A DNA stretch of 64,000 bases from Limnobacter litoralis. Its GTDB lineage: Bacteria > Pseudomonadota > Gammaproteobacteria > Burkholderiales > Burkholderiaceae_B. Below are positions 1-64,000 of the stretch, piece by piece. Within the stretch, counting starts at the first letter, position 1, and each line of letters begins with the position of its first letter. The stretch is taken from NCBI RefSeq assembly GCF_030160455.1, contig NZ_BSOJ01000006.1:310001-374000 (forward strand), written 5' to 3'. The notes beneath the pieces are model-generated. The model ran no database searches, was not told the origin of the DNA, and was given only the letters and a program-made list of their open reading frames with translations. Position numbers and translations under genes: made by a program.

Positions 1-154
1 CGACGGCAAGCTGGAGTTCGGTTTGGTGGCTTGCCGGCGAACACTGCCCTCGATGCAGAAGTTGCTGCAATTTCTTGAAGAGGGTCTTGAGGAGCTGGAG
101 GCCGCAGCGCGCATTCCCGAAAAAACGGGGGTGAAGGCCAAGCGGGCCGCTTAG
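1..154 (+). CDS. Wax ester synthase/diacylglycerol acyltransferase-like protein, C-terminal end (partial)
   Basis: Only the last 50 codons are present; the reading frame is open from base 2 to the TAG at 152-154. The residues LEFGLVACRRTLPSMQKLL followed by an acidic LEEGLEELEAA helix resemble the C-terminal domain (DUF1298) of bacterial WS/DGAT enzymes, which esterify acyl-CoA to fatty alcohols or diacylglycerol to make storage lipid. That family assignment rests on this short tail alone. The gene converges on the cellulose operon and its stop overlaps the bcsR stop by a few bases, so no room remains for a terminator between them. Confidence 0.55.
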   Translation, partial: DGKLEFGLVACRRTLPSMQKLLQFLEEGLEELEAAARIPEKTGVKAKRAA

Positions 155-354
155 TTTTGGGGGTTCATGGCCAGTTGAAACAGGAATGGCCAGCGCTGGA
201 ATGAGTCGAACACAGCCTGGTCATACTGGATGTCTTGATACATGTTGTGATCGAAACCTTCGAGCTGCGCGCTCAAGGTGTAGATGTCGTGTGCCGTGTC
301 AACCGGCGGCATAAAAATAAACGGTGGGCTGTCGGGGTCGAATGGTTGACTCAT
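151..354 (-). CDS. bcsR: BcsR-like small cellulose biosynthesis protein
   Basis: A 67-residue protein whose ATG directly follows the bcsG stop. Its second half (HDIYTLSAQL, then YQDIQ, then FQRWPFLFQLA) has the layout of E. coli BcsR, including the characteristic RWP-hydrophobic C-terminal motif; length is also close (about 62 residues in E. coli). In E. coli BcsR pairs with the BcsQ ATPase to stabilise the inner-membrane cellulose secretion complex. There bcsR is the first gene of the operon; here it is the last one. The match rests on a short motif and gene context, not on a search. Confidence 0.7.
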   Translation of the reverse strand: MSQPFDPDSPPFIFMPPVDTAHDIYTLSAQLEGFDHNMYQDIQYDQAVFDSFQRWPFLFQLAMNPQN

Positions 355-2034
355 TTATTTGGCTGCTCCCAAAGGTTTCCAGGGCTCACCCGGGGTGTGA
401 ATCAAAAACTGATTCTGCTTTTCCAGAATGGTGATGTCGCCCTGTTGTGCCACAAACCGTGTGGTCTTCAGACCTGCTGCAACCTGTGCCCAGTTGTTTT
501 TGTCTTGATCGGTCGGGCTTAAGGTCATCCAGTTGTCAATCAGCCGGGTCAGTTGGAAGTAACTGGTTGGCTGCTTGATTTCAATCGGTGCGCTGTTGGT
601 CGATTGTTCGGTCGCTTGTGGATCAATCCAGTAGCCCAGCACAGGCACTTCTGTGATGGCTGGGGTGGGCAATTCACGCAGACCCACCAGTTGCCCGTAC
701 TCGCCCGTCATGCCTGCACCGTGTTCCGGAATAACAACCACCAGGGCGCGTTTGCCCGATTGCCTGATCAGGGCAATCACGCTCTCAATGTCGTCAAGCA
801 GACCGCTGAGTCGAATCGGGTAGCTTTGTACACTGCTCATGCGATGGTTGGGCAGCTGATTGCCGTCGTGCATGGTGATGGTGTTGTAGTACAAAGCAAC
901 AGGGCCAGCGTCCTTGGCCATTCTCTGTTTCCACCAGGCTTTCAGGTAGTCGCCGTCTCGGGCCACCGGTGAGCCATCGAAGGCCACCGTGCCCAAGGCC
1001 ACCTGGTTGTACTGGATGGGCTGCGTGTAGGGTGCGCCAATGTTGTCAAGCACTTCAGTCTTGAAATTGTCGAAACTGCCGTTGTGATTCAGGCCCACTT
1101 CAATTTTGTAGCCCGCCTGATTCAGCTGATTAAACAGCAGGCATGATGGGTCGGCTCGTTGATACAGCGCATTGTGCTCAGGCTGTCCGCAACTGCTGCG
1201 CAGAAGTCTGAGCGCAGCAGGGCCGGAATAACTGGTGGCGGAATTGAAATGCGTGAAGACAAAATTGGCTTGCTTGAGCAGTGGATGCTGAGTTTGTTTG
1301 GCGAAACGAAGATCTGACCAAGCGAGCGAGCAGATGTGCAAAAACACAAGATCGAAGTCGGGCTGCCCGATGCCTCGGGTGAAGTGATTCAGCGCGATTG
1401 CTTTTTGCTCCTGGAAGAATAGGGTCAAGATGGATTGCGGGCTGTCTGTGCTTTCGCTGCCGGGCGCACCTTGACCATCCAGCAGATTTCTGGCCTTTTG
1501 CAGCTTTGCAAAATCCTGCGGGCCCAGCGCGATTTGTTCAGCCGCCAAGGCGCCATCTCTGACCGGTGTGTAATGCGCGGCTTGCAGTGGGGCCTGGTTT
1601 TGCGACTTGCCTGGCAGCAGCAGGCCGATGCAGACCAAAGCCAGTGTGCCGCCCACCCAGGAAGTGATGCGTAAATAGCGATACAACACCCGCAAAGCCA
1701 ACAGGCCAATGGCAACGCCCCAAAGCAGGGTGGGCGAGATCGACCGTTGAACCAGCTCCAGCAGGTAGTCACCTGAAAAGTTGCGAAGAGCCAGAATTTC
1801 GTCAAACAGTTGGGTGGACAACACCAGTCCAAATTCGTGCAGCGCGAGTACAAACGCCAAGGGCAGGAAAATCAGCAATGACAAGGCCACCTTCAGGCCA
1901 GCGCGTCGAATGGGCATCCACTGGAACGCCAGCAGGGCGACAAACAGCAAGAGATTGAGCCAGGGGGACATTTGAAGTTTGCCACCCAGTTGCAAGCCTA
2001 TTTTGACTAAAAAATAAAGGTTCCAAAACAGCAT
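355..2034 (-). CDS. bcsG: Cellulose phosphoethanolamine transferase BcsG
   Basis: Inner-membrane enzyme of the alkaline phosphatase superfamily that transfers phosphoethanolamine onto cellulose in the periplasm. The N-terminal ~140 residues carry several hydrophobic segments; the soluble catalytic domain follows. Counting from the ATG at 2034 (559 residues, the same length as E. coli BcsG), I see the conserved CSLAW (Cys about 235), the nucleophile Ser in SYSGPA (about 270), a TMHDG segment and PEHGAG (Glu/His about 437-438), all family hallmarks. The ATG overlaps the bcsA stop as TAATG; a GTG four codons upstream is a weaker alternative. Its presence means the polymer is probably pEtN-modified cellulose. 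Confidence 0.93.
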   Translation of the reverse strand: MLFWNLYFLVKIGLQLGGKLQMSPWLNLLLFVALLAFQWMPIRRAGLKVALSLLIFLPLAFVLALHEFGLVLSTQLFDEILALRNFSGDYLLELVQRSISPTLLWGVAIGLLALRVLYRYLRITSWVGGTLALVCIGLLLPGKSQNQAPLQAAHYTPVRDGALAAEQIALGPQDFAKLQKARNLLDGQGAPGSESTDSPQSILTLFFQEQKAIALNHFTRGIGQPDFDLVFLHICSLAWSDLRFAKQTQHPLLKQANFVFTHFNSATSYSGPAALRLLRSSCGQPEHNALYQRADPSCLLFNQLNQAGYKIEVGLNHNGSFDNFKTEVLDNIGAPYTQPIQYNQVALGTVAFDGSPVARDGDYLKAWWKQRMAKDAGPVALYYNTITMHDGNQLPNHRMSSVQSYPIRLSGLLDDIESVIALIRQSGKRALVVVIPEHGAGMTGEYGQLVGLRELPTPAITEVPVLGYWIDPQATEQSTNSAPIEIKQPTSYFQLTRLIDNWMTLSPTDQDKNNWAQVAAGLKTTRFVAQQGDITILEKQNQFLIHTPGEPWKPLGAAK

Positions 2035-4541
2035 TACAGTTCCCACTCCCTGCGGGTTGAGGTCTTTCCTCGCACCAGGCGTTCAACGCCCGCGTTCACA
2101 CCGCGCCCAATCCACTTGAACAGACGCCCGTAGCCGATCAGACCACGTTGGAGTACGTCCTTCAAGCCATTCAGTGCTCGGTCTTTGACTTCGAGTTCTT
2201 GCCAGTTTAACCAGGCGTCGGCACGCCCGAAGGTGCACTGAATGAGTTGGGCCTCCTGTTCGGACCGCAGGTCTGTGAAGTGCACCTCGACCCGGCCACT
2301 TTCAATGTGGCGCAGTTTGGCTGGAAACAGAAACTCCCGATCGCCGCGATTCAGACCCACCTGCACATCGCTGAATTCGCGCAATTGCTCGGTTTGCGCC
2401 ACGGCCAAAGTGATGGATGCGGCTGAGTATTCTTCGGTGTGGCAATTCAGCGTGTAGCCCCCAGGCAGCTTCAGAAATGCGGGTATCACCATGCGCACCC
2501 TGTGGTGAATGTGTTTCTGGCTGACTTCTGTGGCAACACCCACCGCTGCGCCCAGAATGGCCAGGTTGAAAAAGCACCACAGCAGGTTCATCAGCACGGT
2601 GCCGGTTTCGTAGGTGTTCCAGAAAGCAAGTCGACCGAGTCCGACAAAAAAGCCGATGAGGTTTAACAGCATCAGCACGAGGTAGGGGCGTGCAATGTTT
2701 GAGTCAAAGTAGTCGGAGTCGATCAACCCCCCTTTGGAGGTCACGTTGAACTTGCCCAGTTTGGGATTAAAAAAGGCCAGGGTGGTTGGCAAAATGATGT
2801 ACCACGACAGCACGGTTTCATACACTTCTGACCAGAACGAGCGACGGTATTTGCCCTGAATGGCCGAGTTGGTGTAACTGGCCATGATGAGTTGGGGCAG
2901 TGCGTAGCTCAAGATGGTGACCGCGGCTGAATTGATCAGGTGTTGTTCAAAGTACAGGTAGGCCAGTGGCATGATCAGGAACAACAGCCGCGGAATGCCA
3001 TAGAAAAAGTGCAGCATCGCGTTGCCATAGCAGATCCGCTGGAACAGATTCAGACCTTTTTTGAAGAAGGGATTGTCCACCCGGAAAATCTGGGCCATGC
3101 CACGGGCCCAGCGAATGCGTTGGCCAATGTGGTCTGCCAGCGTTTCAGTGGCCAGGCCAGCCGCTTGAATGCTGTTCAGGTACACGCTGGTGTACCCTTT
3201 CGAGTGCAGCTTCAAAGAAGTGTGTGCGTCTTCAGTCACGGTTTCTACAGCGATTCCACCCACAGACAGTAGCGCATCGCGCCGAATGATTGCGCAACTG
3301 CCACAGAAAAACGAGGCGTCCCAGAAGTCGTTGCCGTCTTGAATCAGACCGTAAAACAGACTGCCCTCATTGGGCATTTGGCGAAACAGGTTGAAGTTAC
3401 GCTCAAAGGGGTCGGCCGAGAAAAAGTGGTGAGGTGTTTGCACCAGTGCAAGGTTGGGGTCTCGGGAAAACCAGCCCATATTGGTCTGCAAGAACGACCG
3501 TGTGGGAATGTGGTCGCAATCAAAAATGGCGATGTACTGGCCGTGGGTGTGCTTCAGCGCATAGTTGATGTTGCCCGCTTTGGCGTGAGAATTGTCTGGC
3601 CTGGAAATGTATTCAACGCCAGCCTGTTTGGCGAACTCCTCAAACACGGGCCTGTGCCCGTCATCCAGAATGTAGATCGAAATTTTGTTTTGTGGCCAGT
3701 CCAAACCCCGTGCGGCGTACACCGTGGGTTTCACCACAGAAAGGGGTTCGTTGTAGGTCGGAATGAACACGTCAACATGCGGCCAGTCCCCAACATCGCT
3801 GGTTAGGGGCAATGGCCTTCTGTTCAATGGCCAGGCTGTTTGTATGAAGCCCAGAACCAGAATCAACCAGGTGTAGGCCTCTGCAAACACCAAAAGATAG
3901 CCCAAGAACAGCTCGGTGCCCGAATTCAGGTCCAGCGAGCTGGTGAAACGCCAAAACACATAGCGACTCAGCACCAGCATGGTCAGCATCATCAGGCACA
4001 GGTGGGCAAACCGCTTGGGCATGCGTTTGAACAGCATGGCAAACACATAACACACCCCAATGAATACCCATTGACCGTAAAGCGGTAGAGACACCTGCGC
4101 GACGAACGCAAAAAGCCCCAGACCTGCCAGAAAGATCGGAAAGAACAGCCATCTGGAGGACACACTCAATTGACTGAATTCAACCAGCCGGTTGACCAGC
4201 CCCATTTGTCGGACCGACTGGTCGATTGATTTGGCAAGCCTGTGCCGAAGCAGACGCACTGGCATGAGTAGCCACCACAGCAGCCGCAGTGGCGGCCCGA
4301 GCAGGTCCATTACTGCGGTTTTGAGGATGTGACCTGCAATCAGAAACAGCTCGAAAAACAGGTTGCGCCCAGTTTTGAATGACGAGCCCGCGCTATTCAG
4401 GTTGTCGGGTTTGAACCAGATCGCCCTGAAAATTCGGAGCAGCCGCTGGCGGCTGTTCAGTTGGGGGTAAGCGCGCAGGCCGAGATTGACTTCCAGCCAC
4501 TGAAGAATCACCTGACTGCGGTTGATGGTCTCCTCGTTCAT
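2034..4541 (-). CDS. bcsA: Cellulose synthase catalytic subunit BcsA
   Basis: Processive family-2 glycosyltransferase of 835 residues that polymerises UDP-glucose and threads the glucan through its own membrane channel. Membrane segments flank the GT domain. The catalytic set is complete: DDG (293-295), DCD (341-343), TED (436-438), QRIRW (474-478), and the gating loop FNVTSKGG (598-605). A C-terminal PilZ-like region starts near 675, but the c-di-GMP motifs are not canonical: the RxxxR position reads HIHHR (677-681) and the D/NxSxxG position reads EYSAAS (704-709). Start ATG overlaps the bcsQ stop (ATGA). The active site looks intact; control by c-di-GMP is doubtful. Confidence 0.96.
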   Translation of the reverse strand: MNEETINRSQVILQWLEVNLGLRAYPQLNSRQRLLRIFRAIWFKPDNLNSAGSSFKTGRNLFFELFLIAGHILKTAVMDLLGPPLRLLWWLLMPVRLLRHRLAKSIDQSVRQMGLVNRLVEFSQLSVSSRWLFFPIFLAGLGLFAFVAQVSLPLYGQWVFIGVCYVFAMLFKRMPKRFAHLCLMMLTMLVLSRYVFWRFTSSLDLNSGTELFLGYLLVFAEAYTWLILVLGFIQTAWPLNRRPLPLTSDVGDWPHVDVFIPTYNEPLSVVKPTVYAARGLDWPQNKISIYILDDGHRPVFEEFAKQAGVEYISRPDNSHAKAGNINYALKHTHGQYIAIFDCDHIPTRSFLQTNMGWFSRDPNLALVQTPHHFFSADPFERNFNLFRQMPNEGSLFYGLIQDGNDFWDASFFCGSCAIIRRDALLSVGGIAVETVTEDAHTSLKLHSKGYTSVYLNSIQAAGLATETLADHIGQRIRWARGMAQIFRVDNPFFKKGLNLFQRICYGNAMLHFFYGIPRLLFLIMPLAYLYFEQHLINSAAVTILSYALPQLIMASYTNSAIQGKYRRSFWSEVYETVLSWYIILPTTLAFFNPKLGKFNVTSKGGLIDSDYFDSNIARPYLVLMLLNLIGFFVGLGRLAFWNTYETGTVLMNLLWCFFNLAILGAAVGVATEVSQKHIHHRVRMVIPAFLKLPGGYTLNCHTEEYSAASITLAVAQTEQLREFSDVQVGLNRGDREFLFPAKLRHIESGRVEVHFTDLRSEQEAQLIQCTFGRADAWLNWQELEVKDRALNGLKDVLQRGLIGYGRLFKWIGRGVNAGVERLVRGKTSTRREWEL

Positions 4542-5278
4542 CCGATCTCCAGATCAATCCAGTTGGAGCGCTTTTGAAAATCTTCCGTCAGTTGTGACAG
4601 CGGCGCATAGTCCTTCAAGGGCGAGCCTGTGGCAAAACTCTCGGGCAGGGCCTGGTCTTGATGCAGGTAAAACGGCAGCAATCGATGTCCCAGCTTGATT
4701 TTGCACAAGGTCCAGATGTCCAGATGCAGTACGTGGGTCGATTCAAATCGGTTCATCAGAAAATAGGACGCCCCGCGACTGTTTTGCAGTGCGGGCAGCA
4801 GCGCGTTGCAGGACAGAACCGACCCTGAATCCGGGGTCATGGTGATCAGGTTCATGTCCGAGATCGCCATGAATCGCTCACACCACACATTGGGCCACCT
4901 TGGCAGGTCGACCACCATCACAGTCTTTTCATGAAGGGGGGGCTGCCCCATCAGGTTCAGAAGTGGATCTGCGGTGCGGGCCAGAAGGTTCTGAACGCTG
5001 TAAAGGTCTTGCCCCTGCATGTCGCCAAAGGGCAGCAAGCGCAGACCACTGTCGGCCGTTACGATGGATTCTGACAGCGCCCGCCCTTCAGACAGGCAGT
5101 GTGCGAGGCCCAGTGCAGAACGATGTTCCAGACCCAGCTGATAAGTCATCATGTTCACAGGGTCTGCCTGTACGAGCAGCACATCACGACCCAGTTCGTG
5201 CAGCAGCAGCGCCAGGTTGAGTGCAATGCTCGTTCTGCCGCTGCCGCCTGTGGATGAAATGAGGTTGATGGTGATCAT
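4538..5278 (-). CDS. bcsQ: Cellulose biosynthesis ATPase-like protein BcsQ (MinD/ParA family)
   Basis: A 246-residue MinD/ParA-like protein; in E. coli BcsQ works with BcsR at the cell pole to support assembly of the secretion complex. The N-terminal P-loop reads STGGSGRTS (residues about 8-16), so the Walker A Lys is Arg and the upstream signature Lys of the MinD class is Thr. E. coli BcsQ also departs from the consensus here, as I recall it, so this may be a family trait. The Walker A' region (LLVQADPVN) is recognisable. It lies five bases after bcsF and is translationally coupled to bcsA by an ATGA overlap. Confidence 0.85.
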   Translation of the reverse strand: MITINLISSTGGSGRTSIALNLALLLHELGRDVLLVQADPVNMMTYQLGLEHRSALGLAHCLSEGRALSESIVTADSGLRLLPFGDMQGQDLYSVQNLLARTADPLLNLMGQPPLHEKTVMVVDLPRWPNVWCERFMAISDMNLITMTPDSGSVLSCNALLPALQNSRGASYFLMNRFESTHVLHLDIWTLCKIKLGHRLLPFYLHQDQALPESFATGSPLKDYAPLSQLTEDFQKRSNWIDLEIG

Positions 5279-5283
5279 CTGTT

Positions 5284-5490
5284 TTAATCGTCGCTGTCGC
5301 TAGGGGCCGCAATCCACTTGCCGTGGCGGACCAGTTGATAGGTGTTGTCGGGTAGTTCGTTGTTGCTCCAGTTCACCCTGTCGCTTAGCCAGATCCGGGT
5401 GGCCGGAATTGCCAGCATCAGACGGAAGAGAACAATACTGACGCACAGGCCAAGCAGCAAGCCAACGACAAGGAATGCGAGGATGATCAC
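5284..5490 (-). CDS. bcsF: BcsF-like small membrane protein
   Basis: I choose the GTG at 5490, which overlaps the bcsE stop as GTGA, giving 68 residues. An upstream ATG at 5574 would give 96 residues but buries the start inside bcsE. The protein is one long N-terminal hydrophobic segment (IILAFLVVGLLLGLCVSIV) followed by a short polar tail ending in SDSDD. BcsF of E. coli is a ~63-residue single-pass membrane protein that recruits BcsE to the membrane. The assignment rests on size, topology and the position right after bcsE; sequence similarity to BcsF is weak by eye. Confidence 0.65.
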   Translation of the reverse strand: MIILAFLVVGLLLGLCVSIVLFRLMLAIPATRIWLSDRVNWSNNELPDNTYQLVRHGKWIAAPSDSDD

Positions 5491-6902
5491 GATTGTCGCT
5501 CCATTTGCAGTAGTTTTTCCAGTCTTCGCATCCAGGGACGCTTCAGCCTTCCGCGCGCCGGGTCGTCGCGCCACACGTCAATCAGCGAGGTCTGTTCCCC
5601 GAGGTCTTTGGGCTCCAGGTCAATCGCGCTTAAAGCTTCCCGCTCCTTGGAGAGCGCCCGCAACAGCTCGATCTGGGCCTGCTTTTCGTCGTAATGAACC
5701 AGGCCGCCAAACAACGTGGCTCGGTCATCCTGAAAGCACTCGGACAACCAGTTGTCAAGGGCCGTTGTGTCAGGCGGGCTTGCCCAAACCCGAAACAAAT
5801 ACACCCCATCCAGGGTGGCCAGGGCGCTGGCGCGAGTCTCCAAGGGGTTCAGCAGGCGTGCAGCCTGGCTGGCCGTCACGTGGTTCAGCAGCGACAGCCG
5901 GGTGATGGTGCAGTAAATACCCCAGCGTGCGGCCTGATGAATCACCTGCAGGCAGTTGACTGAAAAATCACGTGAACTCAAGAGCACCAGTTGACCGGGC
6001 GTCAGCGCCTCATGAAGGTCTTGGGCAAAGTGGCTACTGGATTGTTCTGCGTCGTCGTGGCTGTAGTCGGGTATCCACTGAATTCGCTCTTCAGCCAATT
6101 CCGCATGCGACTGACGCCAACGCGCTTCGTCGGTGATGATTGTGTTGGCGCCCATGCGCAGCAGCATGGTGTTATCTGCCTCGCTGATCAGGCCATTGCT
6201 GACGACATGAATGTCGCAGGGCTCCGCGTTCTGAAATCGAAGCTGGTATACGCGTCGTGCAAGAAAGTGTAGATGCTCGGCTTTGGTCAGTCGGATGCCG
6301 ATTTTTGATACAGCTGGATCCGCGTCTTCCGACAAATCGCCCCACAGATTGCACACTTTGCCCCAGGGTTGCGTCCACCAAGATCGCGTGGTTTTTTCCG
6401 CTTGAGCGTCCCAATTGGCAAGTCCATCCGCAAAGGCCGCCCATGAGCTCAATCGCCCTGCCAGCGGCAGAATGACGGAGGCTTTGTGGAATGCAGCCCA
6501 ACGTTGCAGCAGCATCATCTGCCTCAATGGACTGGATTCAGTCAGTGAAATCCGGTCACAGTGAATCCACAAATCCGGTCTTTCAATCAGCACCAAATTG
6601 GGCGTCAACAACAGGTGGGTGTCCAGCGCCCTGCACAGGCCTCGAATGTCTGTGTCTGCCTTGCCGTTTTTCAATGTGGGGCGAATGGAGATCACGTCCA
6701 GACCTCGGGTATTGCGTTTGGGCCCTTTCAGAAATGGGGCCAGAAAGTCCTGAACTTCATGTGCAGGTTGCCCGGTCAACCACAAGCAGCCTTTGAATTG
6801 CCCGTTGTGCTTGTTGTTTAGCCAAAGCCTCAACCAATGCTTGGTTAGACCTTCAACGGATCGGGTCTGGATGACATAAACCCCTGGATTCAGCGCGTCC
6901 AT
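5487..6902 (-). CDS. bcsE: BcsE-like c-di-GMP adaptor of cellulose synthesis (degenerate site)
   Basis: Start taken at ATG 6902, just after the bcsC stop, with AAGG about 10 bases upstream; this gives 471 residues against ~523 in E. coli. A longer in-frame reading from 7115 would lie inside bcsC. BcsE is a cytosolic multidomain protein (degenerate receiver, NTPase-like and GGDEF-derived GIL domains) that binds c-di-GMP and boosts cellulose output. The stretch LLRMGANTII matches an E. coli BcsE segment (LLACGANMII, from memory). Where E. coli has the RTGD binding site, this protein appears to read ETRA, and no RxGD occurs anywhere in it. Confidence 0.8.
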   Translation of the reverse strand: MDALNPGVYVIQTRSVEGLTKHWLRLWLNNKHNGQFKGCLWLTGQPAHEVQDFLAPFLKGPKRNTRGLDVISIRPTLKNGKADTDIRGLCRALDTHLLLTPNLVLIERPDLWIHCDRISLTESSPLRQMMLLQRWAAFHKASVILPLAGRLSSWAAFADGLANWDAQAEKTTRSWWTQPWGKVCNLWGDLSEDADPAVSKIGIRLTKAEHLHFLARRVYQLRFQNAEPCDIHVVSNGLISEADNTMLLRMGANTIITDEARWRQSHAELAEERIQWIPDYSHDDAEQSSSHFAQDLHEALTPGQLVLLSSRDFSVNCLQVIHQAARWGIYCTITRLSLLNHVTASQAARLLNPLETRASALATLDGVYLFRVWASPPDTTALDNWLSECFQDDRATLFGGLVHYDEKQAQIELLRALSKEREALSAIDLEPKDLGEQTSLIDVWRDDPARGRLKRPWMRRLEKLLQMERQS

Positions 6903-6906
6903 GCCA

Positions 6907-9315
6907 TCAAAACCTTGAATAGGGAACCAGTGGTTCCGGTGGTCGGCTGATCGGGAATTCATCCAGAAACGAATACTTGAGATACACCGAAAACACATCC
7001 GGGTTGTAGCCCTGTGATCGATCAATGTTGATCGTGGTTCCCAAGGCCAGCGAGGGCAAAACTTGCCGCTCCAACGCCAGTTTAAAGCTGGTACTGGCCC
7101 CTCCACCTTTGCCACCAGCGATCACCGTGGGGTTGCCCTGTGCCGCAGCTTGCTGAGCCAGTTGAGGGTCCAGTGGGTAAAGGTTCGCGTCACTTTCGCG
7201 CGATTGGCTTGCGCCAATGCCCAGTTGCGCTTGCCACGACCATTTTTCGGTGCTGCCAGTCCAGGTGATCGGCAAAGTCAGGCTTGCGAAGGATTGAGGG
7301 CTGTAATAGCCGCCTTGCCCATAGGTGTAATAGCGCAAATTCTTGTCAAATTTCCACAGAAAAAGTGAGGCGCCTACCTCGACCTTCTGCCCCGCCTTTT
7401 GGTAGATGGTTTTGCTCAGAATGCCCTGTGCGTTCAGCTCGGTGTTGTCGGGCACATGATGTCCGGTAATCAGATTGGCCCGCGCGATGCCGACAAAATC
7501 GAGTGTTGGTGTGATGGGTTCATACACCACGGCAGACACACCATTTCGGCGAGCACCACCCCAGGCTTGCCCAGACACCGGGTCAATTGCGCCAGTCATG
7601 GAGAGCACACTGCCCGACACCATGCGCCGCGCCAGCTCCAAGCGTAGCGAACCCGGCCCCAGATCGGTTTTCCATTGAACACCGCCCACCCAGTCATTCA
7701 CCGGCAAGTTGCCGGTTGTCGTGCCGAGGTCCAGCCTCAGTCGGTCTTGTTGCAGACCAATGCCAACCACTTGGCCACTGAAATTCTGATTCAAAAGATT
7801 CTGTTGCACCGCAGGCGAGTTGGTCACCACGGTGCCCACCTGTGCAAAGGTGTTGGCGGTGGCGGGGTCAACCGTGCCAGCCTCTGCCTTCAATGAGTCG
7901 GCCCGCACAAACAGGGTTTGATTGGCGTCGAGCGGCAAATCAACCTGCAGTGGAATTTCCTGTGTTTTGATGCCCGACACGCCTGCACTGCCGTCGATTT
8001 TTGAAGACGCGGTGGACATTTGGATGCGCGGGCTGGTTCGCATTCGGATTTCTTTTTCAAGCGCCTGCACTTCAGGTTCCGCCCGCCAGCGAGGGGTCTC
8101 TGAAATAATGCCCGCCACCTGGTTGTAGTCATCGCGCCGCTGTGCTGCCCTCAAGCGGTCCAGATATTGGTTGTAGCTCAGCCGCCTTTCCATGCCTGAC
8201 ATGCCCGAAGACCACTGGTCTTTGGGTACGCGATTCAGCAAGGCCAGGGCGTCTTGATCGCGGTTTTGCTGACTGGCAATCAGGACGCTGGCAAAAATCA
8301 TGTCCGGGTCATTCGGCTTCAGCGCAAGGCCAGTCTCCATCAGGTCTCGCGCTTCCTGAGGCTTCTTCTGGTCATTCAATGCCGATGCCAGGCTGTATCT
8401 GAACCAGGCGTAGTCAGGCACCTTCGCGATGGCGGCTCGCCATTTGTCTTCAGCCTTGGCTGTTTCACCTTTGACCAGCAGCTGGTCTGCATCGTCGCTG
8501 AGCTGTTTGGCCTGGTCAAATGTTGACAGCTCAGGTGTCTTTTCGGGATTCCCAGCCGCTTTGGCAGTTTCCGGATTAGGCGGCTGGACCACCGCGGGTG
8601 GTTTGGGTGTGTCAGGCGCCTTGGTCTTGGTTCTTGGTGTCTGTTTGGTCAGCGCAGGCGCTGAATTGGCCACCTGTGGTGGCGAGTTCAACTCGCCTTT
8701 TCCATATCCCAGATCGGCCAGCAGGGTCCGGTACCTGGGGTCTTCAGGGAATTGTCGAATTAGAGCCTCTACCGCCTGGCGCACTGCGGGTCTTGAATTC
8801 GCGTCTTGATTCAAAACCTTGTAGTACTCCACGGCTGCCTGCCCCAGCGGTGGGCGATCAAAAAGAGACTTGAGATCGTCAGCCCAACGGCCGCTTCGCG
8901 CTTGTTCGGTATTGGCCCTGAACTTGATTTCTGCGAATTTTTGCCGCTTGGTGGTGGCCAGTTCAATGGTCTGACGCAACTCAATCGTGTTGGGGTCGTC
9001 AGCACCTGCCTCGCTTTGCAGTCGGTTCAGCCAAACCTGTGCAGACCGTGTGTTGCCTTTGGCCATGTCAACCAGGCCCTGCCATTTCAATGCCTCTGAA
9101 TTGTGCGGGTCAGTCAGCAAAATTTTATTAAACGCCTGAACGGCGAGATCATATCGGTACTGGTTAATCCAATAAATGCCTTTGGAGAGCAAGGTTTGTT
9201 CAGCCACACTTTGCGTGGGGGTACCCGCATTGGGCGTGGCAACGGCATAAGCCCCCCCTTGCGTGGCTGCAAGCAAAAGTCCGGCAGTGCTCAAAGTCCA
9301 GATCTGTTTAGCCAC
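6907..9315 (-). CDS. bcsC: Cellulose export outer membrane protein BcsC (short form)
   Basis: Periplasmic TPR scaffold plus outer-membrane beta-barrel through which cellulose leaves the cell. Start is the GTG at 9315, overlapping bcsZ, with GGAAAGG upstream; it is followed by a signal peptide ending near GGAYA. TPR-like helices lie at about residues 30-120 and 270-370, separated by a Pro/Lys/Thr-rich linker (about 225-275). The C-terminal ~330 residues look like barrel strands and end in the aromatic SRF, as outer membrane proteins do. At 802 residues it is much shorter than E. coli BcsC (about 1157), mostly through fewer TPRs. Confidence 0.9.
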   Translation of the reverse strand: MAKQIWTLSTAGLLLAATQGGAYAVATPNAGTPTQSVAEQTLLSKGIYWINQYRYDLAVQAFNKILLTDPHNSEALKWQGLVDMAKGNTRSAQVWLNRLQSEAGADDPNTIELRQTIELATTKRQKFAEIKFRANTEQARSGRWADDLKSLFDRPPLGQAAVEYYKVLNQDANSRPAVRQAVEALIRQFPEDPRYRTLLADLGYGKGELNSPPQVANSAPALTKQTPRTKTKAPDTPKPPAVVQPPNPETAKAAGNPEKTPELSTFDQAKQLSDDADQLLVKGETAKAEDKWRAAIAKVPDYAWFRYSLASALNDQKKPQEARDLMETGLALKPNDPDMIFASVLIASQQNRDQDALALLNRVPKDQWSSGMSGMERRLSYNQYLDRLRAAQRRDDYNQVAGIISETPRWRAEPEVQALEKEIRMRTSPRIQMSTASSKIDGSAGVSGIKTQEIPLQVDLPLDANQTLFVRADSLKAEAGTVDPATANTFAQVGTVVTNSPAVQQNLLNQNFSGQVVGIGLQQDRLRLDLGTTTGNLPVNDWVGGVQWKTDLGPGSLRLELARRMVSGSVLSMTGAIDPVSGQAWGGARRNGVSAVVYEPITPTLDFVGIARANLITGHHVPDNTELNAQGILSKTIYQKAGQKVEVGASLFLWKFDKNLRYYTYGQGGYYSPQSFASLTLPITWTGSTEKWSWQAQLGIGASQSRESDANLYPLDPQLAQQAAAQGNPTVIAGGKGGGASTSFKLALERQVLPSLALGTTINIDRSQGYNPDVFSVYLKYSFLDEFPISRPPEPLVPYSRF

Positions 9316-10486
9316 AATGTCCGCCTTTCCACGTCCTGGGTTGCATGCCATGCTGGCTGCTCACGCTGTAGCGTTGCTGCAGATTGCCGCGGGCAAACAA
9401 AGTTAAAACGCTGTTGTAGTAGCCGTAATCCAGCCATGCTTTGCTTGAATCGCTTGTCAAGCCTTTTGATTCCAGTTGCCGGGCCAGTGTCTTGTCGCCC
9501 AGCTTGATCATCAAGGGCGCTGCAGCCACCTGAAACCCAGCTGGACCGTTGTCTTCTGACACCTTGCCTTGCCAGGGGTTGGCCCACAAGGGCACGGCAC
9601 CCCGCTTGGCAATTTCGCGGGTAAAGGGTTTGATTTGTTGAATCAGGCTCTTCTCCATCGGGTCTGCACCACCGTCCATGCCCAGCCACAAATACACTCG
9701 AATGGCGTCGTAATCTCCGCGTCCGTCCTCGGCCGGGCCCAATTGGCCGTTTTTCAGCGTGACCCAGTCTGCAAAACTGCCATGACTTGCCATTTGCATT
9801 AAAAGGCGCTGATTTGAGAGATACAGCTCAGCCCAGCGTGGCTCTTCGGCCTGTGATTGGGCCAAATAGCCCAAAATAAATGCAGGTGCATAACTCGGGT
9901 TCAGTCGGACATCGCCGGACGAATTGCTGAATCCTTTTTCACCGGGCAGCAGTGACAGCCCCAAACCAGTCACCACCTGGGTTTCGCGGTTGAGCAAATT
10001 CATGCCCATGGCCTTCGCAGTGGCTGTGTATTCGGGCTTGCACCACAGGCGCCCGGCCTGATCCAGCGTAAAAACCATCCACAAGTCGGCGTCCGAAGCG
10101 CTGTTTGAGTCAATGACCGCCCAACCTTTGTCACTTTTGCCCCAAATCCATGCGGGCAGGTTTTTCCGAAGATCGCCCGCGGCCAGATTGTTCTGCGTCC
10201 AGGTCAGAATTCGGTTGAAACTGTCTTTGTCATTGGCAGCCAGTGCAAAGAAAAGGGCATAGGCCTGCCCTTCAGAGACCGTTCGAAGATCGCTCTCGCT
10301 GTGATCGACGACTCGCCCGTCTTCACTGAGATAAGCGCGCTTGAAGTGCGCCCAGTCGGGCCAGTCGGAGTGGGCACCAAACAGGGATTCAATGGTCCCC
10401 ATGACCCCCGCACGTGCGCTTGGGGCAGTGGTTGCCAAAGCCACCCCCATCGCAAGCATGCCGAAGACGATGCGCCAGCCTTTCAA
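9308..10486 (-). CDS. bcsZ: Periplasmic endo-1,4-beta-glucanase BcsZ (GH8)
   Basis: Family 8 glycoside hydrolase that trims cellulose in the periplasm during export; 392 residues. A signal peptide ends at about residue 26 (SARA). The catalytic acid is Glu72 in VSEGQAY, the GH8 signature SASDADLWM sits at 129-137, and Asp260 in DYDAIRVYLW matches the presumed base. The start codon is TTG, directly after the bcsB TAA, with AGGGT upstream inside the bcsB end, so expression should be coupled to bcsB. Confidence 0.94.
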   Translation of the reverse strand: MKGWRIVFGMLAMGVALATTAPSARAGVMGTIESLFGAHSDWPDWAHFKRAYLSEDGRVVDHSESDLRTVSEGQAYALFFALAANDKDSFNRILTWTQNNLAAGDLRKNLPAWIWGKSDKGWAVIDSNSASDADLWMVFTLDQAGRLWCKPEYTATAKAMGMNLLNRETQVVTGLGLSLLPGEKGFSNSSGDVRLNPSYAPAFILGYLAQSQAEEPRWAELYLSNQRLLMQMASHGSFADWVTLKNGQLGPAEDGRGDYDAIRVYLWLGMDGGADPMEKSLIQQIKPFTREIAKRGAVPLWANPWQGKVSEDNGPAGFQVAAAPLMIKLGDKTLARQLESKGLTSDSSKAWLDYGYYNSVLTLFARGNLQQRYSVSSQHGMQPRTWKGGHCG

Positions 10487-12736
10487 TTATTTACCCTGCA
10501 TGCGTCGGCTTGCCCGCTTTGAAAGCCAGCCAAACAGCAGTACAGCAATCAAGATGCCAGCCACTGCACCTGTCACGGCAATCAGCGCAGGGTATTCCGA
10601 GAACGCAATTCGAACGCGCAGCCACCAAGGCAGGTTGCCGCTGACGTAGGAATGTCCGAGGTTAAAGCTTTCCACTTGTTCGCCACGGAACAAGGTGACG
10701 TTGCCCCTGATTTTTGCCACGTCGTCGTAGTTCGACAAACCGCCCAGTGCTCTTTCAAAGCTGGTGGAGTCAGTGCCTGTAATGACCAGCCCCGCATGTT
10801 TGGCCGCAAACGACGATTCGAAGCCCATGATTGCACCCAGCTCACCTTTGGCCTCGATCAGGGCTCGACCCTGTTCCGGGTTGTTGGGGCGATTTCTGGA
10901 TTTGCTGAACTGATCAAACCACCGAATGGGCAAAGGCGCATTCATGGTGCGCAGCATGGAAGTCAAAACCATGGGCAAGGATTGTTTACTTTTGTCCAGC
11001 CATCCCATCCGGTCTGTGGTGCCCAAGGCGAGCCAGTCTTTGTTCTGGATTTGACCAAGCTGATCTGAAAACAGCACGGTGACGCGCGTACCAGGCAGCC
11101 CGGTCCATTGTCCGAACAGTCCCATCACATTCAAAAAGCCATTCACCTCCTGTGTGTTGGGTTGCACAGGCAGAACCACAGCGGTGTGCGACAAATCCGC
11201 ATAAATTGTAAATGGATAGCCGCCGTTGGCAAATGCAGTCAGGTTTGGCATGGGGGTGTAATGCGGCAGGTCAGAGAAATCCAGCGTGGATTCCGGATCG
11301 ATGGAGCCGCGCGCGGGCAGTGTGGTGCCCGAGCAGTTTTTCTCGCCTTCCGGCATGAATGCAAATCCGAAGCTCAACTGGTTGGATCCGCCCACCCTGA
11401 ACGCTGGAATCTGAAAAGATTCTTCCTGAGCCAGTTCGGTCTGCCCCAACAGGTTCAAGCCCAATCGATTCTGGTTCTGGCTTTCTCTCGGGGGTAGCCT
11501 GAACGATTGAATCAGATTGTTGTTGATTTCGATGTTCAGCAAGGAGTCATTCCACCGGGATGGTGCGGTGTATCGGTATTTCAGCGACATCGGAATGTTC
11601 TTTCCCGCCCAGCTGAACAAATCGGGAGGAAGGCGCAGGTTCAGGGTTGCTGTCGGGTTGTCAGAGCTGACCTCCAGTTGTCGTGGGTAATCCATCAGTT
11701 CAGCAAATCGCACTGGCCTGCTGGTGGGCACATAGCGGGGTGCGTCGTAAGGCTTCCGGTTTGGTCCCAGGTCCACCTTCTTCACTTCGGCTTTTTGCCC
11801 GCTCAGGGTTTGCGCCTCCAGCACAAGGCCCAGCACTGCTTGCGTCAGTTCGTCTTCGTTTCGGCCAATCACATAAAGCCGCTTGATCCAGGGCTTCACA
11901 GGATCCGCTTCAATTTCAAGGGTGGGGCCCCGGATGTCAGCCTTGGTCTGACCTTGGGGCAACTGGTCGCCAAGGCTCAAAATAACCGTGTTGTGGTCAT
12001 CATCGGGCGCGGACACCACATGAAATTCAGCTTGCCGATAGAAGGCTTGCGCACCAAACCACGAAGTCAAAATGCCAGCGGCCTTCAGCACTTGCGCCGA
12101 GTGTGAGGCAGGCAACACCACCTGCAGATTCAATTTGCTGTTGTCGCGAGGGTCAAAAAACGGTGCCGGCAGAAGCGCCAAATCATTGACCAGTGTCAGC
12201 GGCTTTGAAACCAGGGTCAGCGTGCTGTCCGGGCTGATGTCGAAACGAAGGGTCGGGTTTTCCTGCGACACGCACTGCGCATCGTAAGTGCCGTCGTATT
12301 CAATGCGCAGGTTGGTGAAATCGCTGAACAGGTTCGGGTTCAGGTCAATTTGCATGTCATGCAATGCGCCAGCGTCTTCTTTTTTCAGTTGTGCCATGCC
12401 GGCCAGTTGGTCATTCACATACACCCGAATGAAAGACTGGTCATGGCGCATACCCGGCGGGTAAATCGCCTTCAAATCCAGCTTTGCTGAGGTGATGAAT
12501 TCATCCAGACGCACACCGGTTGACAGGTTGACCGATTTCACCAGTCCTGTCAGCTTGATCCCGTTCGGTTGTCCCATCGCGGCAAGCGTCAACACCCTCG
12601 ATTTGAGGCCTGATGCGGTAACCGGCGCAGCCGCCTGCTGCGCTGCCGTGGGTTGGGAAAGTTCAGGGGCCTGTGCATGGACGGAAGTCAGGGCTAGCCA
12701 GAACATGGACGCAACGGTCAGCGATTTTTTGAACAT
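10487..12736 (-). CDS. bcsB: Cellulose synthase regulatory/periplasmic subunit BcsB
   Basis: First gene of the operon, 749 residues. BcsB forms the periplasmic crown on BcsA and guides the nascent glucan through carbohydrate-binding and flavodoxin-like domains. A signal peptide (residues 1-22, ending VHAQA) starts the protein, and a single C-terminal transmembrane helix (about 718-740, AVAGILIAVLLFGWL) followed by Lys/Arg residues anchors it beside BcsA. The ATG at 12736 has no clear Shine-Dalgarno sequence, consistent with a short leader. A possible -10 (TATAAA on the minus strand) lies about 25 bases upstream. Confidence 0.94.
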   Translation of the reverse strand: MFKKSLTVASMFWLALTSVHAQAPELSQPTAAQQAAAPVTASGLKSRVLTLAAMGQPNGIKLTGLVKSVNLSTGVRLDEFITSAKLDLKAIYPPGMRHDQSFIRVYVNDQLAGMAQLKKEDAGALHDMQIDLNPNLFSDFTNLRIEYDGTYDAQCVSQENPTLRFDISPDSTLTLVSKPLTLVNDLALLPAPFFDPRDNSKLNLQVVLPASHSAQVLKAAGILTSWFGAQAFYRQAEFHVVSAPDDDHNTVILSLGDQLPQGQTKADIRGPTLEIEADPVKPWIKRLYVIGRNEDELTQAVLGLVLEAQTLSGQKAEVKKVDLGPNRKPYDAPRYVPTSRPVRFAELMDYPRQLEVSSDNPTATLNLRLPPDLFSWAGKNIPMSLKYRYTAPSRWNDSLLNIEINNNLIQSFRLPPRESQNQNRLGLNLLGQTELAQEESFQIPAFRVGGSNQLSFGFAFMPEGEKNCSGTTLPARGSIDPESTLDFSDLPHYTPMPNLTAFANGGYPFTIYADLSHTAVVLPVQPNTQEVNGFLNVMGLFGQWTGLPGTRVTVLFSDQLGQIQNKDWLALGTTDRMGWLDKSKQSLPMVLTSMLRTMNAPLPIRWFDQFSKSRNRPNNPEQGRALIEAKGELGAIMGFESSFAAKHAGLVITGTDSTSFERALGGLSNYDDVAKIRGNVTLFRGEQVESFNLGHSYVSGNLPWWLRVRIAFSEYPALIAVTGAVAGILIAVLLFGWLSKRASRRMQGK

Positions 12737-12760
12737 TAAAATAGATCAATAATTGTGGCG

Positions 12761-12766
12761 TTTATA
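12761..12766 (-). promoter_or_regulatory. Candidate -10 element of the bcs operon promoter
   Basis: Read on the minus strand this is TATAAA, 25 bases upstream of the bcsB ATG. The -35 position, 17 bases further up, falls inside the palindrome at 12783-12801 and does not resemble TTGACA, which would fit an activator-dependent or repressed promoter. This is inference from sequence only. Confidence 0.3.
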
Positions 12767-12782
12767 GAACGAACCCTGCTAG

Positions 12783-12801
12783 AAATACTGAGATAGTATT
12801 T
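12783..12801. promoter_or_regulatory. Perfect inverted repeat, candidate operator upstream of bcsB
   Basis: AAATACT, a five-base spacer GAGAT, then AGTATTT: seven-base perfect arms. It would cover the -35 region of the candidate bcsB promoter. The symmetric dyad size suits a dimeric regulator, but I do not recognise the consensus. Confidence 0.4.
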
Positions 12802-12923
12802 ATGACACCTTTGAGGGGCCTTGGCTGAATCGCTTCTGCTGCCTTGCTATCATCCATATTAAGGTAATCATAATCAATCCCGGTGATATCTAGGTGGTGG
12901 GTCTGCAACTTCAACCATTGGAT

Positions 12924-12940
12924 ATTTCAGTCATTGAAAT
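12924..12940. promoter_or_regulatory. Perfect inverted repeat upstream of the STAS gene
   Basis: ATTTCA, spacer GTCAT, then TGAAAT: six-base perfect arms with the same five-base spacing as the palindrome at 12783 but a different sequence. It lies 22 bases before the STAS start codon, so it could be an operator or a leader hairpin. Confidence 0.3.
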
Positions 12941-12961
12941 AGAAATTTAAAAAGGTACAAC

Positions 12962-13294
12962 ATGGTTTCTCTAGATGACATTGGCGACGTGTGCGTCATT
13001 CGATTGTCAACGGTGCGACTCGACAGTTCAGTGGGTACGGTCATTCGCAACTCAATCGTCTCCAAATTTGACTCGCATTCAAAGTTCGCACTTGACATGA
13101 CCAGCGTCAAGCTCGTGGACTCGGGTGGCCTGGGTGCCTTGGTGGCTGTTTTGAAAAACATCACCAGCCAGCAGGCCAGTCTCGTGCTGGTCGGCATGCA
13201 AAAGTCGGTCAAGTTGATGTTTGAATTGTCCCGAATGGATCGCCAGTTCAAAATGGCCGAGTCGGTGGATCAAGCGATTGAATTGATGAAATAA
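12962..13294 (+). CDS. STAS-domain anti-sigma factor antagonist
   Basis: A single STAS domain (110 residues) of the SpoIIAA/RsbV type. The phosphorylatable serine is Ser54 in LVDSGGLGAL. Such proteins bind an RsbW-type kinase or another target when unphosphorylated and are released by phosphorylation. AAGG lies just before the ATG. The next gene, eight bases on, encodes both PP2C phosphatase and HATPase kinase domains, so the two are very probably a switch pair, as HsbA-HsbR in Pseudomonas. It is divergent from the cellulose operon; the downstream target cannot be read from sequence. Confidence 0.9.
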   Translation: MVSLDDIGDVCVIRLSTVRLDSSVGTVIRNSIVSKFDSHSKFALDMTSVKLVDSGGLGALVAVLKNITSQQASLVLVGMQKSVKLMFELSRMDRQFKMAESVDQAIELMK

Positions 13295-13302
13295 GGCCCC
13301 AC

Positions 13303-16300
13303 GTGCAGTCAAGCCCCGCCCCACGCGATCTGACCAAGCCCACCGTTCTGGTGGTGGACGATTCCTTGGTCGATCGAACCTTGTATGTAAATATGGTCGA
13401 GAAGTGGGGTTATCCGGTGGAAGTGGCTTCTGATGGCGAGCAAGCCATCGAGATCATTCGCAGCAAGCGTATTCAGTTGGTGCTTGCAAATTGGCAAATC
13501 CCCGGCATGATGGGCACTGATCTGTGTATCCGGTTGCGCAAACTCGGCCTTTCTCATTACACCTACATCATCCTGATGTCGGCGCAAAATGCTGAAGAGT
13601 TCTTGATCAAGGCCCTTGATGCGGGTGCGGACGACGTGCTCAGTAAACCGGTCGACAACAATGAGCTTGAAGCACGCCTGCAATCTGCAGTGCGTCGAAT
13701 CGGTCTTCAGGCCAGCCTGGCTCAGCAAAACAACCGTCTCGTTCAAGCCTACGATCTGATCGCGCAAGACCTTCGGACCGTCTCAAAACTGCAGCGAAGC
13801 TATCTACCCGATGCAATCTGTGAAACCCCCGAGCTTGATTACCGGTGGCTGTCCATTCCCTCGCAATATGTGTCTGGCGATCACCTCAGTGTGTTTGCGC
13901 TGGGCGGCGGCAAATTTGGCTTTTACGTGTTGGATGTGTCTGGGCACGGCATTCCGGCCGCCGTCAAGTCCATGCAACTTGTTCAAATGTTCTCGGATCA
14001 GTCTGCATCAAGCCTGGTTTACGACCCTCCCCTGTCAAGCATCGGCGGTCGTTCCGTGGCGCGTCCGCGCGACGTGGTGGCTCGCTTAAATCGTCTGTTC
14101 CAGCAAACCGATTCGGATCTTTCCTATTTCACGCTGATTTACGGGGTGTTTGATGCCCCATTGCGTCATGTCACCCTGTGTCAGGCAGGTCACCCCAATC
14201 CGCTGCTGCTGCGTGCCGATGGTTCAGTGACCGCCATCGGCAACGGTGGTTATCCGGTGGGCCTGTTTGATGTGGACGAATACGAGGACATTGAACTTGA
14301 CCTGGGTCCACATGACGCATTGATGCTTTATTCCGATGGCGTAACCGAGGTGCTGAACGCCAGTGGAGAACCGTTTGGTGAAGACCGACTGCTGAGCTTT
14401 TTGCAGAAAGAGCTGGCCAGTGGCAACACCCCGGCCTTGATTGATCATCTTCAGGATGCGGTGCAGCAGTGGGGCGGGCGAGCCGTGCTGGATCGCGGTT
14501 TTGAGGATGACGTGTCCATCTTGATGCTGACGCCTGAAAAAGGGGTGATCAACCCTTCGTGTGAAAATCTGGACGCGCTTTGCGAAGAGGAACCTGCAAG
14601 CGATCCGGTGTTCAGAAGCCAGGCCTGGCAGGTCATGGATGAGCAGGCCCTGCAGGCAGACGAACAATCCCAGCTCGAGCCCTCCATCGTGATCGTAGAC
14701 GATTCGCGCAGCTTTTTGCGTATCTTCGAGGCCATGTTAAGCAGTTGGGGCTATCGGGTTCATCCGGCCAAAAGTGGTGATGAAGCGGTTCGCCTGATCG
14801 AAGAGGTTCAGCCCGACTTCGTATTGACCGACTGGGACATGCCCGGCATGAGTGGAATCGAACTGTGCGAACAGGTTCGAAGTTCCCAGCAAAGCAATTA
14901 CATTTACATCATCATGATCACCGGCTTTGCTTCCCGCGAGGAGCTCTTGCGCAGCCTTCGGGTGGGTGCCGACGATTTTCTGACCAAACCGGTCAACCCC
15001 AGTGAGTTGAAGGTTCGGTTAAAAACCGCGCTTCGCATTTCCAGTCTGCACAAAGACCTGGAGAGGAAGCACCTTGAGCTTTCCGACCTGTATCGCTCAC
15101 TGCAGCGCGACATGCGCGAGGTGTCCCGTATCCAGCGCTCATTGTTGCCCAAAGGGCGTACTTCGTCCTGGCCGATTACCACTCAGACTCTGTATCGGCC
15201 ACGTCGGTATGTGTGTGGCAAGCAAATGGGCACCTTGCAAACCCAGGCCAATGAACTTGGATTTTTCATGTTGTCATTGCAAGGCGATGGCACCTCAACC
15301 GCGCTACAGGCCATGGCATTGGCAAGGTGGTTTTCAATGGCGCGGGCCACCCAGGTGCTGTTTCCAGTGGAAGAGTTCAGCAGCAAGTTCCGGCGCTATC
15401 TGGCCGAGCCCCACGCGGTTTGGGATCAGGTCAGCGAGCTTTCCCCCACCATTGACCGTGAATTGCTCGAGTTCGACTTGCTGTACGGGCTGATCAATCT
15501 GGATCAGGGCACCTTGTTGGTGGCCGGTGTGGGCCACTGGTCATTGCTGTTGGCCGAGCCGGGCAGACCGCCTGTGCTTCTGAAAACAGTCGATCAGGCA
15601 GAGGCGGGCAAAAAGCCAATGGCCATCTTGTACCGGGATGTCATTCGACCGGGCTCTCGTGTGTTTGCCTTGCCAGACTCTTCCCTGCAAAGCATGGGGC
15701 TAGGTTCGGAGTCCAAATGGATGGAACTGGTGCTCGACAAGCAGCAGGACGGCTCCATCCTGATCAACGATTTTTCCAGGCTGTCTGCTTTGAGCATGCA
15801 GTCCGGCTCTGATTTAGAACCCCACATCGGCATTGAGTCAGAGGTCAGTGAGTTACCTCTGTCAGGTCAGGCCGGGACCGATGACATTGCGATCATGGGT
15901 TTTCAATGGCGAGAGTATTTTCCGGTGCATCGCCCAGCCTTGTCAGACACTGAAAAGCAGGCCATCTTGCTGGAAGTGGATCGCTTGCTTGAATTGGGGG
16001 AGGCTGCACCTGATGAGCCTTCAGAACAAGCCTTGACTGCGGGCCGAGCCAAGGCATGGCTAAGCTACGAGGCGGTCGCAGACACCGCCAACATCGGCCA
16101 AATCAGCACGGAAGTGCGCAATTGGGTTGAAAGTCACGGATGCGACGACACCTTGTCGTACAAAGTGGATCTCGTGCTCTCCGAGGCGATGACCAACGTC
16201 ATGAATCACGGGTTCCGCAATCAGTACCCCGCACCGATTCACCTCACACTGATTCTGTTTGAGCGAGGTGTGGCCATTTTACTGAGAGACACAGGCCTTC

Positions 16301-16485
16301 GAATTCCTGAACGTGTGGTGGCTTCAATCCGCAGTGACATGGCCTACATGGACAAGCTTTCTCTTCAGGAATTGCCAGAGGGTGGAATGGGCTTGACATT
16401 CATCCGGATGTCCTCAAGGCGATTTGCCTACACACCAGCCCACCACGACGGCGCTGAGTACAACCAGTTGGCGCTGTTTATTTAA
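13303..16485 (+). CDS. REC-PP2C-REC-PP2C-HATPase partner-switch regulator
   Basis: 1060 residues from a GTG start with AAGG upstream. Domains: REC1 (about 12-130), PP2C/SpoIIE-like 1 (about 165-412), REC2 (about 460-578), PP2C-like 2 (about 605-868), RsbW-like HATPase (about 915-1060). REC1 has the acidic pair Asp19/20 and Lys115 but Asn63 at the phospho-acceptor position. PP2C1 keeps GD (193), DVSGHG (211-216), YSDG (343-346) and EDD (401-403). REC2 is canonical: Asp466/467, Asp510 in LTDWDMPG, Lys562. PP2C2 reads GK at GD and SLQGDG at DVSGHG, so metal ligands are lost. The HATPase has an N-box (EAMTNVMNH, 961-969), DTG (996-998) and GGMG. It probably both phosphorylates and dephosphorylates the adjacent STAS protein. 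Confidence 0.9.
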   Translation: MQSSPAPRDLTKPTVLVVDDSLVDRTLYVNMVEKWGYPVEVASDGEQAIEIIRSKRIQLVLANWQIPGMMGTDLCIRLRKLGLSHYTYIILMSAQNAEEFLIKALDAGADDVLSKPVDNNELEARLQSAVRRIGLQASLAQQNNRLVQAYDLIAQDLRTVSKLQRSYLPDAICETPELDYRWLSIPSQYVSGDHLSVFALGGGKFGFYVLDVSGHGIPAAVKSMQLVQMFSDQSASSLVYDPPLSSIGGRSVARPRDVVARLNRLFQQTDSDLSYFTLIYGVFDAPLRHVTLCQAGHPNPLLLRADGSVTAIGNGGYPVGLFDVDEYEDIELDLGPHDALMLYSDGVTEVLNASGEPFGEDRLLSFLQKELASGNTPALIDHLQDAVQQWGGRAVLDRGFEDDVSILMLTPEKGVINPSCENLDALCEEEPASDPVFRSQAWQVMDEQALQADEQSQLEPSIVIVDDSRSFLRIFEAMLSSWGYRVHPAKSGDEAVRLIEEVQPDFVLTDWDMPGMSGIELCEQVRSSQQSNYIYIIMITGFASREELLRSLRVGADDFLTKPVNPSELKVRLKTALRISSLHKDLERKHLELSDLYRSLQRDMREVSRIQRSLLPKGRTSSWPITTQTLYRPRRYVCGKQMGTLQTQANELGFFMLSLQGDGTSTALQAMALARWFSMARATQVLFPVEEFSSKFRRYLAEPHAVWDQVSELSPTIDRELLEFDLLYGLINLDQGTLLVAGVGHWSLLLAEPGRPPVLLKTVDQAEAGKKPMAILYRDVIRPGSRVFALPDSSLQSMGLGSESKWMELVLDKQQDGSILINDFSRLSALSMQSGSDLEPHIGIESEVSELPLSGQAGTDDIAIMGFQWREYFPVHRPALSDTEKQAILLEVDRLLELGEAAPDEPSEQALTAGRAKAWLSYEAVADTANIGQISTEVRNWVESHGCDDTLSYKVDLVLSEAMTNVMNHGFRNQYPAPIHLTLILFERGVAILLRDTGLRIPERVVASIRSDMAYMDKLSLQELPEGGMGLTFIRMSSRRFAYTPAHHDGAEYNQLALFI

Positions 16486-17371
16486 GGGTGGAGCTGCCGT
16501 CGGACGGCAATTGACCCGGTTCGTCCGTGGGCGCCAGCGGAGTAATCCAGTTGGCCACACTGATTGCTTGCGGGTCTGTGTCGTTTGCAGACATTTTGTC
16601 CAGCAGGTTAAGAATGCGCTCATCCACGAATTTGCTGGCTGACTTTTGCAAAGCGCGGGAAACCTCCGACTCAATGGCCGTCATGGCCAATGGCCTGATT
16701 TTCCAGATCAGCTGTGAAAGGCGAGGCAGCTCTTCCTGAGGGGGTAAACCATCGCCGTATCTGTCCAATTCCTTTACGAACAGTGACACCGCCTGATCAC
16801 AAAACACTTCAAGGTGTTCACGCAGCGACCCAATCAGATCGAGCAGATCTGCCAGAGGCACACCCGCTTTGGCCATTTCTGCACCGGCGTGCAGTATTTT
16901 CGGACTTGGTGCCCGGTATCTCAAACCGTCCGGTTCGAGCAGACCCAGATTGATGGCCTTGCTCAATGCGGTGCGGCTCAGGTTGGTGCCGAACAGACTT
17001 GCAAGGTGAACAGGGTTGTAGTTCTTGGGAACTTCGTCGGTCCAGGGGCTGGTGATGGCGTGGGTTAAACCGAGCAATTGGCGAAGGTCATAGCCCTTCT
17101 CGATGGCGTCCAGCATTTCCTGAATGTTGTTCAGGGTGTAGCCCTTGCCGAGCATGTGTCCAATCAGCCGTAGTCGGGAAAGATGGTCTTCGTGATAAAC
17201 ACCCACACGGCCGCGTTTTTCCGGCGGCGCAAGCAAGCCACGATCCTGGTAGGCCCGTACATTTCTGACGGTGGTGTTGGCCGATCGGGCCAACTCGTCA
17301 ATCGTGAATTCCCGAGCCTGATTGCCAGCAGGGTTTTTGGAAGGCGATTTTTTAAATCGAAATGAAACCAT
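16478..17371 (-). CDS. MerR-family transcriptional regulator
   Basis: 297 residues with an N-terminal winged helix (about 22-95): FTIDELARSANTTVRNVRAY, DRGLLAPP and GVYHEDHLSRL are typical MerR features. The remaining ~200 residues are mostly helical and match no effector domain I can name. No cysteine pattern suggests metal sensing. It converges on the REC-PP2C gene with an eight-base overlap of the coding ends and is divergent from pldA across about 60 bases. The target and ligand are unknown. Confidence 0.8.
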   Translation of the reverse strand: MVSFRFKKSPSKNPAGNQAREFTIDELARSANTTVRNVRAYQDRGLLAPPEKRGRVGVYHEDHLSRLRLIGHMLGKGYTLNNIQEMLDAIEKGYDLRQLLGLTHAITSPWTDEVPKNYNPVHLASLFGTNLSRTALSKAINLGLLEPDGLRYRAPSPKILHAGAEMAKAGVPLADLLDLIGSLREHLEVFCDQAVSLFVKELDRYGDGLPPQEELPRLSQLIWKIRPLAMTAIESEVSRALQKSASKFVDERILNLLDKMSANDTDPQAISVANWITPLAPTDEPGQLPSDGSSTLK

Positions 17372-17432
17372 GCGACTATTTTATCCAAGAGTCCGTGTAT
17401 CTTGCCAATGATAAGTTGAGGCAACAGTGATT

Positions 17433-18512
17433 ATGAAACGACGTCTGGTTTTTGGTTCAGTTTTCATTTTGTTCACCCACATTGGTCACGCGCAAGACGC
17501 CTACTACACCAAGCTCGACGCGCAGGCCATTCGTTCCTGCCTGTTCATTGAAGACGATCAATTGAGACTTCGCTGCTTCGACGACGCCACTGGCCGCAGC
17601 GAGGTTTCCAAAAACGGTGCTCCACCCCAGGTGGTCGAAAAGCTGGGTCAGGGCTTGCTGCTTTACAAAAAAGCCAGCGACACCACGTTGTCCTGGTTTG
17701 ACCGTCGCTGGGAACTGGCACCTGAATCCAAACGTGGCACCTTCAGCATCAGCCCATACAAGCCAGTGTACCTTCTGCCTCTGTTTCACAACAGCAAACC
17801 GAACAATCTGCCCAGCAGTCCCAACCCGGCAAACGTCGTAACCAGCTCCCAGGATCTTGATCAAAACGAGGCCAAGTTTCAGCTCAGTCTGAAAACCAAG
17901 GTGTGGGAAAACATGTTTGGCGACAATGGCGACCTGTGGTTTGCTTACACGCAGTCCAGTCGCTGGCAGGTCTACAACGCAGGCCAGTCAAGGCCTTTCC
18001 GTGAAACAAATTACGAGCCAGAAATGATTTTCACCTGGCGTGCCAGCTGGAACGATTTTGCCGAGAAAACCGGCTGGAATCCTCGCCTGTTGGGCTTGAG
18101 CCTGAATCACCAATCCAATGGAAGAGCCAATCCACTGTCTCGTTCCTGGAACCGAGTCATCGGCATGATCGGCATGGAACGGGAAAACACCATGGTGCTG
18201 TTCAGGCCGTGGGTCCGTATTCCTGAAAAGCCTGAGAATGACGACAACCCGGACATTGAGGATTACATGGGGCGTGCCGACATGCTCATCGTGCACAAAA
18301 CCCATGGCCATGAGTTGTCGTGGTTGTTGCGCCACAACTTGCGCGGCGGGGATGTGTCGCGCGGGGCTGTTCAATTTGACTGGGCATTTCCCATCAGCAG
18401 CAGCCTGAAAGGGCACATGCAGATCTTCTCCGGCTATGGTGAAAGCCTGATCGATTACAACCATCGGTCGGATTACTTTGGGCTGGGGCTATCTCTGGTT
18501 GACTGGTACTGA
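17433..18512 (+). CDS. pldA: Outer membrane phospholipase A (OMPLA)
   Basis: Outer-membrane beta-barrel enzyme that hydrolyses misplaced phospholipids in the outer leaflet. I take the ATG at 17433 because it begins a clean signal peptide (MKRRLVFGSV to GHAQ); a GTG two codons earlier has better spacing to GAGG. The catalytic motif NHQSNGR (His226, Ser228) and the SRSWNR segment (Asn240) match the His-Ser-Asn triad of E. coli PldA. A Cys-containing N-terminal extension (CLFIEDDQLRLRCFD) precedes the barrel. Length 359 residues, longer than E. coli (289). Confidence 0.9.
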   Translation: MKRRLVFGSVFILFTHIGHAQDAYYTKLDAQAIRSCLFIEDDQLRLRCFDDATGRSEVSKNGAPPQVVEKLGQGLLLYKKASDTTLSWFDRRWELAPESKRGTFSISPYKPVYLLPLFHNSKPNNLPSSPNPANVVTSSQDLDQNEAKFQLSLKTKVWENMFGDNGDLWFAYTQSSRWQVYNAGQSRPFRETNYEPEMIFTWRASWNDFAEKTGWNPRLLGLSLNHQSNGRANPLSRSWNRVIGMIGMERENTMVLFRPWVRIPEKPENDDNPDIEDYMGRADMLIVHKTHGHELSWLLRHNLRGGDVSRGAVQFDWAFPISSSLKGHMQIFSGYGESLIDYNHRSDYFGLGLSLVDWY

Positions 18513-18530
18513 GGCTGTGTTACCCTCAGT
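18508..18530 (+). terminator. Weak hairpin at the end of pldA
   Basis: ACTGAGG and CCTCAGT can pair across a nine-base loop; the stem includes the pldA stop codon. Only a loose T-rich stretch follows, so termination is uncertain. Confidence 0.25.
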
Positions 18531-18568
18531 GCCATTGTTTAACAACATTGTTACTTGAGAGTTCAGCC

Positions 18569-19429
18569 GTGATTGCCTCGTGCACCCTGTTCAAACGTCT
18601 TGCCGGCCTGTTGGGTCTGTTGTTGTTGGTCGGGGTGTCTCCCCATTCAAATGCAGCCACTCCAGTGGCCAAATCGGTGGGCTGGGTGGCCTACTCCAAG
18701 GGTGCTCAAATTTGGGTGCCGGGTGCCAAAAAATCAGTGCCCCTACCCACGCTGGCAACGCTCACATTCGGCAGTCAAATCAGCCTGAAAAAAGGCGACC
18801 AGCTCTCGGTCATTGTGTTTTCCAACAACACGCGGCGCGACTACACCGGCCCGGCCAGTCTGCGTGTGATCAAAGACACGGTGTCTTTGCGATCTGGTGC
18901 AGAACCCGAGGTGTTTCCGGTTGCCCCTGAGCAACTGAAAGTCATTCAACAATGGCTCAATTTGCATCCCAATGGACTGGGTGACATGCCAAAACCCACA
19001 GGCTTGGGCAAGCTCACCTTTGATGTGATCAAACCACTGGATGGCGCGCTTTTTCTGTCGCGCCAGCCTGAATTCCTGTTGACTGGCACGCTGCCACGAG
19101 ACGCCAAATTGCTGATTTACGACAAAGACAATCGCCGATTCTGGGTCGAACCCCTTGAAGACAAACACGTCACTTTTCCGCCCGCTGCCGAATTTCACTG
19201 GGGCGAAAACTACAGCTGGGAAATCCGCAATTTCACGGGTGGCTCGCTCTTGAAAGGTCGATTCAAAATTGCCACCGAGCAACAGGCCTACCAGCTCTAC
19301 AGCGCGAAGGTGCCCGTTTTGCCCGACACCCCCAAAATTGATCTGGTGTTGTACGCCCTTACCTTGCAAATGGCAGGCGCTTACCCTGAGGCGCAAGACG
19401 TTTGGGCCAGCCTGCACAATTTGCAGTAG
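18569..19429 (+). CDS. Exported protein of unknown function
   Basis: 286 residues from the GTG at 18569; a TTG seven codons upstream is possible but the signal peptide (LFKRLAGLLGLLLLVG to SNA) fits the GTG better. The first ~90 mature residues, predicted beta-rich (GWVAYSKGAQIWVPG, FGSQISLKKGDQLSV, YTGPASLRV), are reminiscent of FecR-like sandwich domains, but I am not confident of that. The last ~30 residues (IDLVLYALTLQMAGAYPEAQ) look like a TPR-type helix pair. It follows pldA closely and may be cotranscribed. Periplasmic location is inferred; no function can be assigned. Confidence 0.7.
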   Translation: MIASCTLFKRLAGLLGLLLLVGVSPHSNAATPVAKSVGWVAYSKGAQIWVPGAKKSVPLPTLATLTFGSQISLKKGDQLSVIVFSNNTRRDYTGPASLRVIKDTVSLRSGAEPEVFPVAPEQLKVIQQWLNLHPNGLGDMPKPTGLGKLTFDVIKPLDGALFLSRQPEFLLTGTLPRDAKLLIYDKDNRRFWVEPLEDKHVTFPPAAEFHWGENYSWEIRNFTGGSLLKGRFKIATEQQAYQLYSAKVPVLPDTPKIDLVLYALTLQMAGAYPEAQDVWASLHNLQ

Positions 19430-19435
19430 TCGACC

Positions 19436-21337
19436 TTACTGGCCTTCCAGGGTTTCCCATCGAGCGTATGCTTGCGTCAGTGCTTTTTCAATGTTGGCCA
19501 TTCGCGCATTCACATTTTGAATATTGGCCGGGTCTGAATTGTAAAAGTCGGGCTCGCTCATGGTCTTGACCAGCTCGGCCTGCTCATTTTCGAGTGACTC
19601 GATGAGCCCGGGCAGGCTTTCAAGTTCTCTGGTTTCTTTGTAACTCAGTTTTCTGGTTTTGGGCGCTGTGGCTGGTGCTGCTGGCGTTCCAGGTGTTGCG
19701 GCAGTCGCACGGGGCCGGCTGTCGGCCTTTTTCGCAGACCAGGGGTCCACTGTTCTCTGGCGCAGCCAGTCGTCGTAGCCCCCCACATAGTCCCCAACCC
19801 GGCCTTCGCCCTCAAACACCAGGCAGCGGGTCACGATCTGGTTCAGAAACTCACGGTCATGGCTAACAAGGATGACAGTGCCCGTGTAGTCGCACAACTT
19901 TTCTTCAAGCAGTTCCAGTGTCTCAATGTCCAAGTCGTTGGTGGGCTCATCCAGCACCAAAATATTGGAGGGTTGGGCAAACAGTTGCGCAAGCAGCAGG
20001 CGCGCCCGTTCCCCACCAGACAGACTGCGGACCGGTTGTCTGGCTCGGTCCGGGGTGAACAGGAAGTCCTGAAGATAGCCGATTACATGTTTGGATTGGC
20101 CCCCTTGCTGAATGAATTCCTTGCCGCCACCAATGATGTCCACTGCCGTGTCTTCTTCATTGAATTGGTTGCGCAACTGGTCGAAATAGGCGATTTCCAG
20201 TTTGGTGCCCAATTTGACCGAGCCTGAATCGGCCTTGATCTGCCCAAGCAATACCCGCAGGGCCGTGGTTTTGCCAATGCCGTTTGGTCCCAATACGCCA
20301 ATTTTTTCCCCGCGTAAAATCACGGCCGAAAAATCGTCCAGCACCACAAAGTCATCCAGCGTCAGGTTGACATGCTCAATCTCTGCAACCACCTTGCCGC
20401 TTCGGTCGGCTTCTTGCACCTGTACTTTGGCGCTACCCTGAAAGTTGCGTCGCCCGGCGTATTGCTTTCGCATTTCCAGAAGGGCACGCACGCGGCCCTC
20501 ATTGCGGGTGCGGCGTGCCTCAATGCCACGGCGTATCCAAACCTCTTCTTCGGCCAGGCGTTTGTCAAACAGTGCATTGGCTTTTTCTTCGGCGGCCAGA
20601 AATTCCGCCTTGCCTTTCAGGTAACCCTCGTAGCCTCCCGACCAGCTTTTCAGTGAGCCCCGGTCCAGATCACACACGCGTGTGGCCAGCCTGCGCATGA
20701 ATGCGCGGTCGTGGCTTACCAGAATGACCGCGCCCGGAAACTGGCGGATTTGTTCTTCCAGCAATTCAATGCTGGGAATGTCCAGATGGTTGGTCGGCTC
20801 GTCCAGCAGCAGTACATCGGGCTTGTTCACCAAGGCTTTGGCCAACATCACCTTGCGCTTCATGCCGCCTGAAAGGCTGGCGAATTGAAGATCCGCTTGC
20901 AGGTTCATGCGCGACAGCATCTGGTCCAGCTCGCTTTGCAGATGCCAGCCGTTGTGTTCACCCAGCAGGGTCTGCGCCTCATGCAAAGCCTGCATGTCTG
21001 CATCAGACAGACCATCCATCCGTTCTGCCAGCCTTTTTGCGGTGAGTACTGCCGAGCCGATCTCGCCGAGCCCTTGCGCCACCACATCTTCAATGGTCAA
21101 ATCCTGACCTTCAGGTACAGCCTGTTCAAGGCGTGCCAGTTTCAGGCCGTCTTGTTGAATGACTTGCCCGTCTTCCGGCTGAATTTCCCGGCTGATGATC
21201 CTGAACAGGGTGCTTTTTCCAGCGCCATTGCGTCCCACCAAAGCCACGCGTTCGCGTTCTTCCAGAGAGAATTCAACCTGGTCCAGTAACACGGTGGTGC
21301 CTATCCGGTAGGTCACCCCTTTCAATCCCAACAGCAT
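19436..21337 (-). CDS. uup: ABC-F family ATPase Uup
   Basis: 633 residues with two ABC ATPase domains and no membrane segments. Walker A motifs are GRNGAGKST (about residue 35) and GPNGIGKTT (about 350); the signature sequences are LSGGMKRK and LSGGERAR. The C-terminal ~80 residues form a coiled coil (YKETRELESLPGLIESLENE), which separates Uup from other ABC-F proteins. Uup acts on ribosomes or structured nucleic acids; in E. coli its loss raises precise transposon excision. It converges with the gene before it, six bases away, and lies twelve bases after the Nudix gene. Confidence 0.92.
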   Translation of the reverse strand: MLLGLKGVTYRIGTTVLLDQVEFSLEERERVALVGRNGAGKSTLFRIISREIQPEDGQVIQQDGLKLARLEQAVPEGQDLTIEDVVAQGLGEIGSAVLTAKRLAERMDGLSDADMQALHEAQTLLGEHNGWHLQSELDQMLSRMNLQADLQFASLSGGMKRKVMLAKALVNKPDVLLLDEPTNHLDIPSIELLEEQIRQFPGAVILVSHDRAFMRRLATRVCDLDRGSLKSWSGGYEGYLKGKAEFLAAEEKANALFDKRLAEEEVWIRRGIEARRTRNEGRVRALLEMRKQYAGRRNFQGSAKVQVQEADRSGKVVAEIEHVNLTLDDFVVLDDFSAVILRGEKIGVLGPNGIGKTTALRVLLGQIKADSGSVKLGTKLEIAYFDQLRNQFNEEDTAVDIIGGGKEFIQQGGQSKHVIGYLQDFLFTPDRARQPVRSLSGGERARLLLAQLFAQPSNILVLDEPTNDLDIETLELLEEKLCDYTGTVILVSHDREFLNQIVTRCLVFEGEGRVGDYVGGYDDWLRQRTVDPWSAKKADSRPRATAATPGTPAAPATAPKTRKLSYKETRELESLPGLIESLENEQAELVKTMSEPDFYNSDPANIQNVNARMANIEKALTQAYARWETLEGQ

Positions 21338-21349
21338 GAGTATCCTTTG

Positions 21350-22186
21350 TTAAACAGCATGGGCGCGGCGCATGGCGAGCGCGCAACACAGACCCGCATC
21401 CGGTGTAAAGCGGTTTTGGTTCACCGCTTGGGCGCAAGCCATCGGCGTCATCAGTTGAAAGCCGCAGACCTCCCCATCCTGATTGTGGGGGTGAACGCCC
21501 TCGCGCATTGTAGCGAAATACAGGTGGCATTGTTCCAGGTGCCAACCATTACCCTGGGCGCGGCTGACCTCAACGCCACCCAATGGCGTCAAGCAGGCCC
21601 CCCTCAGGTGTGTTGAGTCAAGCCCAGCCTCTTCAAACAGTTCACGCCAGGCTGCACCTTGAGGTGTTTCTCCCGATGAAACACCGCCTGCGCACAGATT
21701 GTCCAGCAGCCCGGGATGTTCCTTTTTGCTGTCTGCCCGAACGCCCACCCAGATCAGGCCTTCACCCGTTTCAACATGCAAATGCACAGCCTGGCTGCGC
21801 AAGCCAAACACCTTGAACAGTGCGCGTTCCAGTTCTCCGATTGCCACGCCATTTCGGTCAAAGAGGGTCTGGGTTTCGCCGCGCCAGTTGGGCACCCAAC
21901 CTTGATCTGCCAGCCAGCGGCCCAGGTCGGTCAAGGCACTGACCAGCGTATCCAGGGGCAGGTTCCAGTACAGCTCGCACCGTTGGGCATTCCATTGGCT
22001 GGTCCATGCGGTCGACTGTTGACGCACAATTTCACCCAGCTCACCATGCAAGCGACCCAGCAATTGACCGTTGATGAACAGATGATAGAAGCCGGCAGGT
22101 CGGGTTTGGGCCGCCTGGCTTAGGCGCGTTTTCAGCCCTTCAAAACCTGCAGGCAATCGATCTGCCCAGTTTTCAGATTGGTGCAT
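21350..22186 (-). CDS. Nudix hydrolase with DUF4743 N-terminal domain
   Basis: 278 residues. The N-terminal ~120 residues match the DUF4743 region found before Nudix domains in the thiamine-pyrophosphokinase-related group. The Nudix box is complete: GGVSSGE, then seven residues, then RELFEEAGL (about 167-189), which coordinates magnesium for pyrophosphate cleavage. Relatives hydrolyse oxidised thiamine diphosphates; the substrate here is inferred from that. The start codon overlaps the end of rodA, so it is probably the distal gene of the mre-mrd-rod transcript. Confidence 0.85.
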   Translation of the reverse strand: MHQSENWADRLPAGFEGLKTRLSQAAQTRPAGFYHLFINGQLLGRLHGELGEIVRQQSTAWTSQWNAQRCELYWNLPLDTLVSALTDLGRWLADQGWVPNWRGETQTLFDRNGVAIGELERALFKVFGLRSQAVHLHVETGEGLIWVGVRADSKKEHPGLLDNLCAGGVSSGETPQGAAWRELFEEAGLDSTHLRGACLTPLGGVEVSRAQGNGWHLEQCHLYFATMREGVHPHNQDGEVCGFQLMTPMACAQAVNQNRFTPDAGLCCALAMRRAHAV

Positions 22187-23304
22187 CAGGTTTGAACCAG
22201 CTTTTTCGTGTTCTGGATACTCATCAGGATACCTGCCCCCAAGCCCAGCGTCACCAAGGCGGTGCCTCCGTAGCTCATCAAGGGCAAAGGCACACCCACC
22301 ACCGGGAGGATGCCGCTAACCATCCCGATATTGACAAAAGCATAGGTGAAAAAGATCAAGGAAATACTGCCCGCCATCAATCTGGAAAACAGCGTCGGCG
22401 CATTGGCTGCAATCACCAATCCACGAATGATCAGGCAGGTGTACAGCACCAGAAGAACCACACAGCCCAACAATCCGAATTCTTCAGCCAGCACTGCAAA
22501 GATGAAGTCGGTGGTGCGTTCGGGAATGAATTCCAGATGGGTCTGGGTTCCTTTGAGAAACCCCTTGCCCGTCAACCCGCCAGAGCCCACTGCAATGGTC
22601 GACTGAATAATGTGAAAGCCTTTCCCCAAGGGGTCTTTGGACGGATCCAGCAGGGTTAAAACCCGCTCGCGTTGATAATCGTGCATCATCGACCACACCA
22701 AAGGCAGGCTGGCCAATGCGATCACCAGCATCCAGGCCAACACCCGCCATGAAATACCGGCAAAAAACATCACGAAAAACCCGGCTGCCAACACCAACAT
22801 GGCCGTGCCGAGGTCGGGTTGCCTCAAAATCAACACGCTAGGAATAATCAGCAACACAGCGGCGACCAGAAATTCTCGCCATCCTGAAATGTTCTCCCTT
22901 TGTTGGAAAAACCAGGCCAGCATCAATGGCATGGCAATTTTCATGATTTCCGAGGGCTGAAGGCGCACAAAACCAAGATTGAGCCAACGCCTTGCGCCTT
23001 TGGAAATGTCACCAAACAGCGCTACGCCGATCAGCAATATCACCCCCAGTGTGTAGAGGGGAACCGCAGCTTTCATCAGGGTTTGTGGCGGAATATTGGC
23101 CGCAGCCCACATCACCAGAAAGGCCACTGCGAAATTGCGCACCTGATCCAGAAACCGCCCTTCGTAATCGAATGCCGCGCTGTATTGGGTCACAAGGGCC
23201 AGCACCACAAGCGACAGCAAAATCATGCTGAGCACTGGGTCAAACACGGTAAACAGCTTCTTGAAGCGGGGCCACAGGGGCTCGCGACCCATGGTTTTGT
23301 TCAT
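22186..23304 (-). CDS. rodA: Rod-shape peptidoglycan glycosyltransferase RodA
   Basis: SEDS-family membrane enzyme (372 residues, about ten hydrophobic segments) that polymerises glycan strands in the elongasome together with PBP2. Recognisable SEDS features include GARRWLNLG with LQPSEIMKIAMP, QPDLGTAM, and the C-terminal GVPLPLMSYGGTALV. The ATG overlaps the PBP2 stop (ATGA), which fits the fixed RodA-PBP2 partnership. Confidence 0.96.
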   Translation of the reverse strand: MNKTMGREPLWPRFKKLFTVFDPVLSMILLSLVVLALVTQYSAAFDYEGRFLDQVRNFAVAFLVMWAAANIPPQTLMKAAVPLYTLGVILLIGVALFGDISKGARRWLNLGFVRLQPSEIMKIAMPLMLAWFFQQRENISGWREFLVAAVLLIIPSVLILRQPDLGTAMLVLAAGFFVMFFAGISWRVLAWMLVIALASLPLVWSMMHDYQRERVLTLLDPSKDPLGKGFHIIQSTIAVGSGGLTGKGFLKGTQTHLEFIPERTTDFIFAVLAEEFGLLGCVVLLVLYTCLIIRGLVIAANAPTLFSRLMAGSISLIFFTYAFVNIGMVSGILPVVGVPLPLMSYGGTALVTLGLGAGILMSIQNTKKLVQT

Positions 23305-25190
23305 TGGTTGACTCCCTGGGGGTTGGCAGCAGGCTGTCCGGGAATGGGGTGAATTTTCCAGTATTCATCCAGCGTGGCCTTCACCACGGGCGCTGCCGCC
23401 TGTGCACCAAAACCGCCGTTTTCCACAATCACTGCAATGGCAATCTGCGGCTTTTCCACTGGCGAAAATGCGACAAACCAGCCGTGGTCTTTCAAGCGGT
23501 CGGCCACCTCGGAGGCTTTGTATTTTTCGCCCTCTTTCAAACTGAAAACCTGCGCCGTGCCGGTTTTTCCGCCCAAAGTATAGGGCACACCCGCGAACAC
23601 GGCTTTGGCGGTTCCGTCCAGCACCACGCCCTGCATGGCATTTTTGATCACCTCCACATTTTTCGGGTTCAGGTTCAATTGGTGCATGTCCTCAAGGGGT
23701 TTGGGCGTAATTTCACCCGTCACCGGGTTTTGGTAGGCCGTTACCAGCCTGGGTTTGGCCACCAAACCGCCCGTGGCCAGCACGCCCACTGCGTGCGCAA
23801 CCTGAATGGGCGTGTAGTGGTTGTAACCCTGACCAATTGCCACAGAAATGGTTTCGCCCGAGTACCACCGTTGTGCCTCAGGTCGTTTGAACTGCCTCGC
23901 CTTCCAGGCGCGAGAGGGCAGCGTGCCGGTGCGTTCGCCATCCAGATCAACACCAGTCTTCTGGCCAAACCCGAACTGCGGCATGAAATCCGAGATGACA
24001 TCAATCCCCATTTCACTGCCCAGCATGTAGTAATAGGTGTCGCAGGATTCAGAAATCGATCTGTACATGTCCACCAGGCCGTGCCCCCCCGGTTTGTCAT
24101 CCCGAAAACGGCGTTCGCCAAAATCAAAGTAACCGGGGTCATGAATGGCGTAAGAGGGCGTTCTGAAGCCCTTTTCAAGCGCAGCCAGTGCCATAAACGG
24201 TTTGAATGTTGAGCCCGGCGGGTAGGTGCCTGCCAAGGGGCGGTTCAACAAGGGCTTGTCGGGCGATTCATTCAGGGCCTTCCAGTTTTCACTGTCAATG
24301 CCCTCTACAAACAGGTTGGGATCAAAGCTGGGCCGGCTGACCATGGCCAGAATGTCGCCCGTGTTGGGGTCCAGTGCCACCACAGCGCCCCGCTTGCCCT
24401 CCAGGGCCTTCTCGGCCACTTCCTGCAAGCGGATGTCCAGTGAAAGAATCAGGTTCTTGCCCGGAATGGCAGGCGATCTCGACAACACCCGGACGGCCCG
24501 ACCTGCGGCAGACGTTTCCACCTCTTCAAAGCCAGTCTTGCCGTGCAGCTCGGTTTCATAGCGCTTTTCAAGGCCATCTTTGCCAATGTAGACCGTGCCT
24601 CGGTAATTGTCGCTTTGGTCCGAGTCGTCAATCGCGTTCTGATCCCGCTCTGAGATTCGGCCAATGTAGCCAAGCACATGCGCAGCGTCCTCGCCAAAAG
24701 GATATTGACGGAACAGACGGGCCCGAATTTCAACACCCGGAAAACGGTAGCTTTGCACGGCAAAGCGAGCCACCTCTTGGTCGGTCAGGCGTGTGCGAAT
24801 GGGAATCGATTCAAAACGCTTGGATTCAAAACGCAATTTTTTGAAGCGGCGTTTGTCCAGTGGGGTGATTTCGACAATCTTGGACAGGTCATCCAGCAAT
24901 TTGTCGAGATGATTCACTCGAGAAGGGGTAATTTCCAGTGTGTAGGCCGAATAATTGTCGGTCAGAACGGTTCTGTTTCGATCCAGAATCAGACCCCGGT
25001 TCGGCACCAGTGGCACAATGGTGATTCGGTTGTCCTCGGCCTTGGACTGGTACTTGTCGTAGTTGATGACCTGAAGCCAGGTTAGACGCACAAGCAACAC
25101 CAGAAAAAAAAGAAAAACGGCGGCGGCTCCGATCAACAACCGAAGTCGGAATTCTTTCAGTGTTTGTTCGGGGTGCTTGAATTCCGTCAT
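23301..25190 (-). CDS. mrdA: Penicillin-binding protein 2 (peptidoglycan transpeptidase)
   Basis: Class B PBP of 629 residues with one N-terminal membrane helix (about 18-38). The transpeptidase motifs are SxxK with Ser327 (PGSTFKPF), SCD (382-384) in the SxN position, and KTG (542-544, GGKTGTAQ). The pedestal domain includes the RLFRQYPFG segment typical of PBP2. It crosslinks lateral-wall peptidoglycan with RodA. Overlaps mreD upstream and rodA downstream by four bases each. Confidence 0.96.
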   Translation of the reverse strand: MTEFKHPEQTLKEFRLRLLIGAAAVFLFFLVLLVRLTWLQVINYDKYQSKAEDNRITIVPLVPNRGLILDRNRTVLTDNYSAYTLEITPSRVNHLDKLLDDLSKIVEITPLDKRRFKKLRFESKRFESIPIRTRLTDQEVARFAVQSYRFPGVEIRARLFRQYPFGEDAAHVLGYIGRISERDQNAIDDSDQSDNYRGTVYIGKDGLEKRYETELHGKTGFEEVETSAAGRAVRVLSRSPAIPGKNLILSLDIRLQEVAEKALEGKRGAVVALDPNTGDILAMVSRPSFDPNLFVEGIDSENWKALNESPDKPLLNRPLAGTYPPGSTFKPFMALAALEKGFRTPSYAIHDPGYFDFGERRFRDDKPGGHGLVDMYRSISESCDTYYYMLGSEMGIDVISDFMPQFGFGQKTGVDLDGERTGTLPSRAWKARQFKRPEAQRWYSGETISVAIGQGYNHYTPIQVAHAVGVLATGGLVAKPRLVTAYQNPVTGEITPKPLEDMHQLNLNPKNVEVIKNAMQGVVLDGTAKAVFAGVPYTLGGKTGTAQVFSLKEGEKYKASEVADRLKDHGWFVAFSPVEKPQIAIAVIVENGGFGAQAAAPVVKATLDEYWKIHPIPGQPAANPQGVNQ

Positions 25191-25711
25191 ATCGGACGAT
25201 CGTTGTCGCGGTTTTCAGGCAGCTTCTGCGGTGCGAGCAATACGAACTGGGCCAGTGGCCAAAGCGCAGCAGTCATAAAACTTTCGGACAGTATCCAGAG
25301 GCTGGGCATCATGCCACCCACTGCCATTCTCACGACGATGGTCATGATTTGTGCAGCCAGAAACAGGGGTAACAAATGCACAGCCTGCATGCCTGGAGAA
25401 AACCAAAGCACCCGCCTGTGAATCGTAATGGCGAAGTAGGACAGCAGTGTGTAGGCCAGCGCGTGTTCACCAAAGACGCTGGCCGAATGCACATCCATGA
25501 TCATACCGAGAGTCCAGGCCACGCCAATGCCAACCAGTCGGGGTTGCCGGATATTCCAGAACACCAAAACCAGCACCAGTATGTCTGGCAGCACCAGATT
25601 GCGATCCACTGGCACCAACTTCAACAGCAAAGAAACCATCAGGGACACGATGACAAACCACAGTTTGACCGGTCGCAGAATGGGAGAGGCTCCAACCGGA
25701 TTAAGCGCCAT
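25187..25711 (-). CDS. mreD: Rod-shape determining protein MreD
   Basis: 174 residues, four to five hydrophobic segments, and the PDILVLVLVFWNIRQP pattern seen in MreD. It is an inner-membrane elongasome component that contacts MreC. The start lies eleven bases inside the end of mreC and the stop overlaps mrdA, so the order mreC-mreD-mrdA-rodA is translationally coupled. Confidence 0.9.
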   Translation of the reverse strand: MALNPVGASPILRPVKLWFVIVSLMVSLLLKLVPVDRNLVLPDILVLVLVFWNIRQPRLVGIGVAWTLGMIMDVHSASVFGEHALAYTLLSYFAITIHRRVLWFSPGMQAVHLLPLFLAAQIMTIVVRMAVGGMMPSLWILSESFMTAALWPLAQFVLLAPQKLPENRDNDRPI

Positions 25712-26708
25712 GTTTTTTGCCCTCCGGTTTCTTCTCGGTGTGCGGCTTCTTCACGGCGTCATTGTCGGCCTTTTTAGCCGGATCGGCGGGGGCCTCGGGT
25801 TTGGCTGGCTGAAGCGGAGGCTCCATCACGGGTACATTGGGTGGAATGGGACCTTGTGGTGCGATCTCGGGTGGTTTCACCGTGTCAAGAATTAGCACAA
25901 ACCGATGTTGTTCAACGCCGGCAATGGGCGTGCAAAAGATGCTCGAGAAGGCGTAACGGGCGTTTCGTTCAACCCGAGTGACCCGCGCAACAGGAATTCC
26001 TCGTGGATAAATGCCATCCAGACCAGAGGTCACCATCAGGTCGTTGTTCTGAATGTCAGCGTTGTTCGCCATGAAGCGAAGCTCCAGCAAGCCACCATCC
26101 AGCCCGCCATAAGCCACGCTGCGCAAGCCATTGCGGAGGTTCTCCACCGGGATGATCTGGTCTTTGTCGGTAATCAGTGAAATTTCAGAACGGCTTGGAA
26201 ATGCACGTGTAACCTGACCGACCAGCCCCAGTTCGTCAATGACCGGCATGCCCTCACGAACGCCTTGGATCAGACCCTTGCCCACAATTACTTTTCGGGA
26301 AAACGGGTCGTTGGCATCGCTGGTCACCTCCGTCAGAATGGCGTGCTGAACTTCCAGTGTTTTGCCGACGTGATTGAGTTTGCGCAGATTCTCGTTTTCA
26401 GCCTCTACCGTTTTTAGCTCCAGCAGCTTTTGCCGGTCGAACAGTCTTTGCTTGATCAGCTCTTCGTTTTCAGCTTGAAGCTTGGTGAGGGTGGTGAAGT
26501 AGGAGGAAATGTCTTTGGCCGCCTGTACCGGCATGCTGGCCAGCGATTGAAGTGGATACAATCCGGTGCCAATTGCTTTGCGGAGCACTTCCAGCGCCCC
26601 GTAGCGGTTGTCGAGTACAAGCAGTGTCAGGGAAAGCACCACGTAGAAAGTCAGTCTGACTCTGGCAGACGGACCTTGCTTGAACAAAGGTGGTGGCGAA
26701 TACTCCAT
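25701..26708 (-). CDS. mreC: Rod-shape determining protein MreC
   Basis: 335 residues: a short cytoplasmic start, one membrane helix (about 19-38), a coiled coil (LTKLQAENEELIKQ to ENENLRKL), then the periplasmic beta domains (VGKGLIQGVREGMPV, LVGQVTRAFP, VTSGLDGIYPRGIPV). MreC links MreB to PBP2. The C-terminal ~45 residues are rich in Pro, Lys and Ala, ending KKPEGKKHGA; this low-complexity tail is probably disordered. Confidence 0.95.
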   Translation of the reverse strand: MEYSPPPLFKQGPSARVRLTFYVVLSLTLLVLDNRYGALEVLRKAIGTGLYPLQSLASMPVQAAKDISSYFTTLTKLQAENEELIKQRLFDRQKLLELKTVEAENENLRKLNHVGKTLEVQHAILTEVTSDANDPFSRKVIVGKGLIQGVREGMPVIDELGLVGQVTRAFPSRSEISLITDKDQIIPVENLRNGLRSVAYGGLDGGLLELRFMANNADIQNNDLMVTSGLDGIYPRGIPVARVTRVERNARYAFSSIFCTPIAGVEQHRFVLILDTVKPPEIAPQGPIPPNVPVMEPPLQPAKPEAPADPAKKADNDAVKKPHTEKKPEGKKHGA

Positions 26709-26732
26709 GACGGATGCAGGTTTCTTTCCAGA

Positions 26733-26755
26733 CCAGCCCCTGAATCAGAGGCTGG
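26733..26755 (-). other. Hairpin between mreB and mreC
   Basis: CCAGCC with CTG on one side and CAG with GGCTGG on the other form a nine-pair stem with one C-A mismatch and a three-base loop. No T-run follows on the minus strand, so it is more likely an attenuator, processing site or mRNA stabiliser than a full terminator. Confidence 0.35.
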
Positions 26756-26798
26756 GTTATTGCGTCTAAATGGCGGGCTGGTTGCAGTTCGCTACAGC

Positions 26799-27911
<1,113 letters not shown>

Positions 27912-27938
27912 TCACTAAATCCTGAACTTCAGAGTCGG

Positions 27939-27968
27939 TTGGCGTAATCGATGATGATAACCTATAAA
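27939..27968 (+). promoter_or_regulatory. Candidate sigma-70 promoter for gatCAB
   Basis: TTGGCG (27939-27944) and TATAAA (27963-27968) are separated by 18 bases, about 90 bases upstream of gatC. The spacing is acceptable and both hexamers are close to consensus. Confidence 0.45.
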
Positions 27969-28059
27969 ATATGAAGACCTTAAACACCTTCCGCTTTCAA
28001 AGAAAGCCTTTTGGGGTTTAGAACAGTTCTTCGAACCAAATTGCCGTGGAGTCCTTGAA

Positions 28060-28359
28060 ATGTCATTGAATGCCGACCAAGTTGCCAAAGTGGCTGCACT
28101 GGCCCGCCTCAAATTGCCGGGTGAACAACTGCTTCAGGTTCAAGAACAGCTCAATGATATCATGGGCTTAGTCGATCAACTGGGCGAGCAGGATACCACT
28201 GGTGTGGAACCTTTGGCGCACCCTTTGGCGATAGTCCAGCAAGTGGCCTTGCGCCTGCGTCCCGACGAAGTCACCGAGACTGACCAGCGTGAGGCCAATC
28301 TGGCCAATGCACCTGCCACTCAAAACGGCCTGTTTCTCGTACCCAAAGTGATTGAATAA
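28060..28359 (+). CDS. gatC: Asp/Glu-tRNA amidotransferase subunit C
   Basis: 99 residues, the usual size for GatC, which wraps around GatA and stabilises the GatCAB complex. The N-terminal VAKVAALARLKL and the middle VEPLAHPLAI match the family. First gene of gatC-gatA-gatB; the complex converts Glu-tRNA-Gln or Asp-tRNA-Asn to the amidated form. Confidence 0.94.
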   Translation: MSLNADQVAKVAALARLKLPGEQLLQVQEQLNDIMGLVDQLGEQDTTGVEPLAHPLAIVQQVALRLRPDEVTETDQREANLANAPATQNGLFLVPKVIE

Positions 28360-28442
28360 CCACCGGCCCATAAACAACGGCGACCACCCTGTTCAGGTTT
28401 ACCGCACTGCTCTGTTCTGATCCGACTATTACGGCAAAATCC

Positions 28443-29921
28443 ATGTCTTTTTCTGCATTACAAATTTCCGAACTGCGCGCCCTGCTTGATCACAAGAAGG
28501 CCAGCGCCACCGAACTTGCGCAAGACGCCTTGCAGCGCATTCAGTCCAGCGCACAGCTCAACGCCTTCGTGGATGTTCAACCCGAGTTGACGCTGGCGCA
28601 GGCGCGTGCCGCCGATGAGCGCCTTGCGCGTGGTGAAACCGGTGCCTTGCTCGGCATCCCTTGCGGGCACAAAGACATTTTTGTCACCCGCGGGTGGGCC
28701 AGCACCGCGGCGTCCAACATGCTCAAGGGCTATGTCAGCCCGTTTGACGCCGAGGTGGTTGATCGCCTGAACAAGGCAGGCTCGGTCAGTCTGGGCAAAT
28801 TGAACTGTGACGAGTTCGCGATGGGCTCCTCCAACGAGAAAAGCGCCCATGGCCCATGCTTAAACCCCTGGGACACCCAGGCTGTGCCTGGTGGCTCGTC
28901 CGGTGGGTCTGCCGTGGCGGTGGCTGCGGGGCTTGTGCCGTTTGCCACTGGCACCGACACCGGTGGCTCGATTCGTCAACCCGCCTCGCTGTGTGGCATC
29001 ACCGGCATCAAGCCCACCTATGGCAGTTGCAGCCGTTACGGCATGATCGCCTACGCTTCCAGCCTGGATCAGGCTGGCCCAATGGCCCGCAGCGCGAAAG
29101 ACTGTGCGCTGGTGTTGAACCACATGGTCGGCTTTGACCCCAAAGACAGCACTGTGGTGGAGCGGCCCGCTGAAGATTTTGCAGCCCAACTGGGTCAGCC
29201 GCGCGCCACTGCGTCTTTGGATCAACCCTTGAAAGGCTTGCGAATCGGGCTGCCCGTCGAGTTTTTTGGCGAGGGCCTTGCCGACGATGTACGCAAACCC
29301 ATTGATGAAGCCCTGACCCACCTCAAGCAATTGGGCGCAGAACTGGTCGACATTTCCCTGCCACGCACAAAGCTGTCCATTCCCGCTTATTACGTCATTG
29401 CCCCGGCCGAGGCCAGTTCCAACCTGTCGCGTTTTGATGGGGTTCGGTATGGTCATCGGGCTGAGCAGTACACCGATTTGAAAAGCATGTACGAAAACAG
29501 CCGGAGCGAGGGCTTTGGCCTGGAGGTTCAGCGCCGCATCATGGTGGGCGCCTACGTGCTTTCACACGGTTACTACGACGCGTATTACCTGCAGGCGCAA
29601 AAAGTGCGCCGTCTGATCGCACAAGACTTTCAGGCCGCCTTTACCCAGTGTGACCTCATCGCGGGCCCGGTCAGCCCGACCGTTGCCTGGAACCTGGGTG
29701 AAAAATCCGCCAACCCCACGCAAATGTACCTTGCGGACATTTATACACTGGGCGCAAGCCTGGCCGGTTTGCCGGGCATGTCGGTGCCTGTGGGTTTCGG
29801 TGACAAAAATCGCCCGGTTGGCATGCAACTGATCGGCAACTATTTCCGGGAAAGCGAATTGCTGCAGACTGCTGACTGGTATCAGCAGGGCACCGATTGG
29901 CATTTGCGCACACCCGTTTGA
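28443..29921 (+). CDS. gatA: Asp/Glu-tRNA amidotransferase subunit A (glutaminase)
   Basis: 492-residue amidase-signature enzyme that releases ammonia from glutamine for GatB. The catalytic Ser-cisSer-Lys triad is visible: Lys77 in GHKDIF, Ser152 in the GGSSGGSA block, and nucleophile Ser176 in TGGSIRQP. It starts 83 bases after gatC and ends five bases before the gatB ribosome-binding region. Confidence 0.97.
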
Positions 29922-29937
29922 TTCTTTGGAGCACACC

Positions 29938-31377
29938 ATGCAATGGGAAATCGTAGTGGGTCTTGAAACCCACGCCCAACTGGCCACCCGCTCGAAAATT
30001 TTTTCCGGGGCCAGCACTGCTTTTGGCGCAGAGCCAAACGCCCAGGCCTGTGCCGTTGACCTTGCCCTGCCCGGTGTCTTGCCGGTCATGAACCGCGAGG
30101 CCGTGCGCTGTGCCATCGAGTTTGGCCTGGCCATTGGCGCGACTGTGGCGCCGTTTTCCGTGTTCGCCCGTAAAAACTACTTCTACCCGGATTTGCCCAA
30201 GGGTTACCAAATCAGCCAGTTTGCATTGCCTGTCGTTCAGGGCGGCACGATCAGTTTTCTGGTGGGCGACCAAATGAAAACTGTCCGACTGACCCGCGCG
30301 CACCTGGAAGAGGACGCCGGCAAAAGTCTGCATGAAGATTTCGCCGGTCAATCGGGCATCGACCTGAACCGCGCAGGCACGCCTTTGCTTGAAATCGTGA
30401 CTGAACCTGACATGCGTTCGGCCGACGAAGCGGTGGCCTACGCCAAAACGCTGCACACTCTGGTGACCTGGCTGGGCGTGTGCGATGGCAACATGCAAGA
30501 GGGCAGTTTCCGCTGCGATGCCAACGTGTCAGTTCGGCCCAAGGGGTCCGACACCTATGGCACCCGCTGTGAAATCAAAAATTTGAACTCCTTCAAGTTT
30601 TTGCATGCCGCCATTCAATACGAGGCCCAGCGCCAAATCGAGCTGATTGAAGACGGCGGCGTGGTCCGTCAGGAAACCCGTCTGTACGACCCCGATCGCA
30701 ACGAAACCCGATCCATGCGCAGCAAAGAGGACTCTGAGGACTACCGCTATTTCCCCGATCCCGACTTGCCTCCATTGGTGATTTCACCCTCCTGGATCCA
30801 GGAAGTTGCGGCCACCATGCCCGAGTTGCCCGGTCAAAAGCAGCAACGGTATCAGTCTGAGCTGGGTTTGAGTGAATACGACGCCATCACACTGACGGCG
30901 TCCAAGGCCATGGCGGATTACTTCGAAGCGGCACTGGCCACCCTGGGTCACTCGCATGCCAAGCCTTTGGCGAACTGGCTGTTGGGCGAGTTCTCAGCCA
31001 CCTTGAATCGGGAAGATCTTACGCCGGCGCAATCACCCGTTCCGCCCGCGTTGATGGGCAGTTTGGTTGCTCGCGTGGTGGATGGCACCTTGAACAACAA
31101 AACGGCCAAGGTGGTGTTTTCTGCGTTGTGGGCTGGCGAGTTCGCAGAGGTGGACGCCTGTATCAAAGGCAAGGGCCTTGAGCAGATTTCAGACTCAGGC
31201 GCCGTTGAAAAGATGATTGACGAGGTGTTGGCTGCCCACCCGGGGCCCGTTGCGGAATACAAGGCTGGCAAGGAAGCGTCATTCAACTTCCTCGTGGGGC
31301 AGGTGATGCGCGCCGCGCGCGGCAAGGCCAACCCGGCGCAGGTCAACCAGATCCTCAAAGACAAACTGGCGGGTTAA
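29938..31377 (+). CDS. gatB: Asp/Glu-tRNA amidotransferase subunit B
   Basis: 479 residues from the ATG at 29938, preceded by GGAG at good spacing; a TTG at 29926 is in frame but lacks a site. GatB activates the misacylated tRNA and adds ammonia from GatA. Family features include VGLETHAQL at the N-terminus, the zinc-type Cys pattern replaced as in most proteobacteria, [14 protein letters not shown], and a C-terminal YqeY-like tail that binds tRNA. Confidence 0.97.
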
Positions 31378-31379
31378 GG

Positions 31380-31400
31380 CCCCGCCTGTTTACAGCGGGG
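31380..31400. terminator. Hairpin between convergent gatB and xthA
   Basis: CCCCG pairs with CGGGG and CTG with CAG, with one bulged C, directly after the gatB stop and covering the xthA stop. There is no T-run on either strand, so it may be a weak terminator or only an mRNA 3' end structure. Confidence 0.3.
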
Positions 31401-32169
31401 TGTCGTAGTCCACAATCAGGGGTGCGTGGTCTGAAAACCGTGCATCTTTGAACACACTGGCGTGTTGAATGGCGGGCGCCAGTTCAGGGCTGGTGATCTG
31501 GTAATCGATGCGCCACCCCACGTTTTTGGCATACGCCTGCCCGCGGTTGCTCCACCAGGTGTAACAGCCCTCTGTTTCCTCTGGGTACAGGCAGCGGTAG
31601 GCGTCGTTCCAGTTTCGTTTTTTCAGAACTTCATCCATCCAGGCGCGTTCTTCAGGTAAAAATCCTGAATTCTTCAGATTGCCTTTCCAGTTTTTCAGAT
31701 CGATTTCACGGTGGGCAATGTTCCAGTCGCCACACAACACCACGGGTTTGTCGGCTTTCTCGAACTGATCCAGTTCCTGATTGAAATGATCGAGAAACCG
31801 GAATTTGGCCTCTTGCCGCTCTTCAGAGCTGCTGCCAGAGGGAAAGTAGATGGATGCGACAATCAAGTTGTCAAATTCTGCGGTGATCATGCGACCTTCG
31901 GCATCAAACTCGGCGTTGTCCAATCCAAACCGAATGGACAGCGGTTCCTTCCGGCTGTAAATGCCCACGCCGCTGTATCCCCGTTTCTCAGCCGCTGCGA
32001 ACCAGGACTTGTACCCTTCAGGCGTGTGGGCCGGCACAATGTCAGGAATCTGCGCTTTGATCTCTTGAACGCACACCACATCGGCCTGGCTTTGCGCCAT
32101 CCAATCGAAAAATCCTTTTGTGTGGGCTGAGCGTATTCCGTTTAGATTTGCTGAGATAATGCGAGTCAT
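31390..32169 (-). CDS. xthA: Exonuclease III (AP endonuclease)
   Basis: 259 residues starting MTRIISANLNG; an upstream in-frame extension is unlikely because it runs into the pyrE leader. EEP-fold nuclease with the catalytic set NLNGIRSA, QEIKA (metal-binding Glu), GDWNIAH, WRIDYQ and SDHAPL. It repairs abasic sites and removes 3' blocks. Divergent from pyrE with about 30 bases between the starts. Confidence 0.95.
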   Translation of the reverse strand: MTRIISANLNGIRSAHTKGFFDWMAQSQADVVCVQEIKAQIPDIVPAHTPEGYKSWFAAAEKRGYSGVGIYSRKEPLSIRFGLDNAEFDAEGRMITAEFDNLIVASIYFPSGSSSEERQEAKFRFLDHFNQELDQFEKADKPVVLCGDWNIAHREIDLKNWKGNLKNSGFLPEERAWMDEVLKKRNWNDAYRCLYPEETEGCYTWWSNRGQAYAKNVGWRIDYQITSPELAPAIQHASVFKDARFSDHAPLIVDYDTPL

Positions 32170-32199
32170 GATTAGCTTGTGCTTTGTGAAGGAATTATC

Positions 32200-32898
32200 G
32201 TGGTCGAGTCCAATTCTGTAGGTCAAACCCTGTCAGACCAGTTTTTGCAGTTCGCAGTCGAAAAGCAGGTGCTGCGCTTCGGTGAATTCAAAACCAAAGC
32301 GGGGCGCATGTCTCCTTACTTTTTCAATGCGGGCCTGTTTGACACCGGGTCTTCTTTGCAACGTCTCAGTGAATTTTACGCGCAAACCCTGCTCGAAAAG
32401 ACAGCCGCGCTTGATTTGCAGTTCGACATGATCTTCGGCCCTGCCTACAAAGGCATTCCCCTTGTGGCTGGCACCTCCATTGAACTTGCCCGCAAAGGGC
32501 GGGACATTCCTTACGCCTTCAATCGCAAGGAAGTGAAAGACCACGGCGAAGGGGGCTCACTCGTGGGCGCACCACTCGAAGGGCGTGTGGTGATCATTGA
32601 CGACGTGATTTCTGCCGGCACCTCTGTGCGCGAGTCTGTTCAAATCATTCGTGACAATGGCGCGGAGCCTGCCGCCGTGCTGATTGCGCTGGATCGAATG
32701 GAAAAGGGTGTGCGCAACGGTGAAGACACCGTTCACTCCGCCGTCCAAGAGGTTGAACAGCACTACGGCATTCCGGTCATTTCAATCGCCAGTCTTCAGG
32801 ACTTGTTGCGTTACCTGTTGACCCGTCAGGCGGCCAATGTGCGCCTGGCTGGCTGGTATGAAAAAGTGAAGGAATATCGTGCCCGTTATGGCGTTTGA
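32200..32898 (+). CDS. pyrE: Orotate phosphoribosyltransferase
   Basis: 232 residues from the GTG at 32200, which has GAAGGA at good spacing; another GTG at 32179 lacks one. It makes OMP from orotate and PRPP in pyrimidine synthesis. FGPAYKGIPL is the OPRT-type loop, and VVIIDDVISAGTS is the PRPP-binding motif. The DHGEGG segment matches the flexible catalytic loop. No pyrimidine attenuator is obvious in the short leader. Confidence 0.95.
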   Translation: MVESNSVGQTLSDQFLQFAVEKQVLRFGEFKTKAGRMSPYFFNAGLFDTGSSLQRLSEFYAQTLLEKTAALDLQFDMIFGPAYKGIPLVAGTSIELARKGRDIPYAFNRKEVKDHGEGGSLVGAPLEGRVVIIDDVISAGTSVRESVQIIRDNGAEPAAVLIALDRMEKGVRNGEDTVHSAVQEVEQHYGIPVISIASLQDLLRYLLTRQAANVRLAGWYEKVKEYRARYGV

Positions 32899-32926
32899 CC
32901 AAGCGTTGCGTGGCGAATCAGCGGTC

Positions 32927-33199
32927 TCAAAGAACCACTGACACCAACGCATGACCCGACAGGGCAATGTAAATATTGTCCAACTGGGTTTTGTTTTCTA
33001 CCCACACCTTGCAGGTCAGGCTGATGTAGTTGCCAGACCTGCTTGGGCGCATCTCAACGGTGGATGCGTCAAATTGCGGGCTCATCTCGACCAGCAGGTC
33101 GCAAATCACCTGGGTGAATTCGTCCACCCGCTTTCCCATCACCTTGATGGGAAAGTGGCAAGGAAATTCAATCAAGCTTTTTTGTTCACCTGCTGGCAT
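32927..33199 (-). CDS. DUF493 (YbeD-like) protein
   Basis: 90 residues; LIEFPCHFPIKVMG near the N-terminus and RPSRSGNYISLTCKV in the middle are typical of the DUF493/UPF0250 family, small ACT-like proteins. In E. coli ybeD lies beside dacA and lipB; here it follows dacC by 12 bases, the same association. The biochemical role is unknown. Confidence 0.9.
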   Translation of the reverse strand: MPAGEQKSLIEFPCHFPIKVMGKRVDEFTQVICDLLVEMSPQFDASTVEMRPSRSGNYISLTCKVWVENKTQLDNIYIALSGHALVSVVL

Positions 33200-33211
33200 C
33201 TGCAGATCTCG

Positions 33212-34411
33212 TCAGTTTTTCTTGAACCACAGGCGAGTCGAGTCGATCATGCGACCGATGAAGCCTGCTTCCTTGACATCTTTCAGGGCCACCAGTGGAA
33301 TCTTGGCGATGGTGTCTTTGTCCAGCGTCACGTTTAGGGTGCCCAATTCAGTGCCGGCCTTAATGGGGGCAATCAGGTTTTCTTTGCGCACCACGGTGGC
33401 TTTCAGTTCTTTGGACATTCCGCGGGGCACGTTGATCAGCAGGTCTTTCTGAACGCCCAGATTCACTTCCTTGTCCTCACCCTTGTAGATGGGGGTGGTG
33501 CTGATGACTTGGTCTTTTGCGTACAGTTTGACCGTGTCGAACATCTGGAAGCCATAATTCAGCAGTTTCAGGCTTTCCTGTGATCTGGCCTGGTCGCTGG
33601 CTGTGCCCAGAACCACTGAAATGAGCCGTCGTTCAGCCTTGTTGGGCAGGGTCCGTTTGGCGGAGCTGATCAGGCAATAACCCGCTGCGTCGGTGTGACC
33701 GGTTTTCATGCCGTCGACGGAGGGGTCGATCCACAGCAGGCGGTTGCGGTTGTTCTGATGAATGCCGTTGTAGGTGAATTCCTTGGTGGAATACAACTTG
33801 TAAAACTCAGGGTAGTCGCGAACCAGGGCACGGGCCAAAATAGACAGGTCGTGTGCCGTGGTGTAGTGCTGTGGGTCAGGCAACCCGGTTGAATTTACGA
33901 AATGTGATTCTTTCATGCCCAGGCGCTGGGCCTGCTGATTCATCAATGCAGCAAAATTCGATTCGTCACCCGCCAACAACTCGGCCAGTGCGCGTGTTGC
34001 GTCGTTGCCCGAATCTACAATCACGCCTTTCAAGAGTTCTGCCACGGTCACTGGTTTGTTGGGCTCGATGAACATGCGCGAACCTTCGGCTTTCCAGGCG
34101 TTCACTGAGACCGGTACGTTCTGGTTCAATGAGATCTGCTTGTTTTCAATGGCACCGAAAATCAGGTAAGCCGACATCAGTTTGGTCAGCGACGCGGGTT
34201 CCAGACGTTCATGGCTGTTGAATTCCGCCAGGGTTTGGTCGGTGGTTGCGTCATACAGCACATACGCCTTGGCCGCAATTTCGGGTGGGGGCACGGGTGT
34301 CAGCGCCTGCGCGGCCGGCAACTGCGCTGTCATCAGCGCAAGGCCGCAACCCAGGGTGGTGAAGAAGCGGTTGAAGTGGTTTTTGAATCGGATTGTGCCT
34401 GTTGTAAACAA
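33212..34411 (-). CDS. dacC: D-alanyl-D-alanine carboxypeptidase (PBP5/6 type)
   Basis: I start at the TTG at 34411 because GGAG lies eight bases upstream and a signal peptide follows (FFTTLGCGLALMTAQLPAAQA). This gives 399 residues. Low-molecular-weight PBP that removes the terminal D-Ala from pentapeptides. Active-site motifs: SLTK (Ser74), SGN (134-136) and KTG (236-238). The C-terminal amphipathic helix (VKEAGFIGRMIDSTRLWFKKN) is the usual membrane anchor. Confidence 0.94.
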   Translation of the reverse strand: MFTTGTIRFKNHFNRFFTTLGCGLALMTAQLPAAQALTPVPPPEIAAKAYVLYDATTDQTLAEFNSHERLEPASLTKLMSAYLIFGAIENKQISLNQNVPVSVNAWKAEGSRMFIEPNKPVTVAELLKGVIVDSGNDATRALAELLAGDESNFAALMNQQAQRLGMKESHFVNSTGLPDPQHYTTAHDLSILARALVRDYPEFYKLYSTKEFTYNGIHQNNRNRLLWIDPSVDGMKTGHTDAAGYCLISSAKRTLPNKAERRLISVVLGTASDQARSQESLKLLNYGFQMFDTVKLYAKDQVISTTPIYKGEDKEVNLGVQKDLLINVPRGMSKELKATVVRKENLIAPIKAGTELGTLNVTLDKDTIAKIPLVALKDVKEAGFIGRMIDSTRLWFKKN

Positions 34412-34446
34412 GTAAAAAGCTCCTGTGTAAATAAAGGTTAAACAAA

Positions 34447-35082
34447 CTAGCTGGGGTAGTAACGCACAACCAGCTGTTTTAGTTGAGGCAGGCGACCATG
34501 AAAAAAGTGTTCTCCACCGGGAATGACCAGCACGGGCAGACCTTGCGGGCGAGCCCAATCCAGCACCGACTGCAAAGGCACGGTGTCGTCCTGTTCCCCA
34601 TGGATGACCAGGGTGTCTTCAGGCACATTGGCCACCCTGAATCGGCTTGCAGCAGTGCCGACCAGGGTCATTTTTCCAAGCTTCAGGCCCGCCTGCGCCA
34701 GCACTGGGGCTGCATGTGAACACACGTGCGTGCCAAACGAAAACCCAGCCAGTGCAATGGGCTCGGCCTGCAACTCAGCGGGCAGCTCCTGGTGCGCCCG
34801 CAGCACCACATCGACCATGTCCTGTGTTTCGGCATTGCCATGGTCGTGAACACCATCCGATTCTCCGACGCCTCTGAAGTTGAACCGAACGCAGATGTAG
34901 CCCAATTGCAAATAAGCCCTGGCCAGCGTTTGAACCACTTTGTTGTCTTTGGTTCCGCCAAATAAAGGGTGCGGGTGCGCAATCACTGCCAAACCCTTTG
35001 GGTTGTGGTCCGGCCGATCAATGGAAACCTCGATCCGGCCAGCCTTTCCCTGCCAGATTTCGTGCTGTGTTTTGGGGTTCAT
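34447..35082 (-). CDS. Alpha/beta hydrolase
   Basis: 211 residues resembling the COG2945-type alpha/beta hydrolases. HPHPLFGG forms the oxyanion region, the nucleophile elbow is GFSFG (Ser about 119), the acid is in HGEQDD, and the histidine is in GGEHFFHG. No signal peptide, so cytosolic. Its ATG overlaps the stop of the ferredoxin gene. The substrate is unknown. Confidence 0.85.
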   Translation of the reverse strand: MNPKTQHEIWQGKAGRIEVSIDRPDHNPKGLAVIAHPHPLFGGTKDNKVVQTLARAYLQLGYICVRFNFRGVGESDGVHDHGNAETQDMVDVVLRAHQELPAELQAEPIALAGFSFGTHVCSHAAPVLAQAGLKLGKMTLVGTAASRFRVANVPEDTLVIHGEQDDTVPLQSVLDWARPQGLPVLVIPGGEHFFHGRLPQLKQLVVRYYPS

Positions 35083-35390
35083 GGCAACCGCAACCTGTCG
35101 ACGACTTGCCCGCCAATCAGATGGGTGTCGATGATTTCGTCAATGTCAGATTCATCCAGATAGGTGTACCAGACTGCTTCGGGATACACCACGAGCACCG
35201 GTCCGAGTTCGCAGCGATCCAGGCAGCCTGCCTTGTTCATGCGAATTTTGCCTGCGCCATTGAGTCCCAGGTCCTTGATGCGCTTTTTGGCATAGGCGTG
35301 CAGACTGGCTGCATTGCACTGGCCGCATGACTGTTCGTTGTTGTCGCGCTGATTGGTGCAAAAAAAGACGTGTTTTTCGAAGTAACTCAT
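35079..35390 (-). CDS. Thioredoxin-like 2Fe-2S ferredoxin
   Basis: 103 residues starting MSYFEKHVFFCTNQRD. Four cysteines suit a [2Fe-2S] cluster of the NuoE-like/Shethna-type fold: Cys11, Cys22 or Cys25 (QSCGQC), then Cys56 and Cys60 in AGCLDRCELGP. An electron-transfer role is inferred; the partner is not identified. Four-base overlap with the hydrolase gene points to an operon. Confidence 0.85.
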   Translation of the reverse strand: MSYFEKHVFFCTNQRDNNEQSCGQCNAASLHAYAKKRIKDLGLNGAGKIRMNKAGCLDRCELGPVLVVYPEAVWYTYLDESDIDEIIDTHLIGGQVVDRLRLP

Positions 35391-35421
35391 GGGTTTTGGC
35401 GTTAAAAGCGTCTAAGCCTCA

Positions 35422-36567
35422 TTATCGTCTAAAATGCGGCTTCGACTTGGCGATGAAGGTCAAAACGGCCAGTGCGGCCAGGGGCCAAACCTCGCTGACC
35501 CAGCGCCCAGCGTCCTGCAACACAAAGAAAATACGGAGCATTCCGCTGCCGTGGGTGTCGATGTCTGGCGAATAAACGCCGGGTATCAATGCGGTGGTTG
35601 CCCAGCCTGCCAACAGGTGGATTATTCCAATTCTGGCCAGTGTCCGATGGGAAAGACGAACCAGTGCCACCAGCGCTCCAATGAGAATGGCTGCCAGCAA
35701 TCCTTCCCAGTTTTGCTGAAACCAAAGGTTGATTTGATAGAGCCAGGCTCCCGGCGGGTTGGCCACCATGCTGTCCAGCAAGCGAATGAAAATGGTCAGT
35801 GTGACCAGCACGACCAATAGGCGGGTGCGTGGGGCACCCGATTGGGTCTGGGCAAGTCCGATCATCCAGGCGCACATCAAAAAACAGTAGTTGATCAGAT
35901 CCGGGCCTGCATTTTCAATCCACAAGATCAAGCTGCCCGGCAGACCAAAAAGGGTGCCTGACACCATGTCTGAATTCGGATCAATCAGGTTGCCCAGCCA
36001 CAGGCCAGTGCCGAAAGCGGGGTTTTGTGGGGCCAAAATGCTCAAAAACCAGAGTCCGAGAATGGCCATGCCCAACCAGGCCCTGTCGATCAGCCAGTGT
36101 TCAATGCGTTGGTTGATGCGCGCCACTGCGGCGCGTTTCTCCATCAGCCTGCCCGCGATCACCACGCCAATCAGCCCACCCAGGGCGTTGGTCAGCAAAT
36201 CCATCTTGGAGGGTACTCGGCTGGGCAAATAGGTTTGAATGGCCTCCATCGACAGAGACAGCAAAGCACACGCCAAAAAAGCGCCCAGTTGATCCAGTTT
36301 CCTGTTCTTCAGATTCAGCCCGACCGTCAGCAGCATGCCAAGTGGCATGTAACCGGCAATGTTGATTCCGATGTCGCTCCAAAGCACCGTTTGGTAGACG
36401 GGAATCCAGGGACCCCACAGAAACTCAAAAGGGCCGATTCCGATGTTGCGCCAGTCGCTGTAGGGGTACAGGCTGAGGTGCACAATTAAAAATGCATACA
36501 TCCAGGCGGCCATCATGATGCCTTGGTATGGCCTGTTTTTCGCCAGGGTGTGGTGAATTGTGTTCAT
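35422..36567 (-). CDS. VanZ-family membrane protein
   Basis: 381 residues from the ATG at 36567; an earlier in-frame ATG at 36639 would add a polar stretch that overlaps the birA promoter region. The N-terminal half carries the VanZ pattern (NIAGYMPLGMLL, SMEAIQTYLPSRVPSKMDLLTN). Many hydrophobic segments continue to the C-terminus. VanZ-like proteins give low teicoplanin resistance in enterococci, but most bacterial members have no known role. Confidence 0.8.
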   Translation of the reverse strand: MNTIHHTLAKNRPYQGIMMAAWMYAFLIVHLSLYPYSDWRNIGIGPFEFLWGPWIPVYQTVLWSDIGINIAGYMPLGMLLTVGLNLKNRKLDQLGAFLACALLSLSMEAIQTYLPSRVPSKMDLLTNALGGLIGVVIAGRLMEKRAAVARINQRIEHWLIDRAWLGMAILGLWFLSILAPQNPAFGTGLWLGNLIDPNSDMVSGTLFGLPGSLILWIENAGPDLINYCFLMCAWMIGLAQTQSGAPRTRLLVVLVTLTIFIRLLDSMVANPPGAWLYQINLWFQQNWEGLLAAILIGALVALVRLSHRTLARIGIIHLLAGWATTALIPGVYSPDIDTHGSGMLRIFFVLQDAGRWVSEVWPLAALAVLTFIAKSKPHFRR

Positions 36568-36644
36568 GCAGCGTGTGTGTGAAGCGTCCGGAAATGGGGG
36601 TAAGGCGTTAAACTGAGGGCCTCTGGCATATTCGGGCATCAGGT

Positions 36645-37409
36645 ATGGTAACCCAAGGCGACGTCCTCTGGATTGATCTGGACACAGTCCCTTCCACTAA
36701 CGACTTTCTGCTTCAGCAGGTTGACGACCGCTGGCTCTCGGCTCAGGCCGTGGCTGTGCGTGCCCGCGCACAATCGGCCGGGCGTGGCAGGCGGGGGCGC
36801 AGCTGGGAAAGTGCGCAAGACGCGGGTTTGTGGTTTTCCATCGGAATGCCGGTGGCTGCGGCTACCATGCCTTGGTTGTCTTTGGTGGTCGGTGTTCAGT
36901 GCGCCAGCACGCTGGCAAAAGCCGGGCTGGACGTGCGGCTGAAATGGCCCAACGATCTGGTGTTCGATGGCGCAAAGTTGGGTGGCATTTTGTGTGAGTC
37001 CACCACCGTCGGGGGCCGGCCCTGGTTGGTTGCCGGCATTGGACTGAACACAAAGCCAGTCGGCGGGATGCCCTCCGTCAGTGGGCTGGCGCCGGTGTCT
37101 CTCTCCGAGGCTGGTTTCTCAATGGAGGCTGACCATTTACAGGCTTTGTATGTGGCGCTGGTCGAGCAGGTGATACTTGGAGTCTATCGGGCTTCAAAAG
37201 ACGGGTTCCAGACATTTGCCGCACGCTTCAGAGCGCGAGATGCCTTCGCCGGGCAGGCGGTTCGATTCATCGACAATGGGCACGCGCTGGCGGAAGGCCA
37301 GGCCATGGGTGTTGCGGACGATGGCACTTATTTGCTTGCCTTGGCTGACGGTTCCTTGAAGTCCATGGTGGTTGGCGATCTCTCGCTTAGACTTGCCGAG
37401 GAGTTGTAG
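36645..37409 (+). CDS. birA: Biotin-[acetyl-CoA-carboxylase] ligase
   Basis: 254 residues, a class I biotin ligase: it begins directly with the catalytic domain and lacks the N-terminal DNA-binding helix-turn-helix of E. coli BirA, so it should not repress bio genes. STNDFL and GRGRRGRSW (about 47-55) bind biotinyl-AMP; KWPNDLVFDGAKLGGIL carries the catalytic Lys region. The next gene, coaX, starts three bases after its stop. Confidence 0.94.
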   Translation: MVTQGDVLWIDLDTVPSTNDFLLQQVDDRWLSAQAVAVRARAQSAGRGRRGRSWESAQDAGLWFSIGMPVAAATMPWLSLVVGVQCASTLAKAGLDVRLKWPNDLVFDGAKLGGILCESTTVGGRPWLVAGIGLNTKPVGGMPSVSGLAPVSLSEAGFSMEADHLQALYVALVEQVILGVYRASKDGFQTFAARFRARDAFAGQAVRFIDNGHALAEGQAMGVADDGTYLLALADGSLKSMVVGDLSLRLAEEL

Positions 37410-37411
37410 GC

Positions 37412-38239
37412 ATGGCTTCCCTTTCAACCCAAGCCTTGTTGTGTCTGGATTTTGGCAATACCCGCGTCAAGTGGGCCTTGTTTGATGGACGGGCCAGCAC
37501 GCTAAAAGCCGGGGCTGAGATCACTGCGCATGTGGAGTCCCTGGGGGTGTCCGACTGGCTCACTCAGGTGGTGTTTCCATGGTGTGTCATCAAGCCCGAG
37601 GCCATCGCCGTGTCTTCGGTTCGGGGGAATGGGGTTGTGGATGATTGCCGTGGTTTCGCCCTGCGCATGGGGCTTGGCTTTCTCAATCCTGTGGCTCAGG
37701 CAGTCGGGCAGGTCGGGGCGCGCTTGGTGACTGCCTATCAAAATCCCGCCGCCCTTGGGCAAGACCGATGGTCGGCCTGCTACGCCGTGGCTTGTCAAAC
37801 AGACCAGGCGAGCAATCTGGTGGTCAGCTTGGGTACCGCCACCACGGTGGATGCCGTTGTAAGACTTGATTCTGACCACAGCGACGGGTCTTTTTTTCTC
37901 CATCTGGGTGGCTTTATTGCACCCGGCGTGGCAACCATGCTGCAAAGTCTCCATCAGCAAACTGCCCAATTGCCCTTGGCCTCTGTGTGCCAGACCGATT
38001 GGCCCACATCCACCACCAAGGCAATCGGGGCTGGGGTGTTTGAGTCCCAGTACCAGTTGATCCAGGCTGCGCGCAATCGCCTGGCGGAGAAAAATGGGCA
38101 ATCCGCAGCGCTGTGGTTGACCGGTGGTTCAACCGACGCCTTTGTTGGCGCTTTTGATCCCCCTGTGACGGTGTTGTCAGACGCTGTATTGCTCGGTCTT
38201 TTTAGCCAGTTCCATGCGCAACCTGCTGGCAGATGTTAA
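37412..38239 (+). CDS. coaX: Type III pantothenate kinase
   Basis: 275 residues of the ASKHA fold. LCLDFGNTRVKWALF is the phosphate-1 motif, GQDRWSACYA carries the catalytic Asp, VVSLGTATTVDAVV is the phosphate-2 motif, and GGFIAPGVATM follows. It starts CoA synthesis and is not inhibited by CoA in this family. The birA-coaX pairing is common in betaproteobacteria. Confidence 0.95.
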   Translation: MASLSTQALLCLDFGNTRVKWALFDGRASTLKAGAEITAHVESLGVSDWLTQVVFPWCVIKPEAIAVSSVRGNGVVDDCRGFALRMGLGFLNPVAQAVGQVGARLVTAYQNPAALGQDRWSACYAVACQTDQASNLVVSLGTATTVDAVVRLDSDHSDGSFFLHLGGFIAPGVATMLQSLHQQTAQLPLASVCQTDWPTSTTKAIGAGVFESQYQLIQAARNRLAEKNGQSAALWLTGGSTDAFVGAFDPPVTVLSDAVLLGLFSQFHAQPAGRC

Positions 38240-38994
38240 CCATGAATTTCAAAGTGTCCCGCTTGAACCTCGTGCTCGCTCTGCTGGGGGCTCTCAACCT
38301 TGGTTTGGCCACCGCACTGGCCATGAATTGGCATGCATCTGAGGTTCAAAAGGTCTCCACCAGCCCGGGGATGCGGGCAGATCTGATTGAGGTTGATCGT
38401 CCCTGGGCCAAGACCGCTCAGGCCCAGCCTGAGCCACAGAAGACCATTCAGCCGTCAGCACCAAGAATTGACTTGAAATCGGGGCAGGCCGCACTTGAGA
38501 AGGCCATGGGCACAGGTTCCGCCGTGGTTGAAAAAAGCACACCGGCCCCCTTGCTTTGCCGCGTTTGGGGGCCCTTGCTGGCCAGTGAGTCGGGGCGGGT
38601 CGCAGACAGCCTGAAAGGGTGGTCGGGTACTTTTGAGCAAACCGAAAAGCAGGTGCCGGTGGGGTATGTGGTCTATTTGCCCAAAGACCTGGTCGCCAAG
38701 GGCCTGGGTATTCCTCAATTGCAGGCCAAGGGGGTTTCCGAGGTGTATTTCATGGCTTCTCCGGGGCCTCTGCAAGGCGCCGTGTCGCTGGGGCTTTTTC
38801 GTGACCGTGAGCATGCCCAACAGCAACAGGACAATCTGACGAGCAAAGGCATACCTGGCGTCGAAATTGCCGAAAGACCTGGGCCACCCCGTGTGTATTA
38901 CATCGCCAAAGGCACTGCAGAGCAGATAAACCAATTGGAACGCATTCAGACCTCAATCCGATTAGGGCGTCTGGACGATTGTCCCGCTTCCTGA
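38233..38994 (+). CDS. SPOR-like envelope protein downstream of coaX
   Basis: 253 residues from an ATG overlapping the coaX end; a second ATG at 38242 is equally possible. A membrane helix (about 12-31, LVLALLGALNLGLATALAM) is followed by a Pro/Gln-rich stretch and a C-terminal domain (about 175-240: YFMASPGPLQGAVSLGLFRD, HAQQQQDNL, GVEIAERP) with the look of a SPOR peptidoglycan-binding domain. Two cysteines (in LLCRVWGP and DDCPAS) could form a disulfide. Converges with the methyltransferase gene. Confidence 0.75.
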   Translation: MLTMNFKVSRLNLVLALLGALNLGLATALAMNWHASEVQKVSTSPGMRADLIEVDRPWAKTAQAQPEPQKTIQPSAPRIDLKSGQAALEKAMGTGSAVVEKSTPAPLLCRVWGPLLASESGRVADSLKGWSGTFEQTEKQVPVGYVVYLPKDLVAKGLGIPQLQAKGVSEVYFMASPGPLQGAVSLGLFRDREHAQQQQDNLTSKGIPGVEIAERPGPPRVYYIAKGTAEQINQLERIQTSIRLGRLDDCPAS

Positions 38995-38996
38995 AT

Positions 38997-40112
38997 CTAC
39001 AGTTCGCCGCTGCGGTCATTCATCAAAAACAGGGTATTCAAGCGGGTGGCGTCCAGATCCACACCGCGAGACCATGCAAACACCTTGAAGTTTTCACCCA
39101 TCTCCGCTTCTGACAACAAGGTGTTCAAGGCCTTGCGGGTCTGTGCACCGGCCACCGGGTCAGTGAGGGCGGGGTTCTGGCCAGCCAGCTCAAGAATGCC
39201 GTGGGCCAGCAGAAAGGAAGCCTGGGTGCAGTAGCCCTCCAATTGACCACCTTCAGAATGCATGGCTTCGTAGATCTGACTGAAGTTCACATGGGCCGTC
39301 AGGTCTTGTTCTCCGATGTCGGTCAGAAAACCATCGTGTGCAACGTGATTTTTGTGCGCCCTGAGCGTGCCTTGGCGCTTTGCAGGGTGCAGCAATTTTT
39401 CGGCACAGTCGCCATAGTCAATCATCAGTGCAAGGCCTTTCAGGCGTTCTGTCAATGTTTTCACAAAACCATGGGCTTGCTCGGCCCATTCGACCAAGTG
39501 ACCGTCTTGCCAAGGGCCATGTTGGGTGTGCAAGGTTTCTAAAATGCCCCTGTCACTGACTTGCAAGGGCCTTTTTTCGAGGGTGATGTCTTCACTGATC
39601 CACCATTCAAGGCTTGCGTCGTGGTGGTACTCAAACACGCGCACAGGCATGGCGTCCAGCACCTCATTGCCGATCAATACTCCTTCCAGCCCTTCTGGCA
39701 ATTGCTCAAGCCATTGCACGCGATCTGCAAGATGCCCGGGCACGCTGGCCCGGATGGTTTCGCTTTGTACCTGCTTCAAACCCCCGGACACGTCCACAAT
39801 GTTGTATTGCTCGACCGTGTCCCCAAGGGTATTGAGCAAATCACTGGCGAGCTTGCCGTTTCCAGCCCCGAATTCATAGATGACTGGCTTGCACAATGGC
39901 AGCACTTCGAGAATGGCTTGGCCAAGGGTCTGGCCGAAAAGCGGAGTCAGTTCCGGCGCGGTAACAAAGTCGCCCTGTCGGCCAAAAATACCTTGTCCTG
40001 AGGTGTAGTAGCCATATTCCGGGTCGTAAAGTGCAAAGGCCATGAAGGCGTCGAATCGCATAGGCCCTTGTTTTTTCAAGCGTTCCTTCAAGGCATCGGT
40101 TGCGTTCATCAT
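38997..40112 (-). CDS. SAM-dependent methyltransferase, NDUFAF7/COG1565 family
   Basis: 371 residues. RFDAFMAFALYDPEYGYYTSG and GDFVTAPELTPLFGQ are family hallmarks, VIYEFGAGNGKLASDL is the SAM-binding motif I, and IGNEVLDAMPVRVF matches the catalytic region. The mitochondrial relative methylates an arginine of complex I subunit NDUFS2; the bacterial target is not established. Expressed opposite to the coaX cluster and divergent from the reductase gene at 40187. Confidence 0.9.
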   Translation of the reverse strand: MMNATDALKERLKKQGPMRFDAFMAFALYDPEYGYYTSGQGIFGRQGDFVTAPELTPLFGQTLGQAILEVLPLCKPVIYEFGAGNGKLASDLLNTLGDTVEQYNIVDVSGGLKQVQSETIRASVPGHLADRVQWLEQLPEGLEGVLIGNEVLDAMPVRVFEYHHDASLEWWISEDITLEKRPLQVSDRGILETLHTQHGPWQDGHLVEWAEQAHGFVKTLTERLKGLALMIDYGDCAEKLLHPAKRQGTLRAHKNHVAHDGFLTDIGEQDLTAHVNFSQIYEAMHSEGGQLEGYCTQASFLLAHGILELAGQNPALTDPVAGAQTRKALNTLLSEAEMGENFKVFAWSRGVDLDATRLNTLFLMNDRSGEL

Positions 40113-40186
40113 CAGAAAGGCTGTCGTCGTGTCGGTGAGTGGTTTACAATGGCGGGCTAATTTCTTTAAAAATCAAGATTGTACCC

Positions 40187-40951
40187 ATGAACCCCGGCAC
40201 CCCACGATTTGCAGTTGTTACCGGCGCGGCCCGCCGCCTGGGGCGCGCTATTGCCCTGGGGCTTGCGCGCAACGGTTGGTCTATTGTACTGGGCTACCGC
40301 AATTCGCAAGCCGAGGCGGAACAAACGGCGGCTGAAGTTCGCGCATTGGGTGTGCAATGCGTCATTTGTCAGGCCGACATGAGTCAACCGGAAGACTTGG
40401 ACAAACTCATGCGCTGTGCCATTGAAAGTGGTCCGGTGCGTTGTCTCGTTAACAACGCCTCGCTGTTTGAGTTTGATTGTGGCAAATCCATTGAGCCTGA
40501 AAGTTTCAATCGGCACATGGCCACCAATTTGCTGGCGCCGCTTGTACTGACCCGCAAGCTCTATGAGCACATTCCGGATGGCGAGCAGGGCGTCGTGGTC
40601 AATCTGCTCGACCAGAAGCTGGACAATCTCAATCCCGATTTTTTGAGTTACACGCTGGCCAAAGCCGGTCTAAACACCGCCACGCGCCTGTTGGCCACCG
40701 AACTGGCGCCTCGTTTGCGAGTGGTTGGTGTGTCCCCCGGTCTAACCCTGATTTCACACCTGCAAACCCAGGCCGAGTTTGAACAGGCTCACCAAATTTC
40801 TCCGATCAACCGCTCAAGCCAGCCAGAAGACATTGTCAGCGCAGTGTGTTTTCTGGTCGACAGCCCAGCCATTACCGGCACCACCCTGCTGGTCGATGGT
40901 GGCCAGCACCTTGTGCCCATGGCGCGCGACTTTAGTATGATGAATTCATGA
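40187..40951 (+). CDS. FolM/PTR1-type short-chain dehydrogenase
   Basis: 254 residues from the ATG at 40187. Rossmann-fold SDR whose nucleotide motif is TGAARRLG, the TGxxxRxG form that distinguishes pteridine reductases and FolM from classical TGxxxGxG members. The catalytic Tyr/Lys sit in SYTLAKAGLN, and NNAS replaces NNAG. The stop overlaps the folB start (ATGA). A pterin reductase role (dihydromonapterin or dihydrofolate) is inferred from motif and neighbour. Confidence 0.85.
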   Translation: MNPGTPRFAVVTGAARRLGRAIALGLARNGWSIVLGYRNSQAEAEQTAAEVRALGVQCVICQADMSQPEDLDKLMRCAIESGPVRCLVNNASLFEFDCGKSIEPESFNRHMATNLLAPLVLTRKLYEHIPDGEQGVVVNLLDQKLDNLNPDFLSYTLAKAGLNTATRLLATELAPRLRVVGVSPGLTLISHLQTQAEFEQAHQISPINRSSQPEDIVSAVCFLVDSPAITGTTLLVDGGQHLVPMARDFSMMNS

Positions 40952-41346
40952 CAGACTGGTTCTTTGATTCCCGCCTTGCGGGCTGCCGCCGGGTTTTTAT
41001 TCGCGATTTCGACGTCTCCGCGGCCATCGGCGTTTTTCCTCAAGAGTTGGGGCGTACCCAGGCTGTTCGCATGAACATCGATTTCTGGGTGAAGTGTGCA
41101 GACACGCCATCTGATCGCGATGTGCTTGAAGACGTGGTCGATTACGACTTCGTCCGGCCCGGCATTCATCGGCTGATTCAGTCGGGTCACATTGGCCTGC
41201 TCGAACGGCTGGTCGATCAAACCATTGCGCTGGTGCTAGATCATCCCAAGGTGCTGGCAGCCCGGGTGCGGGCCGAAAAATCAGAGGTCTATCCCGATTG
41301 CGAATCGGCTGGGGTAGAAGTATTCCGTTTTAAAAGTCAGTCCTGA
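40948..41346 (+). CDS. folB: Dihydroneopterin aldolase
   Basis: 132 residues. IGVFPQELGRTQAVRMNIDFWV and the central DVLEDVVDYDFV match FolB; the catalytic Glu/Lys region lies in LLERLVDQT and VRAEKSEVYP. It splits dihydroneopterin into hydroxymethyldihydropterin and glycolaldehyde in folate synthesis. Translationally coupled to the reductase before it. Confidence 0.9.
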   Translation: MTDWFFDSRLAGCRRVFIRDFDVSAAIGVFPQELGRTQAVRMNIDFWVKCADTPSDRDVLEDVVDYDFVRPGIHRLIQSGHIGLLERLVDQTIALVLDHPKVLAARVRAEKSEVYPDCESAGVEVFRFKSQS

Positions 41347-41367
41347 CCTTCCATTCAGAGAAATACC

Positions 41368-42252
41368 ATGCAAGACACTGCTGTACAGGCCATCACCATT
41401 TTTCCGACCCGTCAGGAACAGAAAGAGGCGTTTGAATTCAACAAGCTGCAAAAGCGTCTTTTGAAGCAGGTGGGTGAGGCCATTGGTGATTTCAACATGA
41501 TTCAGGACGGTGACAAGGTGATGGTGTGCCTGTCTGGCGGCAAAGACAGCTACAGCATGCTGGATCTGCTTCTCATCCTGCAGCAGCGTGCGCCCATTGA
41601 TTTTGAGATCATCGCGGTGAACCTTGATCAGAAGCAGCCTGGTTTTCCTGAAGAGGTGTTGCCTGAATACCTGACCGCGCTGGGCGTGCCATTTCACATC
41701 GAGCAACAGGACACTTATTCCATCGTCAAGCGGGTCATCCCCGAAGGCAAGACCACCTGTTCGCTGTGCTCCCGTCTGCGTCGCGGAATTCTTTATCGCG
41801 TTGCCTCTGAGTTGGGCGCCACCAAAATTGCCTTGGGTCACCACAAAGACGACATTCTGCAGACGTTGTTGTTGAACCTGTTTTACGGTGGGCGCATCAA
41901 AGGCATGCCTCCCAAGCTGGTCAGCGACAACGGCCAGCACACGGTAATTCGGCCGCTGGCCTACTGTCGCGAATCGGATCTGGCCCGGTATGCCGAAGAA
42001 AAACAGTTTCCAATCATTCCGTGTAACCTGTGTGGCAGTCAGGAAAATCTGAAGCGCAAAGAAATGTCAGCCCTGTTGAAGCAGTGGGAGAAGCACAATC
42101 CTCGCTGGATTGCCAACCTGTTTACCTCTCTGTCCACCGTGGTGCCCTCGCACTTGATGGACAGGAAGCTGTTTCCATTTGAAACCATTCAGCCCGAGGG
42201 GCAGCCCGCACCCGACGGCGACAAGGCTTTCGACGACGACGAGGCCTGCTGA
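41368..42252 (+). CDS. ttcA: tRNA 2-thiocytidine synthase TtcA
   Basis: 294 residues. The PP-loop is [12 protein letters not shown] (about 52-63). Cysteines for an iron-sulfur cluster lie in [12 protein letters not shown], with a third conserved in CNLCGSQ. TtcA thiolates cytidine 32 of certain tRNAs using ATP. The C-terminal tail is acidic (FDDDEAC). Followed by the convergent ilvA gene 22 bases away. Confidence 0.96.
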
Positions 42253-42274
42253 ACCTCATTAAGCCGTATCAAGC

Positions 42275-43795
42275 TTATTTCAGAAAAAGCTTGTAGGCGG
42301 GGTTGTCGGTTTCGTCCCAGAAGCGATAGTCCAGCTTGCTCAGGAAGTCCGCAAATTCCTGGCGGTCATCTGGCGGCACCTGGATGCCGACCAAAATGCG
42401 TCCGTAGTCTGAGCCGTGGTTCCGGTAATGAAACAGGCTGATGTTCCAGCCGGGGTTCAGGCTGGACAAAAACCGCATTAAAGCGCCCGGGCGTTCCGGA
42501 AATTCAAAGCGGTGCAGCAGTTCGTGGTCGGCCAAAGTCGACCTGCCACCCACCATGTGCCGCAGATGGGCCTTGGCCAACTCATCGTCGGTCAGGTTCA
42601 ATGCGTCAAATCCTGCGCCTGTGAACAGCTTCAACAGCTCATCCGCCTCACCGCGATGCGACGTTTCAACACCCACGAAGATGTTGGCTTTTGAATCGTC
42701 AGCCATGCGGTAGTTGAATTCGGTCACATTTCGTGGCCCAAGCAGTTCGCAAAAACGCCTGAAACTGCCGCGCTCTTCGGGAATGGTTACGGCAAAAACA
42801 GCCTCACGCTGCTCACCCACCTGAGCCCGTTCGGCCACAAAACGCAGCCGGTCAAAATTCATGTTTGCCCCACAAGAGACGGCAATCAAGGTTTGATCGC
42901 TCAAACCATGAAGTTCTGCATACTGCTTGAGCCCAGCCACAGCCAGTGCGCCAGCAGGCTCCAGAATACTGCGGGTGTCCTGAAAGACATCTTTAATGGC
43001 AGCGCAGGTTTCGTCGGTGCTGACACGCACCACGCCATCCAGGTACTGCTCACACAATTTGAAGGTTTCTTCACCAACCAGCTTGACTGCCGTGCCATCT
43101 GAAAAAAGCCCCACGTCATTGAGTGTGACGCGTCGGTGGTGTTCGATGCTTTGCGCCATGGCGTCTGAGTCGGCGGTTTGCACGCCGATGACCCGAATGT
43201 CGGGTCGCAACTGCTTGACATAGGCGGCCACGCCTGCAGCCAGACCGCCGCCACCAATGGCCACGAAAATGGCATGAATGGGCGCTTGATGTTGGCGCAG
43301 AATTTCCATGCCCACGGTGCCCTGTCCGGCAATCACATCCGGGTCGTCGAAGGGGTGTACAAAAGTCAGACCCTCTTGCGCGGCCAATTCGAATGCGCGT
43401 GTTGCCGAGTCACTGTAGCTTTCGCCGTGCAGCACGATGTTTACCCAGTCACCTCCAAATCGCCTCACCGCTTCGATTTTGACCGAAGGGGTTGTGGTGG
43501 GCATGACGATGGTGGCCATGCATTTCAGGCGTGCCGCCGACACAGCCACACCCTGTGCATGGTTTCCTGCCGAGGCGGCAATCACACCGCGTTCAAGTTG
43601 GGCCGGTGTCAGGTGTGCCATTTTGTTGTAGGCCCCACGTAGTTTGAAGCTGAACACCTTTTGCATGTCCTCGCGCTTCAGGTAGACACGGTTGCCTGTT
43701 CGCTCTGAAAGGGCGTGGGCGTGCTCCAGTGGCGTTTCGATGGCCACATCGTAAACCTTGGCGTTTAAAATGCGTTTAAGGTAATCCAGGCCCAC
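42275..43795 (-). CDS. ilvA: Threonine ammonia-lyase, biosynthetic
   Basis: 506 residues. PLP enzyme that deaminates threonine to 2-oxobutanoate, the first step to isoleucine. The Schiff-base Lys51 is in SFKLRGAYNK, the phosphate loop is GGGGLAAG, and SAGNHAQGVA is typical. The C-terminal ~180 residues hold two ACT-like regulatory domains (AVTIPEERGSFRRFCELLG; FEFPERPGALMRFLSSL), so feedback control by isoleucine is expected. Confidence 0.97.
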   Translation of the reverse strand: MGLDYLKRILNAKVYDVAIETPLEHAHALSERTGNRVYLKREDMQKVFSFKLRGAYNKMAHLTPAQLERGVIAASAGNHAQGVAVSAARLKCMATIVMPTTTPSVKIEAVRRFGGDWVNIVLHGESYSDSATRAFELAAQEGLTFVHPFDDPDVIAGQGTVGMEILRQHQAPIHAIFVAIGGGGLAAGVAAYVKQLRPDIRVIGVQTADSDAMAQSIEHHRRVTLNDVGLFSDGTAVKLVGEETFKLCEQYLDGVVRVSTDETCAAIKDVFQDTRSILEPAGALAVAGLKQYAELHGLSDQTLIAVSCGANMNFDRLRFVAERAQVGEQREAVFAVTIPEERGSFRRFCELLGPRNVTEFNYRMADDSKANIFVGVETSHRGEADELLKLFTGAGFDALNLTDDELAKAHLRHMVGGRSTLADHELLHRFEFPERPGALMRFLSSLNPGWNISLFHYRNHGSDYGRILVGIQVPPDDRQEFADFLSKLDYRFWDETDNPAYKLFLK

Positions 43796-43965
43796 AACAA
43801 ATTCCTTCCGGCTGATGAAGGCTACACTTTACCGCAACTGGCTGATTTTGAATGTTGTCCCGAGGCGTTCCGGGGATTTCAAAAGGGCTCACGCACAATT
43901 GCGGCGTTTACCCGGCGTTGGATGGGGCATAATCTTCTTTTATTTTGGACACACAGGTCATTTCA

Positions 43966-44553
43966 ATGGCAAAAGCGAAATCTAACCCATCCTCCGGAAA
44001 ATCCGCCAAGAAGCCCGGCAAGCGACAGGGTGGAAACACCATTGTGGCCTTCGTATTCGGAATGGTGTTTGGCTTGGTCATCGCATTTGGTGTGGCCATG
44101 TATGTCAGCAAAGCCAAGCTGCCTTTTTCGGGTGTGGACACGCAAGGTGCCGTGGCCAATGTCAATCCCGGCCCTGGCAACATTCCCCCGGACCCCAATT
44201 CAGCCTTGTACAACAAAACTGGTTCGGGTGACGCCAATGCGGTTGCCCCGGTCACCTCAAGCACGCCACCCGATGCCACTGCGCCCGCTGCAGCCGGAAA
44301 CTCGGGGAACCAGCCCGTGGCTCAAACGGTCTATTACCTGCAGTTGGGCAGTTTTCGCAATCGTGAGGACGCCGAACAGCTTCGTGCAAAACTGGCCTTT
44401 GTGGGCACCGAATCTGAAATCGTGGTCGGTGACTCCAACGGCACCGAAGTCAACCGAGTTCGCGTAGGGCCGTTTGCTTCAGCCAACGACGCCTACCTCG
44501 CGCGCGCACCCCTCACCAAAGGTGGATTCGAGGCCACCGTGGTGAAGGAGTAA
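43966..44553 (+). CDS. SPOR-domain membrane protein (FtsN-like layout)
   Basis: 195 residues from the ATG at 43966, with AGG eight bases upstream. Basic N-terminus, one membrane helix (about 26-47, IVAFVFGMVFGLVIAFGVAMYV), a low-complexity Pro/Ala/Asn linker and a C-terminal SPOR domain (about 124-193; YYLQLGSFRNREDAEQLRAKL, VRVGPFASANDAYLA). This layout matches FtsN-like divisome proteins. Followed by dsbA after 19 bases. Confidence 0.85.
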   Translation: MAKAKSNPSSGKSAKKPGKRQGGNTIVAFVFGMVFGLVIAFGVAMYVSKAKLPFSGVDTQGAVANVNPGPGNIPPDPNSALYNKTGSGDANAVAPVTSSTPPDATAPAAAGNSGNQPVAQTVYYLQLGSFRNREDAEQLRAKLAFVGTESEIVVGDSNGTEVNRVRVGPFASANDAYLARAPLTKGGFEATVVKE

Positions 44554-44572
44554 TTACAATCAAGGAGTAAGA

Positions 44573-45220
44573 ATGGATCGCAGGAACTGGATCAAAAACG
44601 GAATTTTGCTGGGTGCCATGGCCAAAATGGGATTGCCCATGGCGTGGTCTCAAGATGCAGGCGCCTACCGCAAGGTGGAGCGCCCCATTCCCCGCAGCAA
44701 GCCCAATAAAATTGAGGTCATCGAATTTTTCTGGTACGGGTGTCCGCACTGTTTCCATTTTGAACCTGCATTGAATGCTTGGGTCAAGAAGCTGCCTGCG
44801 GATGTCTATTTTCACCGAATTCCAGTGGCATGGCCCAGCAAACGGGTCAATTTTGCAGGCCATCAAAAGCTGTATTTCACCCTTGAAGCCATGGGGCTGG
44901 TTGACCAGTATCACGACAAAGTGTTTGACGCCATGCACGTTCAGAAAAAGCGCCTGGACAGCGACGCCGAAATTTTTGATCTTGCCCAGTCTTTCGGTTT
45001 GAACCGCGAACAATTTGCCAATACTTTCAAGTCATTCTCGGTCAATGCCAAGTGCAAACAGGCCGTCGATTTGGCCACGGCTTACGGTGTTGACGGTGTG
45101 CCAACCCTCGGTATCGATGGCAAATTCACGACCTCGGCTTCAGTGGCAGGCTCTGAAGAGAATGCTCTGCGCGTGGCCAGCGCCCTCATTGAACGTGAGC
45201 GCCAAGCCTCCAAAACCTGA
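44573..45220 (+). CDS. dsbA: Thiol:disulfide interchange protein DsbA
   Basis: 215 residues with a signal sequence whose end is near AWSQ (about 26). The active site CPHC is at 57-60 in FWYGCPHCFHFEP, and the cis-Pro loop is GVPTLGIDG. It introduces disulfides into exported proteins; the neighbouring SPOR and RlpA proteins are envelope proteins. A clear AAGGAG precedes the ATG. Confidence 0.95.
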   Translation: MDRRNWIKNGILLGAMAKMGLPMAWSQDAGAYRKVERPIPRSKPNKIEVIEFFWYGCPHCFHFEPALNAWVKKLPADVYFHRIPVAWPSKRVNFAGHQKLYFTLEAMGLVDQYHDKVFDAMHVQKKRLDSDAEIFDLAQSFGLNREQFANTFKSFSVNAKCKQAVDLATAYGVDGVPTLGIDGKFTTSASVAGSEENALRVASALIERERQASKT

Positions 45221-45240
45221 CAGCCTTGAGAGACACTCCC

Positions 45241-46356
45241 ATGCCAGTATCCGCAAAAGCCCCCGAAGTTTCGCAACCTTTCTGGACAGCGATGGTTTTG
45301 GGGCTTTGCCTGGTCTTGGGTGCCTGTTCCAGCGTGCCGCTGGGTCCCTCCAAGGTTGAGCGCTCCAGCAAAGGCAGCACCACAGCCAAAGCCGGCAAAG
45401 GCGATGCCCCCTACGGCTGGGAACCCGTTCAGAAAGGCGGTGGCTATTACCTCGACGACGGCCCCGGCGATCAACGCCCTGTCAATCTTGCCGACATGCC
45501 CGATCCTGTGCCCGATGTCGAGCCAATCAATCCGGCAAACACCCGGCCTTATGAGGTGATGGGGCAGACCTTTACGCCACAGAGTTCTCTGGACGAGAAC
45601 TACAAGGAAACAGGTCGCGCCAGTTGGTACGGTCGAAAATTTCATGGTGCAAAAACGGCCAACGGCGAGATTTACGACATGTATCAAATGACGGCCGCGC
45701 ATCCCACCCTGCCGCTGCCCAGCTATGCAAAAGTCACCAATTTGACCAATGGCAGGTCGGTCATCGTCCGGGTCAACGACCGTGGTCCGTTTTTACGCAG
45801 CCGAATCATCGACCTCAGTTACGCAGCCGCCCTCAAACTTGATTTGATCAAACACGGCAGCGCAGAGGTGCAGGTTGAAAAATTAACCCCGGATTTGATT
45901 GCTCAATATCAGGCCAAACCCCAGTCGGGCCCCGCCCAAGCCACAGCCGTCGCCAATGCCACACCCGTAAGCCAGCAAGTTGCTCCGGCGCAGGCTGCAG
46001 CGGCGCAAGCGGTCGCCGTTCCGCCTTCTGGTTCTGCGGGGCAAGCTGCTGGTCAAGTCGTGGCCAAGCCTGTCATGCCTGTGTCCACAGCCGCTGGCAC
46101 CGCCTCCGCATCAAAGAATGTGTTTTTGCAACTGGGTGCATTTGGTCAGCAGGTGAATGCGCAGGCCTTGAAAAATGACGTGTTGACCAGCAATGCGGAA
46201 CTTGGAAAAAACACGCAGGTACTCATGAAAGAAGGGCTGTACCGGGTCATAGTGGGGCCTTTTCAATCTGTAGAACAAGCCAACGAGGCGGCCATCCAGC
46301 TGACTGCCAGCGTCACCGCCAAACCGGTCATCAAAGAAGACTTGATTCTTCCCTGA
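45241..46356 (+). CDS. rlpA: Septal ring lipoprotein RlpA (lytic transglycosylase)
   Basis: 371 residues from the ATG at 45241, with GAGAG eight bases upstream. Lipobox LVLGACSS makes it an outer-membrane lipoprotein. The double-psi beta-barrel (about 120-205) contains [19 protein letters not shown] and VRVNDRGPF; these residues form the transglycosylase site in RlpA of Pseudomonas. An Ala/Gln/Pro linker leads to a C-terminal SPOR domain (about 297-368) that binds denuded glycan at the septum. Confidence 0.93.
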
Positions 46357-46418
46357 TCGCCCCCACCATCTGTCTCATTGGCCACTTCGATGTGGCGCTT
46401 CTCATCCAAAGGACAATC

Positions 46419-46964
46419 ATGGAGCAATATCACGGCACAACCATTCTTTCTGTGCGTCGTGGCAACCACGTGGCCATCGGCGGCGACGGCCAGGTCACGC
46501 TCGGACACATTGTGGTCAAGGGCTCTGCCCGCAAAATCAGACGCCTTTATCAGGGTAAAATCCTGGCCGGTTTCGCGGGCGGCACAGCCGACGCCTTTAC
46601 CTTGTTTGAGCATTTTGAGGCTCAGCTTGAAAAGCATTCAGGTCACCTGCTCAGGGCTGCGGTCGAGCTGGCCAAAGAATGGCGGACCGATCGCATGTTG
46701 CGCAAACTTGAAGCCATGCTGGCGGTGGCCGACGCAGAGCATTCCCTGATTATTACGGGCAATGGTGACGTACTGGAGCCTGAACAGGGTCTGGTTGCCA
46801 TCGGCAGCGGTGGTTCTTATGCCCACTCAGCCGCCAGGGCGCTGCTCGAAAATACGGATCTGCCGCCCGATCAAATTGTAAAAAAGGCACTGACGATCGC
46901 CGGCGACCTGTGCATCTACACCAACCAGAATCACATCATCGAGACGCTGGGCGCCCCTGAATAA
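46419..46964 (+). CDS. hslV: HslV protease subunit of the HslUV (ClpYQ) complex
   Basis: 181 residues from the ATG at 46419 (AAAGGA upstream). Threonine peptidase related to the 20S proteasome beta subunit. The nucleophile is the first Thr in [11 protein letters not shown] (Thr7), so a six-residue propeptide must be removed, as in other betaproteobacteria; E. coli HslV has only the initiator Met. GGDGQVTLG and [11 protein letters not shown] are conserved. hslU follows after 15 bases. Confidence 0.96.
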
Positions 46965-46979
46965 ACCGGATTAAACACA

Positions 46980-48311
46980 ATGACTCAATTGACACCTCAA
47001 ACCATCGTTGAAGAACTGGACAAAAACATTGTTGGCCAGGCTGCCGCCAAGCGGGCAGTGGCAGTTGCCCTGCGTAATCGCTGGCGTCGCATGCAGGTGG
47101 CCGAGCCGCTTCGTCATGAAATTACACCCAAAAACATTTTGATGATCGGCCCCACAGGTGTGGGAAAAACAGAAATTGCCCGCCGATTGGCTCGGCTTGC
47201 CAATGCCCCGTTCATCAAAATTGAAGCGACCAAATTCACGGAAGTGGGCTATGTGGGCCGCGATGTAGACACCATTATTCGCGACCTCATGGAAATCGCA
47301 ATCAAGCAGGTGCGTGAAGAGGCCCAGCAGGCGGTGATCGAACAGGCCAAGGACGCTGCTTTTGATCGCGTACTTGATGCGCTCTTGCCGCCAGCCAGAG
47401 ATTTTGGCTTCACGGAAAGCTCGGTCAGTCAGGAAGAAAACAAGACCCGGTTGCGATTTCGCGAAAAGCTCTTCGCGGGTGAACTGGATGACAAGGAAAT
47501 TGAAATTGAAGTGCTGGCAAGCAATCCGTCTCTGGACGTGGTCGGCCCCCCAGGCATGGAAGAGCTGACTGGCCAGTTGCAATCCATGTTTGCCAATCTG
47601 TCATCCGGCAAAAAGAAGCTCAGAAAAATGAAAGTGGCCGAGGCTTTGAAGGTACTTCAGGAAGAAGAGGCGGCCAAGCGGGTCAACGAAGATGACATCA
47701 AAGCCAGTGCTCTCTCGCGGGTGGAGCAGGACGGCATTGTTTTCCTGGATGAGATCGACAAGATTGCAACCCGCACCGACGCCAAGGGCAGTGACGTTTC
47801 CCGGCAGGGTGTTCAGCGAGACCTTCTTCCTTTGGTCGAAGGCACCACGGTCAACACAAAATACGGCATGATCAAAACAGATCACATCCTGTTCATCGCG
47901 AGTGGCGCGTTTCACCTGTCGAGGCCCTCTGACCTCATTCCCGAGTTACAGGGCCGTTTTCCGATCCGGGTTGAACTAGAATCGCTCACCGTGGACGATT
48001 TCAAGCGCATTCTGACCAGCACCGACGCCTGCCTGACCGAGCAGTACATCGCGCTTCTCAAAACCGATGGAGTTGAACTCGAGTTTGCGGACGATGGCGT
48101 GCAGCGGCTGGCCGAGATCGCTTACTCCGTGAACGAAAAAACAGAAAATATTGGTGCGCGTAGACTTTACACGGTGATGGAACGTTTATTGGAGGAAGTG
48201 TGTTTTGAGGCCTCAGGAAAGGCCCAAACCGTTAAAATCACGGCTGAATTTGTCGAGTCTCGCCTTGGTGAAGTGGCCAAGTCCGAGGATCTGGCACAAT
48301 TCATCCTTTAA
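46980..48311 (+). CDS. hslU: HslU ATPase subunit (ClpY)
   Basis: 443 residues of the AAA+ family. [20 protein letters not shown] and the Walker [14 protein letters not shown] are typical, Walker B is [10 protein letters not shown], and the pore loop GYVGRD (about 91-96) is intact. The C-terminal LAQFIL tail inserts into HslV to activate it. Unfolds substrates for the protease. Confidence 0.97.
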
Positions 48312-48337
48312 ATCGATTGTTCGTGGGGGCTTCGGCC

Positions 48338-48787
48338 ATGCGTGGGTGGGTGTCTTTCAGTGCTACGGCCTTGTTGTGTGCTTTTGCCACACAAGCCTTC
48401 GCGTTTGATCCGCAGATCACTGACGCCTGGGTCAGGCAAAGTCTCCGTGGCGAAAAAGTCACCTCCGCATTCGTGACCCTTCGCGCCGATGAAGATGCCG
48501 CCATCGTGGCGGCCTCTTCCAATGTGTCCAAAAGCGCATTGCTGGCACAGGTGCAGCGCCATCCCTCCGGTTTCGTCACCAATAAAATACTCCGGCAAAT
48601 TCCCGTTACTTCCGATGAGGTCAACGTGCTGGCCAATCAGGGCTATCACATCATGCTGATGAATTTGAAACCTTCGGGGGTCCACTCAGGGCAAACCGTT
48701 CAGATTCGTCTTAAAATAAAAAGCAAGGAAGGGGAAATAGTCGAGCGTGAATTCAACGCCCCGGTGCGTGGTCTGATCGCTCGCTGA
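48338..48787 (+). CDS. PCuAC-like periplasmic copper chaperone (ligands incomplete)
   Basis: 149 residues starting MRGWVSF, with a signal peptide to about residue 22 (ATQAFA). The fold signatures ITDAWVRQS and the C-terminal YHIMLMNLK match PCuAC chaperones, which deliver Cu(I) for cytochrome oxidase assembly. The family motif needs His/Met residues upstream of the final HxM; here only HIM is clear, and the region that normally reads EIH with downstream methionines is LAQVQRHPSG. It may bind copper weakly or do something else. Confidence 0.75.
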   Translation: MRGWVSFSATALLCAFATQAFAFDPQITDAWVRQSLRGEKVTSAFVTLRADEDAAIVAASSNVSKSALLAQVQRHPSGFVTNKILRQIPVTSDEVNVLANQGYHIMLMNLKPSGVHSGQTVQIRLKIKSKEGEIVEREFNAPVRGLIAR

Positions 48788-49705
<918 letters not shown>

Positions 49706-49739
49706 CAGCCTTTGTTGCTCACCAAACCTGAGAGGTCCC

Positions 49740-50414
49740 ATGTCCAATAAGCTCATTCCAAGTTTGTCTGTGACCGATGGTGTCGATTTTGTGAAGAAAA
49801 TCTGGGGAAGTCTGCCGCTGCCAAGCGTCATGACCCCCACCACCGATCTTGAAGAGCTGGACAAACGGATATCCGATCTCAAGGCTGTTGAGCAATGGCT
49901 TAACGTCAACCTGAGTATGCTGCGCGCCACAATCCAGGGCCTGGAGGTTCAGCGCGGCACCATTGCCACCATCAAATCGTTCGGCGCAAGCCTGGGGCGA
50001 GGAGGGGCCACCGTTGACAAGGCCGGTGAGCTTGATCTCAGCGGCGTGTCCTCTTACATGGACGAAGAAATCCTTCGCAAGGCAGTCACCGAGGCTGTTC
50101 GCGAGGCTTCACCGCCACCGGTGCCCTCGGTTTCCAGTCAAAGCAAGACGCCGGGCACAACCTCAGGCGACCCCACGCCCGAGGCGTCCAAAGCGCTGAT
50201 CTCGAATGCAACGGCCTGGTGGGGCTTGCTGCAGGATCAATTCAACAAAGTCGCCGCCGCTGCCATTTCCTCGGGTGGGGCTGAATCGGACAAGTCCGCC
50301 AAGAAGACCAAGTCCTCGGCAGGCAAGGCGGCCACCGAGAAAAAGCCCGCTGCTTCGAAGTCCTCTGCCCCGCGACGCGCTGCTGCCCGAAAGTCTTCCA
50401 CAGGCCGTTCCTGA
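49740..50414 (+). CDS. phaM: PhaM-type polyhydroxyalkanoate granule regulatory protein
   Basis: 224 residues. The conserved N-terminal part (DGVDFVKKIWGSLPLP, ISDLKAVEQWLNVNLSMLR) matches PhaM, which activates PHB synthase and links granules to the nucleoid in Cupriavidus. The last ~50 residues are rich in Lys, Ala, Ser and Pro (KSAKKTKSSAGKAATEKK), a histone H1-like DNA-binding tail. It indicates PHB storage although no pha synthase is in the window. The stop overlaps the next start (TGATG). Confidence 0.88.
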   Translation: MSNKLIPSLSVTDGVDFVKKIWGSLPLPSVMTPTTDLEELDKRISDLKAVEQWLNVNLSMLRATIQGLEVQRGTIATIKSFGASLGRGGATVDKAGELDLSGVSSYMDEEILRKAVTEAVREASPPPVPSVSSQSKTPGTTSGDPTPEASKALISNATAWWGLLQDQFNKVAAAAISSGGAESDKSAKKTKSSAGKAATEKKPAASKSSAPRRAAARKSSTGRS

Positions 50415-51685
50415 TGTTCCGATTCGGTCATGCCACACACCCCGACTGGCGAGAAGCACTTGAGCTGGTGCTCGTGCAGGTGGAGGGGCAGCTGCAGCTT
50501 GAGCAATTTGCCTCCGACCTGACTCGTCCCCAACGTCTGGGGCTCATGTATTGCACAGAGGCTTACAGCGAGCACGTCGATGCCATTCTCGCCACCTTGA
50601 AGCGACGCACCGGTTTTCCGGACTGGGTGGGGGCGGTGGTGCCTGGCATATGCAGCAGTGGTGTCGAGTACTATCAAGAACCTGCAATCGCCATCATGCT
50701 CATGGAGCTTCCCGCGCAGTCTGCACAGGTTTTCTCCGGCAAGCGCCCACTGCCCAAGGCGGGCAAGGTCAACGCAGCGGGTCGAAACGCGATGTCCGCG
50801 GCCTTGGTGCACATTGATCCGCTCACCGACGAAATTGACGATCTGCTTGAAGATCTCGCCCTGAAGCTGGGCTCTAACCAAACCTTTGGGGGGCTGGTCA
50901 GTGCGGGCGCCCCGGTTACCCACATCGCCATGGAGCCATTGGCCGGCGGTGTCTCGGGGGTGCTGTTTTCTGAAAACATTCCCATTGAGGTCCGAATGAC
51001 CCAAGGGGTTGAAATGGTCGGCAGTGAGCATGAAATCACGGAGGCGCGAGGCAATTTTGTGATGGGGCTGGATGGACGGCCTGCGCTGGAAGTGCTGTTG
51101 TCGGATTTGGAGTTGCCGGCTGGCGACGGCCAAGACGCCATGCTGGACCAAGCGACCGATTTGCTGGCCAAGCGTTTTTCGCACGGTTTGTTTGTCGGAC
51201 TGACCGAAGGGGCACTTGCCCGGTCTGCTGACCTGTTGCGTTTTTCCAGCATGCGGTCCGAGCCCCATCAGCTAAAGGTCAGGCCCGTTGTGGGCATGGA
51301 CCCTGCAAATCGAGCCATCGCGATTGCGGAAGATTTCAAGGTCGGCGATCGATTGGCCTTCTGTACCCGCGATGAAAACTCCGCTCGCATCGACCTCACG
51401 CGCATGTGCGCAGAGCTTCGTGAAGACCTGGACGCACCCGCTCCCCGCTTGAACTCCCTTCAAGCCGCTGGTTTTGGCGGTATCTCTGCCGTTCGCAGGC
51501 CTCGCGGCGCAGTCTACATCGCCTGCAATGGCAGAGGGGCAGCCCTGTTTGGTCAGCAGGGGGTGGAGTTGCAAATTGTCCGTGAACAATTGGGAGACAT
51601 TCCTCTAATCGGTTTTTCCGCAAATGGTGAAATCTTCAAGAGTGAGCTTTACGGTTACACTGGCGTTTTGGCTCTGTTCTTCTGA
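50414..51685 (+). CDS. FIST-domain sensory protein
   Basis: 423 residues with FIST_N (about 30-230) and FIST_C (about 240-400). GFPDWVGAVVPGICSSGVE, QTFGGLVSAG and the C-terminal GRGAALFGQQGVELQ and GFSANGEIF are family features. FIST modules are proposed small-ligand sensors and usually sit in signalling proteins; here the domain stands alone with no output domain. It starts inside the phaM stop and ends three bases before glmU. Confidence 0.87.
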   Translation: MFRFGHATHPDWREALELVLVQVEGQLQLEQFASDLTRPQRLGLMYCTEAYSEHVDAILATLKRRTGFPDWVGAVVPGICSSGVEYYQEPAIAIMLMELPAQSAQVFSGKRPLPKAGKVNAAGRNAMSAALVHIDPLTDEIDDLLEDLALKLGSNQTFGGLVSAGAPVTHIAMEPLAGGVSGVLFSENIPIEVRMTQGVEMVGSEHEITEARGNFVMGLDGRPALEVLLSDLELPAGDGQDAMLDQATDLLAKRFSHGLFVGLTEGALARSADLLRFSSMRSEPHQLKVRPVVGMDPANRAIAIAEDFKVGDRLAFCTRDENSARIDLTRMCAELREDLDAPAPRLNSLQAAGFGGISAVRRPRGAVYIACNGRGAALFGQQGVELQIVREQLGDIPLIGFSANGEIFKSELYGYTGVLALFF

Positions 51686-51688
51686 ACC

Positions 51689-53062
51689 ATGAACGTATTG
51701 ATTCTCGCGGCCGGCAAAGGCACCCGAATGAAATCCCGTCTGCCCAAGGTGCTCCATCCTGTCGGCGGCATTCCCATGGTTCAGCGGGTGGTCAATACAG
51801 CAAAAGCCCTTCCCGATGCCCGAGTCATCGTCATCATTGGGCATGGTTCAGAGGACATCCGCAAGCATTTTGGCTCCGCAGAAACAGGCGTCCATTTCGC
51901 GGAACAGGCTGAACAATTGGGCACAGGTCACGCGGTGCAATGTGCGGTTTCCGAGCTGGCTCAACACGCGGTGACCCTGATTCTGTATGGCGATGTCCCC
52001 CTGCTTCAGCCTGAAAGTCTTCCGCCACTCGTTCAGGCTGCCGAAGAAGGCTCGATCGGCTTGATGACGCTCAACATGAATGACCCCACCGGCTACGGCC
52101 GTATTGTGCGCAATCAGGTCGGTGAAGTGTGCGGCATCGTCGAACACAAAGACGCCTCAGAGGCGCAGCGCAACATCCAGGAAATCAACACGGGCATCAT
52201 GGCCTGCCCCACTGACAAGCTGGTGGAGTGGGTCGGTGCCCTCGGCAATCAAAATGCTCAGGGTGAATACTATCTGACCGACATCATCGCGATGGCCCAC
52301 CAACAGGGTGTGACCATTCGCACCAGTCAACCACGGTTCGCCTGGGAAGTCTCAGGTGTCAATTCTCGTGCGCAGCAGGTCGAACTCGAGCGCATTTGGC
52401 AAGGCCATCAAGCCAGCGTGTTGCTTGATCGGGGTGTCCAGTTGATGGATCCAGCCCGCATCGACATTCGCGGCTCGCTGGTGTGTGGTCAAGACGTCAG
52501 TATTGATGTCAATTGCGTATTCGAGGGCCAAGTTGAGTTGGGTGATGGTGTTCAAATCGGACCCAATTGCGTCCTCAGGAATGTGCGCGTCGGCAACAAC
52601 ACCCGAATCGAGGCCTTTTCCAGCCTGTCAGATGCGCAAGTTGGAAACGCCGCCGTCATCGGACCGTATGCCCGTCTGCGCCCTGGCGCAACGCTCGGTG
52701 ACGAGGTGCACATCGGCAACTTCGTTGAAGTCAAAAACGCCACCATTGCGCGTGCTTCCAAGGCCAATCACCTGGCCTACATCGGCGACGCGGTCATTGG
52801 CGAGCGGGTCAATGTCGGCGCCGGCACCATCACTTGCAATTACGATGGAGCCAACAAGCACCTCACTGTCATTGAAGACGATGTGTTCATCGGCTCTGAC
52901 ACGCAATTGGTGGCCCCAGTCACTGTGCGAAAGGGGGCTACGCTGGGTGCCGGCACCACGCTCACCAAAGAAGCGCCAGCCAATGCGCTGACCGTCTCAA
53001 GGGCCAAGCAGGTCACCGTGACCGGTTGGGTCCGTCCCGTTAAACAACCCAAGAAAGCGTAG
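51689..53062 (+). CDS. glmU: Bifunctional GlcN-1-P acetyltransferase / GlcNAc-1-P uridyltransferase
   Basis: 457 residues. N-terminal pyrophosphorylase: [18 protein letters not shown] (about 6-23), YGDVPLL. C-terminal left-handed beta helix with hexapeptide repeats (about 250-440) and the acetyltransferase His in the [14 protein letters not shown] region. Makes UDP-GlcNAc for peptidoglycan and LPS. glmS follows after seven bases, so the two steps are coexpressed. Confidence 0.97.
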
Positions 53063-53069
53063 GCTCCTC

Positions 53070-54911
53070 ATGTGTGGAATTGTCGGCGTCCTGTCCAGGC
53101 AAAATTGTGTGCCCATCCTGATCGATGGTCTGAAAAAACTGGAATACCGCGGGTATGACTCGGCGGGTCTTGCCATTCAGCTCGATGACAGCCACGCCAT
53201 TGAACGCGCGCGCAGTGTTGGGCGTGTCGCAGAGCTTGAAACCATTTCCAAGGGGTTGGAAGCCCACCTGGGCATCGCTCACACCCGTTGGGCAACCCAC
53301 GGTGTGCCCAGTGAGCGAAATGCCCACCCCCACATCAGCACCGGGCAGGGCGTTGCTGTCACGGTGGTGCACAACGGCATCATTGAGAACCATGAAGACA
53401 TTCGTCGGCAGTTGCGCGTGGATGGTTATCAGTTCAACTCGGACACCGACACCGAAGTCATCGCCCATCTCACCCACAAGCACCTCAAGTCAGGCCTGTC
53501 ACTGTTGACATCGGTGCAAGCCAGCGTTGCCCAGCTGGAAGGCGCTTTTGCAATCGCGCTCATCTGCGATCGTGAGCCCGCCACCTTGGTGGCTGCCAAG
53601 AAGGGTGCGCCATTGCTGGTCGGGCTGGGGCAAGATGAGTATTTCCTTGCCTCCGACGCGTCTGCGCTGGTCAGTCAAACCAAAATGATCACCTATCTCG
53701 AAGACGGGGATACGGTCTGCATCAGCCCCAAGGGTCTGGCCATTCAGGATGCACAGGGGCGCGTGGTTGAGCGCCCGGTCATCGAAAGCCAGTTGTCGGC
53801 CGACGCGGTCGAATTGGGGCCCTATGACCATTACATGCAAAAAGAAATTTTCGAGCAGCCTGGCGCAATTGCCGCAACACTGGAAATGGTCAGCAACGCC
53901 TCTGCAGTCACTCCAGAACTCTTTGGCACCGAGGCTGCAGCCATCCTGCCCAATGTTCAGCACATTCTCATTCTGGCTTGCGGAACCAGCTTCCACGCCG
54001 CATCGGTGGCGCGCTACTGGCTAGAATCCATTGCGGGCGTGCCCACCACCGTCGAAATCGCCAGCGAATATCGCTATCGCAAGAGTGTCCCCATCCCTGA
54101 CACACTGGTCATTACCGTGTCGCAATCCGGTGAAACAGCGGACACACTGGCTGCACTGGAGCATGCCAAAAGTCTGGGCATGACCAACGCCCTTTCCATT
54201 TGCAATGTGCCCGAGTCCGCCTTGATCCGCGCCAGCAACCTGCGCTTTTTGACCCGTGCAGGCCCTGAAATCGGCGTGGCTTCCACCAAAGCGTTCACCA
54301 CGCAGCTGGCTGCTTTCTTTACCTTGACCATGGTGATGGCCAAGTTGCGTGCCACGATGACCGCTGAGCAGGAAAAGACGCTGTTGGCCCAGCTTCGCCA
54401 CCTTCCTTTGGCGATTCAAAATGTGCTTTCCCTTGAACCGGAAATCAAGGCCCTTGCCCAGCGTTTTGCGTCCAAGCGCCATGCCCTGTTCCTTGGGCGT
54501 GGTGTGCATTTTCCGATTGCGCAGGAAGGGGCGCTCAAGCTCAAAGAGATCAGCTACATCCACGCAGAAGCCTATGCAGCGGGCGAACTCAAACACGGTC
54601 CGTTGGCGCTGGTGGATGCCGACATGCCGGTGGTGGCGATCGCACCCAAAGACACCCTGATCGAAAAGCTCAAGTCCAATTTGCAAGAGGTGAAAGCCAG
54701 GGGCGGCGAGCTGTATATCTTTGCGGACAGAGACACCCGCATTGAGGCTTCAGAGGGCGTACACGTCATCAATTTGTTGGACCATGCAGGCCACCTGTCC
54801 CCCATATTGCATGTCCTTCCGCTGCAATTGCTGTCTTATCACGTGGCCCTGGTCAAGGGCACCGATGTCGACAAACCGCGCAATCTGGCCAAGTCTGTTA
54901 CGGTTGAATGA
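53070..54911 (+). CDS. glmS: Glutamine-fructose-6-phosphate aminotransferase
   Basis: 613 residues. The glutaminase nucleophile is Cys2 (MCGIVGVLS), with THTRWATHG- and HNGIIENHE-type loops. Two SIS domains bind fructose-6-phosphate ([17 protein letters not shown]), and the C-terminus ends KSVTVE. No glmS ribozyme is present: there are only seven bases between glmU and glmS. It ends at a strong terminator. Confidence 0.98.
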
Positions 54912-54938
54912 AAAAACCCGGCTCAGGCCGGGTTTTTT
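54912..54938. terminator. Bidirectional intrinsic terminator
   Basis: CCCGGC (54917-54922), TCAG loop, GCCGGG (54927-54932) then six T; A-run on the other side allows function on both strands. It separates glmS from the convergent SDR gene, whose stop lies in the T-run. Confidence 0.9.
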
Positions 54939-55747
54939 CACTCGTCATTGTGCTCTGTGGACTGAAATGCCCGAATGGCCTTGTCCGAGCCCTCCATTTT
55001 GCTGATGCGCTCGGCGGCCCAGTGAAACAGGCCTGGGGCAAGCACCAGTGGGGCGATGGGCTTGGGTACAATGGTTTTGCGTTTTCGCTTCACAATCGCC
55101 TCGTACATGGCCTCGACCACCTGCTCGGGTTCAATGGCTGCAAATGCGCCTTTGTGACCGCCCCACAGTTGCCCCGGTTTGGCCTCCTCGATCATGGCCG
55201 TCTTCGTGAACGTGGGGTGTACACATCCAACCCCGATGCCATCCAGTGCCAACTCTTGCCTTGCCACATCGGCCAGGGCTTCAACGGCCGCCTTCGAGGC
55301 CGCATAGTGCGACATCAATGGCGTGTGAATCGCGGCGGCCAGTGAAGAAACAACCTGCAAATACCCTTTGCTTGCCCGCAAATGGGGCACGGCAGCCCGA
55401 ATGGTATTGAACGCACCCGCCACATTGACATCCAGTGTCATCTGAAAATCCTTGGGGTCCATCTTTTCGATGGAGCCCATTCTCAAAATGCCTGCGTTGG
55501 CCACCACCACGTCAATTCGTCCAAATGAATCAATGCACAGTTGCATCGCCCTTTTCATGTCATCCAGATAACGCACATCGCCCGCACAGCCGTCGGCAGA
55601 GTTGCCCAAAGCCAGCACTCGCGCTTCAACTGCTTTGGCATTCAGATCGACCACAAAAACAGAGCCGCCGTTTTCAACCACCTTTTGAGCCAGCCCGGCG
55701 CCCAGGCCGCGAGCAGCCCCCGTGATGAACACCACTTTGTCTTTCAC
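54938..55747 (-). CDS. Short-chain dehydrogenase/reductase (classical type)
   Basis: 269 residues. TGAARGLGAGLA is the classical TGxxxGxG nucleotide motif, VVDLNA suggests NAD preference, NAGIL follows, and the active site is Ser in QVVSSLAAA with Tyr/Lys in HYAASKAAVEAL. The C-terminal ~60 residues (KRKRKTIVPKPIAPLVLAP) form a basic, partly hydrophobic extension that could be membrane-associated. Substrate unknown. Confidence 0.85.
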   Translation of the reverse strand: MKDKVVFITGAARGLGAGLAQKVVENGGSVFVVDLNAKAVEARVLALGNSADGCAGDVRYLDDMKRAMQLCIDSFGRIDVVVANAGILRMGSIEKMDPKDFQMTLDVNVAGAFNTIRAAVPHLRASKGYLQVVSSLAAAIHTPLMSHYAASKAAVEALADVARQELALDGIGVGCVHPTFTKTAMIEEAKPGQLWGGHKGAFAAIEPEQVVEAMYEAIVKRKRKTIVPKPIAPLVLAPGLFHWAAERISKMEGSDKAIRAFQSTEHNDE

Positions 55748-55814
55748 TGTCTATCCCCTGTTGTTGAATACCCATCAGCCAGCAGTGTAGACGTTTCGGA
55801 ATGCATTCTGAAAT

Positions 55815-57041
55815 TCAGGCATGATGTATTGTCAGTTTGTCGATGCTTTTCTTCAAATACACCAGCAGCAACAGACCGGGTGCGGCTGCGGCCGTTGAAA
55901 AGAGAAAGAATGTACCCCAGCTCGTGGCGGCCACCAGGTAGCCCGCGGGTGCACTCAAATAAACGCGACCAACCGCAGCCAAAGAAGACAAAAGCGCGTA
56001 CTGCGTGGCTGAAAACTGTCTGGAGCACAGTGTGGTCAGCAAGCCGACAAAGGCCGCAGTGCCCATGCCGCCACACAGGTTTTCCACAAAGACCGCAGCG
56101 GCCATGCTGTACACATGGGCAGGAAACAGGGAAAGCGCCCAAAACGACAGGTTGGACAGGCCTTGTAAAATGCCGAACACGAGCAGCGATCTGAACAGGC
56201 CCATTTTTTTCATCAAATGCCCGCCAATGAATGCACCGCCCAAGGTGGCCACCAGACTGACCGTCTTGTTCACCGTTCCGACTTCCGTCAGGGTAAAACC
56301 CAAACCTCTCAACAAAAAGGCGGTGCTTAAAGAGCCAGCAAACGCATCGCCTATCTTGTAGAGCACGATCAGAATCAATATCCAGATCGCCGAATCCTTG
56401 GTCAGGAAATCCTTGGTGGAGTCCTTGACGATTTCCGAGAGGCTAGGGCCGCGTGTGTTGCTGTGGGTCTGGCCCGAAACCGCCGGGCTCAAGGCCGTGG
56501 CCACAGCGCCGGCAACCATCAAAGCACCCATCAGGAAATAGGTGCCACGCCAGCCGAGCCATTGGCCTGCCAAAATCAGCGCCAGCCCTCCGGAGGTCAA
56601 CATGGCTACGCGATAACCCGCCACGTAGTAAGCGGCCCCCAGCCCACGTTCTTCTTCCGGCAGCAATTCAGTCCGATAGGCATCAATGGCCATGTCTTGC
56701 GTTGCCGAGCACAGTGCAACGCCCATGGCGACAGCAGCAACTTGCCAGGCGTTGTGCACATCCAGAGTGGCCATCACGCACAGCAAGCCGGCACAAACCA
56801 GTTGCATGATCAAGATCCAGCCTCTACGCCGGTCTAGAAATCCGGGCTGTAGGTAATCCAGCAGGGGTGACCATAGAAATTTGTAGGTGTAGGGCATGCC
56901 TACTATGGCGTACAAACCAATTGTTTTGATGTCAATGTTCTCGACAGACAGCCATGCTTGAAGCGTACTGCCACTTAAAGCCAACGGTAAACCACTGGAA
57001 AAACCGAGAATAAGGATTGAAATAAGGCGTAATGGTGGCAT
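55815..57041 (-). CDS. ampG: AmpG-like muropeptide MFS permease
   Basis: 408 residues with about 12 hydrophobic segments. SSGLPLALSGSTLQAWL, GMPYTYKFLWSPLLD and ATQDMAIDAYRTE are AmpG hallmarks. AmpG imports GlcNAc-anhydroMurNAc peptides for cell-wall recycling, which fits the wall-synthesis genes in this window. Its start lies next to the tRNA promoter on the other strand. Confidence 0.9.
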   Translation of the reverse strand: MPPLRLISILILGFSSGLPLALSGSTLQAWLSVENIDIKTIGLYAIVGMPYTYKFLWSPLLDYLQPGFLDRRRGWILIMQLVCAGLLCVMATLDVHNAWQVAAVAMGVALCSATQDMAIDAYRTELLPEEERGLGAAYYVAGYRVAMLTSGGLALILAGQWLGWRGTYFLMGALMVAGAVATALSPAVSGQTHSNTRGPSLSEIVKDSTKDFLTKDSAIWILILIVLYKIGDAFAGSLSTAFLLRGLGFTLTEVGTVNKTVSLVATLGGAFIGGHLMKKMGLFRSLLVFGILQGLSNLSFWALSLFPAHVYSMAAAVFVENLCGGMGTAAFVGLLTTLCSRQFSATQYALLSSLAAVGRVYLSAPAGYLVAATSWGTFFLFSTAAAAPGLLLLVYLKKSIDKLTIHHA

Positions 57042-57045
57042 GGGG

Positions 57046-57074
57046 TTGACGGGTAATTAAAAAGAAGACATAAT
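57046..57074 (+). promoter_or_regulatory. Strong sigma-70 promoter of the tRNA-tuf operon
   Basis: TTGACG (57046-57051), 17-base spacer rich in A, and CATAAT (57069-57074), about 16 bases before tRNA-Tyr. A GC-containing discriminator (CCGTGG) follows, as at growth-rate-controlled stable RNA promoters. Confidence 0.75.
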
Positions 57075-57089
57075 CCGTGGTTCTCTTTT

Positions 57090-57175
57090 GGAGAGATGCC
57101 CGAGTGGCTAAAGGGGGCAGACTGTAAATCTGTTGGCTTACGCCTACGCTGGTTCGAATCCAGCTCTCTCCACCA
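57090..57175 (+). tRNA. tRNA-Tyr (GTA)
   Basis: 86 bases including encoded CCA. Acceptor GGAGAGA pairs with TCTCTCC; anticodon GTA lies in CTGTAAATC; a long variable arm marks a class II tRNA; GGTTCGAATCC is the T arm. A small GCCCC/GGGGC hairpin (57200-57215) between this and tRNA-Gly probably helps processing. Confidence 0.97.
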
Positions 57176-57224
57176 AGAATCTGAAGTTTAACTGAGCAAG
57201 CCCCTAAAAAGGGGCGTGTCGGTC

Positions 57225-57298
57225 GCGGGTGTAGCTCAATGGTAGAGCTGAAGCCTTCCAAGCTTAAGACGAGGGTTCGATTCCCTTCACCCGCTCCA
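57225..57298 (+). tRNA. tRNA-Gly (TCC)
   Basis: 74 bases with encoded CCA. Acceptor GCGGGTG pairs with CACCCGC; anticodon TCC in CTTCCAA; T arm GGGTTCGATTCCC. Confidence 0.97.
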
Positions 57299-57310
57299 GA
57301 AAAAGATAGC

Positions 57311-57385
<75 letters not shown>

Positions 57386-57441
57386 ACCGTTTTGATAACC
57401 GCGCTTGCGAAATCGTCGTGGGTGCTTGTAAAGAGGTCGTC

Positions 57442-58635
57442 ATGGCAAAAGGAAAGTTCGAGCGGACCAAGCCGCACGTAAACGTAGGAACAATTGGTCA
57501 CGTGGATCACGGCAAGACAACGTTGACGGCGGCGATCACGACCGTGTTGGCGCGCCTGAACGGTTCAGGTGAAGCCAAGGGTTACGACCAGATTGACGCA
57601 GCGCCCGAAGAGAAAGCGCGCGGTATCACGATCAACACAGCGCACGTTGAGTACGAAACAGCGACCCGCCACTACGCCCACGTAGATTGCCCAGGTCACG
57701 CTGACTACGTGAAGAACATGATTACCGGTGCAGCGCAGATGGACGGCGCGATTCTGGTGTGTTCAGCCGCTGACGGCCCCATGCCACAAACCCGTGAGCA
57801 CATCCTGTTGGCCCGCCAGGTTGGCGTGCCTTACATCATCGTGTTCCTGAACAAGTGCGACATGGTTGATGACGCCGAATTGCTGGAACTGGTCGAAATG
57901 GAAGTGCGCGAGCTCTTGAGCTCCTACGACTTCCCAGGTGACGATGTGCCCATCATCAAGGGTTCAGCCAAGCTGGCGCTGGAAGGCGACACAGGCGAGC
58001 TCGGTGAAGTGGCCATCAAGGCACTGGCCGATGCGCTGGACAGCTACATCCCCACGCCAGAGCGTGCGGTTGATGGCGCGTTCCTGATGCCAATCGAAGA
58101 CGTGTTCTCAATCTCTGGCCGCGGTACAGTGGTCACAGGTCGTATCGAGCGCGGCGTGGTCAAGGTTGGCGAAGAAATTGAAATCGTCGGTATCAAAGAC
58201 ACCGTGAAGACCATCTGTACAGGCGTGGAAATGTTCCGCAAGCTGTTGGATCAGGGTCAGGCTGGTGACAACGTGGGTGTGTTGCTGCGTGGTACCAAGC
58301 GTGAAGACGTTGAGCGTGGTCAGGTTCTGGCCAAGCCCGGTACAATCACACCGCACACAGACTTCAGTGCTGAGGTGTATGTATTGAGCAAAGACGAAGG
58401 TGGTCGTCACACGCCATTCTTCAACAACTACCGTCCTCAGTTTTACTTCCGCACAACGGACGTAACAGGCTCAATTTCTCTGCCAGAAGGCAAAGAGATG
58501 GTACTGCCAGGCGACAACGTGTCGATCAATGTGTCATTGATTGCACCGATCGCGATGGAAGAAGGCCTGCGCTTTGCGATCCGTGAAGGCGGGCGCACAG
58601 TTGGTGCCGGTGTTGTGGCCAAGATTACTAAGTAA
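57442..58635 (+). CDS. tuf: Elongation factor Tu
   Basis: 397 residues from the ATG at 57442 ([12 protein letters not shown]); upstream in-frame codons overlap tRNA-Thr. GTPase motifs GHVDHGKT (G1), RGITI (G2), DCPGH (G3) and NKCD (G4) are intact. Delivers aminoacyl-tRNA to the ribosome. Codon choice is strongly biased, as expected of a highly expressed gene. Cotranscribed with the three tRNAs before it and tRNA-Trp after it. Confidence 0.99.
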
Positions 58636-58649
58636 TTAGTGGTTTACTT

Positions 58650-58725
58650 AGGGCAATAGCTCAACTGGCAGAGCGTCGGTCTCCAAAACCGAAGGTTGGG
58701 GGTTCGATTCCCTCTTGCCCTGCCA
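58650..58725 (+). tRNA. tRNA-Trp (CCA)
   Basis: 76 bases with encoded CCA. Acceptor AGGGCAA pairs with TTGCCCT; anticodon CCA in CTCCAAA; T arm GGGTTCGATTCCC. Sits between tuf and secE as in many proteobacteria. Confidence 0.97.
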
Positions 58726-58741
58726 AATTTGGTAGGAGTTA

Positions 58742-58765
58742 CGCCGCTGAACTTGTTCAGCGGCG
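58742..58765 (+). other. Perfect hairpin between tRNA-Trp and secE
   Basis: CGCCGCTGAAC and GTTCAGCGGCG are perfect 11-base arms with a two-base TT centre. No T-run follows. It could be an RNase processing site that separates the tRNA from the secE-nusG message, or an attenuator. Confidence 0.5.
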
Positions 58766-58782
58766 GATTACATTTAAGCAAT

Positions 58783-59166
58783 ATGGCTCAAAACGATATT
58801 CAAACCGTCTCAACGTTCCAGGACAAAGCGCTGCTTGCCCTGGCGGTTGTGTTTGCGGTCGGTGGGGCAATTGCCTTCCAGGTTCTTTCCGCCCAAGACT
58901 TTTTCATCCGAACCGGCGTAGTATTGCTCGGCATCGTGCTTGCGGTGGTTTGTTTTGTACTGTCCCAAACCGGAAAGCGTTTTGTGGGTTTTGCAAAAGA
59001 TTCGATCAACGAAGCCAAGCGCGTGGTCTGGCCTACTCGAAAAGAGGGGCTTCAGATGACTGGTGTGGTCTTTGCGTTCGTGGCAATCATGGCGGTTTAC
59101 TTGCTCGTGGTTGACAAAACGCTTGAATACGTACTGTACGACTTGATTTTGGGGTGGACTCGTTAA
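58783..59166 (+). CDS. secE: Preprotein translocase subunit SecE
   Basis: 127 residues with three hydrophobic segments, the long proteobacterial form. The conserved cytosolic helix [15 protein letters not shown] is followed by the essential last membrane helix. Clamps SecY in the translocon. The start at 58783 gives MAQNDIQ; the stop overlaps the nusG start (TAATG). Confidence 0.95.
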
Positions 59167-59699
59167 TGGCAAAGCGTTGGTATGTAGTACATGCTTATTC
59201 CGGAATGGAAAAAAGTGTGCAGCGAGCCTTGCAGGAACGGATCGACAGGTCAGACATTTCCGACTTGTTCGGTACCATTCTGGTTCCCTCTGAAGAGGTT
59301 GTCGAAGTCAAGGGTGGGCAAAAGTCCATCACTGAGCGTCGTTTTTTTCCGGGCTATGTGCTCGTTGAAATGGAGATGACAGACGACTCTTGGCACCTTG
59401 TGAAGAACACCTCCAAAGTGACCGGTTTTGTGGGCGGCACCGGCAACAGGCCTGCGCCGATTTCCCAGAAAGAAGTGGACAAAATCATGCAGCAAATGCA
59501 GGAAGGCGCCGAAAAGCCCCGTCCGAAAGTGCTGTTTGAGGTTGGCGAGATGGTGCGAGTCAAAGACGGTCCGTTTGCAGATTTCAATGGCAACGTTGAA
59601 GAAGTCAACTACGAGAAAAGTAAACTGCGCGTGTCGGTCACCATTTTCGGTCGTGCCACTCCAGTTGAGCTCGACTTTCATCAAGTCGAAAAGGTTTAA
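59166..59699 (+). CDS. nusG: Transcription termination/antitermination factor NusG
   Basis: 177 residues from the ATG at 59166. NGN domain ([30 protein letters not shown]) and C-terminal KOW domain ([16 protein letters not shown]). Links RNA polymerase to Rho or to ribosomal S10. Coupled to secE by a one-base overlap. Confidence 0.98.
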
Positions 59700-59757
59700 A
59701 AGTTCTGGCGCCCCGTTTTAATTGCGGCGGGGAATTCGCTTTGTAGCAATACGAGGA

Positions 59758-59771
59758 GCAGCTTAAGCTGC
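59758..59771 (+). promoter_or_regulatory. Palindrome in the rplK leader
   Basis: GCAGCTTAAGCTGC is a 14-base perfect palindrome 22 bases before rplK. In E. coli the L11-L1 message is repressed by L1 binding near the rplK start; this structure could be part of such a site, but the L1-binding consensus is not demonstrated. Confidence 0.3.
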
Positions 59772-59793
59772 GTTTGTACTCACGGAGAAAATC

Positions 59794-60225
59794 ATGGCAA
59801 AGAAAATTATCGGCTTTATCAAGCTGCAGGTGCCTGCAGGTAAAGCCAACCCATCGCCTCCCATTGGTCCAGCTTTGGGTCAACGCGGCTTGAACATCAT
59901 GGAATTCTGTAAGGCGTTTAACGCCCAGACACAAGGCATGGAGCCAGGTCTGCCAATTCCAGTGGTCATTACTGCCTTTGCGGACAAGTCCTTCACCTTT
60001 GTGATGAAGACGCCTCCCGCAACAGTTCTGATCAAGAAGGCTGCGAAAATCACCAAGGGTTCACCACGTCCACACCTCGACAAAGTCGGGAAGATCACAC
60101 GTGAACAAGCTGAAGAAATCGCGAAAACCAAGATGCCCGACCTCACTGCCGCCGATATGGATGCAGCTGTTCGTACCATCGCGGGTTCTGCCCGTAGCAT
60201 GGGTATTCTGGTGGAGGGTCTGTAA
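59794..60225 (+). CDS. rplK: 50S ribosomal protein L11
   Basis: 143 residues, normal length. [25 protein letters not shown] is the L11 N-terminal signature and [11 protein letters not shown] is the C-terminal one. Binds the GTPase centre of 23S rRNA. The stop overlaps the rplA start (TAATG). Confidence 0.98.
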
Positions 60226-60923
60226 TGTCTAAAGTATCCAAGCGCGTGCAGGCTCTGCGCGCCAAAATTGATCGCAATGCCCTGTATCAGGTTGAGCAGG
60301 CATTGACATTGGTGAAAGAAACATCCACAGCCAAATTTGACGAGTCGGTCGATGCGGCAATTCAGCTGGGTATCGATGCGCGTAAATCTGACCAAGTTGT
60401 CCGTGGTTCAGTGGTATTGCCAGCGGGCACCGGTAAGTCTGTTCGGGTTGCGGTATTTGCGCAGGGTGCAAAAGCCGAAGAGGCCAAAGCAGCCGGTGCT
60501 GACATCGTGGGCATGGAAGACCTTGCTGCCGAAGTCAAGGCTGGCAACATGAACTTTGACGTGGTTATCGCTTCACCTGACACCATGCGTGTCGTAGGTA
60601 CTTTGGGTCAAATCCTCGGTCCACGTGGTCTGATGCCAAACCCCAAGGTCGGTACAGTGACTCCCGACGTTGCCACTGCAGTGAAGAACGCCAAGGCTGG
60701 TCAGGTTCAATACCGGACCGACAAGGCCGGTATCATTCACTGCACAATCGGTCGTGCTTCTTTCGAAGTGGAGCAATTGAAAACAAACCTGAACGCACTG
60801 CTCGAGGCTTTGAACAAGTCCAAGCCTGCATCTTCCAAAGGGGTTTACCTGAAGAAGATCGCCGTGTCGAGCACCATGGGTGGTGGTGTTCGGGTAGATC
60901 AAGCCAGCGTGCTTGGTCAATAA
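60225..60923 (+). CDS. rplA: 50S ribosomal protein L1
   Basis: 232 residues. The L1 signature around [20 protein letters not shown] is intact. Forms the L1 stalk and, in many bacteria, represses its own message. One-base overlap with rplK couples their translation. Confidence 0.98.
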
Positions 60924-60944
60924 GAACTTTGGGCCGGGGTGCAA

Positions 60945-61117
60945 TGGCTATTTGCCAATGCACTTCGGGTTATCAAAGACCGTTGGAAGCTTAGTGCTTT
61001 AAAACACAATCCAGCGTAGATGGCGGTCCCGAAGAAAAGTTGTGAATTTGATTTCCTGACTTCATTTTCGGTCGCCTGTTTTAAACAGTGCAATAAGCGC
61101 TTTTTTGGAGAAAGACC
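60945..61117 (+). promoter_or_regulatory. L10 ribosomal protein leader
   Basis: The 194-base gap before rplJ holds conserved-looking leader sequence: ACACAATCCAGCGTAGATGG and GCGGTCCCGAAG resemble the L10 leader, in which L10(L12)4 binds the mRNA to repress rplJL. A promoter for rplJL-rpoBC may also lie here. Boundaries are approximate. Confidence 0.6.
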
Positions 61118-61648
61118 GTGGCACTAAATCGCCAAGAAAAAGCTGCAGTAATTGAAGAGCTGTCCGAGAAGCTTAAGGATGCTCAAGCAATTGTTGTGGC
61201 CGAATATCGTGGTCTATCTGTGGAAAGTGTAACGAAGCTTCGTCAAGAAGCCCGTTCATCAGGTGTTTATCTGCGCGTTTTGAAAAACACGCTCGCTCGC
61301 CGTGCTGTGGTTGGCACACCATTTGAGGCTTTGTCCGACAAAATGGTAGGCCCGCTCATCTATGGGATCAGTGCTGATCCCGTGGCGGCAGCGAAAGTGT
61401 TGGTCAATTTTGCGAAATCAAACGACAAGTTGGTTTTGACTGCCGGTGCAATGCCCGGTCAAGTCATGGACGTGAACGGTGTGAAAGCACTCGCCACAAT
61501 GCCAAGTCGTGAAGAATTGCTCGCCAAATTGCTGGGCACCATGCAAGCCCCAATCGCGACTTTTGTACGTACCCTCAACGAGGTGCCGTCCAAATTTGTT
61601 CGTGGTTTGGCTGCTGTGCGTGACCAGAAAGAAACGCAAGGCGCTTGA
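61118..61648 (+). CDS. rplJ: 50S ribosomal protein L10
   Basis: 176 residues from a GTG start with TTGGAG upstream. N-terminal [16 protein letters not shown] and the [10 protein letters not shown] segment are typical; the C-terminal helix binds L7/L12 dimers. Forms the stalk base and feeds back on its own leader. Confidence 0.97.
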
Positions 61649-61693
61649 ACTTTTAAAGATAGCTGAAATCAAATTTTTACTGGAGAAATCAAA

Positions 61694-62074
61694 ATGGCAA
61701 CTAAAGCCGAAATCCTTGACGCCATCGCTGGCATGACCGTACTCGAACTGTCCGAACTGATCAAAGAAATGGAAGAGAAGTTTGGCGTTTCTGCTGCCGC
61801 CGCTGCTGTTGCAGTTGCTGCGCCTGCTGCTGGTGGTGGTGCCGCTGCCGCCGCTGAAGAAAAGACTGAGTTCGATGTTATTCTGACAGCTGCTGGCGAA
61901 AGCAAAGTTAACGTGATTAAGGTTGTTCGTGCAATCACTAGCCTGGGCCTGAAAGAAGCCAAGGATCTGGTTGACGGTGCACCAAAGCCCGTTAAAGAAG
62001 GTGTATCTAAAGCTGAAGCTGAAGACATCAAGAAGCAGCTTGAAGAAGCTGGTGCGAAGGTCGAAGTTAAGTAA
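61694..62074 (+). CDS. rplL: 50S ribosomal protein L7/L12
   Basis: 126 residues. N-terminal dimerisation domain ([19 protein letters not shown]), an Ala/Gly/Val hinge, then the C-terminal domain ([39 protein letters not shown]). Recruits translation factors. Very strong codon bias. Confidence 0.98.
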
Positions 62075-62090
62075 TTTCGCTTTCCCCTGC

Positions 62091-62117
62091 GCCCAGGAGT
62101 TTACTCCTGGGCTTTTT
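62091..62117 (+). terminator. Attenuator-like terminator between rplL and rpoB
   Basis: GCCCAGGAG, TTTA loop, CTCCTGGGC, then five T. Perfect nine-base stem 17 bases after the rplL stop. A partial terminator at this position lowers rpoBC transcription relative to ribosomal proteins in E. coli. Confidence 0.85.
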
Positions 62118-62207
62118 GCGCTTAAATCGCCCGCTCTATGAGAGTGATTTAAGCCATGTGTGTAACAATGCATATCGCTTAATCCGCTCGACATCAGGAC
62201 AGAAAAT

Positions 62208-64000
62208 ATGTCTTACTCTGCCACCGAGAAAAAACGCATACGTAAAAGTTTTGCGAAAAGGCCTCCAGTTCTGGATGTGCCCTACCTTCTCACCACTCAA
62301 CTCGACTCTTACACAGAATTTCTGCAACTGGGCACCCCAGTGGTCTCCCGTGAAGAGAAGGGTTTGCAGGCTGCTTTTCAGTCTGTGTTTCCCATTACTT
62401 CTCACAATGGATACGCCCGGCTTGAGTTTGTTCAATACACCTTGGGCGACCCGGTTTTTGACGTTAAGGAATGTCAACAGCGCGGCCTGACCTTCTGCTC
62501 GCCCTTGCGTGCTCGCGTGCGGCTGGTTCTGCTTGACCGTGAGGCCAGCAAGCCCACCGTCAAGGAAGTCAAAGAACAGGAAGTCTACATGGGCGAGCTG
62601 CCCCTGATGACCCAGAACGGATCCTTCGTGATCAATGGCACCGAACGTGTCATCGTGTCTCAATTGCACCGTTCTCCTGGCGTGTTTTTTGAGCACGATC
62701 GCGGTAAGACACACAGCTCAGGTAAGCTGCTCTTTTCCGCCAGAATCATTCCGTATCGCGGTTCATGGCTCGACTTCGAGTTTGACCCAAAGGACATTCT
62801 GTACTTCCGTGTCGACCGTCGCAGAAAAATGCCGGTCACCATTCTGCTGAAAGCAATCGGCATGAATTCGGAGCAAATTCTTTCCTCTTTCTTCGATTTC
62901 GATCGTTTCGAAGTCAAAGAAGAGGGTGCCTTGATGGATTTGGTCGTGTCCCGCCTTAAAGGCGAGACTGCCAAGTTCGACATCCTGGACAAGGCTGGAA
63001 AAGTGCTTGTCCAAAAGGACAAGCGCATTAACGCAAAGAATGTACGCGACATCGAGGCCGCTGGCCTCGAGAAGATCTCTGTGCCTGAAGATTTCCTGAT
63101 TGGCCGCACATTGGCCAAAAACGTGATCGACAAGGACACAGGCGAAGTTGTTGCCTCCGCGAACGATGAAATCACTGAAGACCTTCTGGCCAAGATTCGT
63201 GAGGCCAGTGTGAAAGAAATCTTCACTCTGTTCACCAATGAACTGGATCATGGTCCGTACATTTCTCAAACGCTGAGAACTGATGAAACTGTTGATCAAA
63301 CTGCTGCGCGCGTAGCCATTTACAGAATGATGCGCCCAGGCGAGCCTCCCACCGAGGAAGCCGTTGAAATGTTGTTCAACCGCCTGTTCTACAGCGAAGA
63401 CTCATACGATTTGTCTCGTGTCGGGCGCATGAAGTTTAATCGTCGCGTAGGTCGCCCAGAAGTTGAAGGGCCCATGGTTTTGACCAACGACGACATTCTG
63501 TCCGTGATCAAGATTCTGGTTGATCTGCGCAACGGTCGGGGTGAAATCGATGACATCGATCACCTTGGAAACCGTCGCGTGCGTTGTGTCGGCGAATTGG
63601 CTGAGAACCAGTTCCGTGCTGGCCTCGTGCGCGTTGAGCGCGCTGTTAAGGAACGTTTGGGTCAGGCTGAAGCGGAAAACCTGATGCCCCACGATCTGAT
63701 CAACTCCAAGCCAATCTCTGCTGCCATTAAGGAGTTCTTTGGTTCGTCTCAGTTGTCCCAGTTTATGGACCAAACCAACCCTCTGTCAGAAATCACGCAC
63801 AAGCGTCGCGTTTCTGCACTCGGTCCTGGTGGTCTTACCCGCGAGCGTGCCGGCTTCGAAGTTCGAGACGTTCACACAACCCACTACGGCCGTGTGTGTC
63901 CAATCGAAACGCCTGAGGGTCCAAACATTGGTTTGATCAACTCAATGGCCATGTATGCTCGCCTGAACGAGTATGGCTTTCTCGAGACTCCATACCGAAA
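62208..64000 (+). CDS. rpoB: RNA polymerase beta subunit (partial, 5' part)
   Basis: The first ~597 codons; the gene continues past the window. Starts [32 protein letters not shown] and the rifampicin-binding cluster ([32 protein letters not shown]) are present with the usual Asp, His and Ser of sensitive enzymes. The cluster has Thr where E. coli has the first Asn of NNP, a difference I associate with betaproteobacteria. Confidence 0.99.

Follow-up and report, generated by a model that had tools for sequence, protein, structure and literature searches.

Beside the bcs operon of Limnobacter litoralis lies a gene for a regulator in which a REC-PP2C unit occurs twice in one chain. This tandem architecture is real, conserved and, in the genomes searched, found in one genus only, and its second phosphatase domain, PP2C2, is a conserved pseudophosphatase. 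Table 1 collects the features of the window (the whole 64,000-nucleotide stretch of DNA that was analysed). The domain order REC1-PP2C1-REC2-PP2C2-HATPase, as first read in an earlier note on this DNA, was confirmed, and the duplication of the REC-PP2C unit proposed there is supported. In PP2C2, K640 and S658 stand in place of the first two ligand Asps, in agreement with the note's description of a domain without metal ligands. The HATPase_c_2 domain keeps its ATP-binding motifs, which for HATPase domains are named the N, G1 and G2 boxes. The note had interpreted the protein as a duplicated regulator whose two halves had lost opposite functions. Of this reading, the duplicated regulator with a conserved dead phosphatase is upheld; the opposite losses are not, and as a conserved design they are rejected, Asn63 being private to this genome.

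Table 1. The tandem regulator, its domains and its neighbours, in window positions.
Feature	Position	Strand	Evidence
bcsG	355..2046	-	
bcsA with C-terminal PilZ	2034..4541	-	
bcsQ	4538..5278	-	
bcsC	6907..9351	-	
bcsZ (glycosyl hydrolase 8)	9308..10486	-	
bcsB, divergent neighbour	10487..12736	-	synteny in 13/13 context loci
STAS-domain protein, 110 aa, probable substrate	12962..13294	+	Pfam STAS E 6.1e-14
REC1-PP2C1-REC2-PP2C2-HATPase protein, 1060 aa	13303..16485	+	
REC1, residues 12-135	13336..13707	+	
Asn63 codon AAT at REC1 phospho-acceptor position	13489..13491	+	
First long linker helix alpha0, residues 119-165	13657..13797	+	predicted model
PP2C1, residues 170-412; D193, D211, D345, D403 intact	13810..14538	+	
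REC2, residues 459-583; acceptor Asp510	14677..15051	+	
Second long linker helix alpha0, residues 566-613	14998..15141	+	predicted model, conservation
PP2C2 pseudophosphatase, residues 617-869	15151..15909	+	
HATPase_c_2 (RsbW-like) kinase domain	16078..16437	+	Pfam, motifs

An ortholog was present in all 15 other same-genus genomes. The ortholog alignment comprised 17 rows. One gene is split by contig ends and fills two of them, and another row, L021 (genome G010, in an assembly 65% complete), ends early at an in-frame TGA, which marks either an assembly error or a pseudogene. REC2 reads DDDTK in 16/16 rows covering it, and the PP2C1 ligands are DDDD in 15/15 rows covering all four positions, which bears out the canonical REC2 and the live-looking PP2C1 of the earlier note. 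In PP2C2, position 640 is K, E, Q or C and position 658 is S or N (16/16 rows each); position 861 is Asp in 15/15 rows, and position 792 is Asp only in the window (1/15), in the context PDSS rather than SDG. Two or three of the four ligand Asps of PP2C2 are thus lost in every ortholog covering them.

REC1, covered by 16 of the 17 rows, behaves differently. Its acceptor column holds Asp in 15/15 other rows and Asn in the window's genome only; among the other full-length genes aligned (13), the acceptor codon is GAT (8) or GAC (5). Three further rows have lost other pocket residues (L018, Val19; L021, Gly20; L022, Ser19 and Leu93), and REC1 is affected, at differing residues, in 4/16 rows. By these row counts the ligand-poor PP2C2 is a genus-wide trait and the dead REC1 is not; since Asn63 is private, both receivers normally keep their acceptor in the genus. 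The earlier note had proposed that a random pattern of decay would count against it. The pattern was random for REC1, against the note, and conserved for PP2C2, in its favor.

The Asn63 substitution itself could be a sequencing error or a loss that arose recently by chance, without bearing on the mechanism in this strain, a reading to which we give somewhat less than an even chance and which is compatible with the others considered below. The window's AAT is one base from GAT, Asn is unique among the 16 rows, and the REC1 pockets of L018, L021 and L022 erode as well. These three losses, all different, speak against an error, however, as they point to lineages that can do without REC1 phosphorylation.

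We then asked how PP2C2 has been constrained, using Nei-Gojobori dN/dS for nine chosen ortholog pairs. In the six least diverged pairs, in some of which dS was already >2, the values were 0.207, 0.051, 0.039, 0.033, 0.043 and 0.060 for PP2C2, and 0.053, 0.034, 0.041, 0.040, 0.036 and 0.039 for PP2C1; in the remaining three, dS was >2 or not computable. Of these three, the two with the window's gene, in which dS is saturated, gave values near 0.20 for PP2C2 and near 0.3 for the HATPase domain. We conclude that PP2C2 is under purifying selection, looser than that on PP2C1 and far from neutral.

Structure prediction returned PP2C2 as a well-formed PP2C fold; a PDB profile search with this domain yielded two chance matches only. 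Compared with active PP2C/PPM phosphatases, module 2 has the fold but lacks the metal-ligand Asps. Mean conservation was computed per structural element, with element limits taken from the predicted model. PP2C2 exceeded PP2C1 in the linker helix (0.89 vs 0.84), alpha1 (0.91 vs 0.89) and beta4-5 (0.94 vs 0.81), and fell below it in the beta1-3 sheet that includes the first ligand positions (0.82 vs 0.89), alpha2 (0.79 vs 0.91), the later strands (0.62 vs 0.79) and the C-terminal part (0.66 vs 0.73). The pattern leans towards retention of the linker and alpha1, though alpha2 runs opposite to this trend. A selective retention of PP2C2 helices over sheet was not significant, as the observed paired contrast of 0.107 was reached by 23/103 circular shifts.

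The full-length predicted model was of moderate confidence (pLDDT 72, pTM 0.57). Its REC1 and REC2 fit PleD residues 2-289, a pairing in which, at pTM 0.57, the program may echo PleD. Pairing between PP2C1 and PP2C2 was not seen in the full-length predicted model.

The STAS gene ends 8 bases before the tandem open reading frame; it is the next gene upstream, with bcsB-bcsZ-bcsC divergent, in 13/13 ortholog context loci fetched, and in G004 and G010, which are outside those 13, a STAS match is likewise found directly before the ortholog. The STAS motif VKLVDSGGLG is kept in 14/14 aligned sequences, except for the first V/I column. Its VDSGGLG portion carries a candidate phospho-Ser, which we take to be the phospho-site by the precedent of RsbV/SpoIIAA. 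At E 1e-5, PP2C1 gives the only SpoIIE match in the window's genome, and the tandem frame is that genome's best HATPase_c_2 match (59.9 bits; next listed, 35.1). Together, the HATPase, PP2C1 and STAS data place a kinase, a phosphatase and their likely substrate all within these two genes.

A bcs operon has been reported in Limnobacter alexandrii. Several other frames in these genomes were recorded alongside. Between bcsC and bcsQ, an open frame on the minus strand (5487-6906; its listed start, 7115, overlaps bcsC) has no Pfam match at E 0.001 and is possibly an unrecognised bcs accessory protein. A 293-aa protein on the plus strand (18548-19429), also without a Pfam match at E 0.001, adjoins a phospholipase A1 gene in 12/13 context loci. 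Same-genus genomes contain a further weak SpoIIE-family match (L052-L060), absent from the window's genome at E 1e-5; its frames are 542-585 aa in seven genomes and near 280 aa in L057 and L060.

Outside the genus, the tandem protein was found in 0/252 genomes of the rest of the family (E 1e-45), 0/398 of an order sample (E 1e-60), and 0/368 and 0/397 of class and phylum samples (E 1e-45); these samples overlap, and scoring covered the two or three top candidates of each genome. The class and phylum samples gave matches in 9 and 22 other genomes, with open frames of <=618 aa that reach position 437 at most of the 1025-position model and so correspond to module 1. A scan of genome contigs for named relatives produced two weak partial matches only (L031 and L032). 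Among the best 15 of 24 matching plasmid records, one exceeded 80% coverage (Vibrio, H1); this match spans only 1617 bases and is therefore a single set matched twice. The earlier note's author knew of no described example, and this held in the open-licence literature: among the matches listed there was no bacterial REC-PP2C-REC-PP2C protein and no built-in pseudophosphatase partner.

Within the genus the family is larger than one gene. A second tandem REC-PP2C-REC-PP2C-HATPase protein, line B, occurs in G006 (L026/L077/L114) and G014 (L027/L078/L115), and a third, line C, in G014 (L029/L080) and G015 (L028/L079). By eye on the alignment, line B keeps its PP2C1 ligands; its PP2C2 retains a Pfam match with the first three ligands gone, and its REC2 lacks Pfam recognition and the Lys, with Asp still at the acceptor column. 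As REC2 and PP2C2 have both decayed in line B, there is no single rule of decay. Line C has degenerate receivers. In its member L029 both PP2Cs still have most of their ligands, and no HATPase domain was matched; L028 has a PP2C1 without the first and third ligand and a PP2C2 with Asp at all four. Judged by eye from protein starts, the neighbors of line B are prepilin-like genes and those of L029 flagellar-type genes; in both line B genomes a STAS gene lies ~9 kb from the tandem gene. These two paralogous tandem lines have decayed differently.

To place the modules, a quick tree of 68 was built, including 32 single REC-PP2C proteins from outside the genus. The branch separating the tandem modules from these 32 had an SH-aLRT of 96. 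The tree leaves A1 and A2 unplaced, with a support of 53 for the module-2 clade; a module-1 clade (p-AU 0.465) and a grouping of A1+A2 (p-AU 0.414) are both compatible with the data. One ancestral duplication appears likely from these sequences. It is possible, though we lean against it, that this one-genus tandem family arose as a phosphatase dimer fused into one chain, either half being free after fusion to lose catalysis or phospho-reception, which would yield dedicated pseudophosphatase activators, each adjusted to its own locus (cellulose, pseudopilus or flagellar).

The closest likeness is to HsbR and CrsR. As in those proteins and their STAS partners HsbA and CrsA, we find a receiver with an acceptor Asp (REC2), a PP2C with metal-ligand Asps (PP2C1), a C-terminal GHKL kinase and a nearby STAS partner gene. 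According to PMC6482189, HsbR/CrsR share the receiver, PP2C and GHKL kinase/anti-sigma domains and the anti-sigma antagonist partner, and HsbR has a biofilm output. The same source describes HsbR as a single REC-PP2C-kinase that acts on HsbA as a kinase in its own unphosphorylated state and as a phosphatase once HsbR itself is phosphorylated. The Limnobacter protein differs from HsbR/CrsR in its doubled REC-PP2C unit, in a second PP2C without ligands, and in a locus that sits with bcs genes. By analogy, we infer a kinase/phosphatase activity on the STAS protein that would be switched by REC phosphorylation.

Other systems resemble parts of the protein. The best-scoring solved relative by sequence, Pseudomonas aeruginosa RssB (REC-PP2C, 3EQ2/3F7A; phmmer E 1.3e-32, Foldseek ranks 1-4), covers module 1; it differs in being a single unit with no HATPase and in dimerising between chains. 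PleD (REC-REC-GGDEF) has two receivers pairing in one chain, as the predicted model suggests here too, but its output is a diguanylate cyclase. SypE combines an RsbW-like kinase domain, which is N-terminal, with REC and PP2C, differing in that the latter two are single. Its opposing kinase and phosphatase activities act on the STAS protein SypA in biofilm control (PMC12826045).

Work on related phosphatases suggests how a doubled unit could function. PMC12143880 describes how RsbU is activated when it dimerises through linker helices that cross, a geometry shared by P. aeruginosa RssB (REC-PP2C), and presents AlphaFold models of other architectures, a response receiver among them. PMC5468089 places switch helices at the SpoIIE dimer interface and describes RssB as a pseudoenzyme retaining the switch. 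By analogy with these systems, a duplicated REC-PP2C unit in which one phosphatase is dead would be explained most simply as a dimer fused into one chain. We give an even chance to the reading that the tandem protein is a one-protein partner-switching regulator, with REC2-PP2C2 as the built-in dimer partner of REC1-PP2C1; two chains could equally well form a homodimer.

In such a regulator, the single HATPase would phosphorylate, and PP2C1 as the catalytic phosphatase would dephosphorylate, the STAS protein encoded just upstream, the probable target being cellulose synthesis by the neighboring bcs operon. REC2 is predicted by the model to pair with REC1, and the dead PP2C2 may pair with PP2C1, positioning it and supplying a partner surface. 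Phosphorylation of REC2, and of REC1 where its acceptor is kept, would shift the internal pair and tip the kinase/phosphatase balance. A fused dimer would explain why PP2C2 is kept although dead, and REC1 phosphorylation could erode in some species because one responsive receiver per pair can suffice.

Alternatively, PP2C2 might be a binding module whose dead fold holds the STAS protein or another partner, such as a diguanylate cyclase or sigma factor, without regulating PP2C1, on the model of the E. coli RssB adaptor domain. E. coli RssB is described as a pseudo-phosphatase adaptor, and PP2C2 is constrained without its ligands, with a conserved beta4-5 block (0.94). We nevertheless consider this unlikely, as the REC1-REC2 pairing in the predicted model and the retention of linker and alpha1 favor a pair. 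Quite improbable is the serial relay of the earlier note, in which input at REC2 crosses the dead PP2C2 to reach PP2C1 and REC1 is a dead receiver. It holds for this genome's residues taken alone, but the REC1 acceptor is kept in the 15 other rows, so the layout is independent of a dead REC1, and a side-by-side dimer agrees better with the predicted model and with what is known of PP2C regulation. Very improbable is a passive-spacer role for PP2C2 as a relic in decay, which the poor conservation of its last third (0.62-0.66) might suggest: its dN/dS is 0.03-0.06 in all but one of the six least diverged pairs, and its predicted fold is well formed.

If the internal-pair model holds, the tandem protein would be a naturally occurring, covalently linked heterodimer of the PP2C phosphatase kind. 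One protomer could then be mutated alone, giving a direct test of dimerisation as the activator of this widespread PP2C class. Under this model, a regulatory role could also be assigned to a bacterial pseudophosphatase, and a partner switch beside the cellulose operon would be tied to two-component input.
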